Shown here one piece after another: positions 1 through 64,000 of a stretch of DNA of 64,000 bases; the stretch's first letter is position 1, and each line of letters starts with the position of its first letter. The notes under the pieces are model-generated. The model saw only the letters and a program-made list of their open reading frames with translations, made no database searches and had not been told where the DNA came from. The DNA is from Solwaraspora sp. WMMD791 (GTDB taxonomy: Bacteria > Actinomycetota > Actinomycetes > Mycobacteriales > Micromonosporaceae): the NCBI RefSeq assembly GCF_029581195.1, contig NZ_CP120737.1, forward strand, positions 124,001 to 188,000. Reading direction: 5' to 3'. Position numbers and translations under genes: made by a program.

Positions 1-1448
1 CGGCCGGTGCCGGCGCCGTTGGTGACGACCGACTTGACCTGGCTCGCGGTGGTGAGGGTGTAGCCGTACGGGATGCCGGCGACGCTGCCGCCGGTCTGTC
101 CGCTGCCGGAGTTGACGAAGTGGTTGTTACGGGCGACGAGGCTGCCGGGTCCCGAGGAACCTTCGCCGAGGTGGAACGGGTCGGAGGTGTTCTCGAAGTA
201 GTTGCCTTCGACGAGGACGCCGGCGTTCATGGTGGAGGCGACGCCGTAGCCGCCGATGTTGCTGTAGAAGTTGTTGAAGACGTGGACCGGGTTGCCGAAG
301 CGGACCCGGGGGTGACGCTGGTTGCTGCCGTCGAACCAGTTGTGGTGGTACGTGACCCGCAGGTGGCCGACGTCCTGGCTGGCGTTGCTGTCGGAGTGGC
401 CGAGCAGCATCGACTTGTCGTGGCCGAAGACGCGGTTCCACGACACGGTGATGAAGTCTGAGCCGCGTTTGATGTCGACCGCGCCGTCGTACCCGTTGGT
501 GAAGCTGTTGTGGTCGATCCAGATGTTGGTGGCGCTGCCTTCGACGTTGATGGCGTCGTCGTCCCAGTTACGGAAGTTGACGTTGCGGATGATGACGTTG
601 CGGTTGCCGTTGATCGTGAACCCGCAGCCGGAGAGGGTGGCGCCGGAGCCGACACCGAGGATGGTCTTGTTGTCGCGGACCCGGATCATGCCGGAGCAGC
701 TGATGGTGCCGGAGATCCGGATCACCGCCGCGCCGGAGGCGCCGACGGCGGAGGTGAGCGCGGACGCGCTGGTGACGGTGGTGGCCGATGCGCTGCCGCC
801 GCCGGTGGTGCCGCCGTTCTGGGTGGCCCAGCCGACGATGCCGGTCGGGGTCTGGCCCGGCGGCGGTGTGGTCGGGGCGGGGTTGCCGCCGCCGACGGTG
901 ATCAGCTGCCACTGCTGGTTCCACCCGTTGAGGTCGGTGTAGCCGGCGAGGTAGCCGCCGTCGGCGGTGGACCACTCCCAGACGTCGATGGTCTTGTTGG
1001 AGTGCCGGTTGATGAACCGGACGTAGCCGCTGTCGGAGTCGGCGAGCCGCCAGTGCTGGCGGGTGGTGCCGTTGTCCGAGTTCTGCACCAGGCGGGTGCC
1101 GTCGCTGGCGTTGGGCAGTTCGAGGAACTTTCCGGAGTGTTCGGAGCGGATCTTGTAGTAGCCGCTGCCGACGTCGACGAACTGCCAGCGTTGGACGGCG
1201 GAGTCGTTGCGGCTCCACTGGCGGATCTCGGCGCCGTCGTTGGTCGCCCAGTTGTAGACGTCCATCGCCTTGTTGCTGTGCCGGCTGACGAAGACGTAGG
1301 TGGCGCTGGTGCTGACGGTGGCGGCGGATGCGGTGGTGATGCCGACGGCACCGATCGCGGCGGCGGCGATGGCGGCGGTGGCGCCGGCAAGGACGGCCAG
1401 CCGGCGTCGACGGCGGGTGCCGCTGGCGGCGGCGGTGGGTGTGGTCAT
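1..1448 (-). CDS. Secreted pectate lyase (PL1 type) with N-terminal ricin-type lectin domain, 3' end cut by window
   Basis: Cleaves pectate/polygalacturonan outside the cell by beta-elimination. The reading frame is open to the window edge, giving at least 482 residues with the C-terminus missing. Residues 1-43 are a signal peptide with a twin-basic RRRRR stretch and an alanine-rich core ending in TASA. Residues about 45-165 form a beta-trefoil (repeated QxW-like blocks, e.g. QRWQF, QHWRL, QQWQL), a CBM13-like sugar-binding module. After a Pro/Thr linker comes a right-handed beta-helix lyase domain with WIDHNSF, VDIKRGSDFITVSWN and the catalytic-region motif QRHPRVRFG. The ATG start precedes the signal peptide directly. 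A LacI-type palindrome lies about 50 bp upstream, suggesting sugar-dependent repression. The family call is confident; the exact substrate (methylated or not) is not. Confidence 0.93.
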   Translation of the reverse strand, partial: MTTPTAAASGTRRRRRLAVLAGATAAIAAAAIGAVGITTASAATVSTSATYVFVSRHSNKAMDVYNWATNDGAEIRQWSRNDSAVQRWQFVDVGSGYYKIRSEHSGKFLELPNASDGTRLVQNSDNGTTRQHWRLADSDSGYVRFINRHSNKTIDVWEWSTADGGYLAGYTDLNGWNQQWQLITVGGGNPAPTTPPPGQTPTGIVGWATQNGGTTGGGSASATTVTSASALTSAVGASGAAVIRISGTISCSGMIRVRDNKTILGVGSGATLSGCGFTINGNRNVIIRNVNFRNWDDDAINVEGSATNIWIDHNSFTNGYDGAVDIKRGSDFITVSWNRVFGHDKSMLLGHSDSNASQDVGHLRVTYHHNWFDGSNQRHPRVRFGNPVHVFNNFYSNIGGYGVASTMNAGVLVEGNYFENTSDPFHLGEGSSGPGSLVARNNHFVNSGSGQTGGSVAGIPYGYTLTTASQVKSVVTNGAGTG

Positions 1449-1496
1449 CTGTGCGTACCTCCGGGACGGACCGTGATCGTACGGATCAGGGCTGGA

Positions 1497-1508
1497 GAAA
1501 GCGCTTTC
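1497..1508. promoter_or_regulatory. LacI-family-like operator (GAAAGCGCTTTC)
   Basis: A perfect 12-bp palindrome with a central CG step, the hallmark of LacI/GalR-family operators. It sits about 50 bp upstream of the pectate lyase start, where a repressor would block transcription. Assignment to a particular regulator is inference; no lacI gene is in the window. Confidence 0.6.
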
Positions 1509-1690
1509 CTCGCAGGGTATTGACATCTACCGATCAAGTCAACACGTCGGCCGGCCGGAACAGGGCACCCGAACAGGCCGTGTCGGCGTCGTCGCCAGGC
1601 ACCCTGCCGGGTGATTTCCGACGCAACCGCCCGTGCCCCGCCGGCAAGACAGGGAAGCTCGCCTGGGTAGCGGACGACGGAGGTGGCGGA

Positions 1691-2065
1691 TTGTCAGCGA
1701 CCACGGAGGCCTTCTTCGCCGGTCTCGGTGCCGGCGCTCTCCGGCTGCCGCCGACGATCGACGCCACGCTCCGGTTCGACGTGCGGTACTCCGACCACAC
1801 CGAGCAGTGGTGGCTGCGCTTCGCGGCCGGCACCGTCGCGGCCGAGCAGTCCGGTGCCGACGCGGACTGCGTCGCCGTCATCGACGGCCCGCTGTTCGAA
1901 CGGCTACTACGTGGTGAGGAACGACTGACTCCGGCGTTCGTCCGGTACGCGTTCACCATCGAAGGCGACTTCACCATGGTGCCGGCCTTCGAGTGGCTGC
2001 TGCCCGACATGGTCGGTGCCCGTCACCCCCGACAACTGGCTCAGGGCTGGGGGAGAGCACGGTGA
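1691..2065 (+). CDS. SCP2-like sterol-carrier-fold protein
   Basis: A 124-residue cytoplasmic protein with the SCP2-type pattern: a strand carrying RFDVRYSD, a buried Trp pair (QWWLRF), DADCVAVIDGPLFERLLRGE, then a C-terminal FTIEGDFTMVPAFEWLLP. Proteins of this fold bind lipids or other hydrophobic ligands; the ligand here is unknown. TTG is chosen as start because GGAGG lies 7 nt before it; an in-frame GTG 24 nt upstream lacks a good ribosome site. Its stop overlaps the GTG of the debranching-enzyme gene (GTGA), so the two are translationally coupled. That link suggests a role with storage-polymer mobilisation, but this is inference. Confidence 0.6.
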   Translation: MSATTEAFFAGLGAGALRLPPTIDATLRFDVRYSDHTEQWWLRFAAGTVAAEQSGADADCVAVIDGPLFERLLRGEERLTPAFVRYAFTIEGDFTMVPAFEWLLPDMVGARHPRQLAQGWGRAR

Positions 2066-4095
2066 GGAACCTGAGCTACACCAGCATCCTCGACGGCATC
2101 ATGTTCATGATCAGCGATGGTCGTGGTGACATCCTGCCCTCGACCGAGCTGCCGACCGGTCTCTTCTCCTTCGACATGAGGGTGCTCTCCACCTGGGACC
2201 TCACCGTCAACGGCGAGCGGCTCACCGCCCTGTCCATCGACGACCTGCAGTACTACGAGTCACGGTACTTCCTGGTGCCCGGCGAACCGACCCACTACGT
2301 CGACGCGAACCTCTCGGTGATCCGGCAACGCTCGGTCGGCGGCGGCCTGTTCCTGGAGCAGCTCACCGTCCTCAACCACCAGGAAGTGCCGGTGGACCTG
2401 CGGATCCGCCTCGACATCGGCACCGACTTCGCGGACATCACCGAGATCGCCGACGTACGAAAGAAGGGCAAGCTCTCGGTGGCCGTCGAGGAAGGCTCGC
2501 TGCACCTGCACTACCAGCGGGACAACCAGCGACGTGAGGTGGTCGTCTCCAGCAGCGCCGCCGCCGCCGTCGACGACCACGGCATGAGCTTCGACATCCG
2601 GGTCGGGCCGCACGACGCCTGGAACACCACCCTCCAGGTGGTGCTCTGGAGCCGAGGGGCCGAAGGGCGGGACATCCGGGAAGCGGTGCCCGCCTACGAC
2701 ACCCCCGCCAAGGTGGAGATGGGCAAAGCGCTCGAGGAGTGGCTGACCGCCGCACCTACCCTCACCTGCGACTCCGCGAGTCTCGACCAGGCGTACCACC
2801 GCAGCCTCACCGATCTCGCCGCGCTTCGGTACCGAGGCAACACCCGTGGCGAGATGACCTTCGCCGCCGGGCTGCCGTGGTTGATGGGACTGTTCGGCCG
2901 GGACGCGCTCATCACCTGTCTGCAGGCACTGCCGTTCGCTCCGCAGCTCACCCCCGGTGTGCTGCACACCCTCGCCGACGCGCAGGGCAGCCGGCTCGAC
3001 GACTTCGCCGAGGAGGAGCCGGGCAAGATCCTGCAGGAGTTCCGGTACGGCGAGCGCGCCGGCTACGAAGAGATCGCCGCCTGCCCCTACTTCGGCGGAG
3101 CCGACACCACGCCGCTGTTCGTCATCGTGCTCGACGAGTACGAACGGTGGACCGGCGACGCCGAGCTCGCTCGCGAGCTGGAATTCAACGCCCGGCTCGC
3201 GCTCGACTGGATAGACGAGTACGGCGACATCATGGGCGACGGATACCTCTGGTACGCCTGCCGCAACGAACGGCTCGGCGTGCAGAACCAGTGCTGGAAG
3301 GACTCCGCCGACGGCATCTCCTACCACGACGGGCGGCTACCGGTCGGCCCCCGCGCCACCTGCGAACTGCAGGGCTACGCCTACGACGCGAAACGGCGCG
3401 GTGCCCGGCTGGCCCGCGAGATCTGGGGCGATCCGCAGTACGCCGACCGGCTGGACCGCGAAGCAGCCGAGCTGAAGAAGCGGTTCAACCGCGATTTCTG
3501 GATCTCCGACGGTAGCTACTTCGCGCTCGGCCTGGACGCCGACGGCAACCCGATCGACGCCTGCGCGTCGAACATGGGGCATCTGCTGTGGAGCGGCATC
3601 GTCGACCGGGGCAAGGCGCGACACGTCGTCAGCCACCTGATGAGCGCCCGGCTGTACTCCGGATGGGGCATCCGGACCCTCGCCGACGACGCCGGCCGCT
3701 ACAGCCCGGTCGGCTACCACAACGGCACGGTCTGGCCGTTCGACAACTCGCTGATCGCCCTCGGCATGCGCCGGTACGGGTTCGACGAGGAGGCTGCCCG
3801 CGTCGCCGGTTCGATGATCGAAGCCGCACGCTTCTTCGACGGCCGGTTGCCCGGCGCGTTCACCGGCTACGACCGGACCTTGACGAAGTACCCGGTGCAG
3901 TTCCCCGCCGCCTGCAGCCCGCACTCCTGGTCCGCCGGAGCCGTGCTGATGTTCCTGCGGGTCATGCTGGGGCTGGAACCCAAGGGCGAGCACCTGATCG
4001 TCCGGCCACACCTGCCAAAGGACATCGGCCGCATCGAACTGCTGGACATCCCCGGCCGGTGGGGTCTGGTCGACGCCTTCGGCCGTGGCCACTGA
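2062..4095 (+). CDS. Glycogen-debranching-type amylo-alpha-1,6-glucosidase
   Basis: A 677-residue cytosolic enzyme of the N-terminal GDE domain plus (alpha/alpha)6-barrel type found in actinobacteria. The N-terminal beta domain (about 1-200) carries LPTGLFSFDMRVLSTWDL. The barrel contains LPWLMGLFGRDALIT and, near the C-terminus, YHNGTVWPFDNSLIALGMRRYG, which hold the acidic catalytic residues of the superfamily. Expected action is hydrolysis of alpha-1,6 branch points of glycogen or related glucans; other gluco-oligosaccharides are possible. It starts with GTG overlapping the preceding stop and is followed 84 bp later by an Rv2629-like gene. Its place next to a DosR-like island fits mobilisation of reserve glycogen during non-growth. 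Confidence 0.85.
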   Translation: MRNLSYTSILDGIMFMISDGRGDILPSTELPTGLFSFDMRVLSTWDLTVNGERLTALSIDDLQYYESRYFLVPGEPTHYVDANLSVIRQRSVGGGLFLEQLTVLNHQEVPVDLRIRLDIGTDFADITEIADVRKKGKLSVAVEEGSLHLHYQRDNQRREVVVSSSAAAAVDDHGMSFDIRVGPHDAWNTTLQVVLWSRGAEGRDIREAVPAYDTPAKVEMGKALEEWLTAAPTLTCDSASLDQAYHRSLTDLAALRYRGNTRGEMTFAAGLPWLMGLFGRDALITCLQALPFAPQLTPGVLHTLADAQGSRLDDFAEEEPGKILQEFRYGERAGYEEIAACPYFGGADTTPLFVIVLDEYERWTGDAELARELEFNARLALDWIDEYGDIMGDGYLWYACRNERLGVQNQCWKDSADGISYHDGRLPVGPRATCELQGYAYDAKRRGARLAREIWGDPQYADRLDREAAELKKRFNRDFWISDGSYFALGLDADGNPIDACASNMGHLLWSGIVDRGKARHVVSHLMSARLYSGWGIRTLADDAGRYSPVGYHNGTVWPFDNSLIALGMRRYGFDEEAARVAGSMIEAARFFDGRLPGAFTGYDRTLTKYPVQFPAACSPHSWSAGAVLMFLRVMLGLEPKGEHLIVRPHLPKDIGRIELLDIPGRWGLVDAFGRGH

Positions 4096-4179
4096 CCGGT
4101 GCGGTGGAGTACCGCGCCGGGTGACCGGGTACCGCGAAGCGACGAAGGAAAGGAACGCACCCAGGGGAAGGACGTACTT

Positions 4180-5283
4180 GTGACATCGACCCAGACCCGG
4201 ACGACCGTCGCCGAGCTGGCCGGGGCGCACGGCCCCTTCGTGTCGCTCTACCTGGACACCAGCGGACCGGTCCCGGACGCCGCCCAGCAGGTGGAGCTGC
4301 GCTGGCGCGCCGCACGCCGCCGGCTCGCCGCCGCCGGAACGCCCGAGCGCCTGCTGGACGCGATCGAACCGTTCACGCGACGTGCCCACCCGGGCGGAGA
4401 CACCCTCGTGGTGATCGCCGACGCCGCACAGGTCCGGCTCGTCCGGCAACTGCCGACTCCGCCGTCGGTGGAAGTCGCCACCTACGGTCCGGTCCCGCAC
4501 CTGCTGCCGCTGCTGCGCTGGGAGCAGCGGCAGCTGCCGGTCCTGGTGGTGGCGACCGACCGGATCGGTGCCGAGATCGTGGCCATGCAGGCCGACGAGG
4601 TGGACCTCGCCGACACGGTCACCGGGGAGACGCTGCACATCACCCGGTCACAACCCGGCGGCTGGTCGCAGCGGCGGTTCCAGCAACGGGCCGAGGACCG
4701 CTGGGAGGCCAACGCCACCCTGGTCGCCGATCGGCTGGCCGAACTCGTCGACGAGATCCGGCCCCGGGCGATCGTGGTGACCGGCGACGTCCGTGCGGTG
4801 CAGTTCCTGCGGGACACGTCGTCGCCACGGGTGGCCGAGCTGCTGCACGAGGTGCAGGGCCCGTACGACAGCACGGACGCGGCGGTCGAACAGGCCGCCG
4901 AGGTGGTGCGTCGACTCGCCGACGCCGACGTCGCGGCGGCGGTCGAGACCTTCCAGCGGGAGCGCGGCCAGGCCGACCGGGCGACCGGCGGCGTCTCCGA
5001 CACGCTGAACACCCTGGCCCGTCACCAGGTCGACACCCTGCTGCTGGTCGACGACCCGCAGCTGCTGGCCCGGCCGGCGTACACGGGTGAGAAGCCCGAC
5101 CAGGTCGGCGCCACCGTCGGCGCGGTGAGCGCGCTCGGCGTCGACGAGCCCGTCCCGGCACCGGTCGGCGACGTCGCCACCTGGGCCGCGTTGGCGACCG
5201 GTGCCCGGGTGGTCGCCGTACCGACAGATCTCGCCGACCAGGTGCCCGACGGCGTCGGCGCGATCCTGCGCTACACCACTTGA
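4180..5283 (+). CDS. Rv2629-like protein with archaeo-eukaryotic release-factor fold (baeRF family)
   Basis: A 367-residue protein resembling bacterial eRF1-like (baeRF/Vms1-like) proteins. The N-terminal part (FVSLYLDTSGPVPDAAQQVELRW) and the middle domain (LVVIADAAQVRLVRQL, then LLRWEQRQLPVLVVATDR) match that layout, and the C-terminal third ends in LATGARVVAVPTDLADQVPDGVGAILRY. Rv2629 is a member of the mycobacterial DosR dormancy regulon; family members are suspected of acting on stalled ribosomes or peptidyl-tRNA, but the activity is not established. The GTG start has a GGGGAAGG ribosome site about 9 nt upstream. It lies downstream of the debranching enzyme in the same direction and faces the USP/nitroreductase operon. 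Confidence 0.75.
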   Translation: MTSTQTRTTVAELAGAHGPFVSLYLDTSGPVPDAAQQVELRWRAARRRLAAAGTPERLLDAIEPFTRRAHPGGDTLVVIADAAQVRLVRQLPTPPSVEVATYGPVPHLLPLLRWEQRQLPVLVVATDRIGAEIVAMQADEVDLADTVTGETLHITRSQPGGWSQRRFQQRAEDRWEANATLVADRLAELVDEIRPRAIVVTGDVRAVQFLRDTSSPRVAELLHEVQGPYDSTDAAVEQAAEVVRRLADADVAAAVETFQRERGQADRATGGVSDTLNTLARHQVDTLLLVDDPQLLARPAYTGEKPDQVGATVGAVSALGVDEPVPAPVGDVATWAALATGARVVAVPTDLADQVPDGVGAILRYTT

Positions 5284-5294
5284 CGTCGACCCGC

Positions 5295-5332
5295 CCGGAT
5301 CGGTGACCGCGACGGGGCGGTGACCGATCCGG
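5295..5332. terminator. Bidirectional hairpin terminator between convergent genes
   Basis: CCGGATCGGTGACCGC pairs with GCGGTGACCGATCCGG (15 of 16 positions) around a 6-nt loop. It lies exactly between the stops of two converging genes. No T-run follows, as is usual in actinobacteria. Confidence 0.7.
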
Positions 5333-5349
5333 ATCGGTCACGCGCCGGC

Positions 5350-6225
5350 TCAGCGGTGGGAGTGCGGCCGGGCGACCAGCACCGGGCAGTGTGCGTGGTG
5401 CACCAGCGTCTGACTCACCGAGCCGAGCAGCAGCCCGGTGAACCCGCCCCGACCACGGGAACCGACGACGACCAGGCCGGCCGTCCGGCTGGCCTCCACC
5501 ATCACCGCGTCGGCCTCCACCCCCTCCAACGGGCGTTTCTCCACCGCCAGGTCGGGGTGGCGGCGGCGGACCGCCCCCGCGGCCTCGTCGAGCACCTCGT
5601 CGGCCTCGGCCCGGGCGGCCTGCGCCGGCGCGGGAAACTCGCCGCTGTCGCGCATCGAATTCGGCCACCACACGTGCAGCAGCGTCAGGCCCACCCCCCG
5701 GGCGACGGCCTCGTCGGCGGCGATGAACAGGGCGGTCTCCGCGTGCGCCGACCCGTCGACGCCGACCAGCACCGAACCGTCGGCGTCGTCCGGCGCGTCC
5801 GGCGGACGGACCACCAGCACCGGGCAGTGCGCGTGCCCGGCCACCTGGGAGCTGACCGAGCCGAGCAGCAGCCCGGTGAACCCCCCGAGACCCCGGCTGC
5901 CGACCACCACCAGCTCCGCGTGCCGTGACTCCTCGATCAGGGTGGGTGCCCCGCCGGCGGCGACCTGCCGGGTCTCGACCACGAGCCCCGGCCACTGCGT
6001 GCGCAACTGCGCCGCGGTCTCGGCCAGCATCCGCTCGCCCTCCTCGTTCGGGCCCGGTAACTCCCCGTCGTAGGGGTTGATCGGGATCCCGTACCCGAAG
6101 GCGTGCAGGTATCCGTGCACCAGCACCAGTGGCGCGCCGTGGCGTGCCGCGGCACCGGCGGCGTGCCGGGCCGCGCACAGACTCGCTGGCGAACCGTCGA
6201 CACCCACGACGATCGGGTCAGTCAT
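5350..6225 (-). CDS. Tandem-domain universal stress protein
   Basis: A 291-residue cytosolic protein with two USP domains. Domain 1 starts IVVGVDGSPASLCAAR and has the nucleotide-binding signature VVGSRGLGGFTGLLLGSVS; domain 2 starts VLVGVDGSAHAETAL and has VVGSRGRGGFTGLLLGSVS. Both keep the G-x2-G-x9-G(S) pattern of ATP-binding USPs. Related mycobacterial two-domain proteins (Rv2623 and Rv2005c type) belong to the DosR regulon and slow growth. The ATG has a GGAGG site and overlaps the stop of the upstream nitroreductase (ATGA), so the two form one translational unit driven from the DosR-like box at 7288. Confidence 0.92.
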   Translation of the reverse strand: MTDPIVVGVDGSPASLCAARHAAGAAARHGAPLVLVHGYLHAFGYGIPINPYDGELPGPNEEGERMLAETAAQLRTQWPGLVVETRQVAAGGAPTLIEESRHAELVVVGSRGLGGFTGLLLGSVSSQVAGHAHCPVLVVRPPDAPDDADGSVLVGVDGSAHAETALFIAADEAVARGVGLTLLHVWWPNSMRDSGEFPAPAQAARAEADEVLDEAAGAVRRRHPDLAVEKRPLEGVEADAVMVEASRTAGLVVVGSRGRGGFTGLLLGSVSQTLVHHAHCPVLVARPHSHR

Positions 6226-7199
6226 GTTTCCTCCAGGACCGTGTCGATCACGTCGGCCGTGTCCCGACGCGGCGTCGGTCGACCTGGCTGACCGTATCCG
6301 ATCCGGATGACCATCTGCGGGGAACCGAACCTGCCGAGCGCCAATCGCAGCTGCTCCCGGGCCTGGGCCACCTCGATCGGCTGGGACAGCATCGACGCCG
6401 CCAGACCGGCGTCGGTCACCGTCAACAGCACCCGCTGCAACGCCTGCCCGGCGACGATCTGGTCGCTGGGCGTGTTGCCGGCGGCGCCGAGCACGGCCAC
6501 CAGCGGCTCCGACTCGAAGTCGCGTCCGGGCACCCGCAGCCAGTCGCCGAACGGCCGCTGCGGCAGCAGGTCCTGTGGCTCGGCGACCGGCCCACCGGAG
6601 ATCGCCGGCACCCCGTCCGGCGCGGGGTAGTGCCGGGTCAACCGGGCCACCTCGGCCTGGTAGGCGGGATCCCGGTCGAGCACCCGGTGGGCGCTCATCG
6701 CGATCTCCGCGATCGCGCCGACCGCGGTCGAGCCGATCACCAGCTCCAGCCAGCCGTCCTCGGCCCGGGCGGCGTCGATGAGCCGTTGCCGGATCGGCGG
6801 CGGCACCGGATCGGGCCGGAACGGCAGCCGGTTGCTGTGCCGGCGGGGGATCGCCGCGTGCAGCCGGCACTCCGTGGGGGTGGCGGCGTGCGGGGCCGCC
6901 GGCACCAGCCGGGCCAGCAGATGCGGATCGGCCGGCTCCGGACGGAGTCGGACCTGTGCGGGTGTGCCGCCGACCGCCAACGCCAGCCGCAGGTTGTACA
7001 GGGCCGCGCCGCAGCCGATCCGGGCCGCCCAGCCGGTCGGGTCGCAGGCCGGCAGCAGCCGGCTCTGGTCGAGTCGTACCTCGATCGCACCGTCGGCCAG
7101 CCGGAACCGCCACGGCTGGTAGTTGTGCAGTGACGGGGCGCGGACCGCCGCGGTCACCGCGGTACGGAGCTGCTCCAGGGTGAACGTGGTGGTCAACAT
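6222..7199 (-). CDS. Acg-type putative NAD(P)H nitroreductase
   Basis: A 325-residue flavin-reductase-fold protein of the Acg/Rv2032-Rv3131 family. The N-terminal signature APSLHNYQPWRFRL and the later PGRDFESEPLVAVL and Q-rich ALQRVL blocks match the family. Acg proteins bind FMN in an unusual lid-covered pocket and may sequester rather than turn over flavin; true nitroreductase activity is unproven. ATG 7199 is used because the family signature follows within 25 residues; the ribosome site is weak. It is the first gene of a two-gene operon with a USP and lies about 90 bp downstream of a DosR-like box shared with the divergent regulator gene. Two paralogs lie within 8 kb. Confidence 0.85.
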   Translation of the reverse strand: MLTTTFTLEQLRTAVTAAVRAPSLHNYQPWRFRLADGAIEVRLDQSRLLPACDPTGWAARIGCGAALYNLRLALAVGGTPAQVRLRPEPADPHLLARLVPAAPHAATPTECRLHAAIPRRHSNRLPFRPDPVPPPIRQRLIDAARAEDGWLELVIGSTAVGAIAEIAMSAHRVLDRDPAYQAEVARLTRHYPAPDGVPAISGGPVAEPQDLLPQRPFGDWLRVPGRDFESEPLVAVLGAAGNTPSDQIVAGQALQRVLLTVTDAGLAASMLSQPIEVAQAREQLRLALGRFGSPQMVIRIGYGQPGRPTPRRDTADVIDTVLEET

Positions 7200-7287
7200 G
7201 CCTACACGATCCGCCCTGCCCGCCGGCGGCGGCAGGGTCGGATGTCCCGGATTCATGGGCCCCCCGCCCCGCCGGACCCCGCCACGC

Positions 7288-7301
7288 GGGACCTTCGACC
7301 C
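7288..7301. promoter_or_regulatory. DosR/DevR-like binding box between nitroreductase and devR
   Basis: GGGACCTTCGACCC is an imperfect GGGAC-N4-GTCCC palindrome, close to the core of the mycobacterial DosR consensus. It lies between the divergent nitroreductase operon and the devR-like gene, so it could drive both, including autoregulation. An almost identical box (one base different) occurs at 15482. Confidence 0.65.
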
Positions 7302-7336
7302 TGGCAACCGGATGCGCAACCGGGTAGAAACAGGGG

Positions 7337-7975
7337 ATGATCCGCGTGTTCCTGCTCGACGACCACGAAGTGGTCCGCCGTGGCCTCGCCGACCTGCTGC
7401 AGAGCAGCGGTGACATCGAAGTGATCGGCGAGTCCGGCTCAGCCCAGGAAGCGAGTCGGCGGATCCCGGCGCTGCGGCCCGACGTGGCGATCCTCGACGC
7501 CCGACTGCCCGACGGCAACGGTATCGACGTCTGCCGCGACATTCGGGCCGTCGACTCCTCGATCAACGGGCTCATCCTCACTTCGTACGAGGACGACGAG
7601 GCGCTGTTCGCCGCGATCATGGCCGGCGCCGCCGGCTACGTGCTCAAGCAGATCCGCGGCACCGACCTGGTCGACGCGGTGCGGCGGGTCGCCGCCGGCC
7701 AGTCGCTGCTCGACCCGGCGGTCACCCGTCGGGTGCTGGAGCGGATCCGCAGTGGCGTCGAGGAACCGCACGAGCTGAAGTCCCTCACCGAGCAGGAACG
7801 TCGGATCCTGGAGTACGTCGCCGAAGGGCTGACCAACCGGGAGATCGCCGGCAAGATGTTCCTGGCCGAGAAGACCGTCAAGAACTACGTCTCCAGCCTG
7901 CTGGCCAAGCTCGGCCTGGAGCGGCGGACCCAGGCGGCGGTCCTCGCCACCCGGCTGCTCGGCCCCCGCCACTGA
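7337..7975 (+). CDS. devR: DevR/DosR-like response regulator (NarL/LuxR family)
   Basis: A 212-residue response regulator. The receiver has the acidic pair at Asp8-Asp9, phosphoacceptor Asp54 in AILDARLPDG, Thr82 and Lys104, the same numbering as Mycobacterium tuberculosis DosR. The C-terminal LuxR-type HTH (about 145-210) contains LTEQERRILEYVAEGLTNREIA and EKTVKNYVSSLLAKLGLERR, nearly identical to the DosR DNA-recognition helices, so the same kind of GGGAC..GTCCC box should be read. It ends seven bases from the stop of the convergent kinase gene, its probable partner. DosR controls adaptation to hypoxia, NO and CO; the genes around this copy are the expected targets. Confidence 0.93.
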   Translation: MIRVFLLDDHEVVRRGLADLLQSSGDIEVIGESGSAQEASRRIPALRPDVAILDARLPDGNGIDVCRDIRAVDSSINGLILTSYEDDEALFAAIMAGAAGYVLKQIRGTDLVDAVRRVAAGQSLLDPAVTRRVLERIRSGVEEPHELKSLTEQERRILEYVAEGLTNREIAGKMFLAEKTVKNYVSSLLAKLGLERRTQAAVLATRLLGPRH

Positions 7976-7982
7976 GCGACGG

Positions 7983-9728
<1,746 letters not shown>

Positions 9729-9740
9729 CTACCGCCCCGG

Positions 9741-10625
9741 TCAGTCCTTGTCCTTGGCGACCCGGACGATCGCCAGCGGGCAGTCGCTGCGGTACAGCAG
9801 CGCGTTGCTGACCGAGCCGAGCAGCAGACCGGTGAAGCCGCCCCGGCCACGCGCGCCGACGACCAGCAGCTGCCCCCGGGACGACTCCTCGACCAGCACC
9901 TTGGTGGCCCGGCCCTCGACGGACAACTGTCGTACGGTCAGCCCGGGGTGCCGCTGGCGCAGCCCGGCGACCGATTCGGCGAGCACCGCCTCCTCCTCGG
10001 CGCGCAGCGCCGCCGCGTCGTAGACCAGCGGCTGCATGTCGCCGGGGCCGATCGACGGCGGATGGGTCCAGGTGTGCACCGCGAGCAGTTCGGCACCGCG
10101 CAGGCTGGCAGCTTCGGCGGCGAACTCGACGGCCCGTTCGGACAGTTCCGAGCCGTCGACGCCGACGATCACCGGCCCGTCCGGCTCGCCGCTGCCCCGG
10201 GCGACCAGGACCGGGCACTCGGCGTGGGTGGCCACCTGGGAGGCGACGGAGCCGATCAGCGCGCCGGAGATCGGCCCGAAGCCCTGGTCGCCGAGGACGA
10301 CCAGGGCGGCCGAGCGCGATTCGGCCAGCAGCACCGGGGCGGCCGATCCGTCGATCACCTGGGCGGTGACGGGGACCTGCGGCGCGGTGGCGGCGGCGGC
10401 CGCCGCGGCCTCGTCGACGATCTCCTTGGTGTACCGGCGGATCTCGTCCTCCGGCGGCACCGCCGGGGCCAGGCCCATCGGCGCCTGCATGACCGGCCAG
10501 GCGAAGGCGTGCACGATCCGCAGCGGCCGGTGCCGCAGCGCGGCCTCGCGGGCGGCGAACCGGGTCGCCCGCACCGCGGACTCGGAGCCGTCCACCCCGA
10601 CGAGTACGGGTGCCTGGGTGTCCAT
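9741..10625 (-). CDS. Tandem-domain universal stress protein
   Basis: A 294-residue two-domain USP. Domain 1 (VLVGVDGSESAVRATR ... VLGDQGFGPISGALIGSVAS) and domain 2 (VIVGVDGSELSERAVE ... VVGARGRGGFTGLLLGSVS) both retain the ATP-loop spacing, though domain 1 has Asp-Gln in place of the usual Ser/Asn-Arg. The start has a strong GGAGGACA site. It follows a nitroreductase by 11 bp and precedes the devS-like kinase by 27 bp, so it is part of the long operon beginning near 15363. Role: ATP-dependent stress or growth control in non-replicating cells, by family analogy. Confidence 0.92.
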   Translation of the reverse strand: MDTQAPVLVGVDGSESAVRATRFAAREAALRHRPLRIVHAFAWPVMQAPMGLAPAVPPEDEIRRYTKEIVDEAAAAAAATAPQVPVTAQVIDGSAAPVLLAESRSAALVVLGDQGFGPISGALIGSVASQVATHAECPVLVARGSGEPDGPVIVGVDGSELSERAVEFAAEAASLRGAELLAVHTWTHPPSIGPGDMQPLVYDAAALRAEEEAVLAESVAGLRQRHPGLTVRQLSVEGRATKVLVEESSRGQLLVVGARGRGGFTGLLLGSVSNALLYRSDCPLAIVRVAKDKD

Positions 10626-10636
10626 GGTTGTCCTCC

Positions 10637-11683
10637 TCAAGGTGCGGTGTCGTGGACCTCGCTGGTGTCGACGACCTGCGCGGTCGGCATCCGGGGGGTG
10701 TGCGGCGGACCGGCGTGGTCCGCGCTGGCGATGCCCAGCCGCAGGACCAGGTACGGGTAGCCGAGCTCGGCCAGGATTCCGCGCAGGGTCTGCCGGGTGG
10801 CGGTGACCTCGACCGCGCCGCTCAACGGCACCACCGACACGCCCAGCTCGGTCGCGGTCAGCCAGGCCGCCGACAGCGCCTCCCCGGCGGCCAGCCAGCC
10901 GGCGGGGGAGTCCTCGTCGCCGAAGAGCAGCGCGTAGACGGCGGCCCGGTCGTGGCCGGGGCCGACCGGCAGGGTGCCGACCCGGCCGAAGTCGCGTCCG
11001 GGGACGGTGGTCTGCGCCTGACTGGCCGGTAGGACCTGCTCCGGCAGCCCGGTGCCGGCCGGGGTGGCCAGCCCGGTCCAGTAGTCGAGCTCGCCACGGA
11101 TCTGCGGATCCTCGGACTCCAGCTCTTCGGCACGGCTGGCCGCCGCGGCCAACTGCAGCACCTGGTCGGAGGAGAGGATCTGCATCCGTACGGCGGTGCC
11201 GGCGGCGGCGGTGATCGCGGTGACCGACGCCACCGGCAGCGGCTCGTCGCTGACCGGCCGCCGGTCGGTGTGCCGGGTCTGCATCGCCTGGACCATCCGC
11301 ATCACGTCGGGCTGCACCGCGATGCGCTGGGTCGGCCGCAGCACCGCCAGCAGGTCCTGGTCGTCGCCGGCGGGCAACCGGTCCACCTGTGCGGTCCATC
11401 CCTGGGCGGCCACTGCGATGCGGGCGTGGTGCAGCGCCGCACCGCAGCTGAGCACCAGCAGCCGGCCCTCCGGGTCGGTCGCCGACAGTTGACGGCTGCG
11501 GTCGGCGTACAGCTCGAGCCGGTCCGGCCGGACCCGCCAGCGCCACGGCTGGGTGTTGTGCACCGACGGCGCGTAACCCGCAGCGGCGGCGGCCTGCGCC
11601 AGTACGGCGGCGATCGGCCGGTCGGCCCCAGCCTCACCGGCCTCCGTGGTGGTCGGGATTCCGGCGCTGGTCGCCTCGTCCAT
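10637..11683 (-). CDS. Acg-type putative nitroreductase
   Basis: A 348-residue member of the Acg/Rv3131 family: YAPSVHNTQPWRWRVRPDRL near residue 40, LSCGAALHHARIAV, TTVPGRDFGRVGTLP and GEALSAAWL. It has the two-lobed nitroreductase fold expected to bind FMN, but a true substrate is unknown. AAAGGG lies 9 nt before the ATG. It sits between the P-type ATPase gene (16 bp upstream) and a USP gene (11 bp downstream), reproducing the nitroreductase-USP pairing seen at 5350-7199. It is clearly diverged from its two neighbours, so the three copies are old duplicates rather than recent ones. Confidence 0.85.
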   Translation of the reverse strand: MDEATSAGIPTTTEAGEAGADRPIAAVLAQAAAAAGYAPSVHNTQPWRWRVRPDRLELYADRSRQLSATDPEGRLLVLSCGAALHHARIAVAAQGWTAQVDRLPAGDDQDLLAVLRPTQRIAVQPDVMRMVQAMQTRHTDRRPVSDEPLPVASVTAITAAAGTAVRMQILSSDQVLQLAAAASRAEELESEDPQIRGELDYWTGLATPAGTGLPEQVLPASQAQTTVPGRDFGRVGTLPVGPGHDRAAVYALLFGDEDSPAGWLAAGEALSAAWLTATELGVSVVPLSGAVEVTATRQTLRGILAELGYPYLVLRLGIASADHAGPPHTPRMPTAQVVDTSEVHDTAP

Positions 11684-11699
11684 CTGCTGCCCTTTCTGG

Positions 11700-14351
11700 T
11701 CAGGTCTGCTCCACGGCCGGTCGGTCGGCGGCCGGGTGCGGGGAATCCGGACCCGAACTACCTCCGTTCCCGCTCCGGGACAGATGTAACACCAGCGCGG
11801 GCAGCGCCGCGAGTGCGGTGCAGCCGGCCAGCTCGACCAGGGTGAGCGACTCGGTGCCCAGCAGCGCCTGCAGCGGGCCGAGATACACCCCGGCGAGTTG
11901 CAGCACCGCAGCGGCGGCAACCGCGACCGGCAGGGCGGGATTGGCCCGGCGTCCGCCCGGACCGGTGGCGGACCGGCGGGCCCGCACGGCGAGGGCGACA
12001 CCGAGCTGCGCCAGGCCGAGGGTGACGAAGATCATCGTCTGCCAGGGGCGGCCCGAGTGGTAGGCGACGACCCCGACGGCCAGGGTGACGGCGGTGATCG
12101 CCGCCCCGATCGCGGCGATCCCGGCGAGCAGCCCGGCACCGAGCACCGACTCGGTGGGCGGACGCGGCGGCCGGCGCAGCACGTCCGGCTCGGCCGGTTC
12201 GGCGCCCAACGCCACGCCGGGAACTCCGTGGGTGAGCAGATTGATCCAGAGGATCTGCGCCGGCAGCAGCGGCAGCGCCAGCCCGAACAGCGGCCCGAGC
12301 AGCATCACCGCCAGTTCGGCCGCACCGCCGGCCAGGGCGTAGCGCAGGAACCGGCGGATGTTGTCGTAGATGCGCCGTCCCTCGCCGACCGCGGTCGCCA
12401 CCGTGGCGAGGTTGTCGTCGACCAGTACCAGGTCGGCGGCCTGCCGGGCGACGTCGGTGCCGGTGCCCATCGCCACGCCGATGTCGGCGCGCCGCAGCGC
12501 CGGCCCGTCGTTGACGCCGTCGCCGGTCATCGCCACCACGTGCCCCTGGGCCTGCAGCGCGGCGACGACGGTCAGTTTCTGCTCCGGCTGGATGCGGGCG
12601 AACACCCGGGCGTCGGCCGGGCCGTCCGGGTCGGTGGCGACCGGGTCACCCGGCGAGTGGATACCCAGCTGGCCGCCGATGGCGGCGGCGGTTCCCGGAT
12701 GGTCGCCGGTGACCAGCAGCAGCCGTACCCCGGCGGCGGCGAAGGTCCGCGCCACGGCCGGGGCGTCCGCCCGGATCGGGTCTCCGACGCCGAGCAGCCC
12801 CAACGGCCGCAGCCCGGCGGGGTGGGCCGGGTCCGGCGGGGTCGCCGCGACGGCGGCGGCGACCGCCAACGTCCGCAGCCCCTGTTCGGCGAGGGCATGC
12901 GCGTGCCCCAGCAGCCCGCCGAGGGCGTCCGGGTCGGCGGTGGTGACCTCGGGGGTCAGCACCGTCTCCGGGGCACCCTTGCAGACGGTCAGGTACCGCC
13001 CGTCGCAGGTGCGGTGCACCGTGGTCATCCGCCGATGTGCCTGGTCGAACGGGTGCTCGGCGACGCGTGGCCAGGCCCGGCGTACGTCGTCGGCGGTCAG
13101 TCCGGCCCGGCCGGCGAAGGCGACCAGCGCCGCCTCCAGCGGATCCCCGACCGCCCGCCAGTCGGGGGTGTCGTCGTCGGGTGCCCGCAGCTCCGCGTCG
13201 TTGCACAGCAGCACGGCGCGGGCCAGCTGCCGTAGGTCGTCCGGCGCGACGCCGACCGGTTCGGCGGTGTCGGCATCGGTGCCGGCATCGGTGCCGACAC
13301 CGTCGTGGTGGCGGCTGATCCGACCGTACGGCTGGTAGCCGACCCCGGTGACCGCGTACCCGCCGACCGGGGTGACCACCTGCTGCACCGCCATCCGGCC
13401 CTCCGTGACGGTGCCGGTCTTGTCGGCGGCGACGACCGTCACCGACCCGAGGGTCTCGACGGCGTGCAGCCGGCGCGGCACCGCGCGGACCTTGGTCATC
13501 CGGTGCGCGCCGAGCGCCAGGGCCAGGGTCAGCACGGCCGGCAGCGACTCGGGCACCGCCGCGACGACCAGGCTGACGGCGGTGACCGCCAAATCGGCGA
13601 CGGGCTGACCGCCACCGAGTCCGATCAGGAACACCAGACCGGACAGGAGAATGGCGGTCGCCCCGAGCACCCGGCCCAGCCGGGTCAGCCGCAGCTGCAG
13701 CGGGGTCGGCCCGGGCCGGGTGTCGCGCATCAGAGCCGCCATCCGGCCGAGGGCACTCTCCGCGCCGGTGCGGGTCACCACCCCGGTGGCCCGCCCGGCC
13801 ACCACGACGGTGCCGGCGTGGGCCGGCTCTGCGTCGCCCAGGCGGACCGGCACCGACTCGCCGGTCAGCATGGACTCGTCGCACTGCAACCGGTAGGCGT
13901 CGGTCAGGGTCAGATCGGCCGGGACGATGTCGCCGGCGGTGATCCGCACCAGGTCCCCGGGGACCAGTTCCGCCGCCGGCACCACCTGGTCGACGCCGTC
14001 GCGGCGGACCCGGGCCACCGGTGCCGCCAGCCGGTCCAGGGCGGCGATCGCCCGGTCCGCCCGTACCTCCTGCACCACGCCGATGGCGGTGTTCACCACC
14101 ACCACGAGCAGGATCACGGCGGTGTCGGGGTAGTCCGCCAGCGCGGTGGTCACCACCCCGGCGGCGAGCAGGAGCGCGACCAGCGGATCGGTCAGCTGAC
14201 GGGCCACCCGGCGGGCCAGCCCGACGCGGGCCGGACCGCCGACGACCACGTTCGGCCCGTACGCGGCACTCCGGCGGGCGACCTCGGCGGCGTCGAGCCC
14301 GGCGGGGTCGACGTCACCGGGGTCGACGGCCGGACGGGTGTCAACCGACAC
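11700..14351 (-). CDS. P-type cation ATPase (CtpF-like, P2 type)
   Basis: An 883-residue inner-membrane pump. The cation-ATPase N-domain (about 15-60), the TGES actuator loop (MLTGESVPV), the aspartyl-phosphate motif [11 protein letters not shown], a KGAPE nucleotide-binding motif and [21 protein letters not shown] are all present, with about ten hydrophobic segments including a C-terminal group of six. This is the SERCA/PMCA-like P2 architecture for Ca2+, Mn2+ or Na+/K+; the CtpF homolog of mycobacteria is DosR-regulated. The start overlaps the end of the upstream nitroreductase gene by 11 bp. Metal specificity cannot be read from the sequence with certainty. Confidence 0.9.
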
Positions 14352-15363
14352 TGGTCGCCCCCGCGACGCCGACCGGCCAGCTCGATGCGGAGTCGAGCAG
14401 CTCGGCCAGCGGTCGGCGCGGCACCGGCGGGCTCAACGGGCCGTAGCCGATGCGGATGATCGCCTGCGCGCGCCGCCCGTCGGCGCCGCCATCGAGCAGG
14501 TCCCGCAGCTCGGGGTACTCCAGTGGCTGGGTCATCAGGGTCGTCGACAGTCCGCGTACCGTCGCGGTCAGCAGCACCCGCTGCAGCGCCTGCCCGGCCC
14601 GCAACCAGTCACGGGGGCCGTCGGCGGTGGTGTACAGCACGGCCAGCACCGGGGAGTCCTCGAAGGCGGCGACCCGCCGGCGCCGGGCCGGCCAGACCAG
14701 GCCGAAGTCGCGCACCGGCACGGTGCGGGGGACCGGCCACGGTCCGAATGCCTGCGGCGGTACGCCGTCGAGCCGACCTGGCCGCTCCCGGGTCCACCGC
14801 TCCAGCTCCACCCAGTACGCCGGATCGGCGCGTCGCCGGTCCTCGGCGGTGCCGATCAGAGCCACCACCGAAGGGCCGGCCAGCGGGTCGACCACGGCCA
14901 ACCGGCCGTGCTCGGTGCGGGCGGCGGCGACGAGCTCGTCGAGCACCTCGGGCGGCACCGGCAGGTCGGTGAAGGGCCGCCGGTTGGTGCGCCGGTGGGC
15001 GACGGCGCGGGCCAGCAGCCGGACCGTCTCGTCGGCATCGACCGGCGCGCCGACGGCGATCCGGGCCAGCAGGTCCGGCTGTCCCGGTTCGGGCAGCAGC
15101 CGCAGCACCGGGGTCCGCCCGTGGGCGAGCATCGCCACCCGCAGGTTGAACACGGCGGCACCGACGCTGATCGTCAGCTCCCGCCCGTCCGGGTCGATCA
15201 GGTCGACCTGGCGTTGCCGGTCGGCCAGGACGTCGACGCCGTCGGGGTGCGGCCGGAACCGCCACGGCTGGCTGTTGTGCACCGACGGCGCGGCGCCGGC
15301 CGCTTCCAGACAGGCCGCCATCAGCGGGCCCGGTCGGCCGTTCCAGCCCCATCCGGTGTTCAT
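14341..15363 (-). CDS. Acg-type putative nitroreductase, first gene of a long stress operon
   Basis: A 340-residue Acg-family protein with APSVHNSQPWRFRPHPD near residue 25, VGAAVFNLRVAM, VPVRDFGLVWPA and GQALQRVLLTATVRGLSTT. It resembles the copy at 6222 more than the copy at 10637 in these blocks. ATG 15363 is chosen because AAAGGGTGG lies about 10 nt upstream and the family signature follows. It heads an operon of nitroreductase, ATPase, nitroreductase, USP and devS-like kinase, with a DosR-like box about 120 bp upstream. The biochemical activity of the family is still uncertain. Confidence 0.85.
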   Translation of the reverse strand: MNTGWGWNGRPGPLMAACLEAAGAAPSVHNSQPWRFRPHPDGVDVLADRQRQVDLIDPDGRELTISVGAAVFNLRVAMLAHGRTPVLRLLPEPGQPDLLARIAVGAPVDADETVRLLARAVAHRRTNRRPFTDLPVPPEVLDELVAAARTEHGRLAVVDPLAGPSVVALIGTAEDRRRADPAYWVELERWTRERPGRLDGVPPQAFGPWPVPRTVPVRDFGLVWPARRRRVAAFEDSPVLAVLYTTADGPRDWLRAGQALQRVLLTATVRGLSTTLMTQPLEYPELRDLLDGGADGRRAQAIIRIGYGPLSPPVPRRPLAELLDSASSWPVGVAGATSVG

Positions 15364-15481
15364 CGCCACCCACCACCCTTTCTGCGCGAACCGCCTCACC
15401 CGCCTTTACTGTCGTCCAGATCGCCGCGGCCGGGCAGGGGCGTTGCGCCGCAAGCCGGCAGGCACTGCGTCCCGCCCGGGC

Positions 15482-15495
15482 GGGACCTCCGACCC
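15482..15495. promoter_or_regulatory. DosR/DevR-like binding box between nitroreductase operon and cNMP-domain gene
   Basis: GGGACCTCCGACCC, identical to the 7288 box except for one base in the spacer. It lies in the divergent gap between the long stress operon (minus strand) and the cyclic-nucleotide-domain gene (plus strand), repeating the layout seen at devR. Confidence 0.62.
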
Positions 15496-15579
15496 TGTCG
15501 CCGACGGTGTGTCGTCGGCTGCCATGGAGGTCCGTGGTAGCTGCCACGGGGGTGCCTGCGAGGCGGAGGTTGGAGCCCG

Positions 15580-16068
15580 ATGATCCGGACCATCGATCTG
15601 CTCGACGACCATCCGTTCCTGGCCGGGCTGCCCCGGCCCTGGCTGGAACGGCTGTCTTACCAGGCCCGCCCGGGGGTGCGTCACCCCGGTCAGCGGATCT
15701 TCCAGCAGGGCCGGGCGGCGGACCGGTTCTGGTTGCTGCGCTCCGGTGAGGTCACGCTGGATTTCCCGGTGCCGGGCCGGGGCGACATCGCCATCGAGAC
15801 GATCACGGCCGGCAGCGTGCTGGGCTGGTCCTGGCTGTTCGCGCCGTACCGGTGGGAGTTCGGCGCGGTCGCGGTGGCGCGGACGTTGACCATCGAGTTC
15901 GACGCGGCCGGTACCCGCCGGCTGATCGCCGAGGACGACGCGCTCGGTCGGGAGCTGACCACTCGGTTCATGCGAGTGGTGGTCGACCGGTTGCACGCGG
16001 CCCGGACCCGGTTGATCGAGCTGTACCAGCCGGCACCGCCGTCGGTCGGTGAAGTGACCGGTGGGTAA
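15580..16068 (+). CDS. Stand-alone cyclic-nucleotide-binding-domain protein (Crp/Fnr-like, no HTH)
   Basis: A 162-residue protein that is nearly all one cNMP-binding beta-barrel (about 10-125): HPFLAGLPRPWLERL, PGQRIFQQGRAADRFWLLRSGEV, then ITAGSVLGWSWLFAPYRWEF. The usual Crp phosphate cassette (RxxS/T) is replaced by PYRWEF, so classical cAMP binding is doubtful. After a short helix (RVVVDRLHAARTRLIEL) it ends, with no DNA-binding domain, so it is not a classical Crp. It has a GGAGG ribosome site and a DosR-like box about 85 bp upstream. A ligand-sensing partner of another protein is the likely role; the partner is unknown. Confidence 0.8.
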   Translation: MIRTIDLLDDHPFLAGLPRPWLERLSYQARPGVRHPGQRIFQQGRAADRFWLLRSGEVTLDFPVPGRGDIAIETITAGSVLGWSWLFAPYRWEFGAVAVARTLTIEFDAAGTRRLIAEDDALGRELTTRFMRVVVDRLHAARTRLIELYQPAPPSVGEVTGG

Positions 16069-16265
16069 TCGGACCCGGTGTGCGAACGCTCCCGGCACCC
16101 CCCTCGTTGGAAGCGTGTCTGCCAAGCCGGAGCTCAGGGCGCGGTTCAGCATGATGCATTGTCTCGACAGGCATCGATTCAGCTGATGGGGTGACGGCCG
16201 GGCTCCCGGACCTCCCCGCTGCGCGCCGTGCCTCGGCTGGCCGCCACGTCGTCGAGGGGAGACAG

Positions 16266-17591
16266 ATGAGCAACGAGTACGCCACCCGGCACCTGCCCGT
16301 GGTCGTGATCGGCGCCGGCCCGGTAGGTCTGGCCGCCGCCGCCCATCTCGCCGGGCACCGGGTCCCGTCGGTGGTGCTGGAAGCGGGCGACACCGCCGGT
16401 GCCGCGATCCGCAACTGGCAGCACGTACGGCTGTTCAGCCGTTGGCGGGACAACATCGACCCGGTTGCCGGCCGGCTGCTCGACACCGCCGGCTGGCCGG
16501 CGCCCGATCCGCTGCGGTACCCGACCGGGGCCGAGCTGATCGACGACTACCTGCTGCCACTGGCCGACCTGCCTGTCCTGGCCGACCGGATCCGCTACGG
16601 CGCCCGGGTGACCGGCATCGCCCGGCTGGGGATCGACCGGCTGGCGGGCGCCGACCGGCTGCCCGGCACCGACCGGGCCGACACCCCGTTCGTCGTGCGC
16701 CTCGACGACGGAACCGAACAGCTCGCCCGGGCCGTGATCGACGCCTCTGGGACCTGGCACACCCCGAACCACCTCGGCGGCGAGGGCCTGCCCGCCCTCG
16801 GCGAGTCGGCCGCCGCCGCGTACCTGGACTTCGCCCTGCCCGACGTGCTCGGCACCGACCGGCCGGCGCACGCGGGTCGACACACGGTCGTGGTCGGAGC
16901 CGGCCACTCCGCCGCCAACACCCTGCTCGACCTGATCGACCTCGCCGGTGCCGCGCCCGGCACCCGGATCACCTGGGCGGTCCGGCGGGTCGACGCCGAC
17001 CCGGTGTTCGCCGCCGACGACGCCGACGCTTTGCCGGCCCGGGGCGCGATCGGTACCGGGCTGCGCCGACTCGTCGACACCGGGCGGGTCACCCTGGCCG
17101 CCGGCTTCGTCACCCACCGGGTGGAGCGGTGCACGGCGGCCGGACCGGTCCGGCTGGTCAGCCGCGACGGCCGGTCGATCGTCGCCGACCGGGTGGTGGT
17201 CGCCACCGGGTTCCGCGCCGACCACCGCCTCGCCGCCGAGCTGCGTCTGGACCTCGACCCGGTGCTCGGCACCAGTCGGGGGCTGGCCGCCCTGCTCGAC
17301 CCCGACCGCCCCCGGGGCGGGCCGGCACCGGCGCACGGGGTGGCCGAACTGCGCCATCCCGAGCGCGGCTACTTCGTCGTCGGCGTCAAGAGCTACGGCC
17401 GGTCGACGGGGTTCCTGATGGCCACCGGATACCGCCAGGTGCGACAGGTCACCGCCGCGCTGGCCAGCGGACCCGCTGGCGACCGTCGCGGCACCAGCCA
17501 TCCGTTGCGCTGGCCGCCGGTGTGGCCGCGCCGTACGGCGGCCACCACCGGTCGCGCCGGCCGGTCCGTAGCCGACCTCAGTAGACGGTGA
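16266..17591 (+). CDS. FAD/NAD(P)-binding oxidoreductase (flavin monooxygenase-like)
   Basis: A 441-residue flavoprotein. The FAD Rossmann motif is VVVIGAGPVGLAAAAHL near the N-terminus; NWQHVRLFSRWRDNIDP follows; a second dinucleotide motif VVVGAGHSAANTLLDL lies near residue 205; and VVATGFRADH marks the third conserved region of flavin-containing monooxygenase/Trk-like oxidoreductases. ATG 16266 has GAGGGGA just upstream. It converges with the pfl genes, its stop being 4 bp from the activase stop. Substrate unknown; its position suggests a redox task within the stress island. Confidence 0.78.
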   Translation: MSNEYATRHLPVVVIGAGPVGLAAAAHLAGHRVPSVVLEAGDTAGAAIRNWQHVRLFSRWRDNIDPVAGRLLDTAGWPAPDPLRYPTGAELIDDYLLPLADLPVLADRIRYGARVTGIARLGIDRLAGADRLPGTDRADTPFVVRLDDGTEQLARAVIDASGTWHTPNHLGGEGLPALGESAAAAYLDFALPDVLGTDRPAHAGRHTVVVGAGHSAANTLLDLIDLAGAAPGTRITWAVRRVDADPVFAADDADALPARGAIGTGLRRLVDTGRVTLAAGFVTHRVERCTAAGPVRLVSRDGRSIVADRVVVATGFRADHRLAAELRLDLDPVLGTSRGLAALLDPDRPRGGPAPAHGVAELRHPERGYFVVGVKSYGRSTGFLMATGYRQVRQVTAALASGPAGDRRGTSHPLRWPPVWPRRTAATTGRAGRSVADLSRR

Positions 17592-17595
17592 TACC

Positions 17596-18330
17596 TCAGT
17601 AGACGGTGAGGCCACGGTCGCGGAACTGTCGCCGTACCCGCTGCAGGAGCGCGTCGTCCGGCGGCGGGGTGTCGGCCAGCGGAAAGTCCAGGCCGAGCTC
17701 GGTGTACTTGTGGGCTCCGAGCCGGTGGAACGGCAGCACCTCGACCCGCTGGACGCTTGCCAGGCTGGCCGCCACCTCGGCCACTCCGGCCACGTTCTCC
17801 TCCGCGTCGGTCAACCCGGGCACCAGCACGAACCGGATCCAGATCGGGGTGCCCCGGTCGGCGAGCCGGCGGGCGAACCGCAGCGTCGGGTCCACCCGGC
17901 CGGTCCGGGTCACCCGCCGATAGGTCTGCGGGTCGGACGACTTGATGTCCAGCAGCACCAGGTCGGTGACGTCGAGCAGCGCGTCGTCGGCCCGGGCCCC
18001 GAGGAACCCGGAAGTGTCCAGAGCGGTGTGCAGCCCGGCGTCGTGACACCGGCGCAGCACCGCGCGGACGAAGTCCGGCTGCATCAGCGGCTCACCGCCG
18101 CTGAGCGTCACCCCGCCGCCAGCGACCGAGATGAATCGCTGGTAGCGCAGGACCTGCGTGACCAGCGCGTCGTCGGTGGTCGGGGTGCCGCTGCGGCGAA
18201 ACCAGGTGTCCGGGCTGTGGCAGAACTGGCAGCGCAGTGGACAGCCGGCGAGGAAGGCGACGAACCGGGTACCGGGGCCGTCCACCCCGATCGACACGTC
18301 GTAGGAGTGGACCGCCCCGGTGGTGGTCAT
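17596..18330 (-). CDS. pflA: Pyruvate formate-lyase activating enzyme (radical SAM)
   Basis: A 244-residue radical-SAM protein. The 4Fe-4S ligands are in AGCPLRCQFCHSPDTW (CX3CX2C), followed by a glycine-rich SAM motif GGGVTLSGGEPLMQ and VLLDIKSSDPQTYRRVT. It makes the glycyl radical on PFL from SAM using electrons from flavodoxin or ferredoxin. It starts 1 bp after the PFL stop, so it is cotranscribed and probably coupled. It lacks the extra ferredoxin domain found in activases of other glycyl radical enzymes, supporting PFL as the substrate. Confidence 0.95.
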   Translation of the reverse strand: MTTTGAVHSYDVSIGVDGPGTRFVAFLAGCPLRCQFCHSPDTWFRRSGTPTTDDALVTQVLRYQRFISVAGGGVTLSGGEPLMQPDFVRAVLRRCHDAGLHTALDTSGFLGARADDALLDVTDLVLLDIKSSDPQTYRRVTRTGRVDPTLRFARRLADRGTPIWIRFVLVPGLTDAEENVAGVAEVAASLASVQRVEVLPFHRLGAHKYTELGLDFPLADTPPPDDALLQRVRRQFRDRGLTVY

Positions 18331-18331
18331 G

Positions 18332-20611
18332 TCACAGCTCGCCGTGGAAGGTCCGGGAGATGACGTCGCGCTGCTGCTCGGTGGTGAGCCGGACGAAGTT
18401 CACCGCGTACCCGGAGACCCGGATGGTCAGCTGTGGATACCGTTGCGGATGCGCCATCGCGTCCTCCAGGGTCGCCCGGTCGAGCACGTTGACGTTGAGG
18501 TGGAAGCCGCCGCCGTCGGTGTAGCCGTCCAGCACGCCGACCAGGTTCGCCACCCGCTCCGCCGGGGTGCGGCCCAACCCGGCCGGGGTCACTGTGGTCG
18601 TCAACGAGATGCCGTCGCGGGCGCAGTCGTAGGGCAGCTTCGCCACCGACATCGCCGCCGCCACCAGTCCGTGCCGGTCCCGGCCGTTCATCGGGTTGGC
18701 TCCCGGGGCGAACGGTTCCCCGGCCCGGCGCCCGTCCGGGGTGTGCCCGGTGTGCTTGCCGTAGACCACGTTCGAGGTGATGGTCAGCACCGACAGGCTG
18801 TGTTCGGCGTCGCGGTACGCGCGCTGCCGGCGCAGCTTCGCCATGAACGTCTCGACCAGCCAGACCGCGATCTCGTCGACCCGGTCGTCGTTGTTGCCGA
18901 AGCACGGGAACTCGCCGTCGACGACGTAGTCCACTGCCAGCCCGGTCGGGTCGCGCAGCACCTTGACCCGGGCGTGACGGATCGCCGACAGGCTGTCGGC
19001 GGCGACCGACAGTCCGGCGATCCCGCAGGCCAGGAAGCGGTGCACCGGGTAGTCGTGCAGCGCCATCTCCAACCGCTCGTACGCGTACTTGTCGTGCATG
19101 TGGTGGATGACGTTGAGCGCGGTGACGTAGGTCGCGGCCAGCCAGTCCAGTGTCCGGTCGAACGCCGCGACGACCTCGTCGTAGTCGAGGTACTCGCCGC
19201 CGACCGGCGGGGTCTTCGGCGCGACCTGCTCGCCGGTGACCTCGTCGCGACCGCCGTTGATGGCGTACAGCAGGGCCTTGGCCAGGTTGGCGCGGGCGCC
19301 GAAGAACTGCATGTCCCGCCCGACCCGCATCGCCGACACGCAGCAGGCGATCGCGGTGTCGTCGTCGTACCAGGAGCGCAGCGTGTCGTCGTTCTCGTAC
19401 TGGATGGCGCTGGTGTCCAGCGACACCTGGGCGCAGAACTGTTTGAACCCGTCGGGCAGCGACGGCGACCAGAGCACGGTCAGGTTCGGTTCCGGGGCCG
19501 GCCCGAGGTTGTACAGGGTCTGCAGGTAACGGAACGTGGTGCGGGTGACCAGGGTGCGTCCGTCGGCGCCGGTGCCGCCCAGCGACTCGGTCACCCAGGT
19601 AGGGTCACCGGAGAAGAGCTGGTCGTACTCCGGGGTGCGCAGGAACCGGATGATCCGCAGCTTGATCACGAAGTCGTCGATCAGCTCCTGGGCGCCCAGC
19701 TCGGTCAGTTGGCCGGAGTCGATGTCGCGCTGCAGGTAGACGTCGAGGAAGGTGGCGGTCCGGCCGAGCGACATCGCCGCCCCGTTCTGCTCCTTGCAGG
19801 CGGCCAGGTACGCGAAGTACAGCCACTGGACGGCCTCCCGGGCATCGGCGGCGGGCCGGGCGACGTCGTAGCCGTAGGCGGCGGCCATCTCGGCCAGTTC
19901 GCCCAACGCCCGGATCTGCTCGGCCAGCTCCTCCCGGTCGCGGATCACCTCGTCGGTCGAGGGCACCAGGTCCAGCGCGGCGCGGTGGGCGCGGCGTTCG
20001 GCGACGAGCCGGTCCACTCCGTACAGCGCGACCCGCCGGTAGTCCCCGATGATCCGACCGCGCCCGTAGGCGTCGGGCAGCCCGGTGATGATGTGCGACC
20101 GGCGGGCCTGCAGCACGTCGGCGGGGTAGGCGTCGAAGACGGCGTCGTTGTGGGTCTTGCGGTACGCGGTGAAGACCCGGTGCACCTGCGGGTCGGCGTC
20201 GTAGCCGTACGCGGCCAGGGCGTTCTCTACCATCCGCAGACCGCCGTGCGGCATGATCGCCCGACGCAGCGGTGCGTCGGTCTGCAACCCGACGATCAGT
20301 TCCCGCTCCTTGTCGATGTAGCCGGGGGCGTGCGCGGTGATGGTGGACGGGGTCGCGGCGTCGACGTCGTAGATGCCCCGGTCGCGTTCCTCGACGAACA
20401 TCTGGCTCAGCCGGTCCCAGATCGCCCGGGTCCGGTCGGTCGGGCCGGCGAGGAAGCCGGCGTCACCGGTGTACGGGGTGTAGTTGGCCTGGACGAAGGC
20501 GGCCACGTCGACCGTGTCCCGCCAGCGGTGGCCCGCGAAGCCGCGCCACGGGTCGCGGGCTCGCGGGTCGTGGATCTGTTCGGTGCCGTCGCGGAGCTGT
20601 TCGGCGAACAT
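18332..20611 (-). CDS. pflB: Pyruvate formate-lyase (glycyl radical enzyme)
   Basis: A 759-residue enzyme converting pyruvate and CoA to acetyl-CoA and formate. The catalytic cysteine pair is Cys423-Cys424 in [14 protein letters not shown]; the glycyl radical is Gly734 in [12 protein letters not shown], the same residue number as in E. coli PFL. Length matches the family. It is the fourth gene of a minus-strand operon (three USP genes, pflB, pflA) whose promoter has the best DosR-like box of the window. PFL is destroyed by oxygen once activated, so it is meaningful only in anoxia, unusual for an aerobic mycelial actinomycete and consistent with hypoxic fermentation. Confidence 0.96.
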
Positions 20612-20637
20612 GTCAAGCCTCCATCATGGATGATCGC

Positions 20638-21159
20638 TCAGGCGGCCGCGCCCAGCGCGGTCGGTCGGGTCGGGGCGGTCGGTCGGGTCGGGAAGACCGG
20701 CCGGGCGGTGGTGGTCCGTGCCACGTCGGGGGTGCGGACCACCACGAGCTGTGCCGCGCTGCCCCGGACGGCGCGGGTGCCGTCGAGCCGACGGCGAAGG
20801 GCACCGGTCAACCGTCCCGGTGTGCCCGGGTTGCCGCCGACGACGAGCAGGTCGGCACCGGCGGCGGCATGTGCCAGGGCGGCGTCCGGTTCGGCGTAGA
20901 TGATCTCCCGGACCACCAGCGGTGCGGTGTCGAGTCCGGCCAGTGCCGTGGCGACCGCGTCGCGCTGCATCCGGTGCAACCGGACCTGACCGGCCGGCAG
21001 GGTGCCGTCGGCCCTGGCCACCGCCCGGTCCACGTCCGGCCACGCGGTGACCACCAGTACGGTCGCGCCGCACCGTCCGGCCCGGCGTACCGCCCAGGCC
21101 AGTGCGGCCCGGGCGGCCGGGGACCGGTCCAGCCCGACGGTGATCCGGCGCGGGTCCAT
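20638..21159 (-). CDS. Single-domain universal stress protein, degenerate nucleotide loop
   Basis: A 173-residue USP-fold protein: ITVGLDRSPAARAALAWAVRRAGR at the start and LLVVGGNPGTPGRLTGALRRRL near residue 100. The canonical G-x2-G-x9-G(S/T) ATP loop is altered, so nucleotide binding is doubtful. A Pro/Thr-rich tail with repeated RPTAPTRPTA follows. It lies between a two-domain USP gene (12 bp) and pflB (26 bp), so it is cotranscribed with fermentation genes. Confidence 0.8.
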   Translation of the reverse strand: MDPRRITVGLDRSPAARAALAWAVRRAGRCGATVLVVTAWPDVDRAVARADGTLPAGQVRLHRMQRDAVATALAGLDTAPLVVREIIYAEPDAALAHAAAGADLLVVGGNPGTPGRLTGALRRRLDGTRAVRGSAAQLVVVRTPDVARTTTARPVFPTRPTAPTRPTALGAAA

Positions 21160-21171
21160 GGCGGCGCCGCC

Positions 21172-22047
21172 TCAGTGCGATCCCGCCAGGACAGCGGTCT
21201 CGCGGACCACCGCCACCGGACTGTGCGAGTGGTGCAGCAGTTGCTGGGACACCGAGCCGAGGAGCAGCCCGGTGAAGCCGCCCCGGCCCCGGGAACCGAC
21301 GACCACGAGGCTGGCGGTGCGGGTGGCGTCGACCAGGACCCGCCCCGGGCTGTCGCCGACCGCCTCGACGGTGATCGCGAGCTCGGGGTGCTTGTCCCGC
21401 CACGGGGCCACCTCGTCGTCGAGCAGGGCACGCTCGGCGGCGACGATCTCCCGTGGGTCGAACGCCGGCGGCTGCCAGCGGGGCACCGGCGGGCTCCAGG
21501 CCCGCAGCACCCGTAGCCCGAGGCCCTGACCGGTCGCCTGGTCGACAGCGAAGCGCAGCGCGTGCAGGGACGCCTCGGATCCGTCCACCCCGACCACGAC
21601 CGGGCCGTCCGGGTGGGGCTTCCCGCGTACGACCACGACGGGGCAGTGCGCGTGGGCGGAAACCGCCACGCTGGTCGATCCGAGCAGCAGGTCGGCGAAG
21701 CCGCCGTGCCCCCGGTTGCCGACGACCAGCAGGGCCGCGTCGCGGGACTTCTCGCGGAGCCGGATCGCGGCGGGTCCGTCGAGGACGACGGTGGAGACCT
21801 CGGCTCCCGGGTGGGCCTCGACGGCTTCGGCGGCCGCCACCTGCAGCATCGTCTCGGCGTCGCGGCGCGATGCCGCGTCCGGCCAGACCTCGGGAGCGGA
21901 GATGATCGGGGCTGTGCCGGGCGGCCATTCGAACGCGTACCCGAGCACGACCGGGGTCGCGGTCCGGACTCCCTCGGCGATGGCCCAGGCGAGAGCGGCA
22001 TCGGCGCTGGCCGAGCCGTCGTAGCCGACCAGTATCGGGCGGTTCAT
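21172..22047 (-). CDS. Tandem-domain universal stress protein
   Basis: A 291-residue two-domain USP. Domain 1: ILVGYDGSASADAALAWA and VVGNRGHGGFADLLLGSTS; domain 2: VVVGVDGSEASLHALRFA and VVGSRGRGGFTGLLLGSVS, both with intact ATP loops. It is the second gene of the USP-USP-USP-pflB-pflA operon, 15 bp after the preceding USP. Family members regulate growth or bind ATP during hypoxia in mycobacteria. Confidence 0.92.
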   Translation of the reverse strand: MNRPILVGYDGSASADAALAWAIAEGVRTATPVVLGYAFEWPPGTAPIISAPEVWPDAASRRDAETMLQVAAAEAVEAHPGAEVSTVVLDGPAAIRLREKSRDAALLVVGNRGHGGFADLLLGSTSVAVSAHAHCPVVVVRGKPHPDGPVVVGVDGSEASLHALRFAVDQATGQGLGLRVLRAWSPPVPRWQPPAFDPREIVAAERALLDDEVAPWRDKHPELAITVEAVGDSPGRVLVDATRTASLVVVGSRGRGGFTGLLLGSVSQQLLHHSHSPVAVVRETAVLAGSH

Positions 22048-22062
22048 CCTGATCGCCTCCCG

Positions 22063-22512
22063 TCAGCTGCTGGTGCCGGTCGCCGACGCGGTCAACACCG
22101 GCACGGGGATGACCACGACCGGGCAGGTGGCCTTGCGGACGCATTCCTCGCTGACCGAGCCGAGCACCGTGTGCTGCAGCCGGCTGTGGCCGTGGCTGCC
22201 CAGCACCAGCAGGTCGGCGGAGCGGGCCGCGAGGGTCAGCACCTCGGCGGCGCGGCCCTCGTGGACCTCGCCGACGACCGGCACCGCCGCGCCGTGGCGC
22301 GCGGCCAACGCGGCGAGTTCGCTGTCGAGCAGATCGTTGGCGCGCTGACGCTCCTCGATCGGGCTGACGGCGGTGCCGCCGTCCCAGCGCCAGGCGATGA
22401 CGGCGCGCAACGCGCCGCCCCGGTTGGTTGCTTCCTTGGCTGCCCAGTCCAGTGCCCGGCGGCCTCCCTCGGAGCCGTCGACGCCGACGACGATCAGGTG
22501 ACTGGCGCTCAT
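22063..22512 (-). CDS. Single-domain universal stress protein, first gene of the pfl operon
   Basis: A 149-residue USP with LIVVGVDGSEGGRRALDWA at the N-terminus and LLVLGSHGHSRLQHTVLGSVSEECVRKATCPVVVI at the C-terminus, an intact ATP loop. ATG 22512 is preferred because AAGGAG lies 8 nt upstream; an in-frame GTG 9 nt earlier overlaps the site. It starts the operon that ends with pflA, and a DosR-like box is 83 bp upstream inside the neighbouring regulator gene. Confidence 0.9.
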   Translation of the reverse strand: MSASHLIVVGVDGSEGGRRALDWAAKEATNRGGALRAVIAWRWDGGTAVSPIEERQRANDLLDSELAALAARHGAAVPVVGEVHEGRAAEVLTLAARSADLLVLGSHGHSRLQHTVLGSVSEECVRKATCPVVVIPVPVLTASATGTSS

Positions 22513-22517
22513 CGTTC

Positions 22518-23105
22518 TCACTCCTTCAATCGCACCTGCCTACAGTCCACACCGGGTGCCGGGTGGGGGGCAGGTGCGAAAGGCCCGCCGTTGCGGGACT
22601 GGGGTCCCCCCGGCCGCTCGACATCGACCGGCCGTTGTGCCGGTGTGGCCGCCCGGTGGGCAGTGGTCGGGTGCGGCGATGGCACCGGGTCTGCGGCGGT
22701 GGGTGCCGGGTCCCCGGCCGGCCGATCGGTGGCCGGCGATCCGGTGGCCGGCCGATCGGCGGCCGGGTCCCCGGCTGTCGGCGATCCGGCGGATCCGGCG
22801 GTCGGTGATCCGGCGGTGAACAGGGCGAGCAGTTCACCGACCAGGTGGTCGCGTTCGGCCGGGTGCCGGAACGGCACCTGCGGATTCACCGTGTACTCGT
22901 TGCGTCGCCCCACCCGGTGCCGGGTCAGATAGCCGGCGGCCTCCAGATCGGTCACGATCGTGTGCGCGGCGCGTTCGGTGATCCCGACCCGGGCCGCCAC
23001 GTCCCGCAGCCGGGCCTGCGGGTCGCGGGCGATGGCGAGCAGGACGTGGCCGTGGTTGCTGAGCAGGGTCCAGGCCGGAAGGCGCCACGTGTCGGGGGTT
23101 GTCAC
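22518..23105 (-). CDS. MarR-like winged-helix regulator with low-complexity tail
   Basis: A 195-residue protein. Residues about 1-75 are a compact winged helix (WTLLSNHGHVLLAIARDPQARLRDVAARVGITERAAHTIVTDLEAAGYLTRHRVGRRNEYTVNP) of the type that regulates stress genes in actinomycetes. From about residue 95 the sequence becomes Pro/Ala/Asp repeats (SPTAGSAGSPTAGDPAADRP-like) unlike homologs, which end near 150. GTG 23105 is proposed; a TATGAT hexamer 7-12 nt upstream suggests a leaderless transcript. The tail-coding DNA contains the DosR-like box and promoter of the downstream USP-pfl operon, which may explain its odd composition. Confidence 0.7.
   Translation of the reverse strand: MTTPDTWRLPAWTLLSNHGHVLLAIARDPQARLRDVAARVGITERAAHTIVTDLEAAGYLTRHRVGRRNEYTVNPQVPFRHPAERDHLVGELLALFTAGSPTAGSAGSPTAGDPAADRPATGSPATDRPAGDPAPTAADPVPSPHPTTAHRAATPAQRPVDVERPGGPQSRNGGPFAPAPHPAPGVDCRQVRLKE
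22595..22608. promoter_or_regulatory. DosR/DevR-like box upstream of the USP-pfl operon
   Basis: GGGACTGGGGTCCC, a perfect GGGAC-N4-GTCCC palindrome matching the DosR core including the T after GGGAC. It lies 83 bp before the first USP start and within the 3' part of the winged-helix gene. Confidence 0.68.
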
Positions 23106-23179
23106 AGCGTAATCATATGAGTACCAATACGTGAACATCGTCCACATCGACGATGCTGCCCGACGGCCCCGCCATCGGC

Positions 23180-23611
23180 CTACCCGGACAGCCGCCGCGC
23201 CCGTAGCATCCGCGCCCACCAGGGACGATGCCCGTCCGCCACGACCCGGGGCCCGGCACCGGGCAGTCCTTTGAGGCTCACCCAGCCGCCCGGACCCATC
23301 GTGATGCTACGCACCGTCGGCGGGCGGCGGCGGCTGGCGGCCACCGCCGCCACACCCGCGCTCACCGCGGTGAGCACCGTGGCGGCGAGCACCGTGGCGG
23401 CGATCCGGTCGGCGGCCACCACCGGCCGGTAGCGGACCCGGCCGGCGGTCACCACGAACACGCCGAGCGGCCGCCCGCCCCGGCTCACCGGGATCACCGT
23501 CGTCGGGTCCGCGCCGCCGGTGCCGAGCACCGGGCCGAACGGACCGTACGGCGCGCCGTCGCCACCGGTGTCCGGGCCGGTACGGGGCGGCTCGACCACA
23601 GCTGTGCTCAT
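23180..23611 (-). CDS. Small single-pass membrane protein of unknown function
   Basis: A 143-residue protein not recognised by family. Residues 1-60 are hydrophilic and Gly/Pro-rich; GRVRYRPVVAADRIAATVLAA leads into one clear membrane segment (about 65-92, alanine/valine-rich); a basic C-terminal part (RRRPPTVRSITMGPGG ... RPWWARMLRARRLSG) should face the cytoplasm. ATG 23611 has GAGGAGAG upstream. It follows the ppdK terminator on the same strand, so it may be transcribed separately or by read-through. Confidence 0.65.
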   Translation of the reverse strand: MSTAVVEPPRTGPDTGGDGAPYGPFGPVLGTGGADPTTVIPVSRGGRPLGVFVVTAGRVRYRPVVAADRIAATVLAATVLTAVSAGVAAVAASRRRPPTVRSITMGPGGWVSLKGLPGAGPRVVADGHRPWWARMLRARRLSG

Positions 23612-23635
23612 TTTGCTGCTCTCCTCGGGTGGTGC

Positions 23636-23667
23636 CCGCCGGGGCCGCGGGTACGCGGCCCCGGCGG
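23636..23667 (-). terminator. Hairpin terminator after ppdK
   Basis: CCGCCGGGGCCGCG and CGCGGCCCCGGCGG form a perfect 14-bp stem with a GGTA loop, nine bases after the ppdK stop on the minus strand. GC-rich without a T-run, typical of actinobacteria. Confidence 0.75.
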
Positions 23668-23675
23668 ACGGGGTG

Positions 23676-26369
23676 TCACCGGGTGTCGGAGCGGTGGGCC
23701 AGGCGCACCGCCGCACGTCCGGCCTCCAGCCGGGCCAGCGGCACCCGGTACGGCGAGCACGAGACGTAGTCGAATCCGGCGTCGTGGAAGAACCGCACCG
23801 AGTCCGGGTCGCCGCCGTGTTCACCACAGACCCCGATCTCCAGGTCCGGCCGGGTGGCCCGGGCGTCGGCGACGGCGATTCCGATCAACCGGCCGATGCC
23901 GGCGGTGTCGATCGACTCGAAGGGCGACACCGGGAAGATGCCGAGTTCCAGGTAGCGCCCGAAGAACGCCCCTTCGACATCGTCGCGGGAGAAGCCCCAG
24001 CCGAGCTGGGTCAGATCGTTGGTGCCGAACGAGAAGAAGTCCGCCACCTCGGCGATCGCGCTGGCGGTCAACGCCGCGCGGGGGACTTCGATCATGGTGC
24101 CGATCGGGATCGGCACCAGCGTGTCGAAGTCGGCGAGCAGCGCCTCGGCCTGCTCGCGTACCGCCTCCAGCTCCTGGACCGCACCGACCAGCGGCACCAT
24201 GATCTGCGGGCGGGGGTCGCCGCCGAGGCGCAACCGCGCCACGGTGGCCTCGGCGATCGCCTGCACCTGCATGGCGAACAGCCCTGGCACCATCAGTCCG
24301 AGTCGGACGCCGCGCAGGCCGAGCATCGGGTTGGCCTCGTGCATCCGCCGGACCGCCGTGAGCAGCCGCCCGTCGTGCCCCGGGTCCTCGCCGCGTGCCT
24401 CGGCGCGGGCCACCCGGGCGGTCAACTCGTCCAGGGCGGGCAGGAACTCGTGCAGCGGCGGGTCGAGCAGCCGGATGGTGACCGGTTGGCCGTCCGCCTC
24501 GGCCAGCAGCGCCTCGAAGTCCTGCCGTTGCAGCGGGCGCAGCGCGGCCAGCGCCGCCTCGCGTTCGGCGTCGGTCTCGGCGAGGATCAGCCGCTCGACC
24601 AGTTCCCGACGGTCGCCGAGGAACATGTGCTCGGTACGGCACAGGCCGATCCCGGCGGCACCGAACGCCCGGGCCCGGCGGGCGTCGGCGGCGGTGTCCG
24701 CGTTGGCGCGCACCCCGAGCCGGCGGACCACGTCGGCGTGCCCCAGCAGCCGGTGCACCGCCGCCACCAGCGGATCCGCCTCGGGGGTCAGCTCACCTTC
24801 GATGTAGCGCACCACCGGTGACGGGTGCACCGGGACGGCCCCGGCGTAGACCGCACCGGTGGCACCGTCGATCGAGATCAGATCGCCGGTACGCAGTACC
24901 GTCGGCGCCGCCCCGGCCGGGTCGGCGATGGTGATCTCCCCGGCGGTCGCGTCGACGGTCAGCGCCTCCGCGCCGCAGACGCAGGTGCGGCCCATGCCCC
25001 GGGCGACCACGGCGGCGTGCGAGGTCTTGCCGCCCCGACTGGTCAGGATGCCGGCGGCGGCGATCATCCCGGGCAGGTCGTCCGGGTTGGTCTCCCGGCG
25101 TACCAGGATGACCTGCTCGCCCCGTCCGGCGGCGGCGACCGCCGCGTCGGAGTCGAACACCACCCGGCCGACGGCCGCACCCGGAGCGGCCGGTACGCCC
25201 ACCGCGAGCGGCGCGGGCGCGGCGGCGGCGTCGAACCGGGGGAACATCAGCTGCCCGAGCTGGGCACCGCTGACCCGGTCCAGCGCCTCATCGAGGTCGA
25301 TGACCCCCTCGTCGACCAGTTGCGCGGCGATCACGAAGGCGGCCTCGGCGGTCCGTTTGCCGACCCGGGTCTGCAGCATCCACAGCGTGCCCCGTTCGAT
25401 GGTGAACTCGACGTCGCACAGGTCGCGGTAGTGGTGCTCGAGGGTGTCCATGATCGTCATGAGCCGGTGGAAACTGCGCGGGTCGATCTGCTCCAGCTCT
25501 TGCAACGGGACCGTGTTGCGCACCCCGGACACCACGTCCTCGCCCTGGGCGTTGGCCAGGTAGTCGCCGTACACGCCACGCGCGCCGGTCGCCGGGTCAC
25601 GGGTGAAGGCCACCCCGGTGCCGGAATCCGGGCCCCGGTTGCCGAAGACCATCGCCATCACGTTGACCGCGGTGCCGAGGTCGGCGGGGATCCGTTCCTG
25701 ACGGCGGTAGAGCACCGCGCGCGGCGAGTTCCACGAGTCGAAGACCGCCCGGATCGCCAGGTCGAGCTGTTCGTGCGGCGACTGCGGGAAGTCGCGACCG
25801 GTGTGCTGGTGGAAGACCTTCTGGTACGCCTCGACGAGGCTGCGCAGCTCGGCGGCGCCCAACTGCGGATCGGCGGTGACTCCGGCGGTGCGTTTGACGG
25901 TCTCCAGCTCGGCGGCGAACAGTTCGTCGGGTACGCCGAACACGGTGCGGCCGAACATCTGCACGAGCCGGCGGTAGGAGTCCCAGGCGAAGCGTTCGTC
26001 GCCGCTCTGGGCGGCCAGTCCGTGCACGGTGGCGTCGGTGAGCCCGATGTCCAGGACGGTCTCCATCATGCCGGGCATGGAGTACCGGGCGCCGGAGCGC
26101 ACGGCGAGCAGCAGCGGATCGTGCCGGTCGCCGAGCCGTTTGCCCAGCCGTGCCTCGATCGCCCGCAGGTGCCGGTTGACCTCGTCGAACATTCCGGCGG
26201 GCGGTGCGCCGGCGGCGAGGTGGGCGCGGCAGGCGACGGTGGTGATGGTGAACCCGGGGGGCACCGGCAGCCCGAGCCGGGTCATCTCCGCGAGGTTCGC
26301 GCCCTTGCCGCCGAGCAGATCGGTCAGTTCCCGGTTGCCTTCGATGAAGTCGTAGACGAATTTCGGCAT
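23676..26369 (-). CDS. ppdK: Pyruvate, phosphate dikinase
   Basis: An 897-residue enzyme interconverting pyruvate + ATP + Pi and PEP + AMP + PPi. The ATP-grasp N-terminal domain (GGKGANLAEMTRLGLPVPPGF; NRGPDSGTGVAFTRDPATG) is followed by the swivelling phospho-His domain with His451 in GGKTSHAAVVARG, preceded by the regulatory-type Thr449, and the PEP/pyruvate TIM barrel ending with FFSFGTNDLTQLGWGFSRDD and GVCGEHGGDP. The ATG fits the family start MPKFVYDF. A USP gene lies 124 bp upstream in the same direction. In an anaerobic setting PPDK can save ATP as PPi-linked glycolysis or feed gluconeogenesis; direction is inferred, not seen. Confidence 0.96.
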   Translation of the reverse strand: MPKFVYDFIEGNRELTDLLGGKGANLAEMTRLGLPVPPGFTITTVACRAHLAAGAPPAGMFDEVNRHLRAIEARLGKRLGDRHDPLLLAVRSGARYSMPGMMETVLDIGLTDATVHGLAAQSGDERFAWDSYRRLVQMFGRTVFGVPDELFAAELETVKRTAGVTADPQLGAAELRSLVEAYQKVFHQHTGRDFPQSPHEQLDLAIRAVFDSWNSPRAVLYRRQERIPADLGTAVNVMAMVFGNRGPDSGTGVAFTRDPATGARGVYGDYLANAQGEDVVSGVRNTVPLQELEQIDPRSFHRLMTIMDTLEHHYRDLCDVEFTIERGTLWMLQTRVGKRTAEAAFVIAAQLVDEGVIDLDEALDRVSGAQLGQLMFPRFDAAAAPAPLAVGVPAAPGAAVGRVVFDSDAAVAAAGRGEQVILVRRETNPDDLPGMIAAAGILTSRGGKTSHAAVVARGMGRTCVCGAEALTVDATAGEITIADPAGAAPTVLRTGDLISIDGATGAVYAGAVPVHPSPVVRYIEGELTPEADPLVAAVHRLLGHADVVRRLGVRANADTAADARRARAFGAAGIGLCRTEHMFLGDRRELVERLILAETDAEREAALAALRPLQRQDFEALLAEADGQPVTIRLLDPPLHEFLPALDELTARVARAEARGEDPGHDGRLLTAVRRMHEANPMLGLRGVRLGLMVPGLFAMQVQAIAEATVARLRLGGDPRPQIMVPLVGAVQELEAVREQAEALLADFDTLVPIPIGTMIEVPRAALTASAIAEVADFFSFGTNDLTQLGWGFSRDDVEGAFFGRYLELGIFPVSPFESIDTAGIGRLIGIAVADARATRPDLEIGVCGEHGGDPDSVRFFHDAGFDYVSCSPYRVPLARLEAGRAAVRLAHRSDTR

Positions 26370-26493
26370 GGCGCCCGCCTCCTCATGCGGTCGGCGAATC
26401 CTTCTCCTTCCGTGGTAGCAGCGCCGTCGACGGCCGGGACAGGGCCGGACGGGCTGGTAGACGGGGCCAAGGTCCTGCCGGTCGCGGCCGGTG

Positions 26494-27354
26494 TCAGTCG
26501 CCGGCCGGCGGCGGTGGGGCGCATTCCCGCACGATCGCCGTGTCGCAGCGGGCATGGTGCAGCACCGCCTGGCTGACCGCGCCGAGCGGCACCCGCAGCG
26601 GATGGTCGCCACGGGCCCCGACGACGACGAGACCGGCCTGTCCGGACCGCTCGACGAGGACCCGGGCCGGCGGGCCGTCGACCACCTGCTGGCGCACGGG
26701 TACGTCCGGGTGCTTCTCCCGCCAGGGTGCCAGCGCCGTGGCGAGTTCGTCGGCGGTGCCGGCCGAGGTGTCCGCCCAGCCGGGTTCGCTCTCGCCGGCC
26801 CGGACCACGATCAGGTCGGTGCCGCGCTGCGCGGCGGCGTCGAACGCGAAGCCGAGCGCGCGTTCCGAGCCCGCCGAGCCGTCCACCCCGACCAGGACCG
26901 GCGCGGTGGCCGTCGCTGTCTGTGGCTGTGCCCGGGCGACCAGCACCGAACAGTCCGCCCGGGCGGCGATCTGCACGGCCAGCGCGTCCAGCGGCAGGCA
27001 GGTCCAGCGGGCCAGGTCACCGTCACCGATCACCACCAGCGACGCCATCCGCGACTCCCGCAGCAGGGCGGTGGCCGGGGCGTTCTCGGAGATCTCGGTC
27101 AGTACGTCGATCCCGGCGGCGACGTCGGTGGCGACACCGGCGGCCCGTTCGACGAGCGCGTGGGCGTCGGTTTCGGGTTGCTCGTCGCTGTCGGACAGGT
27201 CGTCGGGGATCCAGCCGAGTGCGTACAGCAGCCGCAGCGGGCGGTGCTGGCCGGCCGCCTCCCGGGCGGCCAGCCGGACCGCCGCCCAACTGGAAGGGGA
27301 GTCGTGCACCCCGACCACGATGCGGTCGTGGCCCGGCGCGGTCTGCCGCTGCAT
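26494..27354 (-). CDS. Tandem-domain universal stress protein, first domain diverged
   Basis: A 286-residue two-domain USP. Domain 1 starts IVVGVHDSPSSWAAV (His for the usual Asp) and its loop GDGDLARWTCLPLDALAV has lost the G-x2-G pattern; domain 2 starts VLVGVDGSAGSERALG and ends VVVGARGDHPLRVPLGAVS, also altered. ATP binding is therefore uncertain. AAAGGAG precedes the ATG. It is upstream of ppdK and divergent from the HAD gene. Confidence 0.85.
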   Translation of the reverse strand: MQRQTAPGHDRIVVGVHDSPSSWAAVRLAAREAAGQHRPLRLLYALGWIPDDLSDSDEQPETDAHALVERAAGVATDVAAGIDVLTEISENAPATALLRESRMASLVVIGDGDLARWTCLPLDALAVQIAARADCSVLVARAQPQTATATAPVLVGVDGSAGSERALGFAFDAAAQRGTDLIVVRAGESEPGWADTSAGTADELATALAPWREKHPDVPVRQQVVDGPPARVLVERSGQAGLVVVGARGDHPLRVPLGAVSQAVLHHARCDTAIVRECAPPPPAGD

Positions 27355-27499
27355 CGGTGCTCCTTTCGCCGGTGGTGCCCGGTCGGTCCGGTGCTGGTGG
27401 CGCGCCCGGCCGGTGGTCGATGAGGGAGCCTGCCTGCGAGGGTAGCCCTGGGTGACCCTGCTGGGGGGCGATTCCGGTGGACCGGGCAGGATGGCGGCC

Positions 27500-28165
27500 A
27501 TGATCTGCGCGGTCGTGTTCGACATGGATGGCGTGCTCGTCGACACCGAGCCGGTCTGGGAGGAGGTCCGTCGTGCCTACGTGGCGCGCGCCGGCGGCCG
27601 GTGGCTGCCCGAGGCCCAGAGCCGGCTGATGGGGATGAGCACCCCGGAGTGGTCCGGCTACCTCGACGCGGATCTCGGCGTCGGGCGGGGTGCCGGGCTG
27701 GTCGCCGACGAGGTGATCGACGAGATGGCCGCGCGGTACCGGGCGGAGCTGCCGTTGATCTCCGGCGCGGTGGCGGCGATCCACCGGCTGGGCTCCCGGT
27801 TTCCGCTCGCCCTGGCCAGCTCGTCGCCGCGTCGACTGATCGACCAGGTGCTCGCCAGCGCCGGGGTCACCGACGCGTTCCAGGCCACCGTGTCGACCGA
27901 GGAGTGCGCCGCCGGCAAGCCCGATCCCGAGGTGTACCTGGTGGCGGCGCGGCGGCTCGGGGTGGACCCGGCCGCCTGCTGCGCGGTGGAGGATTCCAGC
28001 AACGGACTACGGTCGGCGACCGCAGCCGGGATGGCGGTGGTGGCGGTGCCGCACCGGAAGTACCCGCCGGCACCGGATGCGCTGGCCGGGGCGTCGCTCG
28101 TCGTCGACCGGCTCGACGAGTTGACGGTCGACCGGGTACTCGCCCTCGGCGACGAAGTGCGTTAG
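27500..28165 (+). CDS. HAD-superfamily phosphatase/phosphomutase
   Basis: A 221-residue HAD subfamily IA protein: nucleophile motif VVFDMDGVLVDTEPVW, motif II ALASSSPRRLID, Lys in CAAGKPDPEVY and the acidic motif AVEDSSNGLRSATAAGM. The small alpha-helical cap is of the beta-phosphoglucomutase/sugar-phosphate phosphatase kind. ATG 27500 is chosen over an ATG 9 nt upstream because only the former leaves spacing from GGGCAGG. It diverges from the USP-ppdK unit. Likely a sugar-phosphate phosphatase or beta-PGM, not decidable from sequence. Confidence 0.82.
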   Translation: MICAVVFDMDGVLVDTEPVWEEVRRAYVARAGGRWLPEAQSRLMGMSTPEWSGYLDADLGVGRGAGLVADEVIDEMAARYRAELPLISGAVAAIHRLGSRFPLALASSSPRRLIDQVLASAGVTDAFQATVSTEECAAGKPDPEVYLVAARRLGVDPAACCAVEDSSNGLRSATAAGMAVVAVPHRKYPPAPDALAGASLVVDRLDELTVDRVLALGDEVR

Positions 28166-28234
28166 ATTTAACAGCATCGATATGTCGTGGCATCGTCGAT
28201 AGGCTGTCGTCCCGACTTCCGCCGAGGATCTCCC

Positions 28235-28741
28235 ATGCGCGTGCTGTCGTTCCTGCACCGGTCCGTCGCTGTCGTCGCCCTGGTCGTCGTCGGCCTCGCG
28301 GCCGCACCGGCCCCCGCCTCCGCCGATCCCACCCAGGCCCAGCCCTTCGCCGTCGACTCCGGCGACCGGTGCCGGTACGGCCAGGCGGAGGGCGTGTTGG
28401 CCTGGCGGTTCTCCCGGCCGCCGGTGTATCCCCAGGTCGACGTCAAGGGCACCCTGGTCGACCATCCGTTGCCGAGCCCGATCGTCGACCAGCGGTGCGG
28501 CGACGACGGGTACTACAGCTACCTGCGGCTGACCGCGTACAACGGTCGGACCGTGCTTGACGAACAGGCCGTACGGGTGGACAACGGCACGGTCCGCTTC
28601 GGTCTCACGCTCGGTGAGGCGACCGGCGTGAGTCACATCGACCGGGTGACGGTGCAGGTCTGTCGAGTGGCCCTCCTGCTGCCGGAGCGATTCTACTGTG
28701 GCCCGGTCGCCGACCACTTCCCGTACCCCGTCACGCGCTGA
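28235..28741 (+). CDS. Secreted protein of unknown function
   Basis: A 168-residue exported protein not recognised by family. A Sec signal peptide (MRVLSFLHRSVAVVALVVVG, cleavage after ASA near residue 31) is followed by a soluble domain with four cysteines (two likely disulfides) and a C-terminal CRVALLLPERFYCGPVADHF. GAGGATC precedes the start. Isolated between the HAD and HTH genes. Confidence 0.75.
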   Translation: MRVLSFLHRSVAVVALVVVGLAAAPAPASADPTQAQPFAVDSGDRCRYGQAEGVLAWRFSRPPVYPQVDVKGTLVDHPLPSPIVDQRCGDDGYYSYLRLTAYNGRTVLDEQAVRVDNGTVRFGLTLGEATGVSHIDRVTVQVCRVALLLPERFYCGPVADHFPYPVTR

Positions 28742-28838
28742 CGTCTCCTGACCTGTCGTCGGAGGGACGACTGGGTGGCCTGTCGGCCGGGCGTCAACCT
28801 GAGTTGACGAATCCGTGCTGTCAATCTAGGTTGACATC

Positions 28839-29075
28839 ATGAGTCAGGCAACCGAGCTCGCCGCCGCAGCCGGCAGTTCCGACCCCCGGGTCGGGTTGCG
28901 GGCTGTCCATGCGCTGCGCCGGCTGTTGGAGACCCTGGAGGTGATCCAGGTCGACAACGCGCGCCGACACGGCTGGTCATGGCAGGAGATCGCCGACGTC
29001 CTGGAGGTCAGTCGGCAGGGCGTCCACAAGAAGCACGCCGGCCGAGTGGTGGCCGGCCCATCCAGAAAGGCGTGA
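28839..29075 (+). CDS. Small HTH protein paired with a Clp-N gene
   Basis: A 78-residue DNA-binding protein; VDNARRHGWSWQEIADVLEVSRQGVHKKHA is a homeodomain-like HTH. Its stop overlaps the ATG of the next, Clp-N-like gene (TGATG). Such pairs are common in actinobacteria. Upstream GTTGACATCAT-like sequence contains the motif twice (AGTTGACGAAT and GGTTGACATCA), a possible operator or -35 element. Confidence 0.75.
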   Translation: MSQATELAAAAGSSDPRVGLRAVHALRRLLETLEVIQVDNARRHGWSWQEIADVLEVSRQGVHKKHAGRVVAGPSRKA

Positions 29076-29363
29076 TGTTCGAACGGTTCACCGACCGCAC
29101 CCGCACCCCGGTCCGCGCCGCCCCGTCGGTCCTGGTGGCGTCGTCAGCCGGGTGGCGCCTTCAATCGGCGGGCACGCAAGATCATTGAGCTGTCGTCGCG
29201 CGAGGTGCTGCGGCTCAAGCATCGGCACATCGGCACCGAGCACATTCTGTTGGCCATTGCCCGCAGTGGCCCCAGCGGCGCCAAAGAAGCCATTGTAGCC
29301 GCCGGTGTCGATCCGGCTACATTGGATCAGTTCGTGCTGAACGCGCTGCGGCCGGCGGCCTGA
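29075..29363 (+). pseudogene. Clp N-terminal (double Clp-N) domain protein, frameshifted
   Basis: The gene begins MFERFTDRTRT, as in ClpC-like N-domains, but this frame stops 38 codons on. From about 29160 another frame continues the expected protein: FNRRARKIIELSSREVLRL, then HRHIGTEHILLAIARSG to an LRPAA stop. One net +1 shift between roughly 29110 and 29160 would join them, and no start codon exists for the second part. Clp-N modules bind substrates or adaptors for Clp proteolysis. Either a genuine pseudogene, a sequencing indel, or (unlikely) programmed frameshifting. Confidence 0.75.
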
Positions 29364-29475
29364 CGACCGCACCGGCCGGGCCGTCGGCGATGGTCGGCAT
29401 CCTCTAGACTCCACTGCGGCAGCGCTCCCAGCCGGTCGCGTTCCGACCGACCGACCCCCCTCGGAGGATCCCGTC

Positions 29476-30303
29476 GTGAGCATTGAGGAACGAGCCCCGG
29501 TCGGGGTGGACACGACCCGACCGAGCGTCGCCCGTGTGTACGACTACATGCTCGGCGGCAAGGACAACTTCGCGGTCGACCGCCAAGCCGGGCAGATGGC
29601 GCTGCAGATCACCCCGGACGGCCCGCTGGCGGCCCGGGCCAACCGGGGCTTCCTGCGTCGGGCCGTACGCCATCTGGTCGCCGAGGCCGGCATCCGGCAG
29701 TTCCTCGACATCGGGTCGGGGCTGCCGACCCAGGGCAACGTGCACGAAATCGCCCACGAGATCGACCCGCAGACCCGCGTGGTCTACGTGGACAGCGACC
29801 CGATGGTGCTGGCGCACGGTCGGGCGCTGCTCGCCAGCTCCCCGATGACCACGGTGATCCAGGCCGACGTCCGGCATCCGGAGCAGATCCTGGACAACCC
29901 CGAGGTCCGGTCGATGATCGACTTCACGCAGCCGGTCGGGGTACTGCTCCTGGGGATCCTGCACCACCTCGCCGACGACGAGGACCCCGGTGCGGTGGCT
30001 GCGGTCTACCGTGCCGCCGTCCCGTCCGGCAGCTACCTGGCCATCTCGCACTTCCACGATCCTGGCGACGCCCATCCGGACGCCTCGAAGAAGGCGTTGA
30101 TGGTGGAGAAGATCTTCAACCAGACGATGGGCACCGGCCGGTGGCGTCGCCACGACGAGATCGTCGGGTACTTCGGTGACTTCGAGCTGCTGGAGCCAGG
30201 CGTCACCGCGCTGCCGGACTGGCGGCCGGCACCGGACGACGAGCCGTCGGAGCAGACCGACACCTACTACACCTTCGTCGGTGGGCTCGCCCGCAAACCT
30301 TGA
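29476..30303 (+). CDS. SAM-dependent methyltransferase (DUF574 family)
   Basis: A 275-residue methyltransferase of a family expanded in mycelial actinomycetes. The N-terminal signature RPSVARVYDYMLGGKDNFAVDR and the SAM motif FLDIGSGLPTQGNVHE are characteristic; VVYVDSDPMVLAHG is motif II. The GTG start has CGGAGGA upstream. Substrate unknown; paralogs are numerous in such genomes. Confidence 0.9.
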   Translation: MSIEERAPVGVDTTRPSVARVYDYMLGGKDNFAVDRQAGQMALQITPDGPLAARANRGFLRRAVRHLVAEAGIRQFLDIGSGLPTQGNVHEIAHEIDPQTRVVYVDSDPMVLAHGRALLASSPMTTVIQADVRHPEQILDNPEVRSMIDFTQPVGVLLLGILHHLADDEDPGAVAAVYRAAVPSGSYLAISHFHDPGDAHPDASKKALMVEKIFNQTMGTGRWRRHDEIVGYFGDFELLEPGVTALPDWRPAPDDEPSEQTDTYYTFVGGLARKP

Positions 30304-30341
30304 CCCGGTCCCGGCCGGCACCCGCTGCGGTGCGGGGCCGG

Positions 30342-30464
30342 TCAGCGCAGCGCCACGTTCAGCACGATCGTGGCGACGACCGACAGCAGCAGCGACACCA
30401 GCAGCATCAACAGACAACCGATGCCGCCGCCGAGCGGCCGCACCTCGGTGTTTCCGATCCTCAT
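30342..30464 (-). CDS. 40-residue single-pass membrane protein
   Basis: A tiny protein: MRIGNTEVRPLGGG leads into a strongly hydrophobic stretch (GCLLMLLVSLLLSVVATIVL) and ends NVALR. It has a start, an in-frame stop and a membrane segment with positive-inside ends. Similar short proteins with a VRPLGGG-type motif are common in actinobacteria (from memory). The ribosome site is weak. Function unknown. Confidence 0.6.
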   Translation of the reverse strand: MRIGNTEVRPLGGGIGCLLMLLVSLLLSVVATIVLNVALR

Positions 30465-30524
30465 TCGGTTCGGCTACCCGGCGACCGGGCAGGTCAACCC
30501 TGATCATCGCGCCGGTCTGCGGCA

Positions 30525-30552
30525 TCTGCGCGCCGGTGTACCGGCGCGCAGA
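30525..30552. repeat. Perfect 12-bp inverted repeat
   Basis: TCTGCGCGCCGG and CCGGCGCGCAGA around TGTA, between two divergent genes. A terminator is not needed there, so an operator or a 5'-leader hairpin of the arabinofuranosidase mRNA is more likely. Confidence 0.55.
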
Positions 30553-30685
30553 CGCCGTGGGCCGACCCATGTTAGCGTCCGACAACGGGCCGACCGGGCG
30601 TGCGCAAGCGTCGATGCGCGAACGCCGTCACCGGCCCGCTGGCGTGGCGCGGCCCTCCCGCGTCGGCAGGCGGAAGGGTGTGCTG

Positions 30686-32215
30686 ATGGCTGACCGACCG
30701 GTGACGGTGCACATCGATCCGGCGTTCCGGATCGCTCCGGTGAGCCGGCGGACGTTCGGCTCCTTCGTCGAGCACATGGGCCGCTGCGTCTACGGCGGTC
30801 TCTACGAGCCCGACCACCCCAGCGCGGACCCGGTCGGGCTGCGCCGGGACGTGCTCGACCTGGTTCGGGAGCAGGGGGTGACCGTGGTCCGCTACCCGGG
30901 CGGCAACTTCGTCTCCGGCTACCACTGGGAGGACGGGGTCGGGCCGCGCGATCAGCGCCCGACCCGGCTCGACCCGGCCTGGCACAGCGTGGAGACCAAC
31001 GCGTTCGGCCTCGACGAGTTCATGACCTGGGCGCAGGCGGCGGGTGTCGAACCGATGCTCGCGGTCAACCTCGGCACCCGCGGCCCCCGCGAGGCGCTGG
31101 ACCTGCTGGAGTACGCCAACCATCCGGGCGGCACCCGACTGTCGGACCTGCGCCGGGCACATGGGCGTGACAGGCCCTACGGCATCCGGATGTGGTGTCT
31201 GGGCAACGAGATGGACGGGCCGTGGCAGCTCGGCCATCAGACCGCGCACGAGTACGGCCGGCGCGCCGCCGAGACGGCCCGGGCGATGCGCATGATCGAC
31301 CCGACGCTGGAGCTGATCGCCTGCGGCAGCTCCGGGCCGGACATGCCGACCTTCGCCGCCTGGGAGGCCACGGTCCTGGAACACACCTACGATCAGGTCG
31401 ACTTCGTCTCGGCGCACCTCTACCACGAGGAGCGCGACGGTGACCTGGCCAGTTTCCTGGCCTCGTCGGTCGGCATGGACCAGTTCATCGACGACATCGT
31501 GGCGACCTGCGACCACGTCCGGGCGCGGACCCGCAGCAGCAAGCGGATCAACATCTCGTTCGACGAGTGGAACGTCTGGTACATGCGCGACTTCCTCGCC
31601 ACCGGGGTGCCGACCGAATGGGTGCAGGCGCCGCCGCTGAGCGAGGACGACTACACCGTCGCCGACGCGGTGGTGGTCGGATCGTCGCTGATCACGCTCC
31701 TGCGACACAGCGACCGGGTGACGGTCGCCTGTCAGGCGCAGCTGGTCAACACGATCGCCGCGATCCGGGCCGAGCCCGGCGGCCCGGCCTGGCGGCAGAC
31801 GATCTTCTACCCGTTCGCGCTGACCGCCCGGTACGCCCGGGGCACCGTACTGCGGGTGGAGTGCACGTCGGCGCCGACCACCGACACCGCCCGGTACGGT
31901 GACGTTCCGCTGCTGGATGTCGTCGCCACCTACGACGACGACGCCGGCGAACTGGTCGTCTTCGCGGTGCACCGGGGTCAGCGGGAGCCGGTGACGGTCG
32001 ACGTGGACCTGCGCGCCTTCCCCGGTTACCGGCTCGCCGAGCAGGTGGTGCTGCACGACCCGGATCTGTACGCCCGCAACACCTCGGTGGAGCCGGACCG
32101 GGTACGGCCGCAGGCGGTGTCCGGTGCCGCTGTCGACCAGGGTCGGCTGGCCCTGGCCCTGCCGCCGGTGTCCTGGACGATGCTGCGCTTGACGATGGTC
32201 GATGCCACCGCGTAG
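30686..32215 (+). CDS. Alpha-L-arabinofuranosidase (GH51)
   Basis: A 509-residue intracellular enzyme releasing arabinose from arabinan or arabinoxylan oligomers. Acid/base Glu175 lies in CLGNEMDGPWQLGH and nucleophile Glu294 in NISFDEWNVWYM; VRYPGGNFVSGYHWEDGVGP is the conserved N-terminal barrel motif. A C-terminal beta-domain follows from about residue 390. There is no signal peptide. ATG 30686 has GGAAGGG 7 nt upstream. A LacI-like palindrome lies just after the stop and a 12-bp inverted repeat upstream, so control by sugar is likely. Confidence 0.95.
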   Translation: MADRPVTVHIDPAFRIAPVSRRTFGSFVEHMGRCVYGGLYEPDHPSADPVGLRRDVLDLVREQGVTVVRYPGGNFVSGYHWEDGVGPRDQRPTRLDPAWHSVETNAFGLDEFMTWAQAAGVEPMLAVNLGTRGPREALDLLEYANHPGGTRLSDLRRAHGRDRPYGIRMWCLGNEMDGPWQLGHQTAHEYGRRAAETARAMRMIDPTLELIACGSSGPDMPTFAAWEATVLEHTYDQVDFVSAHLYHEERDGDLASFLASSVGMDQFIDDIVATCDHVRARTRSSKRINISFDEWNVWYMRDFLATGVPTEWVQAPPLSEDDYTVADAVVVGSSLITLLRHSDRVTVACQAQLVNTIAAIRAEPGGPAWRQTIFYPFALTARYARGTVLRVECTSAPTTDTARYGDVPLLDVVATYDDDAGELVVFAVHRGQREPVTVDVDLRAFPGYRLAEQVVLHDPDLYARNTSVEPDRVRPQAVSGAAVDQGRLALALPPVSWTMLRLTMVDATA

Positions 32216-32221
32216 GTTCTC

Positions 32222-32235
32222 CTTAACCGGTTAAG
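32222..32235. promoter_or_regulatory. LacI-family-like palindrome CTTAACCGGTTAAG
   Basis: Perfect 14-bp palindrome with central CG directly after the arabinofuranosidase stop and about 175 bp before dedA. The half-site AACCGGTTAAG recurs upstream of the mannanase (35322), which argues for an operator rather than a terminator. Confidence 0.5.
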
Positions 32236-32272
32236 AGAGCGAGCCGGTGCCCCTCTCTGTGGTGGGGAGGAT

Positions 32273-32314
32273 GCCCGTGACGCCGCGCGCGAGCACCCGC
32301 CGGCCGTCACGGGC
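32273..32314 (+). terminator. Hairpin downstream of the arabinofuranosidase
   Basis: GCCCGTGAC pairs with GTCACGGGC across 24 nt that are themselves GC-rich. Likely transcription end of the GH51 gene; no T-run. Confidence 0.45.
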
Positions 32315-32381
32315 TCCCGGCCACCTGACGATCTCCGCCAGGTCTGCCTTTCCGGCGCCCCGGCGGTGCTAGGTTCGGTGT

Positions 32382-32410
32382 CAGCAGCCCCCCGCGAGCG
32401 GGGGTTGCTG
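32382..32410 (+). promoter_or_regulatory. Leader hairpin overlapping the dedA ribosome site
   Basis: CAGCAGCCCCC can pair with GGGGGTTGCTG. The right arm contains the GGGGG ribosome site and reaches the GTG start, so a folded leader would hide the site. Control by this hairpin is inference. Confidence 0.4.
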
Positions 32411-33135
32411 TGCACACTGACTGGCTCGAGCAGCTGTTGTCGATGGACGACGCGCTCATCTACCTGCTGGTCTGGCTGCTCGTCTTCGCCGAGGACGCCC
32501 TCTTCATCGGGTTCGTCTTCCCGGGCGAGACCGCCGCGATCCTCGGCGGAGTGGCCGCCAGCCTGGGCACCGTTTCGCTGCCGGGCATCGCCGTGGTCGT
32601 CGTCAGCGCCGCGATCGCCGGCGACACCGCCAGCTACCTGATCGGCCGGGTGTTCGGCACCCGGTTGCTGCGGCTACGGTTCCTGCGTCGGCGGCAGTCC
32701 TGGGTGCAGCGGGCCCAGGACCAGCTCGCCGCCCGTGGCGGGATGGCGGTGTTCATCGGCCGGTTCGTCACGTTCTTCCACGCGGTCATGCCGGCGCTGG
32801 CCGGGGCGGCGCGGATGCCGTACCGGCGGTTCTTCGCCTACAACGTCGCCGGGGCGCTGATCTGGGGGATCGGTACGGTGGCGATCGGCTACCTCGCCGG
32901 CACCTCGTACGCCGCGATCGAGCGGGTGGCCGGGCGGGCCGCCGCAGTGGTGGTCGCGGTGCTGGCGCTCAGCGCGTTCGTATTCTGGCGGGTCCGGTCG
33001 GCGCGGCGCGAATGCCGTCCCGACCCCGCCCACGCCGATCCGGCCGGCGCTGGCCCAGCGGACACCGATCCGGCCGGCTCCGGTGCGGCCCGGCAGGGGC
33101 GCACCCGTGGTGGACGCCCCTGCGACCTTGGCTGA
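32410..33135 (+). CDS. DedA-family membrane protein
   Basis: A 241-residue integral membrane protein. FVFPGETAAILGGVAAS, IGRFVTFFHAVMPALAGAARMPYRRFFAYN and a conserved GD..YLIGR block define the DedA/SNARE-associated family, thought to move lipids across the membrane using the proton gradient. Five or so hydrophobic segments are seen. The last 45 residues are a hydrophilic Asp/Pro/Ala tail (DPAHADPAGAGPADTDPAG). The GTG start follows a GGGGG site held in a hairpin. Confidence 0.9.
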   Translation: MHTDWLEQLLSMDDALIYLLVWLLVFAEDALFIGFVFPGETAAILGGVAASLGTVSLPGIAVVVVSAAIAGDTASYLIGRVFGTRLLRLRFLRRRQSWVQRAQDQLAARGGMAVFIGRFVTFFHAVMPALAGAARMPYRRFFAYNVAGALIWGIGTVAIGYLAGTSYAAIERVAGRAAAVVVAVLALSAFVFWRVRSARRECRPDPAHADPAGAGPADTDPAGSGAARQGRTRGGRPCDLG

Positions 33136-33172
33136 CCAGCCGGAGTCGGCCGGCCGGCACATTCCGTTCGGC

Positions 33173-33604
33173 TCAGCTGATCAGTTCGACCATGCGTAGG
33201 CCGTCCGCCGTCGGCGGGGACAACGCCAGGTCGCCGATCTCCTCGATCGGCACCCACCGGATCGCGTCCGCGCTACCGCCGACCTCGGTGATCACCGGGT
33301 CGCCCGGCCCCACCTCTGCGGAGTGCAGCAGGCCGACCACGTGCCAGTCGGTGCCGTTGCGGTGGGCCGAGTACGAGCGCACGTCCATCAGCCGGGATCC
33401 GGTGACGTCGAGGCCCGCTTCCTCCCGTAGCTCGCGGGACAGCGCGTCGCCCGGTTGCTCACCCGGGTCCAGACCACCGCCCGGCAGGTGCCACGCCCCA
33501 GGGGCGAACACCGGGGACGCCTCGGACAACCGGCTCAGCAGCACCGAGGAGTCACGCACGATCACCGCGTAGGCGCCGACACGCAGACGGGGACCTTCAC
33601 TCAC
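33173..33604 (-). CDS. Nudix hydrolase
   Basis: A 143-residue hydrolase of nucleoside diphosphate-linked compounds. The Nudix box is complete: GGGLDPGEQPGDALSRELREEAGL (G-x5-E-x7-REUxEExGU). GTG 33604 has GGAGG 6 nt upstream. Converges with dedA. Substrate cannot be assigned. Confidence 0.9.
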   Translation of the reverse strand: MSEGPRLRVGAYAVIVRDSSVLLSRLSEASPVFAPGAWHLPGGGLDPGEQPGDALSRELREEAGLDVTGSRLMDVRSYSAHRNGTDWHVVGLLHSAEVGPGDPVITEVGGSADAIRWVPIEEIGDLALSPPTADGLRMVELIS

Positions 33605-33786
33605 CGTACACCTCCAGGTCGTAGCATCATCGGCTCGCCACCGCCGGAGGACGGGTGCCGTGACCTGCGTCGACGCCGGTCCGACGGTGGCCGGACGGAG
33701 TACCCGCCCGGCCACCGGTCACACTCTCGGTGCGGTCGCCGACCTGCACCAGCCGCAGGTCGCGGCCGGCGGCACGCCCCAGTTGC

Positions 33787-35190
33787 CTACAGGGCGTTGC
33801 AGGCTACCGGCGGGATGCTGTTGGTGCCGGTCCAACTGCCGATGAAGCCGAACGTCGTGCTCTGCCCGGCGCCGAGGGTGCCGTTGTAGCTGACGTTGGT
33901 CGCGGTCACCTGGGACCCGCTGCGGGTCACCGTGGCGTTCCATGCCTGGTTCACGGTCTGTCCGTTGGCGTAGGTCCAGACCACCCGCCAACCGGTCGTG
34001 CCGGACCCGCCGGCGGTGACGCGTACCTCACCCTGGAAGCCACCCTGCCACTGACCGACGATCGTGTACGTGGCGGAGCAGGCGCCGGCCGGCGGCGGAG
34101 TGGTCGGGGGTGCGGTGGTCGGGGGTGCGGTGGTCGGGGGTGCGGTGGTCGGCGGCGCGGTCGTCGGGGGTGCGGTGGTCGGCGGCGCGGTCGTCGGGGT
34201 GGCGCCGCTGTAGATGGTCGCCTCCCGGGCGGTCTGCCGGATTCCGTTCGCGCCGTTGAACAGCCGCTGGCCCCAGGAGGTCAGGGCGCCGACGTTGAAG
34301 TTCGTCACCATGTCGAGGTACTCGACGCCGCCGCTGTTGCCGCTCCACGACCAGCCGAGCCAGCCGATGCCGTGCTGCTGGGTGTACGACAGGATGGTGT
34401 CCTCGTCGGGGTTGCCGTCCGAGTGGTTGTGCCCGAACTCGCCGACCGCGATCGGCAGCCCGGCTGACCGGAACCGCCCGAGGTAGTCGCTGATCTCGGC
34501 GGCGGTGTCGAAGACGCCGTACATGTGGATCGAGAAGAGCAGGTTGCGGGCCGGGTCGGCGTTCCATACGGACTGGGCGTTGTCACGCATGGTGAAGGTC
34601 CAGTCCTGCCCCCAGTTCGGCGCGTCGACCATGATCGTGTGCTCGAAACCTGCGGTCCGCAGCCGCTGGACGGCGCTGGTGGTGTGACTGGTCCAGTTCT
34701 GGTACCCGCTGTTGCCGAACGGTTCGTTGCCGATGTTGATGATCACGTAGTTCTCCTGGCCGCGCAGGACGCTGGCCAGGCTGATCCAGTAGTCGACGGC
34801 GGATGCCAGGGTGGCGGCGGCCCCCTCCTCGCCGTACCCGGTGGTGTCGTGCACCTCCAGTACACAGATCAACCGGTTCGCCTTGCACAGCGAGATGACG
34901 TTCGCGACGTCGGCGGCGTCGTTGCGGGTCCACCGGTGACCATTGCTCAGCACGACCCGGACGGAGTTCGCGCCGAGGGACTTGATGTTGGCGAAGGAGC
35001 TTGTCTGGCTGGCGTACCAGGTGTGCGCGTGGTTGACCCCGCGCAGCACGAGCGGCGAGCCGTTCGCCTCGACCAGCCGGCCGCCGCTGATGTGCAGGCC
35101 GACGGCGGCGTGGGCGGGTGGGACGAGTACGACGATGGAGGCGACCAGGGCGAGGAGCGTCGCGGCCGCGACGCTGAGACGTGTCTTCAT
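33787..35190 (-). CDS. Secreted endo-beta-1,4-mannanase (GH5, subfamily 8-like) with CBM2
   Basis: A 467-residue extracellular enzyme. Signal peptide 1-28 ends PAHA. The GH5 domain (29-330) has VLRGVNHAHTWY, LICVLEVHDTTGYGEE, the acid/base Glu156 in IINIGNEPFGN and nucleophile Glu251 in IAVGEFGHNH; these blocks match actinobacterial mannanases better than cellulases. A (PTTAP)n linker joins it to a C-terminal cellulose-binding CBM2 (about 366-467: WQGGFQGEVRV ... NAWNATV-like, GFIGSWTGTN). Upstream is an AACCGGTTAAG operator half shared with the arabinofuranosidase locus. Cellulase is the less likely alternative. Confidence 0.9.
   Translation of the reverse strand: MKTRLSVAAATLLALVASIVVLVPPAHAAVGLHISGGRLVEANGSPLVLRGVNHAHTWYASQTSSFANIKSLGANSVRVVLSNGHRWTRNDAADVANVISLCKANRLICVLEVHDTTGYGEEGAAATLASAVDYWISLASVLRGQENYVIINIGNEPFGNSGYQNWTSHTTSAVQRLRTAGFEHTIMVDAPNWGQDWTFTMRDNAQSVWNADPARNLLFSIHMYGVFDTAAEISDYLGRFRSAGLPIAVGEFGHNHSDGNPDEDTILSYTQQHGIGWLGWSWSGNSGGVEYLDMVTNFNVGALTSWGQRLFNGANGIRQTAREATIYSGATPTTAPPTTAPPTTAPPTTAPPTTAPPTTAPPTTPPPAGACSATYTIVGQWQGGFQGEVRVTAGGSGTTGWRVVWTYANGQTVNQAWNATVTRSGSQVTATNVSYNGTLGAGQSTTFGFIGSWTGTNSIPPVACNAL
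34101..34200 (-). repeat. 15-bp tandem repeat encoding the TTAPP linker
   Basis: About six and a half copies of a 15-bp unit (plus-strand TGGTCGGGGGTGCGG) with minor variation coding for PTTAP linkers. Copy number is likely variable between strains. Confidence 0.85.
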
Positions 35191-35321
35191 GACCTACCTC
35201 GGGTAGAGGCCCGTGCCATCACGGGCGGTGAGACACCCCGCTGACCTCGGTCAGCGTGATGTCGGCAACTACCCGGCCCTTCGCGCAGGCATCAGATTAG
35301 ACCGATGTCTTCCCGCTACGC

Positions 35322-35332
35322 AACCGGTTAAG
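35322..35332. promoter_or_regulatory. LacI-like operator upstream of the mannanase
   Basis: AACCGGTTAAG, with core palindrome AACCGGTT, about 130 bp upstream of the mannanase start. It shares 11 bases with the 14-bp palindrome at 32222. Confidence 0.45.
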
Positions 35333-35387
35333 TTGGTCCGGTCGCTGGGTGCGCCTTGCCGTCGTCGCTCACCTGCCTCCGCATACG

Positions 35388-35432
35388 ACTACCGGCACCG
35401 ACCCGGGGCGAACCCGCGTCGGTGCCGGTAGT
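35388..35432 (-). terminator. Hairpin terminator after the LolA-like gene
   Basis: ACTACCGGCACCGAC and GTCGGTGCCGGTAGT form a perfect 15-bp stem with a 15-nt loop, 25 bp past the stop of the minus-strand gene at 35457. Confidence 0.75.
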
Positions 35433-35456
35433 GGACCGGTCAAGTCGCCCGCCCGG

Positions 35457-36641
35457 TCAGCGGGTGTCGGTGGCCACCTCGTAGAGCCGCTCCGGCGTCA
35501 CCGCGCCGGCCAGGATCCGGCCGTCGTCGGTCAGCAGCACGGTGAACAGTGCGCTGGACAGCAGCCGGCCGCTGCCCCACGCCCCGTCGACCTGCGGCAG
35601 GTCGCCCAGCATCTGCAGCGCCTCGGCCCCCTCGGCGGACTCACCGGCCCGCTGCTGAGCCTCGGCACTCACCTCGGCCGGCGGTGCCACGACCACGACG
35701 GTGCCCCAGCCCTCGCCGACCGTACGGACCGCGCTGTCGTCGGCCGCGAAGGAGTCGAGGAGCTCCGGCAGCCCCGAGTCGGCGTCGTCGCCGCCCGGCA
35801 GCCCGTCCGGTCGCTGCCCCGGCCCGTCACGGCCGGCGTCGTCCTCGCCCGCCTCGGTCACCTCGGTGCCCGGCGGCGGGTTGAAGGTGAACTGCTCCGC
35901 GTCCGGCCGGTCGAAGCTGACCTGGGTGAAGGCTGTCTCGATCGCCGCCCGCTCGGCACCGACCGGGTAGACCGCGAAGCGCAGCGGCACGTACTCGACC
36001 GAGTCGATCGCGATCCGGATCTCGTCGACCAGCGACGAGGTGTCCCGCGGGTTCAGCACCAGCTCGTACGCCGTGCGCCCGGCGATCTCCGCCGCCCGGC
36101 CCACCGAGACCTCGGTGCTCGGGTCGATCGCCGACAGCACCTCGCTGGCCGCCGCCTGCGGGGTGACGTACGCCTCGGGCAGGGTCGCCGGGTCCACCTC
36201 GGCCGCCTCCTCGGGCAGCTCGAAGTGGGTGGCCTGCTTCTCCTGGCTGGACCAGATCCACACGTCGCGTCCGTTGCGGATCACGTCGGTCTCGCCCAGG
36301 GTGCGCACCATGGCCAGGCGCGCCTGGTCGGGTCCGGCGTACCAGACCCGTACGGTCTGCGTACCGTCGATCAGCGAGGCGAGGCCCGCGCCGCCGGCCT
36401 GGCCGAGCAGGCCCAACGCTCCCGGCAGCCCCAGCTCGGCGCGGTGCACGACCGTTCCGGACATGCCGTCCACCTGGGCCGTCTGCAGATCGACCAGCAA
36501 CTGCTCGGCGCTGCGCGGCGGCAGCACCGGGTCGGCCGACGCGGCCAGCGTGCCGACGGCCGCGCCGCCCCCGATGAGCACCGCCGCCGCAGCCGTGGGT
36601 ACCAGCCAGCGCATAGCCGGCCGGGTTGTGAATACCGACAT
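35457..36641 (-). CDS. LolA/RseB-fold membrane-anchored protein
   Basis: A 394-residue protein with an N-terminal membrane anchor (VPTAAAAVLIGGGAAVGTLAAS) and a domain about 50-300 like actinobacterial outer-membrane-lipoprotein-sorting/sigma-regulatory proteins: AEQLLVDLQTAQVDGMSGTVVHRAELGLP, VWYAGPDQARLAMVRTLGETDVIRNGRDVWIWSS, and AYELVLNPRDTSSLVDEIRIAID. An acidic linker (GEDDAGRDGPGQRPDGLPGG) precedes a final domain. GGAGG lies upstream of the ATG. It diverges from the OmpR-type regulator gene, 138 bp apart, suggesting it belongs to the same envelope-sensing circuit. Confidence 0.75.
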   Translation of the reverse strand: MSVFTTRPAMRWLVPTAAAAVLIGGGAAVGTLAASADPVLPPRSAEQLLVDLQTAQVDGMSGTVVHRAELGLPGALGLLGQAGGAGLASLIDGTQTVRVWYAGPDQARLAMVRTLGETDVIRNGRDVWIWSSQEKQATHFELPEEAAEVDPATLPEAYVTPQAAASEVLSAIDPSTEVSVGRAAEIAGRTAYELVLNPRDTSSLVDEIRIAIDSVEYVPLRFAVYPVGAERAAIETAFTQVSFDRPDAEQFTFNPPPGTEVTEAGEDDAGRDGPGQRPDGLPGGDDADSGLPELLDSFAADDSAVRTVGEGWGTVVVVAPPAEVSAEAQQRAGESAEGAEALQMLGDLPQVDGAWGSGRLLSSALFTVLLTDDGRILAGAVTPERLYEVATDTR

Positions 36642-36778
36642 CTTCGGCACCTCCTGGGACCATGCTGCACCGGACGGGCTGAGACGACGCTGAGAGCGGG
36701 GGCTCAAGCTGTGAACGCCCTCAGCTCGGACACCGCCGGGTACGGCGGACCGGGTACCCATGATGGCACCCTGGACCG

Positions 36779-37435
36779 GTGCGGGTGCTGGTGGTGGAGG
36801 ACGAGGTCCGGCTGGCTGACGCCCTGCGGCGAGGGCTGCAGGAGGAAGGGTTCGCCGTCGACGTGGTGACGAACGGTCCGGCAGGGCTGGAATCGGCCAG
36901 GTCCGGCGGGTACGACGCGATGATCCTGGACGTGATGCTGCCGGGGCTGTCCGGGTACCGGGTGGTGCGCCAGTTGCGGGCCGAGGAGAACTGGCTGCCC
37001 GTACTCATCCTTTCCGCGAAGGACGGGGAGTACGACCAGGCGGACGGCCTCGACTGCGGTGCCGACGACTACCTGACGAAACCCTTCTCGTACGTCGTCC
37101 TGCTGGCCCGGCTGCGGGCACTGCTGCGGCGCGGTGCCCCGCAGCGGCCGGCGGTGCTCACCGTCGGCGAGCTGAGTCTGGACCCGGCGCGGCGGCGGGT
37201 CACCCTGGCCGACGCCGAGATCGCGCTGACCGCCCGGGAGTACGCCCTGCTCGAGTACCTGATGCGCCGGGCGGGGGAGGTGGTCTCCAAGATCGAACTG
37301 CTCGACCACGTCTGGGACGCCAGCGTCGACACCGCCCCCAACGCGGTCGAGGTCTACGTCGGCTACCTGCGCCGCAAGATCGGTCGGGACCGGTTGGAAA
37401 CCGTCCGGGGCGCCGGCTACCGGCTCCGGCCGTGA
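36779..37435 (+). CDS. OmpR-family response regulator
   Basis: A 218-residue regulator. Receiver 1-115 with acidic pair Glu8-Asp9 (VVEDEVRLADALRRGL), phosphoacceptor Asp51 in MILDVMLPGLSGYRV and Lys in DYLTKPFSYVVLLAR; winged helix about 125-218 (LTAREYALLEYLMRRAGEVVSK; VEVYVGYLRRKIG). It starts with GTG and its stop overlaps the kinase GTG (GTGA). Confidence 0.93.
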   Translation: MRVLVVEDEVRLADALRRGLQEEGFAVDVVTNGPAGLESARSGGYDAMILDVMLPGLSGYRVVRQLRAEENWLPVLILSAKDGEYDQADGLDCGADDYLTKPFSYVVLLARLRALLRRGAPQRPAVLTVGELSLDPARRRVTLADAEIALTAREYALLEYLMRRAGEVVSKIELLDHVWDASVDTAPNAVEVYVGYLRRKIGRDRLETVRGAGYRLRP

Positions 37436-38946
37436 CCGGGCCACCGCCCCCGCCGACGCGCCGCGCGCACTGGCGCCTGCGACTGAGCCTGCGATCCCGG
37501 CTGGCCGTCATCAGCGTGCTGGGGCTGGCCGCCGGGCTGGTCGCCGGCGGGTTCGGACTGACCGCCGTACTGGCGCTCGCACTGGAAGGCAGCGCCGACG
37601 CCGACGCACGGACGACGGGTGAGGCGGTGGCCCAGTTGGTGGCCGCCGACGCACTGCCCGACCCACTACCGGTCGCCGGCAACGAGGTACGGGTCCAGGT
37701 GCTCGACGACCAGGGCCGGGTGCGGGCCGCGTCGATCGGTGCCGACCGGCTCGTCCCCATGCTGTACGCCCAGGAACGCGACGAACTCGCCGCCGACCCC
37801 GGCGACGCCCTGGTGATTCCCGGTGACCGGCTCGGTCTGCAGGGGCCGGTCCGGGTGATCGCGGTGCCCACCGACGGCGAGGATCCGGGGACCGTCCTCG
37901 TCGGGCGGTCCATCGCCGACATCACCCGCAGCGTGGCGCTGGTGCGGCTGATCGTGCTGCTCGCCGTTCCGCTGCTGGTGGCAGGGGTCGGCGTGATGGT
38001 GTGGCGGGCGGTCGGCGCCGCGTTGCGGCCGGTGGAGAGACTGCGCGTCGGCGCCGCGCGGTTCACTGGCGGGGAGCGGTCCGGTCGGCTGCCGGTGCCG
38101 GTCGGCGGCGACGAGATCCACCGGCTGGCGGTCACGCTCAACGACATGCTCGACCGGCTGGCGGCGGCCCGGGCGCGGGAACGGTCCTTCGTCGCTGACG
38201 CCGCCCACGAGCTGCGCAGTCCGCTGACCAGTCTGCGGACGCAGCTGGAGGTGGCGCAGCGGCTCGGGGCCCGGGCAGACTGGCCGGTGCTGGCCGAAGG
38301 GCTGCTCGCCGACAGCCAGCGGCTCGGTCGGCTCGTCGACGACCTGCTGCTGCTGGCCCGGGCCGATCAGGAGCCGACGGGTGAGCCGGGAGCGTTGCTG
38401 GGTCCGGTCGGACCGGTGGAGCTGGGCGAGCTGATCGCGCAGGTGACGGCCCGCTATCCGCAACCACCGGTACGGGTGGTGCCGCCGACGCAGCCGTTGT
38501 GGACCGCCGGCGACCCGGACGCGCTGGGGCGGGTGCTGGCGAACCTGCTGGACAACGCGGTCCGGCACGCCCACAGCCGGGTGCTGGTGACGGCCCGGCC
38601 CGGCGACGGCGGCTGGCATGAGCTGTTGGTGGTCGACGACGGCCCGGGGATCGCGGCGGCCGACCGGCAACGGGTCTTCGACCGGTTCACCCGACTCGAC
38701 GACGCCCGGGCCCGCGACGCCGGCGGAACCGGACTGGGGCTGGCCATCGTGGCTCAGCTGGTCCGCCGACACGGTGGCACCGTCGACCTCGCCGACGCGG
38801 AGACCGACCGCGACACCAGTCCGGACCGCGACACGGAGCCGGACCGCGACACGGAGCCGGACCGCGACACCGGGCACCGGGGCCTGCGGGTCCGGGTCCG
38901 GCTACCGGTCGACCTCGGCGACGTCGACCCGGTCGACGTCGACTGA
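37432..38946 (+). CDS. HAMP-domain sensor histidine kinase
   Basis: A 504-residue membrane kinase. Two membrane spans (about 27-50 and 180-200) flank an extracellular sensor; HAMP follows (WRAVGAALRPVERLRVGA); then HisKA with SFVADAAHELRSPLTSLRTQ and HATPase motifs LLDNAVRHA, DDGPGIAAADRQRVFDRF and GTGLGLAIVAQL. Near the C-terminus an 18-bp unit is repeated to give PDRDTE-type repeats, probably expendable. It is coupled to the preceding regulator gene. Confidence 0.93.
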   Translation: MTGPPPPPTRRAHWRLRLSLRSRLAVISVLGLAAGLVAGGFGLTAVLALALEGSADADARTTGEAVAQLVAADALPDPLPVAGNEVRVQVLDDQGRVRAASIGADRLVPMLYAQERDELAADPGDALVIPGDRLGLQGPVRVIAVPTDGEDPGTVLVGRSIADITRSVALVRLIVLLAVPLLVAGVGVMVWRAVGAALRPVERLRVGAARFTGGERSGRLPVPVGGDEIHRLAVTLNDMLDRLAAARARERSFVADAAHELRSPLTSLRTQLEVAQRLGARADWPVLAEGLLADSQRLGRLVDDLLLLARADQEPTGEPGALLGPVGPVELGELIAQVTARYPQPPVRVVPPTQPLWTAGDPDALGRVLANLLDNAVRHAHSRVLVTARPGDGGWHELLVVDDGPGIAAADRQRVFDRFTRLDDARARDAGGTGLGLAIVAQLVRRHGGTVDLADAETDRDTSPDRDTEPDRDTEPDRDTGHRGLRVRVRLPVDLGDVDPVDVD

Positions 38947-38978
38947 TCAGCGACGGTCGGGGTGGGCGTGGCCGTCGG

Positions 38979-41561
38979 TCACCGGGCCTGGCCACGATCG
39001 GTGCAGACCGGTGCGGCCTGGCCGATCACGTCCGCCGAGTAGACGACCGCGACGGTGAAGCAGTAGTCGATCGACTGGTCCAGCCCGTACGCCACGAAGC
39101 TGTTCGATCCGGCGGGCAGGGTCATGAACGCCCGGGGCTCCTGGTCGCTGCTGCCTCCGGAGATGAGCACCTGCCCCTCGGCGCCGGCGGGATAGGTCCA
39201 GGTCAACGTCACGCTGTCCCGGTTGTCCCGCATGCCGACCTCGCTGGGCGGGGTGCCGGGTGCCGGTGGTGGCGGTCGTTCGCTGGCGGGAGCGGCCGGC
39301 GTACCGGCCGCCGAGGGCGCGGTCGTCGGCGACCCGGTGTCACCGACCAGGCTGACTCCGGCGACGACGGCCGCGGCACCGAGCAGCACCACCACGACGC
39401 CGGTGAGCACGAGCACCGGTGCACGTGGTCGCGGAGGGCTCGGCGCGGGCCGGGGGACCGGCACCAGATGTCCGCGTTGACGCCGTACCGGTAGCCGACT
39501 ACGGCGGTCGGGCAGCCGACTGATCTCGCGTCGAGGTAGCCGCGACAGCGTCCCCGACGACGAGGTACGACTGCCGGTGCCGCCCTCGGCGGCCGCCGAT
39601 CCGACGACGAGGGGCCCGTCCCCGGGCAGCCGTCCGCTGTCGGGGTGGACGTCGGTGCCGTGGCCGTTGTGCTCCGGATCGGCGGCGACCTCGTCGCCGT
39701 ACGGGCCGGTGGGTGCCTCGGTCGTGGTGGAGGCCGACCAGTGGCCGGCCGAGTGGGGTGCCCGGGGATTCGGCACGAACGCGGGGACGTCCGGGGGGAA
39801 CGGTCCGGGCGAGGCCCCGCCCCGGTCGGCCGTCGCCGACCCGTCGCCGTCGGGCGGCTCGGCGGGTGCGCCGCCGGTGGCCCGGTAGCGGACCGGGCCG
39901 AACGGGCTGACCGGGCCGGACTCACCTGCCGCCGGCGGCGCCGGCGGTGGTTCGTCGTCGCCGGCGAGCTCCGGCGGCCACCAGGGTTCGTCAAAGAGCC
40001 ACCGGCCGCCGTCGGCGTCGGGATCCGTCCCGGCGTCGGCGTCCGGGCGCTGGCCACCGGGCGGTACGTCGACCGGCACCCGGGGCGGCGGAATGGTGGC
40101 CCGGCCGTTCTCGGTCGCTTCCGGCCCGAATTCGTGTGCCGCCACCCCGGGCGGGTCGGTCGACTCCGGCCCAGGTCCGTGCGGCGGGTCCAGCGGGCCC
40201 GTACCGTCGTCGGGTCGCTCGTCGGTGCTGCCGGTCGCCGGCGCGGCCTGCGCCGTCGCGTCGGAGCGGGTCTCCTCCGCCAACCAGCCGGTGGGCGACC
40301 AGACCGGGTCGTCGGCGTCGGTCCGGACCGGGTCCCGCTCGATCCAGCCGCGATGTGCCCAGGGCGCGTCGGTGTCGAACTCGGGCAGCGGCGGTGGCGG
40401 CGCTGGCATGTCGAGCCAGGGCGGGTCGATCCGGTGCCGGGCACCGCCGCGACCGGACGTGTCGCTGTGGACCGGATCCTGGGTGCTCTGGGGTTCGGGC
40501 TGCTCGGACCAGAACGTCGGGGCGAGCGTCGGGTCCGCCAGTTCGGCCGAGGGCGGCTCCGGTTCGATCCAACCGGCCTGCGCCCAGGGCGGATCGGCGT
40601 GCGTCCAGGGCAGCTCGTGCCGGTCGGCGGCCTGCGCGTCGGTCGCCATCTGGTCGTCGGCCGTCGAGCGGCCGTCGGCCGTCGGCCGTCCGTCGGCCGG
40701 CGGGTGTCCGTTGGCTGTCGCGGGTGCGCCGATGGTGTGGTCAGGCGGTGGATCGGCCGGCGTACGGGGAGCCGGCGGCCCGCCCGGCCCGCCGGAGTCG
40801 CCGCCGCCCGGCCCGGGTGCGTCGTCGGGCAGCACCGGCACGTCGTCGTGGGCAGGACCGTCGCCGCCGCAGCGGTGGGTGGCGTCGGCGGGCGACTCCG
40901 TCAGCGTGCGTACCTGGTCGGTCAGCGGGTGGTCGGCTGGCAGGTGGGCCCGGCACAGGTCGACGGCGAGGGAAAGACTCATGTCGGACTCGGTGAGTCG
41001 GCCGCAGTCTCGCTGCATCGCACCGAGTCGGGCCAGCATCCTGATCCCGGCCGGGTGGCCGTCCCCGTAGACCTCGCGGTGCAGCTCCCAGGCGTCCTCC
41101 AGGCGGTCCCGCGCGATGTCGCACTGGCCCCGGGCGAACTCGACGGTGGCGAGGTCGGCGTGCGCGGCGAGGACCCGCAGTGATTCCGGGCCGTCGATCG
41201 CGCAGAGTTCGTCGATCACCTCCCGGTACAGGTGGGCGGCGCGGGCGTGGCTGCCGACCCGGTGCAGGACGGCGGCGAGGGTCGCGGCGGCACCGATCGT
41301 GCGTTCGTCGGTCAGGCCGTGCATCCGCTGGTTGGCCGAGTACGCATAGGCGGCCCAGCCGCGGGCCGCCGGGGCGTCACCGAGTGCCACCAGTACCCGG
41401 GCGAGTAGGCCGGCGGCGTCGGCCTGCTCGGCGCTGGCGTTCGCCGGGCGGGGGTCGGTGTCGGCCAGCGCGGCGGCGAGCAGATTCCGCGCGGCGGGTA
41501 GGTCGCCGACGCCGATCAGGCCGTGCGCCTGCGTGGTGATTTCGCCCAGGCCGAGAGACAC
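38979..41561 (-). CDS. TPR-containing membrane protein with C-terminal FN3-like domain
   Basis: An 860-residue protein. Residues 1-230 hold tetratricopeptide-type helices (LGEITTQAHGLIGVGDLPAARNLL, AAHLYREVIDEL, ARDRLEDAWELHREVYGDGHP). Residues about 240-700 are a low-complexity Pro/Asp/Ser/Gly region with repeated WA(H/Q)xGWIExxP blocks (PPWAQAGWIEPEPP; DAPWAHRGWIERDP; VWSPTGWLAEE). One membrane span (VLVLTGVVVVLLGAAAVVAG) near 735 precedes an external FN3-like domain (DSVTLTWTYPAGAEGQVLISG ... YCFTVAVVY). The GTG start precedes the TPR. Function unknown; a cell-surface scaffold is a guess. Confidence 0.72.
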   Translation of the reverse strand: MSLGLGEITTQAHGLIGVGDLPAARNLLAAALADTDPRPANASAEQADAAGLLARVLVALGDAPAARGWAAYAYSANQRMHGLTDERTIGAAATLAAVLHRVGSHARAAHLYREVIDELCAIDGPESLRVLAAHADLATVEFARGQCDIARDRLEDAWELHREVYGDGHPAGIRMLARLGAMQRDCGRLTESDMSLSLAVDLCRAHLPADHPLTDQVRTLTESPADATHRCGGDGPAHDDVPVLPDDAPGPGGGDSGGPGGPPAPRTPADPPPDHTIGAPATANGHPPADGRPTADGRSTADDQMATDAQAADRHELPWTHADPPWAQAGWIEPEPPSAELADPTLAPTFWSEQPEPQSTQDPVHSDTSGRGGARHRIDPPWLDMPAPPPPLPEFDTDAPWAHRGWIERDPVRTDADDPVWSPTGWLAEETRSDATAQAAPATGSTDERPDDGTGPLDPPHGPGPESTDPPGVAAHEFGPEATENGRATIPPPRVPVDVPPGGQRPDADAGTDPDADGGRWLFDEPWWPPELAGDDEPPPAPPAAGESGPVSPFGPVRYRATGGAPAEPPDGDGSATADRGGASPGPFPPDVPAFVPNPRAPHSAGHWSASTTTEAPTGPYGDEVAADPEHNGHGTDVHPDSGRLPGDGPLVVGSAAAEGGTGSRTSSSGTLSRLPRREISRLPDRRSRLPVRRQRGHLVPVPRPAPSPPRPRAPVLVLTGVVVVLLGAAAVVAGVSLVGDTGSPTTAPSAAGTPAAPASERPPPPAPGTPPSEVGMRDNRDSVTLTWTYPAGAEGQVLISGGSSDQEPRAFMTLPAGSNSFVAYGLDQSIDYCFTVAVVYSADVIGQAAPVCTDRGQAR

Positions 41562-41619
41562 GTCCCATCGTGCGTGTCCGACGACGGTCAGTACAAGGGT
41601 CTGATGTGGGACAGTTCGC

Positions 41620-42084
41620 TCATGATGGCGGATTGTTACCCGTCAGATGCTTGACTAACGCTTCGCTGATGTTCCGCAGCTGATCGACCTGATCCGGCGT
41701 GAGCTGGTCGAACAGGTGTCGACGGACCGCCTCGACGTGGCCGGGCGCGGCTGCGGCCAGGGCGGCGAAGCCCGGTGCGGTCAGTACCGCCAGCTGACCG
41801 CGTCGGTCGGTCGGGCAGTCCTCGCGGCGTACCCAGCCGTACTCCTCCAGCCGGGCCACGGCGTGCGACAGGCGGCTGCGCGAGGAGTCGGTGGCCTCGG
41901 CCAACTCGCTCATCCGCAGCGTGCGCCCCGGCGCTTCGGACAGCCGTACGAGGATCTGGTAGTAGGCGTGCGGCATTCCTGCCTGGCTCTGCAGCTCCCG
42001 GTCCAGGGTCGCGTTGAGGGCGCGGGTGGCGTGCAGGTACGCACGCCAGGTGCGCTGTTCGTCGTCGTCGAGCCAGCGGGTCAT
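41620..42084 (-). CDS. MarR-family transcription regulator
   Basis: A 154-residue regulator: RALNATLDRELQSQAGMPHAYYQILVRLSEAPGRTLRMSELAEATDSSRSRLSHAVARLEEYGWVRR is the winged-helix core with wing at CPTDRRGQLAVLT. Start ATG 42084 is used; two in-frame ATGs lie 9 and 12 nt upstream. It is divergent from a VOC gene with a palindromic site in between, the usual layout of a MarR repressor controlling its neighbour. Confidence 0.9.
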   Translation of the reverse strand: MTRWLDDDEQRTWRAYLHATRALNATLDRELQSQAGMPHAYYQILVRLSEAPGRTLRMSELAEATDSSRSRLSHAVARLEEYGWVRREDCPTDRRGQLAVLTAPGFAALAAAAPGHVEAVRRHLFDQLTPDQVDQLRNISEALVKHLTGNNPPS

Positions 42085-42101
42085 GACGCCCATCATACCG
42101 A

Positions 42102-42122
42102 TAGTTGTTGAGTGTTCAACTA
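42102..42122. promoter_or_regulatory. MarR-type operator between marR and VOC genes
   Basis: TAGTTG...CAACTA spaced 9 nt, with an inner TTGA-N4-TCAA, in the 59-bp divergent gap. It would be contacted by the adjacent MarR protein; inference from position and symmetry. Confidence 0.6.
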
Positions 42123-42143
42123 AATCGCGCTACCGTTCGTGAC

Positions 42144-42665
42144 ATGGGAATCCACCGCCTCAACCACGCCGTACTCTTCGTCGCCGACCTCGACCGCAGC
42201 CTGGCCTTCTACCGTGACGTCCTCGGCTTCGCGGTCGTCCCGATGACCCCGGACGGGTTCACCGGTGCCGCCTTCCTGCAGGCGCCCGGGTCCACCAACG
42301 ACCACGACCTCGGCCTGTTCGAGATCGGCCCGCACGCCGGACCCTCCGGCGCCGGGCGCAGCACCGTCGGCCTCTACCATCTGGCCTGGGAGGTCGACAC
42401 CCTGGACACTCTCGACGCGCTCGCGACCCGGCTCGCCGCCGCCGGGGCGCTCGTCGGCACCTCCGACCACGGCACCACCAAGAGCCTGTACGGCAAGGAC
42501 CCCGACGGGCTGGAGTTCGAGATCGTCTGGCTGGTGCCGGCCGATCAGCTCGACGAGCAGGCGCTCACCGCGCGCAAGCGGATCCGACCGCTGGACCTGG
42601 GTCGGGAGAAGCAGCGGTACGGCGGCCAGACCCGGGGCGGCGTCGGCGTGTCCGTGCCCGGCTGA
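42144..42665 (+). CDS. VOC-family dioxygenase/glyoxalase-like protein
   Basis: A 173-residue protein with the vicinal-oxygen-chelate fold: LNHAVLFVADLDRSLAFYRDVLGFAVV, then GLYHLAWEVDTLDTLDALATRLAAAG and YGKDPDGLEFEIVWLVP. Metal ligands appear as His (LNHAV), His (YHLAW) and Glu (FEIVW), as in catechol-2,3-dioxygenases and related enzymes. Likely derepressed by a phenolic or electrophile through the divergent MarR. Confidence 0.85.
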   Translation: MGIHRLNHAVLFVADLDRSLAFYRDVLGFAVVPMTPDGFTGAAFLQAPGSTNDHDLGLFEIGPHAGPSGAGRSTVGLYHLAWEVDTLDTLDALATRLAAAGALVGTSDHGTTKSLYGKDPDGLEFEIVWLVPADQLDEQALTARKRIRPLDLGREKQRYGGQTRGGVGVSVPG

Positions 42666-42712
42666 CCAGCCTGCCGGCAGCGACCGTGAGGGGTGCCGGT
42701 AGAACGGTACGC

Positions 42713-43663
42713 ATGACACCCGACCGGTTCGACGCCGTCCACCGCGAACTGCTCGCCCGCCATCTCGGCACCTGGGTGCCGGCCGCCCTGCGGGAGTCCC
42801 GGCGGGCCACCTTCGTCCAGGCGTACCAGGGGGCCGACCGGGGCGCGGCCGACGGGGCACTGCGGGCGGTGGCCGCCGCAGGTCCGCGCCCCGACCGGCA
42901 ACTGACGATCGTCACCCTCGCCGGAGGGACACCGGACCCGGTCGACCTGCCGACCCGCCTCGGCGCCGCCGAAGCGGACCTGCCCCGGACCGTGGCACTG
43001 CACCTGCTGGCCGGCGGCCCCGCGATGATCCCGGTGGCGTTGACCGCTGCGACCGCCGCCCGGGCACCACTGTTCTGTCATGTCGACCTGGCCGGCGCGG
43101 CCGCACCGGAGCCGCCGCCGTGGGCGGCGCTGACCGTCGGGCGCCCCGCCGAGCTGCTGATCTGTGGCGCACCACCGTCGGTGTCGCTGCGCGCGACCCT
43201 GACCCGGGCGGGTTTCCCGCTGGTCACCGAGGTCGAGATCGTGCCGTCGGGCGAGGGCGCGACGCCGACCCTGATCGCCTTCGCCACCGGGTCGGGTCGG
43301 CGGATCGAGGCGTTCAAGGACGCCCTGTGGGGGGTCGAGGAGCTGGCCGGGGCGACGCTGCGGCTCCCCGGCGAGCAGGCCGGTACGCCGCTGCCGGCAC
43401 CCGCCCACGGGGCAGGGGACCTGGGACCGTTGCGGCACGCGGTGCTGGACCTGCTGGCCGCCGAGGGCCCGCACACCGTGGCCGAGTTGCGCAGTGTCGC
43501 GGTGACCCGGACGGTCTACCGGGCGGCGCACGTCAACCGGGCGCTGGGCGAGCTGCTCGATGCCGACCTGGTCCGGCGGGAGCCGGCGGCCGGGCGGCTC
43601 GGCGGCGACGTCCGGATCAGCGCGCTGCCGGCTGCCGGCCCGCCCGTTCGATCCAGCGTTTGA
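42713..43663 (+). CDS. Hypothetical protein with C-terminal winged-helix-like region
   Basis: A 316-residue cytosolic protein, not recognised. A segment GSGRRIEAFKDALWGVEELAG resembles the start of a C-terminal domain in three-Cys-motif partner proteins, and LGPLRHAVLDLLAAEGPHTVAEL ... HVNRALGELLDADLVRR is winged-helix-like. The 3' end overlaps the convergent channel gene by 47 bp. Confidence 0.55.
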   Translation: MTPDRFDAVHRELLARHLGTWVPAALRESRRATFVQAYQGADRGAADGALRAVAAAGPRPDRQLTIVTLAGGTPDPVDLPTRLGAAEADLPRTVALHLLAGGPAMIPVALTAATAARAPLFCHVDLAGAAAPEPPPWAALTVGRPAELLICGAPPSVSLRATLTRAGFPLVTEVEIVPSGEGATPTLIAFATGSGRRIEAFKDALWGVEELAGATLRLPGEQAGTPLPAPAHGAGDLGPLRHAVLDLLAAEGPHTVAELRSVAVTRTVYRAAHVNRALGELLDADLVRREPAAGRLGGDVRISALPAAGPPVRSSV

Positions 43664-44234
43664 CCAGCAGCGAAGCGCCGGTGGCGAGGACACCGACACT
43701 GAACAGCATCTGTACGCAGACCGCGGCCCTAGCAAGCTGACCATTGGCGTGCACGTCGCCGTACCCGACGGTGGTCAGGGTGCCGATGGCGAAGTAGAGC
43801 GCATCGGTCTTGGTGGTCATGTTGACGAACTGGCCGGGGTCGCTGAAGGAAATGACCAGGTCGGCGAGGGCGAACGCGATGACGCCGCCGACCAGGGTGA
43901 TTGCCAGCCGGGCGAGCCGTACGTCGGACGGGTCGACGGTGATCTGCCGGCGGATCTGAAGCAGCACCATCGTCGCGACCAGCACGACGCCGACGGTGGT
44001 GATCACGGCGCGGATGACACGGTGCACGCCGGAGACGTCGGGTTCGATCGGTACCAGGTAGTAGAGCGCGACCATCAGCAGGCAGATCAAGATGGTGTGC
44101 CACACCTCGGCCCGGCGCCGGCGTTGCTCAGCCTGCGACGGATCGGCCGTGGACCGCTCGGTCCCGGACGGCTCGGTCCCGGACGGCTCGGCCGTGGCGG
44201 ACGGCGCATCCGGTGTTCCGGAGTTTTCGGACAT
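43617..44234 (-). CDS. Potassium-channel-like membrane protein
   Basis: A 205-residue membrane protein. A hydrophilic Ser/Thr/Glu N-terminus (1-42) with TEPSGTERSTADPS precedes four hydrophobic segments; the pore loop FAIGTLTTVGYGDVHANG holds the K+ selectivity filter TVGYGD between the last two helices. It lacks a visible S4 voltage sensor or RCK domain. Conducts K+ probably as a tetramer. The 3' end overlaps the convergent gene. Confidence 0.85.
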   Translation of the reverse strand: MSENSGTPDAPSATAEPSGTEPSGTERSTADPSQAEQRRRRAEVWHTILICLLMVALYYLVPIEPDVSGVHRVIRAVITTVGVVLVATMVLLQIRRQITVDPSDVRLARLAITLVGGVIAFALADLVISFSDPGQFVNMTTKTDALYFAIGTLTTVGYGDVHANGQLARAAVCVQMLFSVGVLATGASLLVKRWIERAGRQPAAR

Positions 44235-44350
44235 AGAGTAATTATCGCCACAGGTGGTCGGGGTGCGGCGAGGAACTCTCGTCACACCCCGACCATCTGC
44301 GGCCCTCTGCCACCCGTGTCACCGGTGGGCCACCACCGCCGGGCCGGGCG

Positions 44351-44530
44351 TCAGCTGCGGGACTTGTCCTGCTTCCAGGAGAACGGGCCGGGAAGGTCGT
44401 AACGGTGGGCCCTCGCCCGCGAGTTCCACGACCACTTGCCGATCCGGATCGTCCACGAGGAAAAGCCGTTCTCCGTGAAGTTCAACTGCAGCGGACCGAA
44501 ACGCTTCCGCTTGCGGAACATCACACCCAT
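44351..44530 (-). CDS. DUF4236-like small protein
   Basis: A 59-residue protein beginning MGVMFRKRKRFGPLQLNFTE and ending WKQDKSRS; the FRKR..G..LN.T..G.S.W pattern matches the N-terminal part of DUF4236 proteins, here with a basic tail. GGGAGCAGGG lies upstream of the ATG. Its role is unknown. Confidence 0.78.
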   Translation of the reverse strand: MGVMFRKRKRFGPLQLNFTENGFSSWTIRIGKWSWNSRARAHRYDLPGPFSWKQDKSRS

Positions 44531-44651
44531 CGCCCTGCTCCCTTCGATCGCCGACTACGGATGGCGTCGACAATTCCCGGGCGCGTCGATCGGCAAACGC
44601 GTCCTCTGTGTGCGGTCGCGCCCGTCGGTGCCCCGCTGCGGGCGAGGGCCG

Positions 44652-45107
44652 CTAGCGTGACTCCCAGGCGTCCGGCTTCAACGTCAACTTGCGCACGTGC
44701 GCCGGCATCCGACCACTGAGCACCTCGGCCAGGCTGACCTCGTCGACGACCTCGCGCACCGCCGCCCGTACCGCGACCCAGAGCCGGGGCAGGTTCTCGG
44801 CGGCACCGTCGTAGCGGGTCTCCTCCGGGCGCAGGCCACGCACGCCCGCCAACGGCCCGTCGACGGCCCGCAGGACGGTCCCGATCGTGATGTCGCGGGG
44901 CGGCTGGGTCAAGGTGTAGCCGCCCTCCGCGCCGCGCTGGGCGCGGACCACCCCGCCGCGTCGCAGGTCGGCCAGGACCGCTTCGAGGAACTTGCGCGGC
45001 ATGTCCTGCTCGGCCGCGATCGCCTGGGTGGACATCAGCGTCGGGTACGCCGCAGCCAGGATCAGTGCTGCCCGTACCGCATAGTCGCCCCGCGCGGAGA
45101 TCTGCAC
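44652..45107 (-). CDS. Rrf2-family transcription regulator without cluster cysteines
   Basis: A 151-residue winged-helix protein: VQISARGDYAVRAALILAAAYP, the HTH MSTQAIAAEQDMPRKFLEAVLADLRRGGVV and the wing GGYTLTQPPRDITIGTVLRAVDGPL. Iron-sulfur Rrf2 proteins (IscR, NsrR) have three Cys; this one has none, so it should use another signal. The GTG start lies inside the 3' end of the AraC-type gene (46-bp overlap). Confidence 0.88.
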   Translation of the reverse strand: MQISARGDYAVRAALILAAAYPTLMSTQAIAAEQDMPRKFLEAVLADLRRGGVVRAQRGAEGGYTLTQPPRDITIGTVLRAVDGPLAGVRGLRPEETRYDGAAENLPRLWVAVRAAVREVVDEVSLAEVLSGRMPAHVRKLTLKPDAWESR

Positions 45108-46003
45108 GCCCCCATCATGCCGGTTGTCGCGACCAGCTCGGCCACCGGAGGGTGCTCGCCGACTTTCGCGCGGAACGTACCCGGAGTGCAGCCGGCTTCG
45201 CGTTGAAAGAACCGTCCGAAATTCGTCGGCTCGCCGAAACCCAGGCGCTGTCCGATCTCGGCGACCGGCAGATCGGTGGCGGCGAGCAGCCGTTTGGCCT
45301 GCAACGTGACGCGGTCGTCGATGACCTGTTTGGCGGTACGCCCGGTCACGCTCAGGCTTGCCCGGGTGAGGGTGCGCACGGCGCAGCACAGTCGTTCGGC
45401 GTACTCCTCGACCCGTCGGGTCCGAGCGTGGTCGCGTTCGACCTCCAGCTGGAAACGGCGGAAGGTGTCGCCGCGCGCCGAGGCGTCGCCGACCGGGTCG
45501 ACCTGTGGGTCCTCGTCGGTGAGCAGGGCGACCCGCAGCAGGATCACCTGCAGTTGGTGTCGCAGCAGGTCGTCGACCAGGGGGGAGCGGCGTGGCCGGC
45601 CGCTGTCCACCACCAGTTGGCTGACCTCGTTGATCAGCGCGTCGGCGTCCTCGCCGACGAGCTGCCAGTACGCGGGCCGGTCCGCCGCCGCCGGGTCCGC
45701 CGGCCCGTCCACGGTCCACCGCACCACGATCGCGTCGAGCCCGGCCTGACCGCCCGACCGGGTGACCTGGCCGGCCCGGGCCCGCAGCAGGGTGCCCGGT
45801 CGGCAGGGGTACGGAACAAAATCGATCTCGTGGCTGCCGTGACCCGCAGTCACCAGCACCAGCTCCTCGTGACTCAGAAGTCGAGGTGGCGGTGGCTTTC
45901 TGGTGTCATGTGTGCTACCCAGCGTAGTTGCGCTGATCTCCCTGCCCAGTGGCTCCGGCGAGTGGGTCGGAGTCCGGCGGGCGGGCTGATCGGGTGGAAC
46001 CAT
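45062..46003 (-). CDS. AraC-family transcription regulator
   Basis: A 313-residue regulator. The N-terminal cupin-like ligand domain (LLSHEELVLVTAGHGSHEIDFVPYPCRPGTLLRARAGQV) is followed by a C-terminal double HTH (VTGRTAKQVIDDRVTLQAKRLL; VAEIGQRLGFGEPTNFGRFFQREAGCTPGTFRA). ATG 46003 is used; an ATG 36 nt upstream is possible, neither with a clear ribosome site. The end overlaps an Rrf2 gene. Target unknown. Confidence 0.85.
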   Translation of the reverse strand: MVPPDQPARRTPTHSPEPLGREISATTLGSTHDTRKPPPPRLLSHEELVLVTAGHGSHEIDFVPYPCRPGTLLRARAGQVTRSGGQAGLDAIVVRWTVDGPADPAAADRPAYWQLVGEDADALINEVSQLVVDSGRPRRSPLVDDLLRHQLQVILLRVALLTDEDPQVDPVGDASARGDTFRRFQLEVERDHARTRRVEEYAERLCCAVRTLTRASLSVTGRTAKQVIDDRVTLQAKRLLAATDLPVAEIGQRLGFGEPTNFGRFFQREAGCTPGTFRAKVGEHPPVAELVATTGMMGACRSPRGATMRYGQH

Positions 46004-46174
46004 CGCCTCGACGGTAGCCGGCTCGTGCCACCGGCGCATCCGCTGCGACCGGTGGCTCGGGCATCGGCCGGTTCGACAGCGCCATCGGCGGCGGGAGTAC
46101 GGCGCATCGCCGTACTCCCGTCACGCGAAACAGCCGGGCTCGCCGCCGTGACCGGCGGGAACCGACCGTTCCGA

Positions 46175-46606
46175 TCACCGTCCGGCGAGTAGCCGGTTGA
46201 CCGCGGTGTCCACGTCCAGGTGTTCGGACTCGCGACCGCGGGGCACCACCACGTACGTGCGGCGCAGGAAGCGGACCAGGACGCTGCGGGGCACCTCGAA
46301 CAGCGCGTTGCCGTCCGGCGAGCTCAGGGCGAGCGCGACGTAGTCGCCGCGCGGGGTCGCCCATGGCCAGACCCGGACGTCGCCGATACCGGCCGGTTCG
46401 TCCAGTCCGGTGACCAGCAGTTCGCGGGCGAAGGACCAGCTGACCGCCTCGCCGCCGGCCGACTCCGCGTGGAACAGCACGTGGACGGCGTACGGATCGG
46501 TAGGTTCATAGCGCAGGCTGGCCCGGACCGGCAGCGCGGTAGCGTCCGGCGCGATGAGCCGCAGTGACGTCTCGACCTCGACGGTCGTTGGTCGGATGAC
46601 ACTCAT
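46175..46606 (-). CDS. ssgB: SsgB-like sporulation/septation regulator (SsgA family)
   Basis: A 143-residue SsgA-like protein: LRYEPTDPYAVHVLFHAESAGGEAVSWSFARELLVTGL, GIGDVRVWPWATPRGDYVALALSSPDGNALFEVP and VVPRGRESEHLDVDTAVNRLL align with SsgB. SsgB helps place FtsZ rings during sporulation in morphologically complex actinomycetes, a lineage marker. ATG 46606 has GGGGGAGA upstream. No SsgA partner is in the window. Confidence 0.88.
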   Translation of the reverse strand: MSVIRPTTVEVETSLRLIAPDATALPVRASLRYEPTDPYAVHVLFHAESAGGEAVSWSFARELLVTGLDEPAGIGDVRVWPWATPRGDYVALALSSPDGNALFEVPRSVLVRFLRRTYVVVPRGRESEHLDVDTAVNRLLAGR

Positions 46607-46877
46607 GGACGTTCTCCCCCCGGCACCGCTGCGGGACGCCCGCCCCGCTTTCCCCATACTCAGGTCCTGCATTTGATTACGCTCCGTCTAACGCTGATCT
46701 CACCCAGTAGAGGGAAGCGGCTCCGGGATGCACCAAGAATGTCTTGTTTAGGTGGGTTGTCCGGTTCTGCTTGGGTAACTGGATGTGTCCGGCGTCGGGT
46801 GGTCTCGGACGTCGACTCACTCCGGTAACGTCCAGTGGTGCCCTGTGGTGACGGGGCGGGCGACAATGAGGGGCAAA

Positions 46878-47489
46878 ATGGCCATAAAACCCTCCTCCGC
46901 GAAGCGGATGACCGAGAATTCAGCGCCGGGTCACGCGCAGTACGAACCTGCCGACGACGCTGAGGGCGAGGCCGGGCCGAAAGGGGTACGCGTGGAACCG
47001 GAGTCGCACCCACACTCCAACGGGCACCACAGCGGCGCCGCCTCGGCGGTCGGCGTCGTGGACCGGCCGGGTCCGCAGGCCCCCCGTACGCCCACCGGCC
47101 TGCGCCACCGGGTCCGGGTCACCCTGGCGCTGATCCGGTCCAACCCGACCGGCCGGATCGCGTTGAAGGTCGGCGTCGGTGTCCTCGGGGCCCTCGTGGT
47201 GATCCTCGGCCTGCTGCTCATCCCGTTGCCCGGTCCGGGCTGGCTGATCGTCTTCGGCGGCCTGGCGATCTGGGGCGTCGAGTTCCACTGGGCGAAGCGC
47301 CTGCTCGCCTTCGCGCGCCGACACGTGCAACGGTGGACCAGATGGGCCGCCCGGCAGACCTGGCCGGTCCGGCTGGGCCTCGGTGGTGTCGGCCTGGTCT
47401 TCGTCGGTGTCGTGCTGGCGATCTCGCTGAAGGTCGGCCTCGGCATCGACGTGATCGCGAGCTTCCTGCGCTACCTCGCCACGAACTGA
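46878..47489 (+). CDS. PGPGW-motif transmembrane protein (TIGR02611-like)
   Basis: A 203-residue membrane protein. After a hydrophilic N-terminus (about 1-75) it has the segment VGVLGALVVILGLLLIPLPGPGWLIVFGGLAIW, with the PGPGW motif, then WAKRLLAFARRHVQRWTRWA and two final membrane spans. ATG 46878 has GAGGGG; ATGs at 46866 and 46908 are alternatives. Function unknown. It ends 59 bp before the tRNA gene, so is the last chromosomal gene before the element. Confidence 0.8.
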   Translation: MAIKPSSAKRMTENSAPGHAQYEPADDAEGEAGPKGVRVEPESHPHSNGHHSGAASAVGVVDRPGPQAPRTPTGLRHRVRVTLALIRSNPTGRIALKVGVGVLGALVVILGLLLIPLPGPGWLIVFGGLAIWGVEFHWAKRLLAFARRHVQRWTRWAARQTWPVRLGLGGVGLVFVGVVLAISLKVGLGIDVIASFLRYLATN

Positions 47490-47548
47490 CCCCCGCCACC
47501 CCGGATGTGCGCCAGGGCAGGACGATCAGGTACAGTCGTCCGCGCTGA

Positions 47549-47623
47549 GGGCGATTAGCTCAGCGGGAGAGCGCTTCGTTCACACCGAAGAGGTCACTGG
47601 TTCGATCCCAGTATCGCCCACCA
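47549..47623 (+). tRNA. tRNA-Val(CAC), AICE integration target
   Basis: 75 nt including encoded CCA. Acceptor GGGCGAT pairs with ATCGCCC; D-arm TAGCTCAGCGGGAGAG; anticodon loop TTCACAC with anticodon CAC on stem CTTCG/CGAAG; T-loop GGTTCGATCCC. A TACAGT -10-like hexamer lies about 14 nt upstream. The integrase gene begins 55 bp downstream on the opposite strand, so its 3' half is the likely attL core and the gene stays functional. Confidence 0.97.
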
Positions 47624-47633
47624 TCGATATAGC

Positions 47634-47668
47634 CAGCAGAGGCACCCCGGACCGGGGTGCCTCTGCTG
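47634..47668. terminator. 17-bp perfect hairpin between tRNA and integrase
   Basis: CAGCAGAGGCACCCCGG / CCGGGGTGCCTCTGCTG with a one-base centre (effective loop a few nt). It can end both the tRNA transcript and the opposing integrase transcript. Confidence 0.8.
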
Positions 47669-47677
47669 CTGACTGGC

Positions 47678-48898
47678 CTACTCCGGACCCTCAGCCGTCA
47701 GCGGATCGTCAGCGAACGCCTCTCGGATACGCTTGTCACGACCATCCGACTGATGGGTGTAGAGGTTCAAGGTCGTCGAGGGCTTCTCGTGGCCCATGAC
47801 CGCCTGGACGTCGTTGACGGGCACGCCGCGCGACACCAGCTCGGTCGCGTAGGAGTGCCGCAGGTCGTGAAAGCGCAATCCGCCTGGTGCCAGCTTCGCT
47901 ACGTGCGCAATGGCGTCCCGCTCAGTCGTAAACTCGGCGGTCCACTCGATGCCTTCGGAGTCGACCCACGTCGCACGCCACTTGAAGTGACCCATCCGGT
48001 CGATCCGTCCGAGTAGTCCGGCCCGGACCAAGGACGGACGCCAGACTCTCGCCCGGAACAGGGTCCGTCTGAGCGGACCTCCGGTGCTGTTTGTGAACAC
48101 CTCGCCGATCGGACCAGCCGGGAACGCCTCCCGATGTGCGCGGAGAATCTCCGTGGCGAACTCCGGCAGGGGGACGGCGCGGCGACCCGCACGCGACTTC
48201 GGGTAGGGCTTCACTGTCACCGATCCGGCAACTTCGACCGCGACGCGAACCACGCTCGCGGTTCCGGCATCGAGGTCTAAGCACTCCCACCGAAGTCCGG
48301 TGCACTCGCCCCAGCGAAGTCCGGTGCCGCCGGCCAGCGCGACCAGTGCGCGGTAACGATCCGGAACGGCAGGCAGGAGTCGGGCGACCAGATCGGCGCG
48401 CGAGATTATGCGCTCATCCATGTCCTTCTTCCTGCGGGGTGGCACCTTGACTCCCTCGCAGGGGTTGACGCCGATTAGCCGGTCACGGACGGCCGAACGC
48501 AGGATCGCCGAGGTCAGCCGGAAGCATTCCGCCACCGTGGCGGGGGAGCGTCTGCGTGCGACGTCGGACACCCATCCCTGTACGGCCGTGTAGTCGATGC
48601 TGCCGATCGGAACGTCTCGCCAGCGGGGCAGCACATGCGTGCGCAGGATCGAGATGTCTCGGGCCATCGTGGCCAACTCGCCGTTGCGCGCTTCCTGCCA
48701 CCTGTCGGCGTACTTGCCGAACCGGAGACGTCCGGCGTGTGGGTCGACGTAGGTCCCTCGGGTGATGGTGGATTCGGTGTCGGCGAGGAAGGACGCAGCG
48801 GCCTTCTTGGTCTTGAAGGTCTTGGCTTTCTGTTTGCCGGTGGCGTCGCGCCAGTTGGCGCGGTAGGTGCCTGCGGGTGTCTTGATGATGTGTCCCAC
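47678..48898 (-). CDS. int: Tyrosine site-specific integrase
   Basis: A 406-residue phage-type recombinase. The N-terminal arm-binding region (GTYRANWRDATGKQKAKTFKTKKAA) is followed by a SAM-like core-binding domain (about 60-150) and the catalytic domain with Arg195 (GTGLRWGECTG), His344/Arg347 (HDLRHSYATEL), His370 (MGHEKPSTT) and nucleophile Tyr380 (LNLYTH). An insert of about 20 residues (GRIDRMGHFKWRATWVDSEG) sits before the HxxR motif, as in some AICE integrases. It inserts the element into tRNA-Val. The xis gene is 30 bp upstream. Confidence 0.96.
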   Translation of the reverse strand: MGHIIKTPAGTYRANWRDATGKQKAKTFKTKKAAASFLADTESTITRGTYVDPHAGRLRFGKYADRWQEARNGELATMARDISILRTHVLPRWRDVPIGSIDYTAVQGWVSDVARRRSPATVAECFRLTSAILRSAVRDRLIGVNPCEGVKVPPRRKKDMDERIISRADLVARLLPAVPDRYRALVALAGGTGLRWGECTGLRWECLDLDAGTASVVRVAVEVAGSVTVKPYPKSRAGRRAVPLPEFATEILRAHREAFPAGPIGEVFTNSTGGPLRRTLFRARVWRPSLVRAGLLGRIDRMGHFKWRATWVDSEGIEWTAEFTTERDAIAHVAKLAPGGLRFHDLRHSYATELVSRGVPVNDVQAVMGHEKPSTTLNLYTHQSDGRDKRIREAFADDPLTAEGPE

Positions 48899-48928
48899 GG
48901 GTGGGTGGTCCTCCGGTTCTGGTCGGGG

Positions 48929-49171
48929 TCAGTGGTGGGTGTCGGTGGTGGGTTGGTTGAGCCAGTCGTGGAGTCGGCGCTTGGGGACGACCCACCGGCC
49001 GCCGAGTCGTACGGCGGGGATCTGGCCGGTTCGGGCGAGTCGGTAGGCGCTTCCTGGGGAGATCGCGAGCAGTCGTGCGGTTTCCTGGATGGTGTAGACG
49101 GCCGGGGGTTCCTGGTGGGGTTCGGCGGGGGTGACCGGTTGGCGGGGTGCGCGGAACGGGAGCACGGTCAT
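48929..49171 (-). CDS. xis: Excisionase (MerR-like HTH)
   Basis: An 80-residue basic protein with a MerR-like winged HTH: YTIQETARLLAISPGSAYRLARTGQIPAVRLGGRWVVPKRRLHDWL, the usual AICE Xis architecture. AAGGA lies about 10 nt before ATG 49171. It directs Int to excision and is cotranscribed with it. Confidence 0.9.
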   Translation of the reverse strand: MTVLPFRAPRQPVTPAEPHQEPPAVYTIQETARLLAISPGSAYRLARTGQIPAVRLGGRWVVPKRRLHDWLNQPTTDTHH

Positions 49172-49255
49172 GGGGTCGTGTTCCTTCCAGGGGTAGCGCT
49201 GGATTCGCTGAGGAGTCGGGTGGCGGTGGCGCACGGGCGTTCTGGTTCAGGAGGG

Positions 49256-49495
49256 CTGAAACATCTCCGCATCTCCGCATCTCCGCAAACATGGCTGTGA
49301 GCTGGGGAAACGGGTGCGGAGATCTCCCCAGTTGGTGGGGTGGGATCTCCGCAGTGGGGGGTTCATCTCCGCAGTTGGTTGCGGAGATGCGGAGATCGAC
49401 GGTGGTTGGTGGTGGTGTTCTCCGCAGGGTGTTTCCGCTGGTGGGTGCCTGTTTTCGCGGAGATGCGGAGATGCGGAGATGCGGAGATGTTTCAG
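49256..49495. repeat. Iteron/palindrome array (12 copies of GCGGAGAT) between rep and xis
   Basis: Three copies of ATCTCCGC (49263-49286), single copies at 49316 (direct), 49345 and 49365 (inverted), two direct at 49381 and four direct at 49457-49488. The outer arms, extended by CTGAAAC/GTTTCAG, are a 31-bp perfect inverted repeat (49256-49286 and 49465-49495). An inner palindrome CATCTCCGCA-GTTGGT-TGCGGAGATG sits in the middle. This fills the 345-bp gap with no gene. Candidate origin of replication or a control site; not proven. Confidence 0.85.
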
Positions 49496-49516
49496 CGGGT
49501 CTTCCAGGGCTGGCGG

Positions 49517-51079
49517 CTAGGGCTGGTGGTGTTCGACCCAGAACACGGCGCGGTCTCCCCGGTCGCTGCGGCCGGCGCGGATGACGTGGTGGCCGCGCCA
49601 GCGGCCGGCTTGTCCGGTGAGGAGTCGGCCGAGTTGCAGGGGGTTGGGGAGGCGTCCGCTGCTGGTGGTGATGAATTGGCCGTCCCAGTTGTCGATGGTT
49701 TCCCCGGCGGCGGTGTCGGGTTCGGCGTCGCGGCGCAGTTCGGCGGCGGTCATGGGCCGGCCGCCGTGGCGGTCGTGCCAGCAGGTGAGGAACGCGCGCC
49801 AGCGCGTTTCGTCTTCGTCGATGCCCCGGACTTCGCTGGCGTTGGTGAGGAAGCCGTCGATGCCGTGGTGGTGGAGGAACCCGCCGAGGGACTGTGCCCA
49901 GGGGGTGAACTGGCGCATGGTGACGCCGGTGATCCGGGGTGCTCCCTGGCTTGTCCAGTCGAGGACGAGGACCAGGAGGTGCCAGAGGACGGTGAGTTGG
50001 TTGGCGGGTGCGGTGATCCACTGGTCGAGGTGGGGGATGCCGAATCCGGACTGGTCGCGGAGTTCGGGTTGGGGCATGTCGGGGTCGAGGTGCACGCGGA
50101 CGGTGCGGGATGCCATGTCTCCGCCGACTTGCAGGTTGTTGCCGGTGGCCATCCATAGCCGGTCGTTGACGGTGGCGATGTTGCGGGACGCGCCTAGCTG
50201 CCGGTCGGACCAGACGCCGGTGGTGACGAGTTGGGCGAGTACGGCGGAGTCGATGACGGTGCCTTCGGCGAGGTTGTCCCAGATCACGACGCCGACCTGT
50301 TCGGCGAGTACGGCGGTGATGGACTTGCGCAACTCCTCGTCGGAGTAGGCCCACGGCATGATGCGCTGGCCGTAGAGCATGCCGGGGCCGGCGGTGAGGA
50401 TCGTCTTGCCGGATGAGGGCATGGTGGCGTCGATGAGGGCGAACGGCGTTAACGACCTGGTGAAGTGCCGCAGGATCGGGGTAGCGAGTAGGGCTACGTA
50501 GTTGGCGCGGTCGGCTGCCGATGACCAGGGGAAGTCTCGGAGGAACGCGCCGAGGAGGAATCGGCGGGCGTCGGCGACTTGGTCGGCGGTGGGGTGGTCG
50601 GGCACGGGCGGCAGGGTGACTTTCGCGGCGAGGTAGAGGCCGGTGGCGGGGTCGTAGCCGGGTTGCTGAAGGAGGGTGCCGTCACGTCGTAGGACGGGTG
50701 CGCCGATGATGCCGCGTAGTGGTGGGACGCCGGGCCAGGTCTTGCCGGCGAGGACGCTACCGAGGATGTCTCGGGGCGGGGTGGTCTCTTCTTCGTAGGG
50801 TTCGGGGTTTCCTCCGGCGTCTTTGCGGGTTTTGAGTCGGTAGACGTAGGCGTGTTCGGCGAGGGCGGCGGCGAGGCTGGCGGGTGTGAGGGTGCTGGCG
50901 GTGACGGGGAGGGGTGAGTCGTCGTCGGCGGCGGTGGTGATGCCGCCGGAGACGGCTTCCATGTGGACGAGGGACCCGGCGGACACGTAGGTGTCGGGCA
51001 GCAGCCCGTCGACCAGCGCGGTTTTGAGTACGCGGATGGTGTCGGGTCCGGAACCGACTTGGAGCCGGGTCGTGGTCAT
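49517..51079 (-). CDS. AICE replication ATPase/helicase-like protein
   Basis: A 520-residue protein next to the prim-pol gene. A P-loop-like ALIDATMPSSGKTIL (GKT near 220), VVIWDNLAEG (Walker-B-like) and RLWMATGNNLQVGGDMASRTVRVHLDPD (sensor-like, ending with an Arg pair) resemble plasmid/phage ATPases that unwind origins. The N-terminal 150 residues (LPVTASTLTPASLAAALAEHAYVYRL) look like a substrate domain. It shares the operon with prim-pol (34-bp gap). Precise family not named with certainty. Confidence 0.78.
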   Translation of the reverse strand: MTTTRLQVGSGPDTIRVLKTALVDGLLPDTYVSAGSLVHMEAVSGGITTAADDDSPLPVTASTLTPASLAAALAEHAYVYRLKTRKDAGGNPEPYEEETTPPRDILGSVLAGKTWPGVPPLRGIIGAPVLRRDGTLLQQPGYDPATGLYLAAKVTLPPVPDHPTADQVADARRFLLGAFLRDFPWSSAADRANYVALLATPILRHFTRSLTPFALIDATMPSSGKTILTAGPGMLYGQRIMPWAYSDEELRKSITAVLAEQVGVVIWDNLAEGTVIDSAVLAQLVTTGVWSDRQLGASRNIATVNDRLWMATGNNLQVGGDMASRTVRVHLDPDMPQPELRDQSGFGIPHLDQWITAPANQLTVLWHLLVLVLDWTSQGAPRITGVTMRQFTPWAQSLGGFLHHHGIDGFLTNASEVRGIDEDETRWRAFLTCWHDRHGGRPMTAAELRRDAEPDTAAGETIDNWDGQFITTSSGRLPNPLQLGRLLTGQAGRWRGHHVIRAGRSDRGDRAVFWVEHHQP

Positions 51080-51113
51080 ACGTGGTCCTCCGTTCTCGAC
51101 GGGGTGGGGTTGG

Positions 51114-52316
51114 TTAGGCGGCGACGGTGCGGGGTCGGTGTGCTCCGGCGCGTAGGCCGGAGGTGATGGTGCGGGCGATTTCTCGGTCGGTGAGTGGTGT
51201 GCGGCCGGGTAGGGATCGGGCGGCGGGTTCGAGTGCGGCGCGTACGTCGCTGTCGGTGAGTGCGCCTCCGGCGACGAGTTGGCCGAGGGCGACGGCGGAC
51301 AGGTAGAGGGCGTGGTTGCGTTGTCCTTCGGGTGCGGCGGTGAGGTGGTCGATCTGGTTGCGGATGGCGGCGGTGAGGTAGGCGGCGCGTCGGCCGCTGC
51401 CGAGGTCGACAGCGACGGGTTGCTGTGGCGGCAGCGGCACGGGTCGGAGTAGGCGGGTGAGCCAGTCGGGTAGTGGGGCGGGGTCGCAGTCCACGAGGAC
51501 CTGGTAGGGGCGGCCGGCGGCGGTGGAGCCGGCGGCGACGACGTAGCCGCCGTTGGCGCGGGTGTCGACCAGCCAACCGAGGCCGCCGCTGGTGTTCCGC
51601 AACGCGGGGCCGGCCGGGTGTTGGTAGTACAGGTGGGTACCGCCGCGCCCGGTCGACACGGCGTAGGTGGGCTCTATGCCGCCGCCGTGCTGGTCGGCGA
51701 GGGCGGTGAGCACGTCGAGCCCGGTGGTGTCCGGCCCCCATTGGTCGGGTGGGGTCTGGTCGGGTTTGCGGGTGTCGCAGTCGATGACGACCAGGCCGGA
51801 AGGCCCACAGGCGACGCCGACGCCGTAGGGGCGTTGTGTCCAGGCGCGGCGGATGCGGCCGGGGTCGGTGGTGGCGCGTTCCTGCCAGGTGACGTGCCGG
51901 CCGGCTGCCCGGCAGCGCGGGTCGGTGTGGTCGCAGCGGTCGGTGTCGTGGTCGGGGAACGCGGGCAGTTTGCTGTCGGGTCGCAGGGGGAAGACGTGCC
52001 AGCCGCGTGCGGCGTGGTCGAGCGCGGCGGCGAGCAGCTCGGGCATGGGCGTCTCCTCACGGGTCGGCGCGGCGGCCGGGGCCGAGGCACCGGCTGCGGC
52101 GGCGGGTGTGGGGTTGCGGCAGGCGTGGCACAGCGTCCGTCCGTGTGGGCCGTAGCGGACGGTGGGTGCGTGGCAGGCGGTGCAGGCGCCGACGACTTGT
52201 CCGGTGCCGACCCGGCCGGCGGTGACGGTCCAGCCGGCGGCTTCGTAGGCGGCCACGGCGGCCGGGGTGAGGGTCGGGGACTGTGACGCGCGGGGCCGGA
52301 CCATGCCGGCGGGCAT
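51114..52316 (-). CDS. Bifunctional DNA primase/polymerase (Prim-Pol), AICE replication initiator, with N-terminal zinc ribbon
   Basis: A 400-residue protein if started at ATG 52316, which overlaps the preceding stop (TGATG). Residues 1-90 carry a zinc ribbon (CTACHAPTVRYGPHGRTLCHAC). The Prim-Pol domain begins near residue 91: LDHAARGWHVFPLRPDSKLPAF, WTQRPYGVGVACGPSGLVVIDCDTR with the catalytic Asp pair, VSTGRGGTHLYY, and LVDTRANGGYVVAAGS. An internal ATG at 52046 with GAGGAGA would give 310 residues without the ribbon; both forms may be made. Prim-Pol initiators define one AICE replication class. Confidence 0.87.
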   Translation of the reverse strand: MPAGMVRPRASQSPTLTPAAVAAYEAAGWTVTAGRVGTGQVVGACTACHAPTVRYGPHGRTLCHACRNPTPAAAAGASAPAAAPTREETPMPELLAAALDHAARGWHVFPLRPDSKLPAFPDHDTDRCDHTDPRCRAAGRHVTWQERATTDPGRIRRAWTQRPYGVGVACGPSGLVVIDCDTRKPDQTPPDQWGPDTTGLDVLTALADQHGGGIEPTYAVSTGRGGTHLYYQHPAGPALRNTSGGLGWLVDTRANGGYVVAAGSTAAGRPYQVLVDCDPAPLPDWLTRLLRPVPLPPQQPVAVDLGSGRRAAYLTAAIRNQIDHLTAAPEGQRNHALYLSAVALGQLVAGGALTDSDVRAALEPAARSLPGRTPLTDREIARTITSGLRAGAHRPRTVAA

Positions 52317-52891
52317 CAGGCGGCCCGCCGGAACAGGTCGGCCTGGTCGTGGTGGCCGGCGGTGGGTGGGCAGTGTCCGCAGTAGGGGGCTGGCCGGGTG
52401 TGGTCGCAGCCGTCGCATGTGCCGTAGTCGCGCATCCGGTCGGCGAGGAGGTTGCCGCAGCGGCGGCACCGGTCGTGCCGGCCGGCGGCGGTCGGGTGTC
52501 CGCAGCCGGCAAGCGGCCGACCGGGCGGGCCGGTGGTGGCGGCGGTGGCGGGCTGGTGGGTGTCGGCGGCGGGTGGGGTGATCGCGGTTTCGGCGCACGT
52601 TTTGTGGCAGGGCTGCCGGTCGTAGGGGTCGGCCAGCATGGCGGGCTGTCGGCAGAGCCGGCAGGGCCGGGGCGGGTCGAGGACGGTGGCGTGTCGCCAG
52701 TCGAGCAGCGACGCGACGCCGGTCCACACGTCGATGACGTGGGCAACCACGTCACCGCGTCTGCGGAGCCCGGCGACCAGGTGTCCGGCGCCATCCGGGC
52801 CGTCGATGACCAGCCGCCCGGCGGGGTCGCGGTCGATGACGACCCCGGCCCGCCGGGCAGCGGCCAGGAGTTCAACCGCCGGTGCTGGCAT
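52316..52891 (-). CDS. Cysteine-rich protein with TubC-N-like start and zinc ribbons
   Basis: A 191-residue protein. PAVELLAAARRAGVVIDRDPAGRLVIDGPDG is a small domain common in actinophage and AICE proteins; four CxxC pairs follow (CRLCRQPAML; CHKTCAE; RCRRCGNLLADRM; CDGCDHTRPAPYCGHC). Possibly a DNA/RNA-binding accessory of replication. It overlaps the gene upstream by 20 bp and the prim-pol start by 1 bp. Confidence 0.65.
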   Translation of the reverse strand: MPAPAVELLAAARRAGVVIDRDPAGRLVIDGPDGAGHLVAGLRRRGDVVAHVIDVWTGVASLLDWRHATVLDPPRPCRLCRQPAMLADPYDRQPCHKTCAETAITPPAADTHQPATAATTGPPGRPLAGCGHPTAAGRHDRCRRCGNLLADRMRDYGTCDGCDHTRPAPYCGHCPPTAGHHDQADLFRRAA

Positions 52892-53255
52892 CGCCGTCGC
52901 CCTGGTCGTCGTGGTCGTCCTCGGGCCAGCAGACGGGGCAGAGGACAGCGTCGCGGTGGGCGGCCCAGGAGATGGTGACCTGGGGGAACACGGTCGCGCG
53001 GGTGGCGGGTTCGTCGCCGCAGTTGTTGTCGGTGAGGCAGGCCGGACACAGCCGGGCGCGTTTCGTGGTGGCCGGCTCCCCTGTGACGGGGTTCGTGTCA
53101 CCGATCGGGATCTCGACCAGCGCGGTGACGATCCGGTGGACGGTCACACCGGGCCGGAACGCGCCGATGGTGCAGACCGACCAGCCGCCGCCGCCCTGGC
53201 GGGCCATGCCGGCCGGGATCGGCCGGCCGCTGCTGGTCGTGGTCGTGGTGGTCAT
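52872..53255 (-). CDS. Hypothetical zinc-binding protein
   Basis: A 127-residue protein with two CxxC pairs (LCPACLTDNNC; LCPVCWPEDDHDDQGDGD) and an acidic C-terminus. Not recognised. It overlaps the following gene by 20 bp, so is in the same operon. Confidence 0.55.
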   Translation of the reverse strand: MTTTTTTSSGRPIPAGMARQGGGGWSVCTIGAFRPGVTVHRIVTALVEIPIGDTNPVTGEPATTKRARLCPACLTDNNCGDEPATRATVFPQVTISWAAHRDAVLCPVCWPEDDHDDQGDGDASTGG

Positions 53256-53275
53256 CAGGGATCTCCAAACGGGTG

Positions 53276-54790
53276 TCACAGACGGGTCGGGGTGGGGTCG
53301 AGGTGTTCGCCGGTGATGGACTCGACCAGGGCGGCGATGAGGTCGCGGGCGGCGGGTGGGGTGACGGCGTTGCCGAGTTGCCGGACGCGTTCGCGTTTGT
53401 TGCCGAGGACCTGGTAGCTGGTGTCGAACGCCATGGCGGCCTGGATCTCGTGGGGTTCGAGCATCCGGAAGGTGCAGTCGTCGACGGTGATCTCGGCGCT
53501 GACGAGGGCGTTGCGGTCGACGGTGGTGATGGTGCCGGCGGGCTGATTCACGGGTCGGGCCGCGCCGTTGCTGTAGTAGGGCACCAACAGGTGATCGAAG
53601 CGGATCAGGGACTGCACCGACGACGCGGTCTGCGTGCGTAGCGGCTCGGTGGTGGGGGTGGACATCTGGCCCTGGTCGCCGCGTGCGGTCATGTTCCGCA
53701 TGACGAGGGCGTGATGGTTGCCGGCGGCGGTGACGGTGTCCAGCGGCGCGACGGCGGCGGGTTTGGCGGTGTTGTTGGCCCGCATCGGCACGACCAGGGC
53801 TTCGGCGTCTCCGGTGGCGCCGACCATGGCGTGGTTCGACCCGTCGGCGACGATGGTCGCCAGCGGCTGGTCAACGGCGACGGTCCGGGGCCGGTCGGAG
53901 CGCAACAGGGTGAGGAACGGCGGCGTCGCGTACCGTTTCAGGCCGGCTTCGATGCGGGCGACGGTCTTCGCGGCGAGGGGCCGCGTCCGGTCGCCGATGC
54001 GTTCACCGGGCAGTGTCCAGTCGATCGCGGCGGCGGCCGGCAGCACCCTCGGGTGTAGTTCGGTGTGGCAGCGGGGGGTCGGGCAGCGGTAGACGTACTG
54101 CTGCCGGTAGCAGCCCCACGGCGAGTCCGGGCGTTTCCACGCCTGCACCGCGCGGACGGTGCGGTCACAGTGGGGACACCACGCCTGGGGGCGGGTCCAC
54201 CGGTCAAGGTCGGGGCAGCGGTCACCGTCCAGGTGTCCGAGGCCGTACCAGCGGTTGCGGGACTGGGGTGCACCGTCGCCCATGGCCTGGGCGAACATCG
54301 AGTTGAGGTAGACGAAGTGCAGGCAGTAGCCGGCGTGGCGTAGCGCGGTGACCCAGGCGTCGTAGTACATCCACTGCCGGACGTCGACGACGTTCTCGAC
54401 GACGAACGCCCGGTACGGCCTGCCCCGGAGCTTCATCGCCTCGACGAACCGGCAGACGTCCCACATGGTCGCCCGTGACCGTTCGGCGGCGTCGTCGGGC
54501 AACCCGGGGTCGAACAGGTCGGGTTGCCGGTCGGCGCGGCGTGCGCCTCTGGCCTGGGAGTGGTTGGTGCACTCCGGGGAGGCCCACAGGATGTCGGTGG
54601 CCGGGTAGCGGCGCGGGTCGGTCTGGGAGATGTCGGCGCAGTCGTGGTCGGCGTCGGGATGGTTGGTGTTGTGCGTGTCGACGGCCAGCCGCCAGTGGTT
54701 GGCGGCCATACGCACACGCACACCGGGAACCTGGACCGCGCCGGAGCTGGAGCCACCGGCACCGCAGAACAGGTCGGTGATCGTCAGCAT
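53276..54790 (-). CDS. DNA (cytosine-5) methyltransferase with variant SPEC motif
   Basis: A 504-residue C5 methyltransferase. Motif I DLFCGAGGSSSG (6-17), motif VI Glu132-Asn133-Val134, motif VIII QSRNR (176-180), and motif X GNAVTPPAARDL near the C-terminus are clear. The motif IV Pro-Cys of most family members is WASPECTNHSQARG: Pro72-Glu73-Cys74. Residues about 200-245 hold four Cys and a His (CPHCDRTV ... CPTPRCH), a probable zinc insertion. The target-recognition region lies between VIII and IX. No restriction partner is next to it, so it may mask the element from host restriction. Confidence 0.88.
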   Translation of the reverse strand: MLTITDLFCGAGGSSSGAVQVPGVRVRMAANHWRLAVDTHNTNHPDADHDCADISQTDPRRYPATDILWASPECTNHSQARGARRADRQPDLFDPGLPDDAAERSRATMWDVCRFVEAMKLRGRPYRAFVVENVVDVRQWMYYDAWVTALRHAGYCLHFVYLNSMFAQAMGDGAPQSRNRWYGLGHLDGDRCPDLDRWTRPQAWCPHCDRTVRAVQAWKRPDSPWGCYRQQYVYRCPTPRCHTELHPRVLPAAAAIDWTLPGERIGDRTRPLAAKTVARIEAGLKRYATPPFLTLLRSDRPRTVAVDQPLATIVADGSNHAMVGATGDAEALVVPMRANNTAKPAAVAPLDTVTAAGNHHALVMRNMTARGDQGQMSTPTTEPLRTQTASSVQSLIRFDHLLVPYYSNGAARPVNQPAGTITTVDRNALVSAEITVDDCTFRMLEPHEIQAAMAFDTSYQVLGNKRERVRQLGNAVTPPAARDLIAALVESITGEHLDPTPTRL

Positions 54791-54793
54791 CGG

Positions 54794-55099
54794 TCAGCCC
54801 TTCGTCGACGCGGCGTGCCTCGGGTGGGGCCGGGCCAGCGCGGCGGCGCGGCCGACCATGGTGCGGGTGTCGGCGAGCAGCCCGGCCAGCTGCCGCCGGG
54901 CGGCGGGGTTGCTGTCCGCGAGGGGCACGCTCAGCGTGACGTCGGCGTGTTCCCGGCCGCTGGCGGACTTGACGCGGGTCAGGACCGCGACGCCACCGCC
55001 GTCGAGGTGGATCGTCAGCGACGGGGCGCGGTGCTCGGCGAGGTTGCACCGGTGGTCGCGGGCGCACCAGTCGGTGTGCGGCGTTGCCCGGCGCTTCAC
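54794..55099 (-). CDS. Hypothetical AICE protein
   Basis: A 101-residue protein (GTG start, AAGGTGG site) with WCARDHRCNLAEHRAPSLTIHLDGGGVAVLTRV, perhaps binding nucleic acid or zinc. It ends 3 bp before the methyltransferase start. Not recognised. Confidence 0.55.
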   Translation of the reverse strand: MKRRATPHTDWCARDHRCNLAEHRAPSLTIHLDGGGVAVLTRVKSASGREHADVTLSVPLADSNPAARRQLAGLLADTRTMVGRAAALARPHPRHAASTKG

Positions 55100-55257
55100 C
55101 GGGCCACCTTCACGGGCTGGTGCCAGAAAGCGGCCGGGCAGCCGCCGGACATGGTGGCGTCGCGCCACTGCGCGGCGACGTTCTGGCGGGTGATCGTGGC
55201 GGCGCAGTGCCGGCAGGTCGACGTCTGCGGTGGTGGTGTGTTGCTGGTCGTGGTCAT
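55096..55257 (-). CDS. 53-residue zinc-ribbon protein
   Basis: MTTTSNTPPPQTSTCRHCAATI, then a Cys near the end (SGGCPAAFW). ATG overlaps the stop of the upstream membrane gene and its stop overlaps the next GTG, so translation is coupled on both sides. Too short for a family. Confidence 0.55.
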   Translation of the reverse strand: MTTTSNTPPPQTSTCRHCAATITRQNVAAQWRDATMSGGCPAAFWHQPVKVAR

Positions 55258-55526
55258 CGGGTTCCCTTGTCGTGGAGAGCGCGGAGGTAGTTGAGGACGC
55301 GGCGGCCGGGTCGGATGGTGCGGCCGTCGCCGTCGCAGCGGCGGCAGAGCCGGAAGTGCCGGCCGAGGGGTGAGGGGCGGCGGCCGGTGCCGTGGCAGCG
55401 GCGGCAGTGCCCGAACGGGTAGAGCCAGCACAGCAGCCCGTAACCGACGGTGACGGCGGCGAGGGTCAGCACGAGTAGGCCGATGTGGATGGTGGTGGTG
55501 GTCGCGGTCGCGGCGAGGGTGGGCAC
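55254..55526 (-). CDS. Membrane protein with DnaJ-like CxxCxGxG zinc motifs
   Basis: A 90-residue protein: an N-terminal membrane segment (IHIGLLVLTLAAVTVGYGLLCW) and two half zinc motifs (CRRCHGTG, CRRCDGDG) as in DnaJ zinc fingers. The GTG start has GGAGG. Probably an inner-membrane protein with its zinc centre in the cytoplasm; a transfer role is possible as it lies after ftsK. Confidence 0.6.
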   Translation of the reverse strand: MPTLAATATTTTIHIGLLVLTLAAVTVGYGLLCWLYPFGHCRRCHGTGRRPSPLGRHFRLCRRCDGDGRTIRPGRRVLNYLRALHDKGTR

Positions 55527-55573
55527 CGGGCAGCCTCCGGGGCGGGTTTTCGGGTATCAGGGCTGGTGGGGGC

Positions 55574-55665
55574 GACCCGCGACCGGTGGCCGTATGCGCT
55601 GACCAGGCCGGTCGCGGGTCGAGTCGCGTTGCCGCGACCGGTCGCGGGCGGGCCGCGACCGGTCA
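55574..55665. repeat. GCGACCGGT repeats and palindromes after ftsK (candidate clt/TRS)
   Basis: Inverted repeat GACCCGCGACCGG / CCGGTCGCGGGTC (55574-55586, 55608-55620), perfect palindrome CCGCGACCGGTCGCGG (55632-55647), and another CCGCGACCGGT at 55653. TraB-type translocases of Streptomyces bind short GACCC-type repeats near their 3' ends. A terminator is the alternative. Confidence 0.6.
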
Positions 55666-57834
55666 GGCAGCCTTACGACGGGCGATCGCGGCGTCGATGT
55701 CGTCGGCTTTGGCTCCCTTGAGTGCCTTACCGGACCGCTTGACGTCTACGCTGCGTACACCGAACGCCCGGACCTGAGCGGAGATCGCTTCGGCGGTGGT
55801 GTCGGCGTACGCCTCGGGGACACGGGCGGCGAGGCGGGCGGCGATCTCTTCCCACTGCGCCCCGGTCTCGCCGGGTTCGATCACCGCGCGGACGTCGGCG
55901 AGGACGTCCCGCGTGAGGCGGGTGACGTCTTCCCCGGCGGCCATCCCGGACAGCGTCCCGGCCGCCTCGCGTAGCTTCCGGGCGGCGGTCAGGATCTTCT
56001 CGGCGTCGTCTGCGTCAGCGAGGTAGGTCCGCACGGTGGGGGTGGCGTCGGACGCGCCGCGCAGGATGCCGACGCCCTTGTAGGAGGGCAGCAGCGTCGA
56101 GGAGTCGTAGCCCTCGGAGTTCGCCCCGGCCCCAAGGACGAGGTCGGACACCTGCCACGACCCGGTACGCAGACTGAACCGGACCTGGTGGTTGTCGCGG
56201 AAGCTGATGAACTGCTGGGCCACCTGACCGGCACCGACCCCGGACGGGCGTTGGGTGGCGTCGACGAAGATGACCCCGGCGGCCGGGGCGACCTTGACCA
56301 GGTAGACCAGCAGACCCGCGATCTCCTTCGACACCTCGCCGAGGTCGAAGTACTCCTGAAACTCGTCGAGCACGACCATCCGCACCGGCATCCGGTACTT
56401 GGGGTCGCGGGCGATCTCACGGGTCAGCTTGCCCTCGGGGCAGATGTCGACGGGCAGCTTCGACAGCCGCTCGTAGCGGTCCTGCACGTCGGCTTTGATC
56501 TCCCGCAGCGCTTCCACGACGATCTCCGCCGGGTCGCCGTCGCGGGTCATCGCCAACCCGAACGCGTACCGGTCGGCGACCAGGGCGAACTTGCGCCAGT
56601 CGGGTTTGCCGCCACCGTCGAGGACGGTCAGCTTCACGTACGGGTCCAGGGCGGCGTAGAGGGCCAGCAGCCGGGCGGCGAACGTCTTGCCCTGCCTCGG
56701 TTGCGCGCCGATCAGCACGCTGTTCCACATCAGGTCGACGGTGACCTTGCCGCCGCGTTCGTCGAGGCCGAACGCGGCCGGCTGCCAGATGTCGGTGGCC
56801 TTGCACCGCAGCAGCGGCGTCCGGCCGGCACCTTGGGCGAGGGGGTCCCGGTCGGCCACCCACAACGTGTGGCGCCGGTGCGAGGACGGGTCGCGGGTGA
56901 TGAACACCTGCGACACGGCGACGTCCAGGCCGGACGCGATCGCACCGCGTGCCTTCACCGCGTCGTCGAACGTCTTGCCGTACGGCAGGTCGATCGACAC
57001 CTGAGAGCCGGTGCCGGACGGGTCACGGGCCATCGTCGACCCGAACCCGATCTGCTGATGCGCCTTGTCGGGGTGGCCGAGGCCGGCGGCGTAGTAGGCG
57101 CGCAGGATGATGTCCGGGTTGACCCGCCGGAACCGGCCCGACACGGTGGCCGGGGTGATGATCGGCCGGTCCGCCGGCCGTCCGATCCGGGCCAGCCAGG
57201 CGACCGCGCAGCCGCCGACAGCGGCGGTCGCCCACCACGGGGCGGCGGCCCACAGCAGCGGTCCGGCCACGCCGACCGTGACCGCTTCGACGACCAGGAC
57301 CAGGCCACGCCACGCGCGGGTGGCCTTCACCTCCCGGTGCAGCTTCTGCCACGCATGCCAGTCCCCGGCGTCGGCGGCGCGCTGCCGTAGCCCGGTCTGC
57401 TCCGCCAGCCACCACCACCGGATGTGCCGGCCGGCGAGACGGGCCGCGCCGACCGACGCCCAGAACGCGGCCAGCACGGCGTACCGGGGGGACCGGACCG
57501 CGTGGTAACCGGCCCGGTAGGCGACCAGACCGGCCGCGTCGCGCACCGTGGCGCGGATGTTGACCCAGTTCGCCAGCTGGGCCGGGATGATCGGCCGGCG
57601 ACCGTCCGGCCCGGCCGACACCGGCGGCGGGTCGACCAGGGTGCCGCCCGGTTGCGGCGACTCGTCCAGCACCACATCGAAGTGCGTGCCATCCGACCCG
57701 GCACGGGGGCTACGCCGGTCCCGGACCGCGTCCAGGTCCACAACCTCAGCACCCGGCCCGCCACCGGCGGCGGGGGTAGTCAGATCGGCTTCCGCCGCCG
57801 ACCAGTCGAAACGGTCATCGTTCGGGGACGTCAT
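55663..57834 (-). CDS. FtsK/TraB-type DNA translocase for conjugative transfer
   Basis: A 723-residue membrane ATPase that pumps double-stranded DNA between hyphae. Membrane spans at about 115-135 and 178-215; Walker A 376-384 (GAQPRQGKT), Walker B 486-491 (MVVLDEF), and a C-terminal winged-helix gamma-like domain (ISAQVRAFGVRSVDVKRSGKALKGAKADDIDAAIA). Such single-protein systems need only a short cis site (clt). Class I hairpin is in the leader, and clt-like repeats lie at the 3' end. Confidence 0.93.
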   Translation of the reverse strand: MTSPNDDRFDWSAAEADLTTPAAGGGPGAEVVDLDAVRDRRSPRAGSDGTHFDVVLDESPQPGGTLVDPPPVSAGPDGRRPIIPAQLANWVNIRATVRDAAGLVAYRAGYHAVRSPRYAVLAAFWASVGAARLAGRHIRWWWLAEQTGLRQRAADAGDWHAWQKLHREVKATRAWRGLVLVVEAVTVGVAGPLLWAAAPWWATAAVGGCAVAWLARIGRPADRPIITPATVSGRFRRVNPDIILRAYYAAGLGHPDKAHQQIGFGSTMARDPSGTGSQVSIDLPYGKTFDDAVKARGAIASGLDVAVSQVFITRDPSSHRRHTLWVADRDPLAQGAGRTPLLRCKATDIWQPAAFGLDERGGKVTVDLMWNSVLIGAQPRQGKTFAARLLALYAALDPYVKLTVLDGGGKPDWRKFALVADRYAFGLAMTRDGDPAEIVVEALREIKADVQDRYERLSKLPVDICPEGKLTREIARDPKYRMPVRMVVLDEFQEYFDLGEVSKEIAGLLVYLVKVAPAAGVIFVDATQRPSGVGAGQVAQQFISFRDNHQVRFSLRTGSWQVSDLVLGAGANSEGYDSSTLLPSYKGVGILRGASDATPTVRTYLADADDAEKILTAARKLREAAGTLSGMAAGEDVTRLTRDVLADVRAVIEPGETGAQWEEIAARLAARVPEAYADTTAEAISAQVRAFGVRSVDVKRSGKALKGAKADDIDAAIARRKAA

Positions 57835-57871
57835 GATGAGGGTTCCTCCATCAGATGGTTGGTGGAAGGGG

Positions 57872-57916
57872 CCGGCGGCACAGCACGGTTTTCCAGGCCA
57901 TGGGCTGTGCCGCCGG
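57872..57916 (-). ncRNA. Class I conserved-loop hairpin, copy A (ftsK leader)
   Basis: 13-bp perfect stem (CCGGCGGCACAGC/GCTGTGCCGCCGG) around a 19-nt loop reading CCATGGCCTGGAAAACCGT on the minus strand. Two other copies (59656, 61412) share the GGCCTxGGAAxCC loop. Lies between a small gene and the ftsK start. Possibly a leader RNA element or processing site; naming is inference. Confidence 0.6.
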
Positions 57917-57949
57917 GATCCGACAACCGGCGGTGCCGGCTTGTGCTGG

Positions 57950-58120
57950 TCAGTTCTGCCGCTGCGTCCGGCCGCCCTCGCGCAGGACCTCGTACGTGCG
58001 ACGGCGGACCGGCGCGATCAGCTGGCGGATCTCGTCGTTGCTCGCCCCGGCCGGCACGGTGATGCCGGCCGCCTTGGCCTGTTCCCGGAGCATCCGCCGC
58101 TCGGTGGAGTTGTCGGCCAT
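57950..58120 (-). CDS. 56-residue hypothetical protein
   Basis: MADNSTERRMLREQAKAAGI begins a charged helical protein with a Lsr2-like end sequence (TVPAGASNDEIRQLIAPVR; pattern as in SAP/Lsr2 C-domain helices), so perhaps DNA-binding. GGAGGAACC precedes the ATG. The AICE cargo of small genes starts here. Confidence 0.6.
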   Translation of the reverse strand: MADNSTERRMLREQAKAAGITVPAGASNDEIRQLIAPVRRRTYEVLREGGRTQRQN

Positions 58121-58137
58121 CTCGGTTCCTCCTTCGC

Positions 58138-58198
58138 CCGGCGCTCTGCCGGTCCCACCGGCGGCCCGTACAGGGGCGGGCCGCCGTAGGCACCGTCA
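58138..58198 (-). ncRNA. Class II intercistronic repeat, copy 1
   Basis: On the minus strand it starts at the upstream gene's stop (TGACGGTGCC), has a 10-bp stem CGGCGGCCCG/CGGGCCGCCG, then GACCGGCAGAGCGCCGG with a 5-bp hairpin. Its stem sequence differs from the other copies while pairing holds. Confidence 0.65.
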
Positions 58199-58360
58199 GC
58201 GACGCCACCAGGGGACGGACTGTTCGGCCTCGATCACCCGGCTGTTCGCCTCGACGATCTCCGGCGTCACGTCTTTGCTCGTGCTGCTGACCCGCTCCAG
58301 CTCGGCGCGGGCGTCCCGGTGCCGCTGGATCGCGGCCTTCCTGTCGTCCTTGCTGCTCAC
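58196..58360 (-). CDS. 54-residue hypothetical protein
   Basis: VSSKDDRKAAIQRHRDARAE ... EVEQSVPWWRR-like charged helical protein, ending AEQSVPWWRR. GTG with GGGGGAAGG upstream. Coiled-coil-like, no family recognised. Confidence 0.6.
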   Translation of the reverse strand: MSSKDDRKAAIQRHRDARAELERVSSTSKDVTPEIVEANSRVIEAEQSVPWWRR

Positions 58361-58379
58361 GGCCTTCCCCCTCTCGCTG

Positions 58380-58444
58380 CCGGCGCTCTGCCGGTCCCCT
58401 TGCCGACCCGGCCACCGGGGGCCGGGTCGACGCGGGCACCGTCA
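58380..58444 (-). ncRNA. Class II intercistronic repeat, copy 2
   Basis: TGACGGTGCCCGCGT, 10-bp stem CGACCCGGCC/GGCCGGGTCG, GGCAAGGGGACCGGCAGAGC and GCCGG, ending 19 bp before the next start. Begins exactly at the previous stop codon. Confidence 0.65.
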
Positions 58445-58579
58445 GCGCTGCTGGCGCATCCCGTCGGACCAGGTCTGCGCGTACTGGCCGGTGGTGGAGG
58501 CGATGAAGACGCCGTTGTCGCGGACCTTCCCGCCCTTGCCGGGCTTGTCCTTCGGCTTCTTGTCCTTGGCCTTGCTCAT
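58442..58579 (-). CDS. 45-residue lysine-rich protein
   Basis: MSKAKDKKPKDKPGKGGKVR then DNGVFIASTTGQYAQTWSDG. Highly basic N-terminus suggests nucleic-acid binding. Start has GGAG 13 nt upstream, an unusually long spacing. Not recognised. Confidence 0.55.
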   Translation of the reverse strand: MSKAKDKKPKDKPGKGGKVRDNGVFIASTTGQYAQTWSDGMRQQR

Positions 58580-58631
58580 ACGGGGGTCACTGCTCCTTGC
58601 AGGTGTGGTTGACCAGGGCAGACCGGGCGGG

Positions 58632-58763
58632 TCAGTCCCGCACGCCGCAGCACGGGCACTGGCGGGGGTCACGCGGCGGGCAGGCGCAGCCACACGTCCA
58701 GCACTTACCGCCCCGGTGGGCGCAGCTGCACTTGCATCCGGCGGGCTTGGCTTGCAGGTTCAC
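58632..58763 (-). CDS. 43-residue cysteine-rich microprotein
   Basis: Ten cysteines in 43 residues (GCKCSCAH, KCWTCGCACPP, QCPCCGVRD). AAGGAG precedes the GTG. Resembles metal-binding peptides such as metallothioneins by composition; no family assigned. Confidence 0.6.
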   Translation of the reverse strand: MNLQAKPAGCKCSCAHRGGKCWTCGCACPPRDPRQCPCCGVRD

Positions 58764-58783
58764 GGCGGTGCTCCTTCCGGTGG

Positions 58784-58844
58784 CCGGCGCTCTGCCGGTC
58801 CCCTTGCCGACCCGACCGGGGCCGGGTCGACGTGGGCACCGTCA
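58784..58844 (-). ncRNA. Class II intercistronic repeat, copy 3
   Basis: Same design: stop codon TGACGGTGCCCACGT, 7-bp stem CGACCCG/CGGGTCG, AAGGGGACCGGCAGAGCGCC GG. Differs from copy 4 only at one base. Confidence 0.65.
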
Positions 58845-59063
58845 GCTGCGGACACCGGCCAGCAGCGCGTGAACGTGCGCGGCGGCGATCAGCCGGTCAG
58901 CGTTGGCCGGGGCGTTCAGCCCGTACCAGCCGCCGCGTTCGACGGTGGCCGTCCTGAACCCGCCCGCCGCAGCGTCCGGCCGGCTCGGGGTGAGCATGTG
59001 CGCCTGGTTGAGTAGGTCGACGGCGGTCCGGTAGTGCTCGTCGGCGGTCATCGGCGTGGTCAT
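58842..59063 (-). CDS. 73-residue hypothetical protein
   Basis: MTTPMTADEHYRTAVDLLNQAHML then RTATVERGGWYGLNAPANADRLIAAAHVHALLAG. A two-helix protein with a short strand; GGAGAG precedes ATG 59063. Homologs of this kind occur on AICEs as unknown. Confidence 0.65.
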   Translation of the reverse strand: MTTPMTADEHYRTAVDLLNQAHMLTPSRPDAAAGGFRTATVERGGWYGLNAPANADRLIAAAHVHALLAGVRS

Positions 59064-59083
59064 CTCAGGTCTCTCCATTCCTG

Positions 59084-59144
59084 CCGGCGCTCTGCCGGTC
59101 CCCTTGCCGACCCGACCGGGGCCGGGTCGACGCGGGCACCGTCA
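59084..59144 (-). ncRNA. Class II intercistronic repeat, copy 4
   Basis: As copy 3: begins at the stop TGACGGTGCCCGCGT, 7-bp stem CGACCCG/CGGGTCG, AAGGGGACCGGCAGAGC then GCCGG before the next gene's ribosome site. Confidence 0.65.
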
Positions 59145-59612
59145 GGCGGCGATGACCAGGGCGGACAGGAACAGGAACCCGACATGCCACGACTGGTCGA
59201 GCGCGTACGCGCCGGTCCCAAGTGAGGGGTTGTCGTCGCGGTCGGGACGGGGCGCGCCGAGTCGGTAGAAGTCACCAGACCCGCACCACTCGGCGACGCG
59301 ACGCAGTGGGGTGCGCCGGTCGGCGAGGTAGTGGGTCAGGCCGTTGACGGCGGTGCCGGCCAGCAGCGCCACCGGGTCGGGCCGCCACCCGGTCGCGGCG
59401 GCGAGCAGCGCCAGCGCGGCCCATCCGGTTGCGAGGTAGGTTGCGACGTGCGCGGCACACGCGGCGCGGCCGCGCCAGCCGGGCAGGCCCTTCGTGTCGG
59501 CCTGGTGCTGCGTCTGAATCCAGTGGTCGGCGACCTGATGTGCCGTGTAGAGGGCGACGTACACGGCGGCGACCAGGGCCAGCCTGCCGGCGGTGTCGGT
59601 GTTTGAGAACAT
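59142..59612 (-). CDS. DUF3307-like membrane protein
   Basis: A 156-residue protein with four membrane segments: LALVAAVYVALYTAHQVADHWIQ, ACAAHVATYLATGWAALALLAA, VALLAGTAVNGLTHYLADRR and SWHVGFLFLSALVIA, with the conserved H-Q...D-H-W pattern. GGAGGAATC precedes the ATG. May help transfer or membrane organisation. Confidence 0.75.
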   Translation of the reverse strand: MFSNTDTAGRLALVAAVYVALYTAHQVADHWIQTQHQADTKGLPGWRGRAACAAHVATYLATGWAALALLAAATGWRPDPVALLAGTAVNGLTHYLADRRTPLRRVAEWCGSGDFYRLGAPRPDRDDNPSLGTGAYALDQSWHVGFLFLSALVIAA

Positions 59613-59655
59613 GGGGATTCCTCCCGAGAGGTCTTCGGGCTGATCGGGGTTGGGG

Positions 59656-59701
59656 CCGGCGGCACAGCACTGGTTCCTAGGCCGTTGGGCTGTGCCGCCG
59701 G
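59656..59701 (-). ncRNA. Class I conserved-loop hairpin, copy B
   Basis: Stem identical to copy A (13 bp) but loop CCAACGGCCTAGGAACCAGT (minus strand). Sits before the DUF3307 gene, after a stop. Confidence 0.6.
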
Positions 59702-59707
59702 GCGGGG

Positions 59708-59830
59708 TCAGGTGCAGGCGGGGGTGTCGTCGTCGGCGTGTACCGGGGCGGGCCGGTCACCCCACGGCCGGCCGCCGGTCGGTGGTGGTGCGGGTCGGGT
59801 CGGCCGGCCGCATCCGGGACACGGGGTCAT
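59708..59830 (-). CDS. 40-residue zinc-ribbon-like peptide
   Basis: MTPCPGCGRPTRPAPPPTGG then DDDTPACT. One CxxC pair only. Start overlaps the end of the Spd-like gene (ATGA). Confidence 0.55.
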   Translation of the reverse strand: MTPCPGCGRPTRPAPPPTGGRPWGDRPAPVHADDDTPACT

Positions 59831-60657
59831 CGGGTGGTCTCCTTGCGGCTGGTGACCATGAGGGCGGCGGACGCCATGACCATGAGTCCGTCGACCGCGA
59901 GGGGGCCGATGGCGACGGTCATCGGGTCTTCGCCGAAGTGGGCGAGTAGTCCGGACAGGTGCCGGTAGGACACGACGGCGGCGACCAGGGCGACCGGCAG
60001 CACACCGACGACGCGGGCGAAGAACCACCAGAAGCCGTCGCCCCAGGCGATGCGGGTCAGGATCTCGACCGCGACGAACAGGGCGATGGGCCAGAACACG
60101 CTGATCGCGATGGCGAGCGGCGACGGGGACCAGTCGACCGGGGCCGTCCAGCCGTCCGGCGCGCCGGGCGGCGGTTTCGGAAGGTAGGTGTGTGCCACGT
60201 TCGCCGCGATCGACACCACCCCGCCGAGGGCGACACCGACGTAGGCCCACACCCGGCCGGGGGCCGGTCGGCGGCGACGCCGACCGGCGTCAGCCGCCGC
60301 CGGGGTGATCTCCGGAACTGGTTCTGCGGCAACCGTGGCCAGCGGAGACGGCGGCGGCGGGGTGTCGGTGGCGAGCGTCGGCGGCGTCGGGGTGATGCCG
60401 ACAGTGGGTATGGCGTCCGGGTCCGGTCCTGCGTGGTCGCCGGTGGTGTCGGCGGCCGGTGGTGCCGGGTCGGCGGTGGGTGGGGCGAGGTCGGCGCGAA
60501 GGCTGTCCAGGATCACGCCTGCCTTGCGGTGACCCACGCGCAGTTCGGTCTTGATGCGGTTCTGGGAGGGCAGCGCGCCGAGTCGGGCGGCCAGGTCTCG
60601 TGCGGCCGGCATCAGGTCGGCCACGGCGGGCGGGTAGACGCTCGGTGGTGCGGTCAT
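59827..60657 (-). CDS. Spd-like membrane protein (DUF2637-type) with N-terminal HTH
   Basis: A 276-residue protein. N-terminal residues 1-55 are an HTH of the type LAARLGALPSQNRIKTELRVGHRKAGVILD, followed by a Pro/Ala/Thr linker and four membrane segments; the last ones hold HLSGLLAHFGEDPMTVAIGPLAVDGLMVMASAALMV, the DUF2637 signature. Spd proteins widen plasmid spread within mycelium. The ATG overlaps the stop of the gene before. Confidence 0.8.
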   Translation of the reverse strand: MTAPPSVYPPAVADLMPAARDLAARLGALPSQNRIKTELRVGHRKAGVILDSLRADLAPPTADPAPPAADTTGDHAGPDPDAIPTVGITPTPPTLATDTPPPPSPLATVAAEPVPEITPAAADAGRRRRRPAPGRVWAYVGVALGGVVSIAANVAHTYLPKPPPGAPDGWTAPVDWSPSPLAIAISVFWPIALFVAVEILTRIAWGDGFWWFFARVVGVLPVALVAAVVSYRHLSGLLAHFGEDPMTVAIGPLAVDGLMVMASAALMVTSRKETTR

Positions 60658-60854
60658 CGGGTGTTCCTCCTCACCGGGGTGAGTCGCCAGTGGGTGACGG
60701 TGTAGGCGCCGGTGATGCCGGCTTCGGCCGCCAGGTCGGCGGCGACCTGGTCGCGGATCTGCTCCGGGGTGGTGCCGGCCGGGACGGGCACGGTGCCGTC
60801 GGTGAAGAACCACTCCTGGCCGGCTTCGATCTCGATCTCGTAGACGCCGGTCAT
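60654..60854 (-). CDS. 66-residue hypothetical protein
   Basis: MTGVYEIEIEAGQEWFFTDG ... TTPEQIRDQVAADLAAEAGITGAYTVTHWRL. A small alpha/beta protein overlapping both neighbours by 1-4 bp. No family recognised. Confidence 0.6.
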   Translation of the reverse strand: MTGVYEIEIEAGQEWFFTDGTVPVPAGTTPEQIRDQVAADLAAEAGITGAYTVTHWRLTPVRRNTR

Positions 60855-61207
60855 CAGCTGGTCACCCCCGCGAGGGCGGTCAGGGCGGTCGTGGTGTCGG
60901 TGTCGAGTGGGGTGGTGGTGGGGTGCTCCATTGCGTGGGCGGAGATCTTCCAGCCGTGCCAGGTCGGCCAGGCGGCCAGCGACCGGTAGGGCCGGCCGTC
61001 GGTGAGGGTGCCCTGGTGTTCGATCGGCTGGCCGGGGGTGTCCAGGCCAGCGGCGGTCAGCCAGGCCCGAAGGTCGGCGATCGTGTCGAAGTCGACGCTG
61101 AGCTTCCCGTCGCCCAGGTCGCGGATGGTGTTCGGTGCGCCGGTCAGCAGCAGCGCGGCCATGACCGCGCGGCGGGGAATCCGGGTGGCCGTCGGGGCGT
61201 CAGTCAT
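60854..61207 (-). CDS. 117-residue hypothetical protein
   Basis: RAVMAALLLTGAPNTIRDLGDGKLSVDFDTIADLRAWLTAAGL is the core; no family recognised though similar proteins sit in AICE operons. Overlaps the upstream gene by 8 bp and the next by 1. Confidence 0.6.
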   Translation of the reverse strand: MTDAPTATRIPRRAVMAALLLTGAPNTIRDLGDGKLSVDFDTIADLRAWLTAAGLDTPGQPIEHQGTLTDGRPYRSLAAWPTWHGWKISAHAMEHPTTTPLDTDTTTALTALAGVTS

Positions 61208-61382
61208 TGCCGGCCGCCTGTCCCGCCCGGCGGGCGATCCGGTCCGCCGCCCGCTGGCCGGGGCTTCCGGCCGGCAGCTGGGCTTCCCTGGTCGCGGTCA
61301 CCGCGATCGACGGGCACAGCCCGCACCGGCCGGTGTTGTTGCAGGTACACGCGTTGCGGTCGTACCGGGTACGGTTGAACAT
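61200..61382 (-). CDS. 60-residue protein with clustered cysteines
   Basis: MFNRTRYDRNACTCNNTGRC, GLCPS: four Cys within 12 residues, then a basic tail. GGAGGTCC precedes the ATG. The class I hairpin copy C lies 30 bp upstream. Metal binding likely. Confidence 0.6.
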   Translation of the reverse strand: MFNRTRYDRNACTCNNTGRCGLCPSIAVTATREAQLPAGSPGQRAADRIARRAGQAAGND

Positions 61383-61411
61383 TCGAGCGGACCTCCAAGT
61401 CCGTGTTCGGA

Positions 61412-61458
61412 CCAGGGGCGCAACCACGGTTTCCAGGCCGAGGCGGTTGCGCCCCTGG
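61412..61458 (-). ncRNA. Class I conserved-loop hairpin, copy C (different stem)
   Basis: 14-bp stem CCAGGGGCGCAACC/GGTTGCGCCCCTGG, largely different in sequence from copies A and B, around a loop GCCTCGGCCTGGAAACCGT (minus strand) almost the same as copy A. Stem change with pairing kept is covariation evidence. Confidence 0.65.
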
Positions 61459-61504
61459 GGCATGTATGAGGACCGTCCCCGGCGTCGGGAACGGGGCAGA
61501 GCCA

Positions 61505-61747
61505 TCACGCGGCCAACCGCACCGGCATCACCGCAGCGACACCCAGAGCGGCGGCCACACGCATCACCCGCGACTCGGCACGCCGCAACCGGCGGCGGTC
61601 CAAGACGGACGGGCCACCACCAGCGGCAAGCGCGGCAATCTCAGCGTCCACCAGGTCAAGCTCAGCCGCGATCAGCGGCCACTCGGCTTCGATCGCGGCC
61701 AGGTCCTCCGGGGACGGGTCGGCGCGGTCAGACAGGTCGTGAGACAT
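61505..61747 (-). CDS. DUF6284-like protein
   Basis: An 80-residue protein: DPSPEDLAAIEAEWPLIAAELDLVDAEIAAL, then RRRLRRAESRVMRVAA. The AIEAEWPLIAAEL motif is typical of a family on AICEs and plasmids of actinomycetes (DUF6284 from memory). Confidence 0.75.
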   Translation of the reverse strand: MSHDLSDRADPSPEDLAAIEAEWPLIAAELDLVDAEIAALAAGGGPSVLDRRRLRRAESRVMRVAAALGVAAVMPVRLAA

Positions 61748-61771
61748 GAACGGTCGACATTCCTCTCAAGG

Positions 61772-61924
61772 TCAGCGACGCAGCCGGCGGCGGGTAGCAC
61801 CCGAACAGCCACGACACGTCGACTCATCGGGAGCCAGCGGCGAAAGCGCTCCGCAGCGGCCGCAGGTACGCCACACAGCGGACTTCCGGGACGAAACACG
61901 AACAGACGACGCGATCGACGTCAT
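61772..61924 (-). CDS. 50-residue zinc-ribbon protein, first gene of AICE operon
   Basis: CGRCGALSPLAPDESTCRGC with two CxxC pairs and a basic tail. GAGGTGAG precedes the ATG. Starts the 14-kb minus-strand run. Function unknown. Confidence 0.6.
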   Translation of the reverse strand: MTSIASSVRVSSRKSAVWRTCGRCGALSPLAPDESTCRGCSGATRRRLRR

Positions 61925-61972
61925 GCGGCTCACCTCGCTACAGGTCAGGTAGGCAGGTTGGGAATCCTGGGG

Positions 61973-62018
61973 ACACCGGGTGTGGCCGCGCCCTCTGTAA
62001 CGCGGCCACACCCGGTGT
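61973..62018. terminator. 18-bp perfect inverted repeat
   Basis: ACACCGGGTGTGGCCGCG and CGCGGCCACACCCGGTGT with loop CCCTCTGTAA. Strong stem; either blocks read-through into the operon or is a leader hairpin. Its loop is not of class I type. Confidence 0.6.
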
Positions 62019-62194
62019 GGGGAGATCGAAACCAGGCGAGATGCCTGGTCACGCGGGCACCTTTGGCCCCGCGCACGGTCGCCTTACCAGCGGAGGCGAC
62101 GGCCATCTGCAGTTGTCAATGAGCCACTGGTCTCGGTGGATGCGGGCGCGCGTCACCGCTAGGTGCCGCCTTCCCTGCAGGGCCACCGACCGAG

Positions 62195-62267
62195 ATTGTC
62201 TTGGGACAATCGCTGTGGATAGTCTGGGGACAATCGCGTCACGATGTCAAGAGTTGTCTTGGGACAA
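62195..62267. promoter_or_regulatory. Three GntR-type operators (TTGTC-N4-GACAA)
   Basis: ATTGTCTTGGGACAAT (62195-62210), degenerate ATAGTCTGGGGACAAT (62219-62234) and TTGTCTTGGGACAA (62254-62267). The two outer copies share a perfect TTGTC/GACAA palindrome. They sit just before the GntR start, implying autorepression. Confidence 0.75.
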
Positions 62268-62288
62268 TCCTGTAGGAGGGTGTTGACC

Positions 62289-63098
62289 TTGCCCGTGCAC
62301 TCGCGCTATCTAGACATAGCGGAAAAAATTCGCGAACGGATCGAGGCTGGGGAGTGGGAACCCGGTGCCCGGCTGCCCCGCCTAGATGACTTCGCGGTGG
62401 AGTACGGAGCCAACCGCGACACGGTGGGGCGGGCGATCGCAGCCCTAGAGACGGAGGGCTATGTGTGGGCGGTGCAGGGCCGAGGCATCGCGGTACGCCA
62501 CGGCACGATGCGACCCCGGCGACCGCGCGGGGACCTCGTCAAGCGCAACGAGCAATCCACCGGCTACTCGTTCCCATCCGCGAGCAGTCAGGAGGTCTGG
62601 GTTCGTCACGGCGAGGCTGTAAACGAACCGGCCCGGTTGGATAACCCGCGACTGGCCAAACTTCTCGGGGTTGAACCGGGGTCGCGGGTGTTGCGCCGAT
62701 TCCGAGTGACGGGACCCGCGTCGGAAGCACCGTTTCAGATCAATACGTCCTGGATTCACCCACGGGTGGCAGATATCGTATCTGGTCTCGACGCAAACCC
62801 GGCCGCTGGTGAATGGCTCTATCACATTGAGAAGGCTGGCCATTGGCCGATTCAATGGATGGAGATCCATCGTGCCCGAATGCCTCGAAAGGATGAGGCC
62901 GGGCTATTGGAGATTCCGACCAGCCTGCCTGTCTTGGAGATTGTCCGGGTTGGGACATCAGGATCTGACGGCAAGCCGGTCGAAGTAACGGAGTATGTCG
63001 TAGCAAGCGATCGGGTGGAGACCGTGCATGTGCTTCGTCGGGACGCTGGTGCGCAGGTTCCCTGGCCGGATGAATCTGACAGTGAGGTGCACGCATGA
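62289..63098 (+). CDS. GntR/UTRA-family regulator of the AICE (KorSA-like)
   Basis: A 269-residue repressor. The winged helix (YLDIAEKIRERIEAGEWEPGARLPRLDDFAVEYGANRDTVGRAIAALETEGYV) is followed by a UTRA-type effector domain (from about 95). TTG 62289 is used, AGGAGG being 9 nt upstream. In pSAM2 a GntR protein (KorSA) represses replication and transfer; similar control is inferred. GC is lower than in flanking genes. Confidence 0.85.
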   Translation: MPVHSRYLDIAEKIRERIEAGEWEPGARLPRLDDFAVEYGANRDTVGRAIAALETEGYVWAVQGRGIAVRHGTMRPRRPRGDLVKRNEQSTGYSFPSASSQEVWVRHGEAVNEPARLDNPRLAKLLGVEPGSRVLRRFRVTGPASEAPFQINTSWIHPRVADIVSGLDANPAAGEWLYHIEKAGHWPIQWMEIHRARMPRKDEAGLLEIPTSLPVLEIVRVGTSGSDGKPVEVTEYVVASDRVETVHVLRRDAGAQVPWPDESDSEVHA

Positions 63099-63838
63099 CG
63101 GGTGCGACCGTTGCATGCCGGGCGGCCGGTCGGACGCATGTCGGATACGTCCGGTCGCGCAACGAGGATTCCTTCTATGTCGGTGACTGGCTCTACGCCG
63201 TAGCCGATGGTCTCGGTGGTCATGTAGCGGGCGACTTGGCTAGCGCGACCGCGATGGAGGCGTTCTCCTCGTACGACCGTTCGGTTTCACCGGCGAACCT
63301 GGCGGACGCTGCCGGCCAAGCGGTCGAAGCTGCTGGTCTGGCAGTGCGGCGAGCGGTGCGGAACGCTCCTGAGGTCGCAGGGATGGGCACCACTCTGGTT
63401 GGGTTGCTGCATTCTGGGTGCAATGCGGTTCTGGTTAACCTCGGTGACTCGCGTGCGTACCTGTTGCGACGCTCCGGCTTGCGGCGTGAGCTAACCCGAA
63501 TGACCGAGGATCACGTCTACGGCAACTTGGTGTCAGGTGCTCACCTGGTCCCGATGCTCCCGGAGCGAATTACCCGCTTCATTGATGGGCGCACGGAAGG
63601 GCGATCGGCTGACCTTACGCCCATTGATCTGCAGGTGGATGACCGCATCTTGCTCTGCTCGGACGGACTCAGTTCCTACGTTCCCCACGAGTCGATAGGC
63701 GAAGCGTTGTGTTCGCCTGCACCCACGGAAATCGTTGCGGATGACTTGGTCACGCTTGCTCTCGACCACGGGGGTCACGACAACGTGACGGTGGTCGTCG
63801 TTGACGTCGTTGCCAACGGATCGAGTGAGGGGGCATAA
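63095..63838 (+). CDS. PP2C-family Ser/Thr protein phosphatase
   Basis: A 247-residue metal-dependent phosphatase. Motifs: VRSRNEDSFYV (metal), AVADGLGGHVAGD, GDSRAYLLR, LLCSDGLSSYV and HDNVTVVVV hold the usual Asp ligands. No membrane segment. It overlaps the GntR stop by 4 bp and is thus coupled to it. An unusual AICE cargo; Nudix-type proteins usually hold this place. Codon use is less GC-rich than the operon opposite. Confidence 0.9.
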   Translation: MTGATVACRAAGRTHVGYVRSRNEDSFYVGDWLYAVADGLGGHVAGDLASATAMEAFSSYDRSVSPANLADAAGQAVEAAGLAVRRAVRNAPEVAGMGTTLVGLLHSGCNAVLVNLGDSRAYLLRRSGLRRELTRMTEDHVYGNLVSGAHLVPMLPERITRFIDGRTEGRSADLTPIDLQVDDRILLCSDGLSSYVPHESIGEALCSPAPTEIVADDLVTLALDHGGHDNVTVVVVDVVANGSSEGA

Positions 63839-64000
63839 GGGGCGAGGGCGGTCGGCCGGGTCGGGTCGTCAGCGAAAAGTCAGCAACATCAACGACAACC
63901 GTTGACAAACGACATGACGCGGTGACGCGGGAAGCAAAGGGGGCGGCAAGGATCGACAACCGCCCGAACGGGACGTCAAGCAGTAACAGCCTTCACACCG
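63839..64000. other. Terminal 162 bp, no gene seen
   Basis: Contains a small hairpin TCAACG/CGTTGA (63889-63905). No copy of the tRNA 3' half, no start with a good ribosome site. Continues outside the window. Confidence 0.4.

Follow-up and report, generated by a model that had tools for sequence, protein, structure and literature searches.

An apparently undescribed family of conserved hairpins ahead of conjugation genes in many actinobacteria

Related repeats, palindromes and structured 3' ends

Start-associated sequences (SAS) and extended start-associated sequences (ESAS) have been described in the Cluster K mycobacteriophages (PMC3203893), and similar repeats occur in the Microbacterium phages of Clusters EF and EG (PMC7302621). 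We analysed a stretch of 64,000 nucleotides from Solwaraspora sp. WMMD791 (NZ_CP120737.1, positions 124,001 to 188,000; the window), in which the minus strand of an AICE carries three hairpins that can be compared with these repeats. Like SAS/ESAS, the hairpins are inverted repeats present several times in one actinobacterial mobile genome, mostly in one orientation, and lie in intergenic regions just upstream of the start codons of different genes. In contrast to SAS/ESAS, they are as a rule positioned relative to the preceding stop codon, and they reside in an AICE and not in a phage. ESAS have imperfect arms of 17 bp and a variable spacer of 4-13 bp, whereas the hairpins have arms of 13-14 bp and a conserved loop of 17-23 nt. 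According to the authors of the ESAS study, departures from the ESAS sequence generally fail to support RNA pairing, while the hairpin arms covary. SAS itself is a 13-bp repeat of the GGGATAGGAGCCC type located at the start codon. Among the window copies, only hairpin B has an apparent look-alike: its linker (59613..59655, minus strand) carries GGGAGGAATCCCC, a GGG..AGGA..CCC-like ribosome-binding site, ahead of ATG 59612. The starts of the other hairpin copies vary in sequence.

The I-shaped, U-poor 3' ends of GC-rich actinobacteria (PMC8269248) share with the hairpins a GC-rich stem past the stop codon and the absence of a U-tract. The hairpins differ from these ends in having a long conserved loop and a next start about 40 nt further on, and in being tied, at the sensitivity of our model, to the transfer operons of elements. 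A canonical intrinsic terminator also has a GC-rich stem, but the hairpins have neither its U-tract nor its short loop of 4-8 nt. The sps palindrome, which is bound by SpdA2 in Streptomyces plasmids (PMC4170104), is likewise a conserved palindromic motif tied to TraB-type transfer and spread genes. However, it is a 12-bp palindrome within or just upstream of spdA that is bound as duplex DNA and, unlike the hairpins, has no long loop.

The three hairpins of the window

Hairpins A (57872..57916), B (59656..59701) and C (61412..61458) lie on the minus strand. A and B have perfect 13-bp stems, C has a perfect 14-bp stem, and all three loops are 19-20 nt long; the coordinates and structures given in a preliminary description were thus reproduced. 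The hairpins folded better than most dinucleotide shuffles, with z-scores of -4.35 (A), -3.16 (B) and -4.38 (C); 0, 2 and 0 of 200 shuffles, respectively, folded as well. The stems of A and B are identical. Copy C kept its pairing, as had been noted earlier, but only 4 of 13 aligned pairs were changed relative to A and B (each on both sides), and not most of the stem bases as had been stated. The loops contain GGCCTGGAAAACC (A), GGCCTAGGAACC (B) and GGCCTGGAAACC (C), which correspond to GGCCTN(G)NAAACC with a one-base change in length. The motif as first written, GGCCTxGGAAxCC, matched none of the three copies exactly. Its three exact matches in the genome all lie outside the hairpins, and with one mismatch it found A, B and one unrelated site, a result equalled by 31 of 100 shuffles.

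Each hairpin follows a stop and precedes the next minus-strand gene, in agreement with the earlier account. Hairpin A begins 33 nt past a stop and ends 37 nt ahead of ATG 57834, the start of a TraB/FtsK-like translocase gene (55663..57834, minus strand). The assignment rests on the likeness of this gene to plasmid genes that carry the annotation FtsK/SpoIIIE; a Pfam search at E 0.01 gave no match for it. The linker between the two (57835..57871, minus strand) is C-rich and G-poor, with the Shine-Dalgarno sequence GGAGG. Hairpin B lies 6 nt past TGA 59710-59708 and 43 nt ahead of a DUF3307-like gene (59142..59612, minus strand), which scored 20.9 bits, under the Pfam cut-off of 23 bits; a relative (locus L049:7695-8162) exceeded the cut-off with 28.7 bits. 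Hairpin C is placed between a DUF6284 gene (61505..61747, minus strand) and a 60-codon Cys-containing ORF (61200..61382, minus strand), 46 nt past a stop and 29 nt ahead of ATG 61382. In its linker (61383..61411, minus strand), the Shine-Dalgarno sequence is enclosed in GGAC-TTGGAG-GTCC.

The three copies were combined in a covariance model, which was run at E 0.001 on the organism's own 6.93 Mb genome. A, B and C were the only matches among the candidates scored, which were 150 of 1948 first-look candidates. In Rfam 15, a tRNA was the only match in the window at the gathering threshold, and a search of 57700-61600 at E values up to 5 found nothing on the hairpins. A search for an att site found no exact copy of at least 18 nt of the tRNA region beyond window position 48000.

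Distribution, position and conservation of the family

We observed that homologous hairpins with the same loop occur in many genomes. Within the window's family, the first covariance model (from the three copies) detected them in 51 of 150 genomes and a second model in 119 of 300, the organism's own genome being included in both counts. Two contigs of Micromonospora rosaria (L283 and L320) are among those that carry the hairpin. In a 396-genome sample of the phylum, the second model matched only the own genome. Among phages and plasmids, BLAST found nothing significantly similar to hairpin A (best E values 7 and 0.5). Two IMG/VR contigs fitted a one-arm pattern; one was a weak match to the model (E 0.0099) and the other gave none at E 0.01. 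No description of the family was found in the literature searched, which covered a minority of subscription papers. The hairpins belong to a conserved and apparently undescribed family ahead of conjugation genes in many actinobacteria.

The association with TraB was examined at 114 TraB loci, 40 from the window's family (mainly ones without a forward match to the first model) and 74 from other families; left out were the window's own locus, the truncated L112, L128 and L131, and L206, a duplicate of L132. A hairpin preceded the TraB/FtsK-like gene in 44 of the 74 loci of other families, and by the rule applied 44 of the 114 loci had none. Among 150 genomes, 60 had both TraB and hairpin, 4 the hairpin only, 17 TraB only and 69 neither (Fisher p 3e-21). 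Here the hairpin calls came from the 300-genome search, assumed to include all 150, and 116 TraB matches were used, with at least four left out (three partial matches and the weakest one).

To describe position we used 60 loci (L049-L108) and the window. The loci were strong or clustered ones, hand-picked among the matches listed and so not random, with some genomes repeated; since the copies are related by descent, the counts are not independent. All 91 matches were intergenic, with both neighbours in the same direction as the hairpin. The hairpin started exactly 6 nt past the upstream stop codon in 68 of the 91, a spacing absent from window copies A and C, and ended 35-50 nt ahead of the next start in 75. 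The upstream neighbours came from 18 gene families. Of the 306 same-strand gaps in the 60 loci, 159 contained a tall stem; among 1530 shuffled gaps there was 1. In 20 element regions of other families only 7 of 45 same-strand gaps had a tall stem; given this and the TraB loci without a hairpin, punctuation by multiple copies is shown for the window's family only. The hairpins are conserved, paired and consistent in orientation and position, and they are linked to the TraB/FtsK-like gene as well as to a small number of further genes of the elements.

In the stems, 99.2% of cells were paired (0.8% unpaired) and 11 of the 13 pairs showed double changes, while the apical loop retained GGCCTN(G)NAAACC. 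None of 500 shuffles scored as high on any of five measures, and the compensatory changes exceeded both shuffled and slid controls; these figures come from related copies, in an alignment that was itself fitted to the structure. Loops of 17-23 nt were found in 89 of the 91 copies, the other two having 6 and 26 nt. Similar loops were carried by dissimilar stems, and at L141, L143 and L164 a GGCCT loop sits on a clearly different stem. Of 60 long loops ahead of TraB, 51 had a loose loop motif, picked post hoc, in forward orientation (about 17 in shuffled loops) and 4 had it reversed; among the 91 copies the numbers were 70 and 12. Of 118 parsed loops, 86 closed the inner loop with G-C and 11 with C-G, 4 of these 11 having been added from another set. 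A U-tract (at least four T within 8 nt past the stem) was seen in only 1 of 91.

The homologues, the compensatory changes and the lack of an Rfam match support the structured element proposed in the preliminary description. Neither of the outcomes named there as speaking against it was seen: homologous loops do exist elsewhere, they are not random, and a U-tract is lacking. The term RNA leader, used there as one option, does not suit these hairpins, since they are intercistronic and usually sit 6 nt behind a stop codon.

Possible roles of the hairpins

The best reading of the hairpins, to which we give about an even chance, is an intercistronic RNA element read through its loop. On the polycistronic mRNA, the GC-rich stem would form just behind a ribosome halted at the stop of the upstream gene and would display an apical loop that reads GG-CCUN(G)NAA(A)-CC here; other lineages have CCGCCAAG or CCUCCUACAG. 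Downstream of the stem would come an unpaired C-rich segment and then the next Shine-Dalgarno sequence. A host or element factor may recognise the loop and set the stability, processing or translation of the adjoining cistrons, so that the transfer genes would be controlled jointly. A protein-binding or processing role is an inference.

A possible but doubtful alternative is that the hairpins are U-less (I-shaped) terminators, attenuators or 3'-end stabilizing stems, with loops alike only through the common descent of the element. In Streptomyces clavuligerus, 353 structured 3' ends are poor in U, and the authors liken them to I-shaped terminators (PMC8269248). The host chromosome also has tall stems near the stop in 17 of 117 same-strand gaps, six of them at 4 or 6 nt past it, so this spacing is not special to the element hairpins; some hairpins ahead of TraB, moreover, have short loops (L110, L111, L130, L161). 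However, nearly all loops exceed the 4-8 nt optimum cited for E. coli in PMC8269248, whose own structured ends are similar to that optimum, and neither the likeness of loops on dissimilar stems nor the absence of the loop motif from long chromosomal loops (0 of 8) fits this explanation. A terminator scan, which accepts loops of 3-8 nt only, found none at the hairpins. A strong terminator would also silence the TraB gene, because the gap is about 40 nt and a consensus scan of 55500-61800, blind to other promoter types, found no sigma-70-like promoter. Rather improbable, in our view, is a DNA-level element, extruded as a hairpin in single-stranded or supercoiled DNA for replication, transfer or module exchange and intergenic because insertion there is harmless. 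Covariation is equally expected of a DNA hairpin, different genes abut the same element, and the opposite strand has the lower folding energy in all three window copies, though with weaker z-scores. Stem mismatches were A-C (G-T on the other strand) in 9 cells and G-U in 4 on the transcribed strand; these few cells, with the loops that are reversed now and then (L127, L139 and L140 ahead of TraB), weaken an RNA-only reading. Yet every match is oriented with its genes, and the loop motif occurs forward far more often than reversed. Integrase genes (38 of 38) and Prim-Pol genes (44 of 45) are also co-oriented with the hairpins, so the polarity of the element could not be separated from transcription.

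Double-stranded operators of a dimeric DNA-binding protein, akin to the actinophage inverted repeats upstream of gene starts that were proposed as DNA-binding sites (PMC3203893) and to the palindrome that SpdA2 binds (PMC4170104), are very unlikely here: the arms covary pairwise with hardly an unpaired cell, a loop varying from 17 to 23 nt would shift the helical phase, and what dissimilar stems have in common is precisely the loop. We consider least probable of all a pseudoknot between CCU of the loop and AGG of the next ribosome-binding site. This pairing is nearly always possible, some loops have CCUCC or CCUUC, and for the 82 class I pairs the longest stretch was 3.93 bp against 3.76 bp for permuted partners (1 of 200 permutations), or 4.90 against 4.69 with G-U pairs (0 of 200). 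The excess is only about 0.2 bp, however, the Watson-Crick value is not above that of shuffled loop letters (p 0.24), both partners are common to related loci, and two other sets had no excess (22 pairs, p 0.47; 37 pairs, p 0.97).

The family suggests a putative shared control of DNA transfer genes in actinobacteria. Control of AICE transfer has been described at the promoter level, through GntR-type repressors; a conserved stem-loop class repeated between transfer genes would place part of it in the mRNA. In that case the loop could serve as bait for a binding factor, and the covariance model could mark transfer operons in actinobacterial genomes. A wider and more tentative proposal, which we think unlikely as a whole, is a post-transcriptional conjugation regulon common to TraB-type elements of several actinobacterial families, with one RNA-binding factor, or a co-evolving set of them, reading the loop behind each stop codon and the classes GGCCUNGNAAACC, CCGCCAAG and CCUCCUACAG representing specificities. 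If so, the gene for the TraB translocase would be switched jointly with its partners at the mRNA level.

No trans-acting factor was found. For the candidate, DUF6284, 4 of 49 loci of other families gave a match; as 29 of the 49 hold only short TraB flanks, its scarcity there is not decisive. In class I (the 60 chosen loci and the window), the DUF6284 family was present in 58 of 61 loci. Intergenic lengths modulo 3 gave remainders of 0, 1 and 2 in 23, 15 and 22 of 60 pairs, which lends no support to a fusion of the neighbouring genes by read-through or frameshifting.

Structure, loop and spread of the hairpin

We observed that hairpins A (57872-57916), B (59656-59701) and C (61412-61458), all on the minus strand, carried the loops GGCCTGGAAAACC, GGCCTAGGAACC and GGCCTGGAAACC. 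The preliminary description had written the loop as GGCCTxGGAAxCC, which none of the three copies matches exactly, and had stem C differing from A and B at most bases, while the alignment showed 4 of 13 aligned pairs changed, each on both sides. Homologues, for which it proposed a search, were found: a covariance model built from the three copies (R1) matched in 51 of 150 genomes of the family Micromonosporaceae, own genome included (18 of 44 genera), and the comparison with Rfam 15 gave no matching family. A, B and C were the sole model matches at E 0.001 in their own genome.

A second model, R2, built from 34 sequences, matched in 119 of 300 genomes of the family, from 23 of 44 genera. Among 396 genomes of the phylum it matched in the own genome only; that search used stricter filters, scored 14 candidates per genome and had one other family member among the genomes listed. 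A one-arm DNA pattern was present in at least 119 stretches of named genomes and in 2 viral contigs, and 27 of these 121 stretches held the full hairpin at E < 1e-6. By their records, these belonged to Micromonospora, Asanoa, Salinispora, Plantactinospora, Virgisporangium, Actinoplanes or Catenuloplanes; three of the seven genera were confirmed as Micromonosporaceae, and we take the others to belong there too. M. rosaria DSM 803 contributed two contigs to the 27, and parts of PMC3364876 name this species as the source of the AICE pMR2.

Structure statistics were estimated on 91 matches from the window and 60 hand-picked family loci. Standard pairs filled 99.2% of 1177 stem cells, 11 of 13 stem pairs had changed on both sides, the observed values were reached by none of 500 shuffles, and sliding the structure by 1-3 columns left at most 60% paired, in an alignment fitted to the model and so favouring the structure. 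The most variable pair was A-U in 41 matches and G-C in 50, with no mismatch. G-U cells numbered 4 against 9 of A-C, so that the coding strand bears no RNA wobble signature.

The loop measured 17-23 nt in 89 of the 91 matches and contained RGCCT in 82. The loop contains a short helix that closes an apical CCUNNNAA(A) of 8-9 nt. This helix has two pairs, and the outer one was G-C in 86 and C-G in 11 among 118 loops parsed from 165, with a parser that chooses the best pairing and is thus biased to pairing, and with 4 of the 11 C-G loops added from the list of other-stem gaps. In the gap 3' of the PycTM-like gene, loci L060, L061, L062 and L065 had hairpins with CGCCTNGNAAACG-type loops and an inner pair turned from G-C to C-G (the L062 loop is CGCCTCGAAACG).

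Position in transfer operons

The window carries an AICE-like element on its minus strand. Its integrase (47678-48898, minus) adjoins a tRNA (47549-47620) that is the likely integration site, with a helix-turn-helix, excisionase-like gene (minus) nearby; no second exact att copy of at least 18 nt was found beyond position 48000. The element also has a Prim-Pol gene (minus) and a TraB/FtsK-like gene (TraB; 55663-57834, minus), named from tblastn to plasmid genes annotated FtsK/SpoIIIE. The TraB product had no match in Pfam at E 0.01 or in a PDB sequence search, and one weak match in NCBIfam (E 0.0088). A, B and C sit within gaps of the transfer-type operon, whose far end is a DUF6284 gene (61505-61747, minus).

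With genes called by our own simple, unpublished caller, none of the 91 matches overlapped a gene, and all 91 lay on the strand of both neighbours. The stem started exactly 6 nt past the called stop in 68 (TGA 32, TAG 32, TAA 4), across 18 upstream gene families, and ended 35-50 nt before the called start in 75. The 20 nt directly 3' of the stem were 52% C and 12.5% G. The downstream gene was TraB in 28 cases, of the DUF3307 family in 16, PycTM-like in 8 and NUDIX in 3, the rest being mostly small ORFs. TraB was found in 59 of the 61 loci and DUF6284 in 58. By genome, among 150 of the family, TraB and the hairpin occurred together in 60, the hairpin alone in 4, TraB alone in 17 and neither in 69. 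Sixty-six of 78 R1 matches lay upstream of a TraB match on the same strand, within 8 kb; 2 had this placement but on the opposite strand, and 10 had none nearby.

Stop codons of this operon are also followed, on the minus strand, by another repeat, about 63 nt long (58137-58199, 58379-58441, 58783-58845 and 59083-59145). It folds as a tall hairpin, and the inner stem of the 58137 copy differs yet still pairs. In the gap 3' of TraB (55527-55662) lie three CCGGTCGCGG-type repeats together with CCGCGACCGG, and many relatives have GCTAGC-type palindromes there; from its position, the gap is a possible transfer locus (clt).

Hairpins before TraB in other loci

TraB copies lacking an R1 match often had a hairpin all the same. 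GGCCT loops occurred on clearly different stems (L141, L143, L164) and on altered yet similar ones (L149, L154, L155, L174, L175), and other families of the class had hairpins at the equivalent place, whose loops include ACCGCCAAGCAGC and CCCACCTCCTACAGCGA. Under a uniform rule (stem score at least 9, at most 25 nt from the stop, 10-75 nt before the start), a hairpin was found in 70 of 114 TraB loci (26 of the 40 family loci and 44 of the 74 from other families) and none in 44.

A loose loop motif, CC[TGA]N(1-4)[AC]A[AG], picked after inspection of the loops, occurred in 51 of 60 pre-TraB loops of at least 14 nt, against about 17 for letter-shuffled loops, and its reverse complement in 4 of the 60. 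Of the 91 class I loops, 70 contained the motif and 12 its reverse complement. Loop polarity is not absolute, since the pre-TraB hairpins of L127, L139 and L140 have the loop reversed, as though flipped between the stem arms.

In the other-family genus g50, by inference probably Streptomyces, 43 of 121 genomes had TraB; GTCGGCCGAC-type palindromes lie close to the TraB 5' end in loci L207, L216, L217, L221 and L222 of this genus.

Host hairpins and a possible role

The hairpins are most likely stem-loops that act within a polycistronic mRNA. The apical loop may be bound by a protein or other factor, and such a loop-reading factor would control the stability, processing or translation of adjacent cistrons. 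The chief alternative is a terminator or 3' stabiliser that lacks a U-tract, like those of the host, in which case the loops would resemble one another through descent. The hairpins have no U-tract, at least 4 T in the 8 nt after the stem being seen in 1 of 91 matches only, and U-poor structured 3' ends are reported in parts of PMC8269248. On the own chromosome, a comparable stem occurred in 17 of 117 same-strand gaps over 400 kb, 6 of the 17 starting 4 or 6 nt past the stop; the spacing is thus a host habit of post-stop hairpins and not special to the element. What sets the element hairpins apart from the chromosomal ones is the loop, the loose motif being present in none of 8 long chromosomal loops.

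Tall stems occupied 159 of 306 same-strand gaps of the 60 family loci and 7 of 45 in 20 element regions of other families, so that multiple copies per operon are shown solely for the window's family. The family loci also have tall stems that fall outside the hairpin class, with other stems in 99 more gaps, many of them 3' of TraB. No frame relation between flanking genes was kept, and loop-to-Shine-Dalgarno pairing was slightly enriched in only one of the three sets.

Hairpin-type terms, when looked up, were absent from PMC3218068 and confined to one reference-list line in PMC9513070; parts of PMC4170104 report a duplex-bound palindrome. Of the published features that we encountered, the one nearest to the hairpins is the Cluster K phage SAS/ESAS, with counterparts in Microbacterium-phage repeats, as described in portions of PMC3203893 and PMC7302621. 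The hairpins resemble SAS/ESAS, as there described, in position and multiplicity, but differ in their arm covariation, long conserved loop and stop anchoring.
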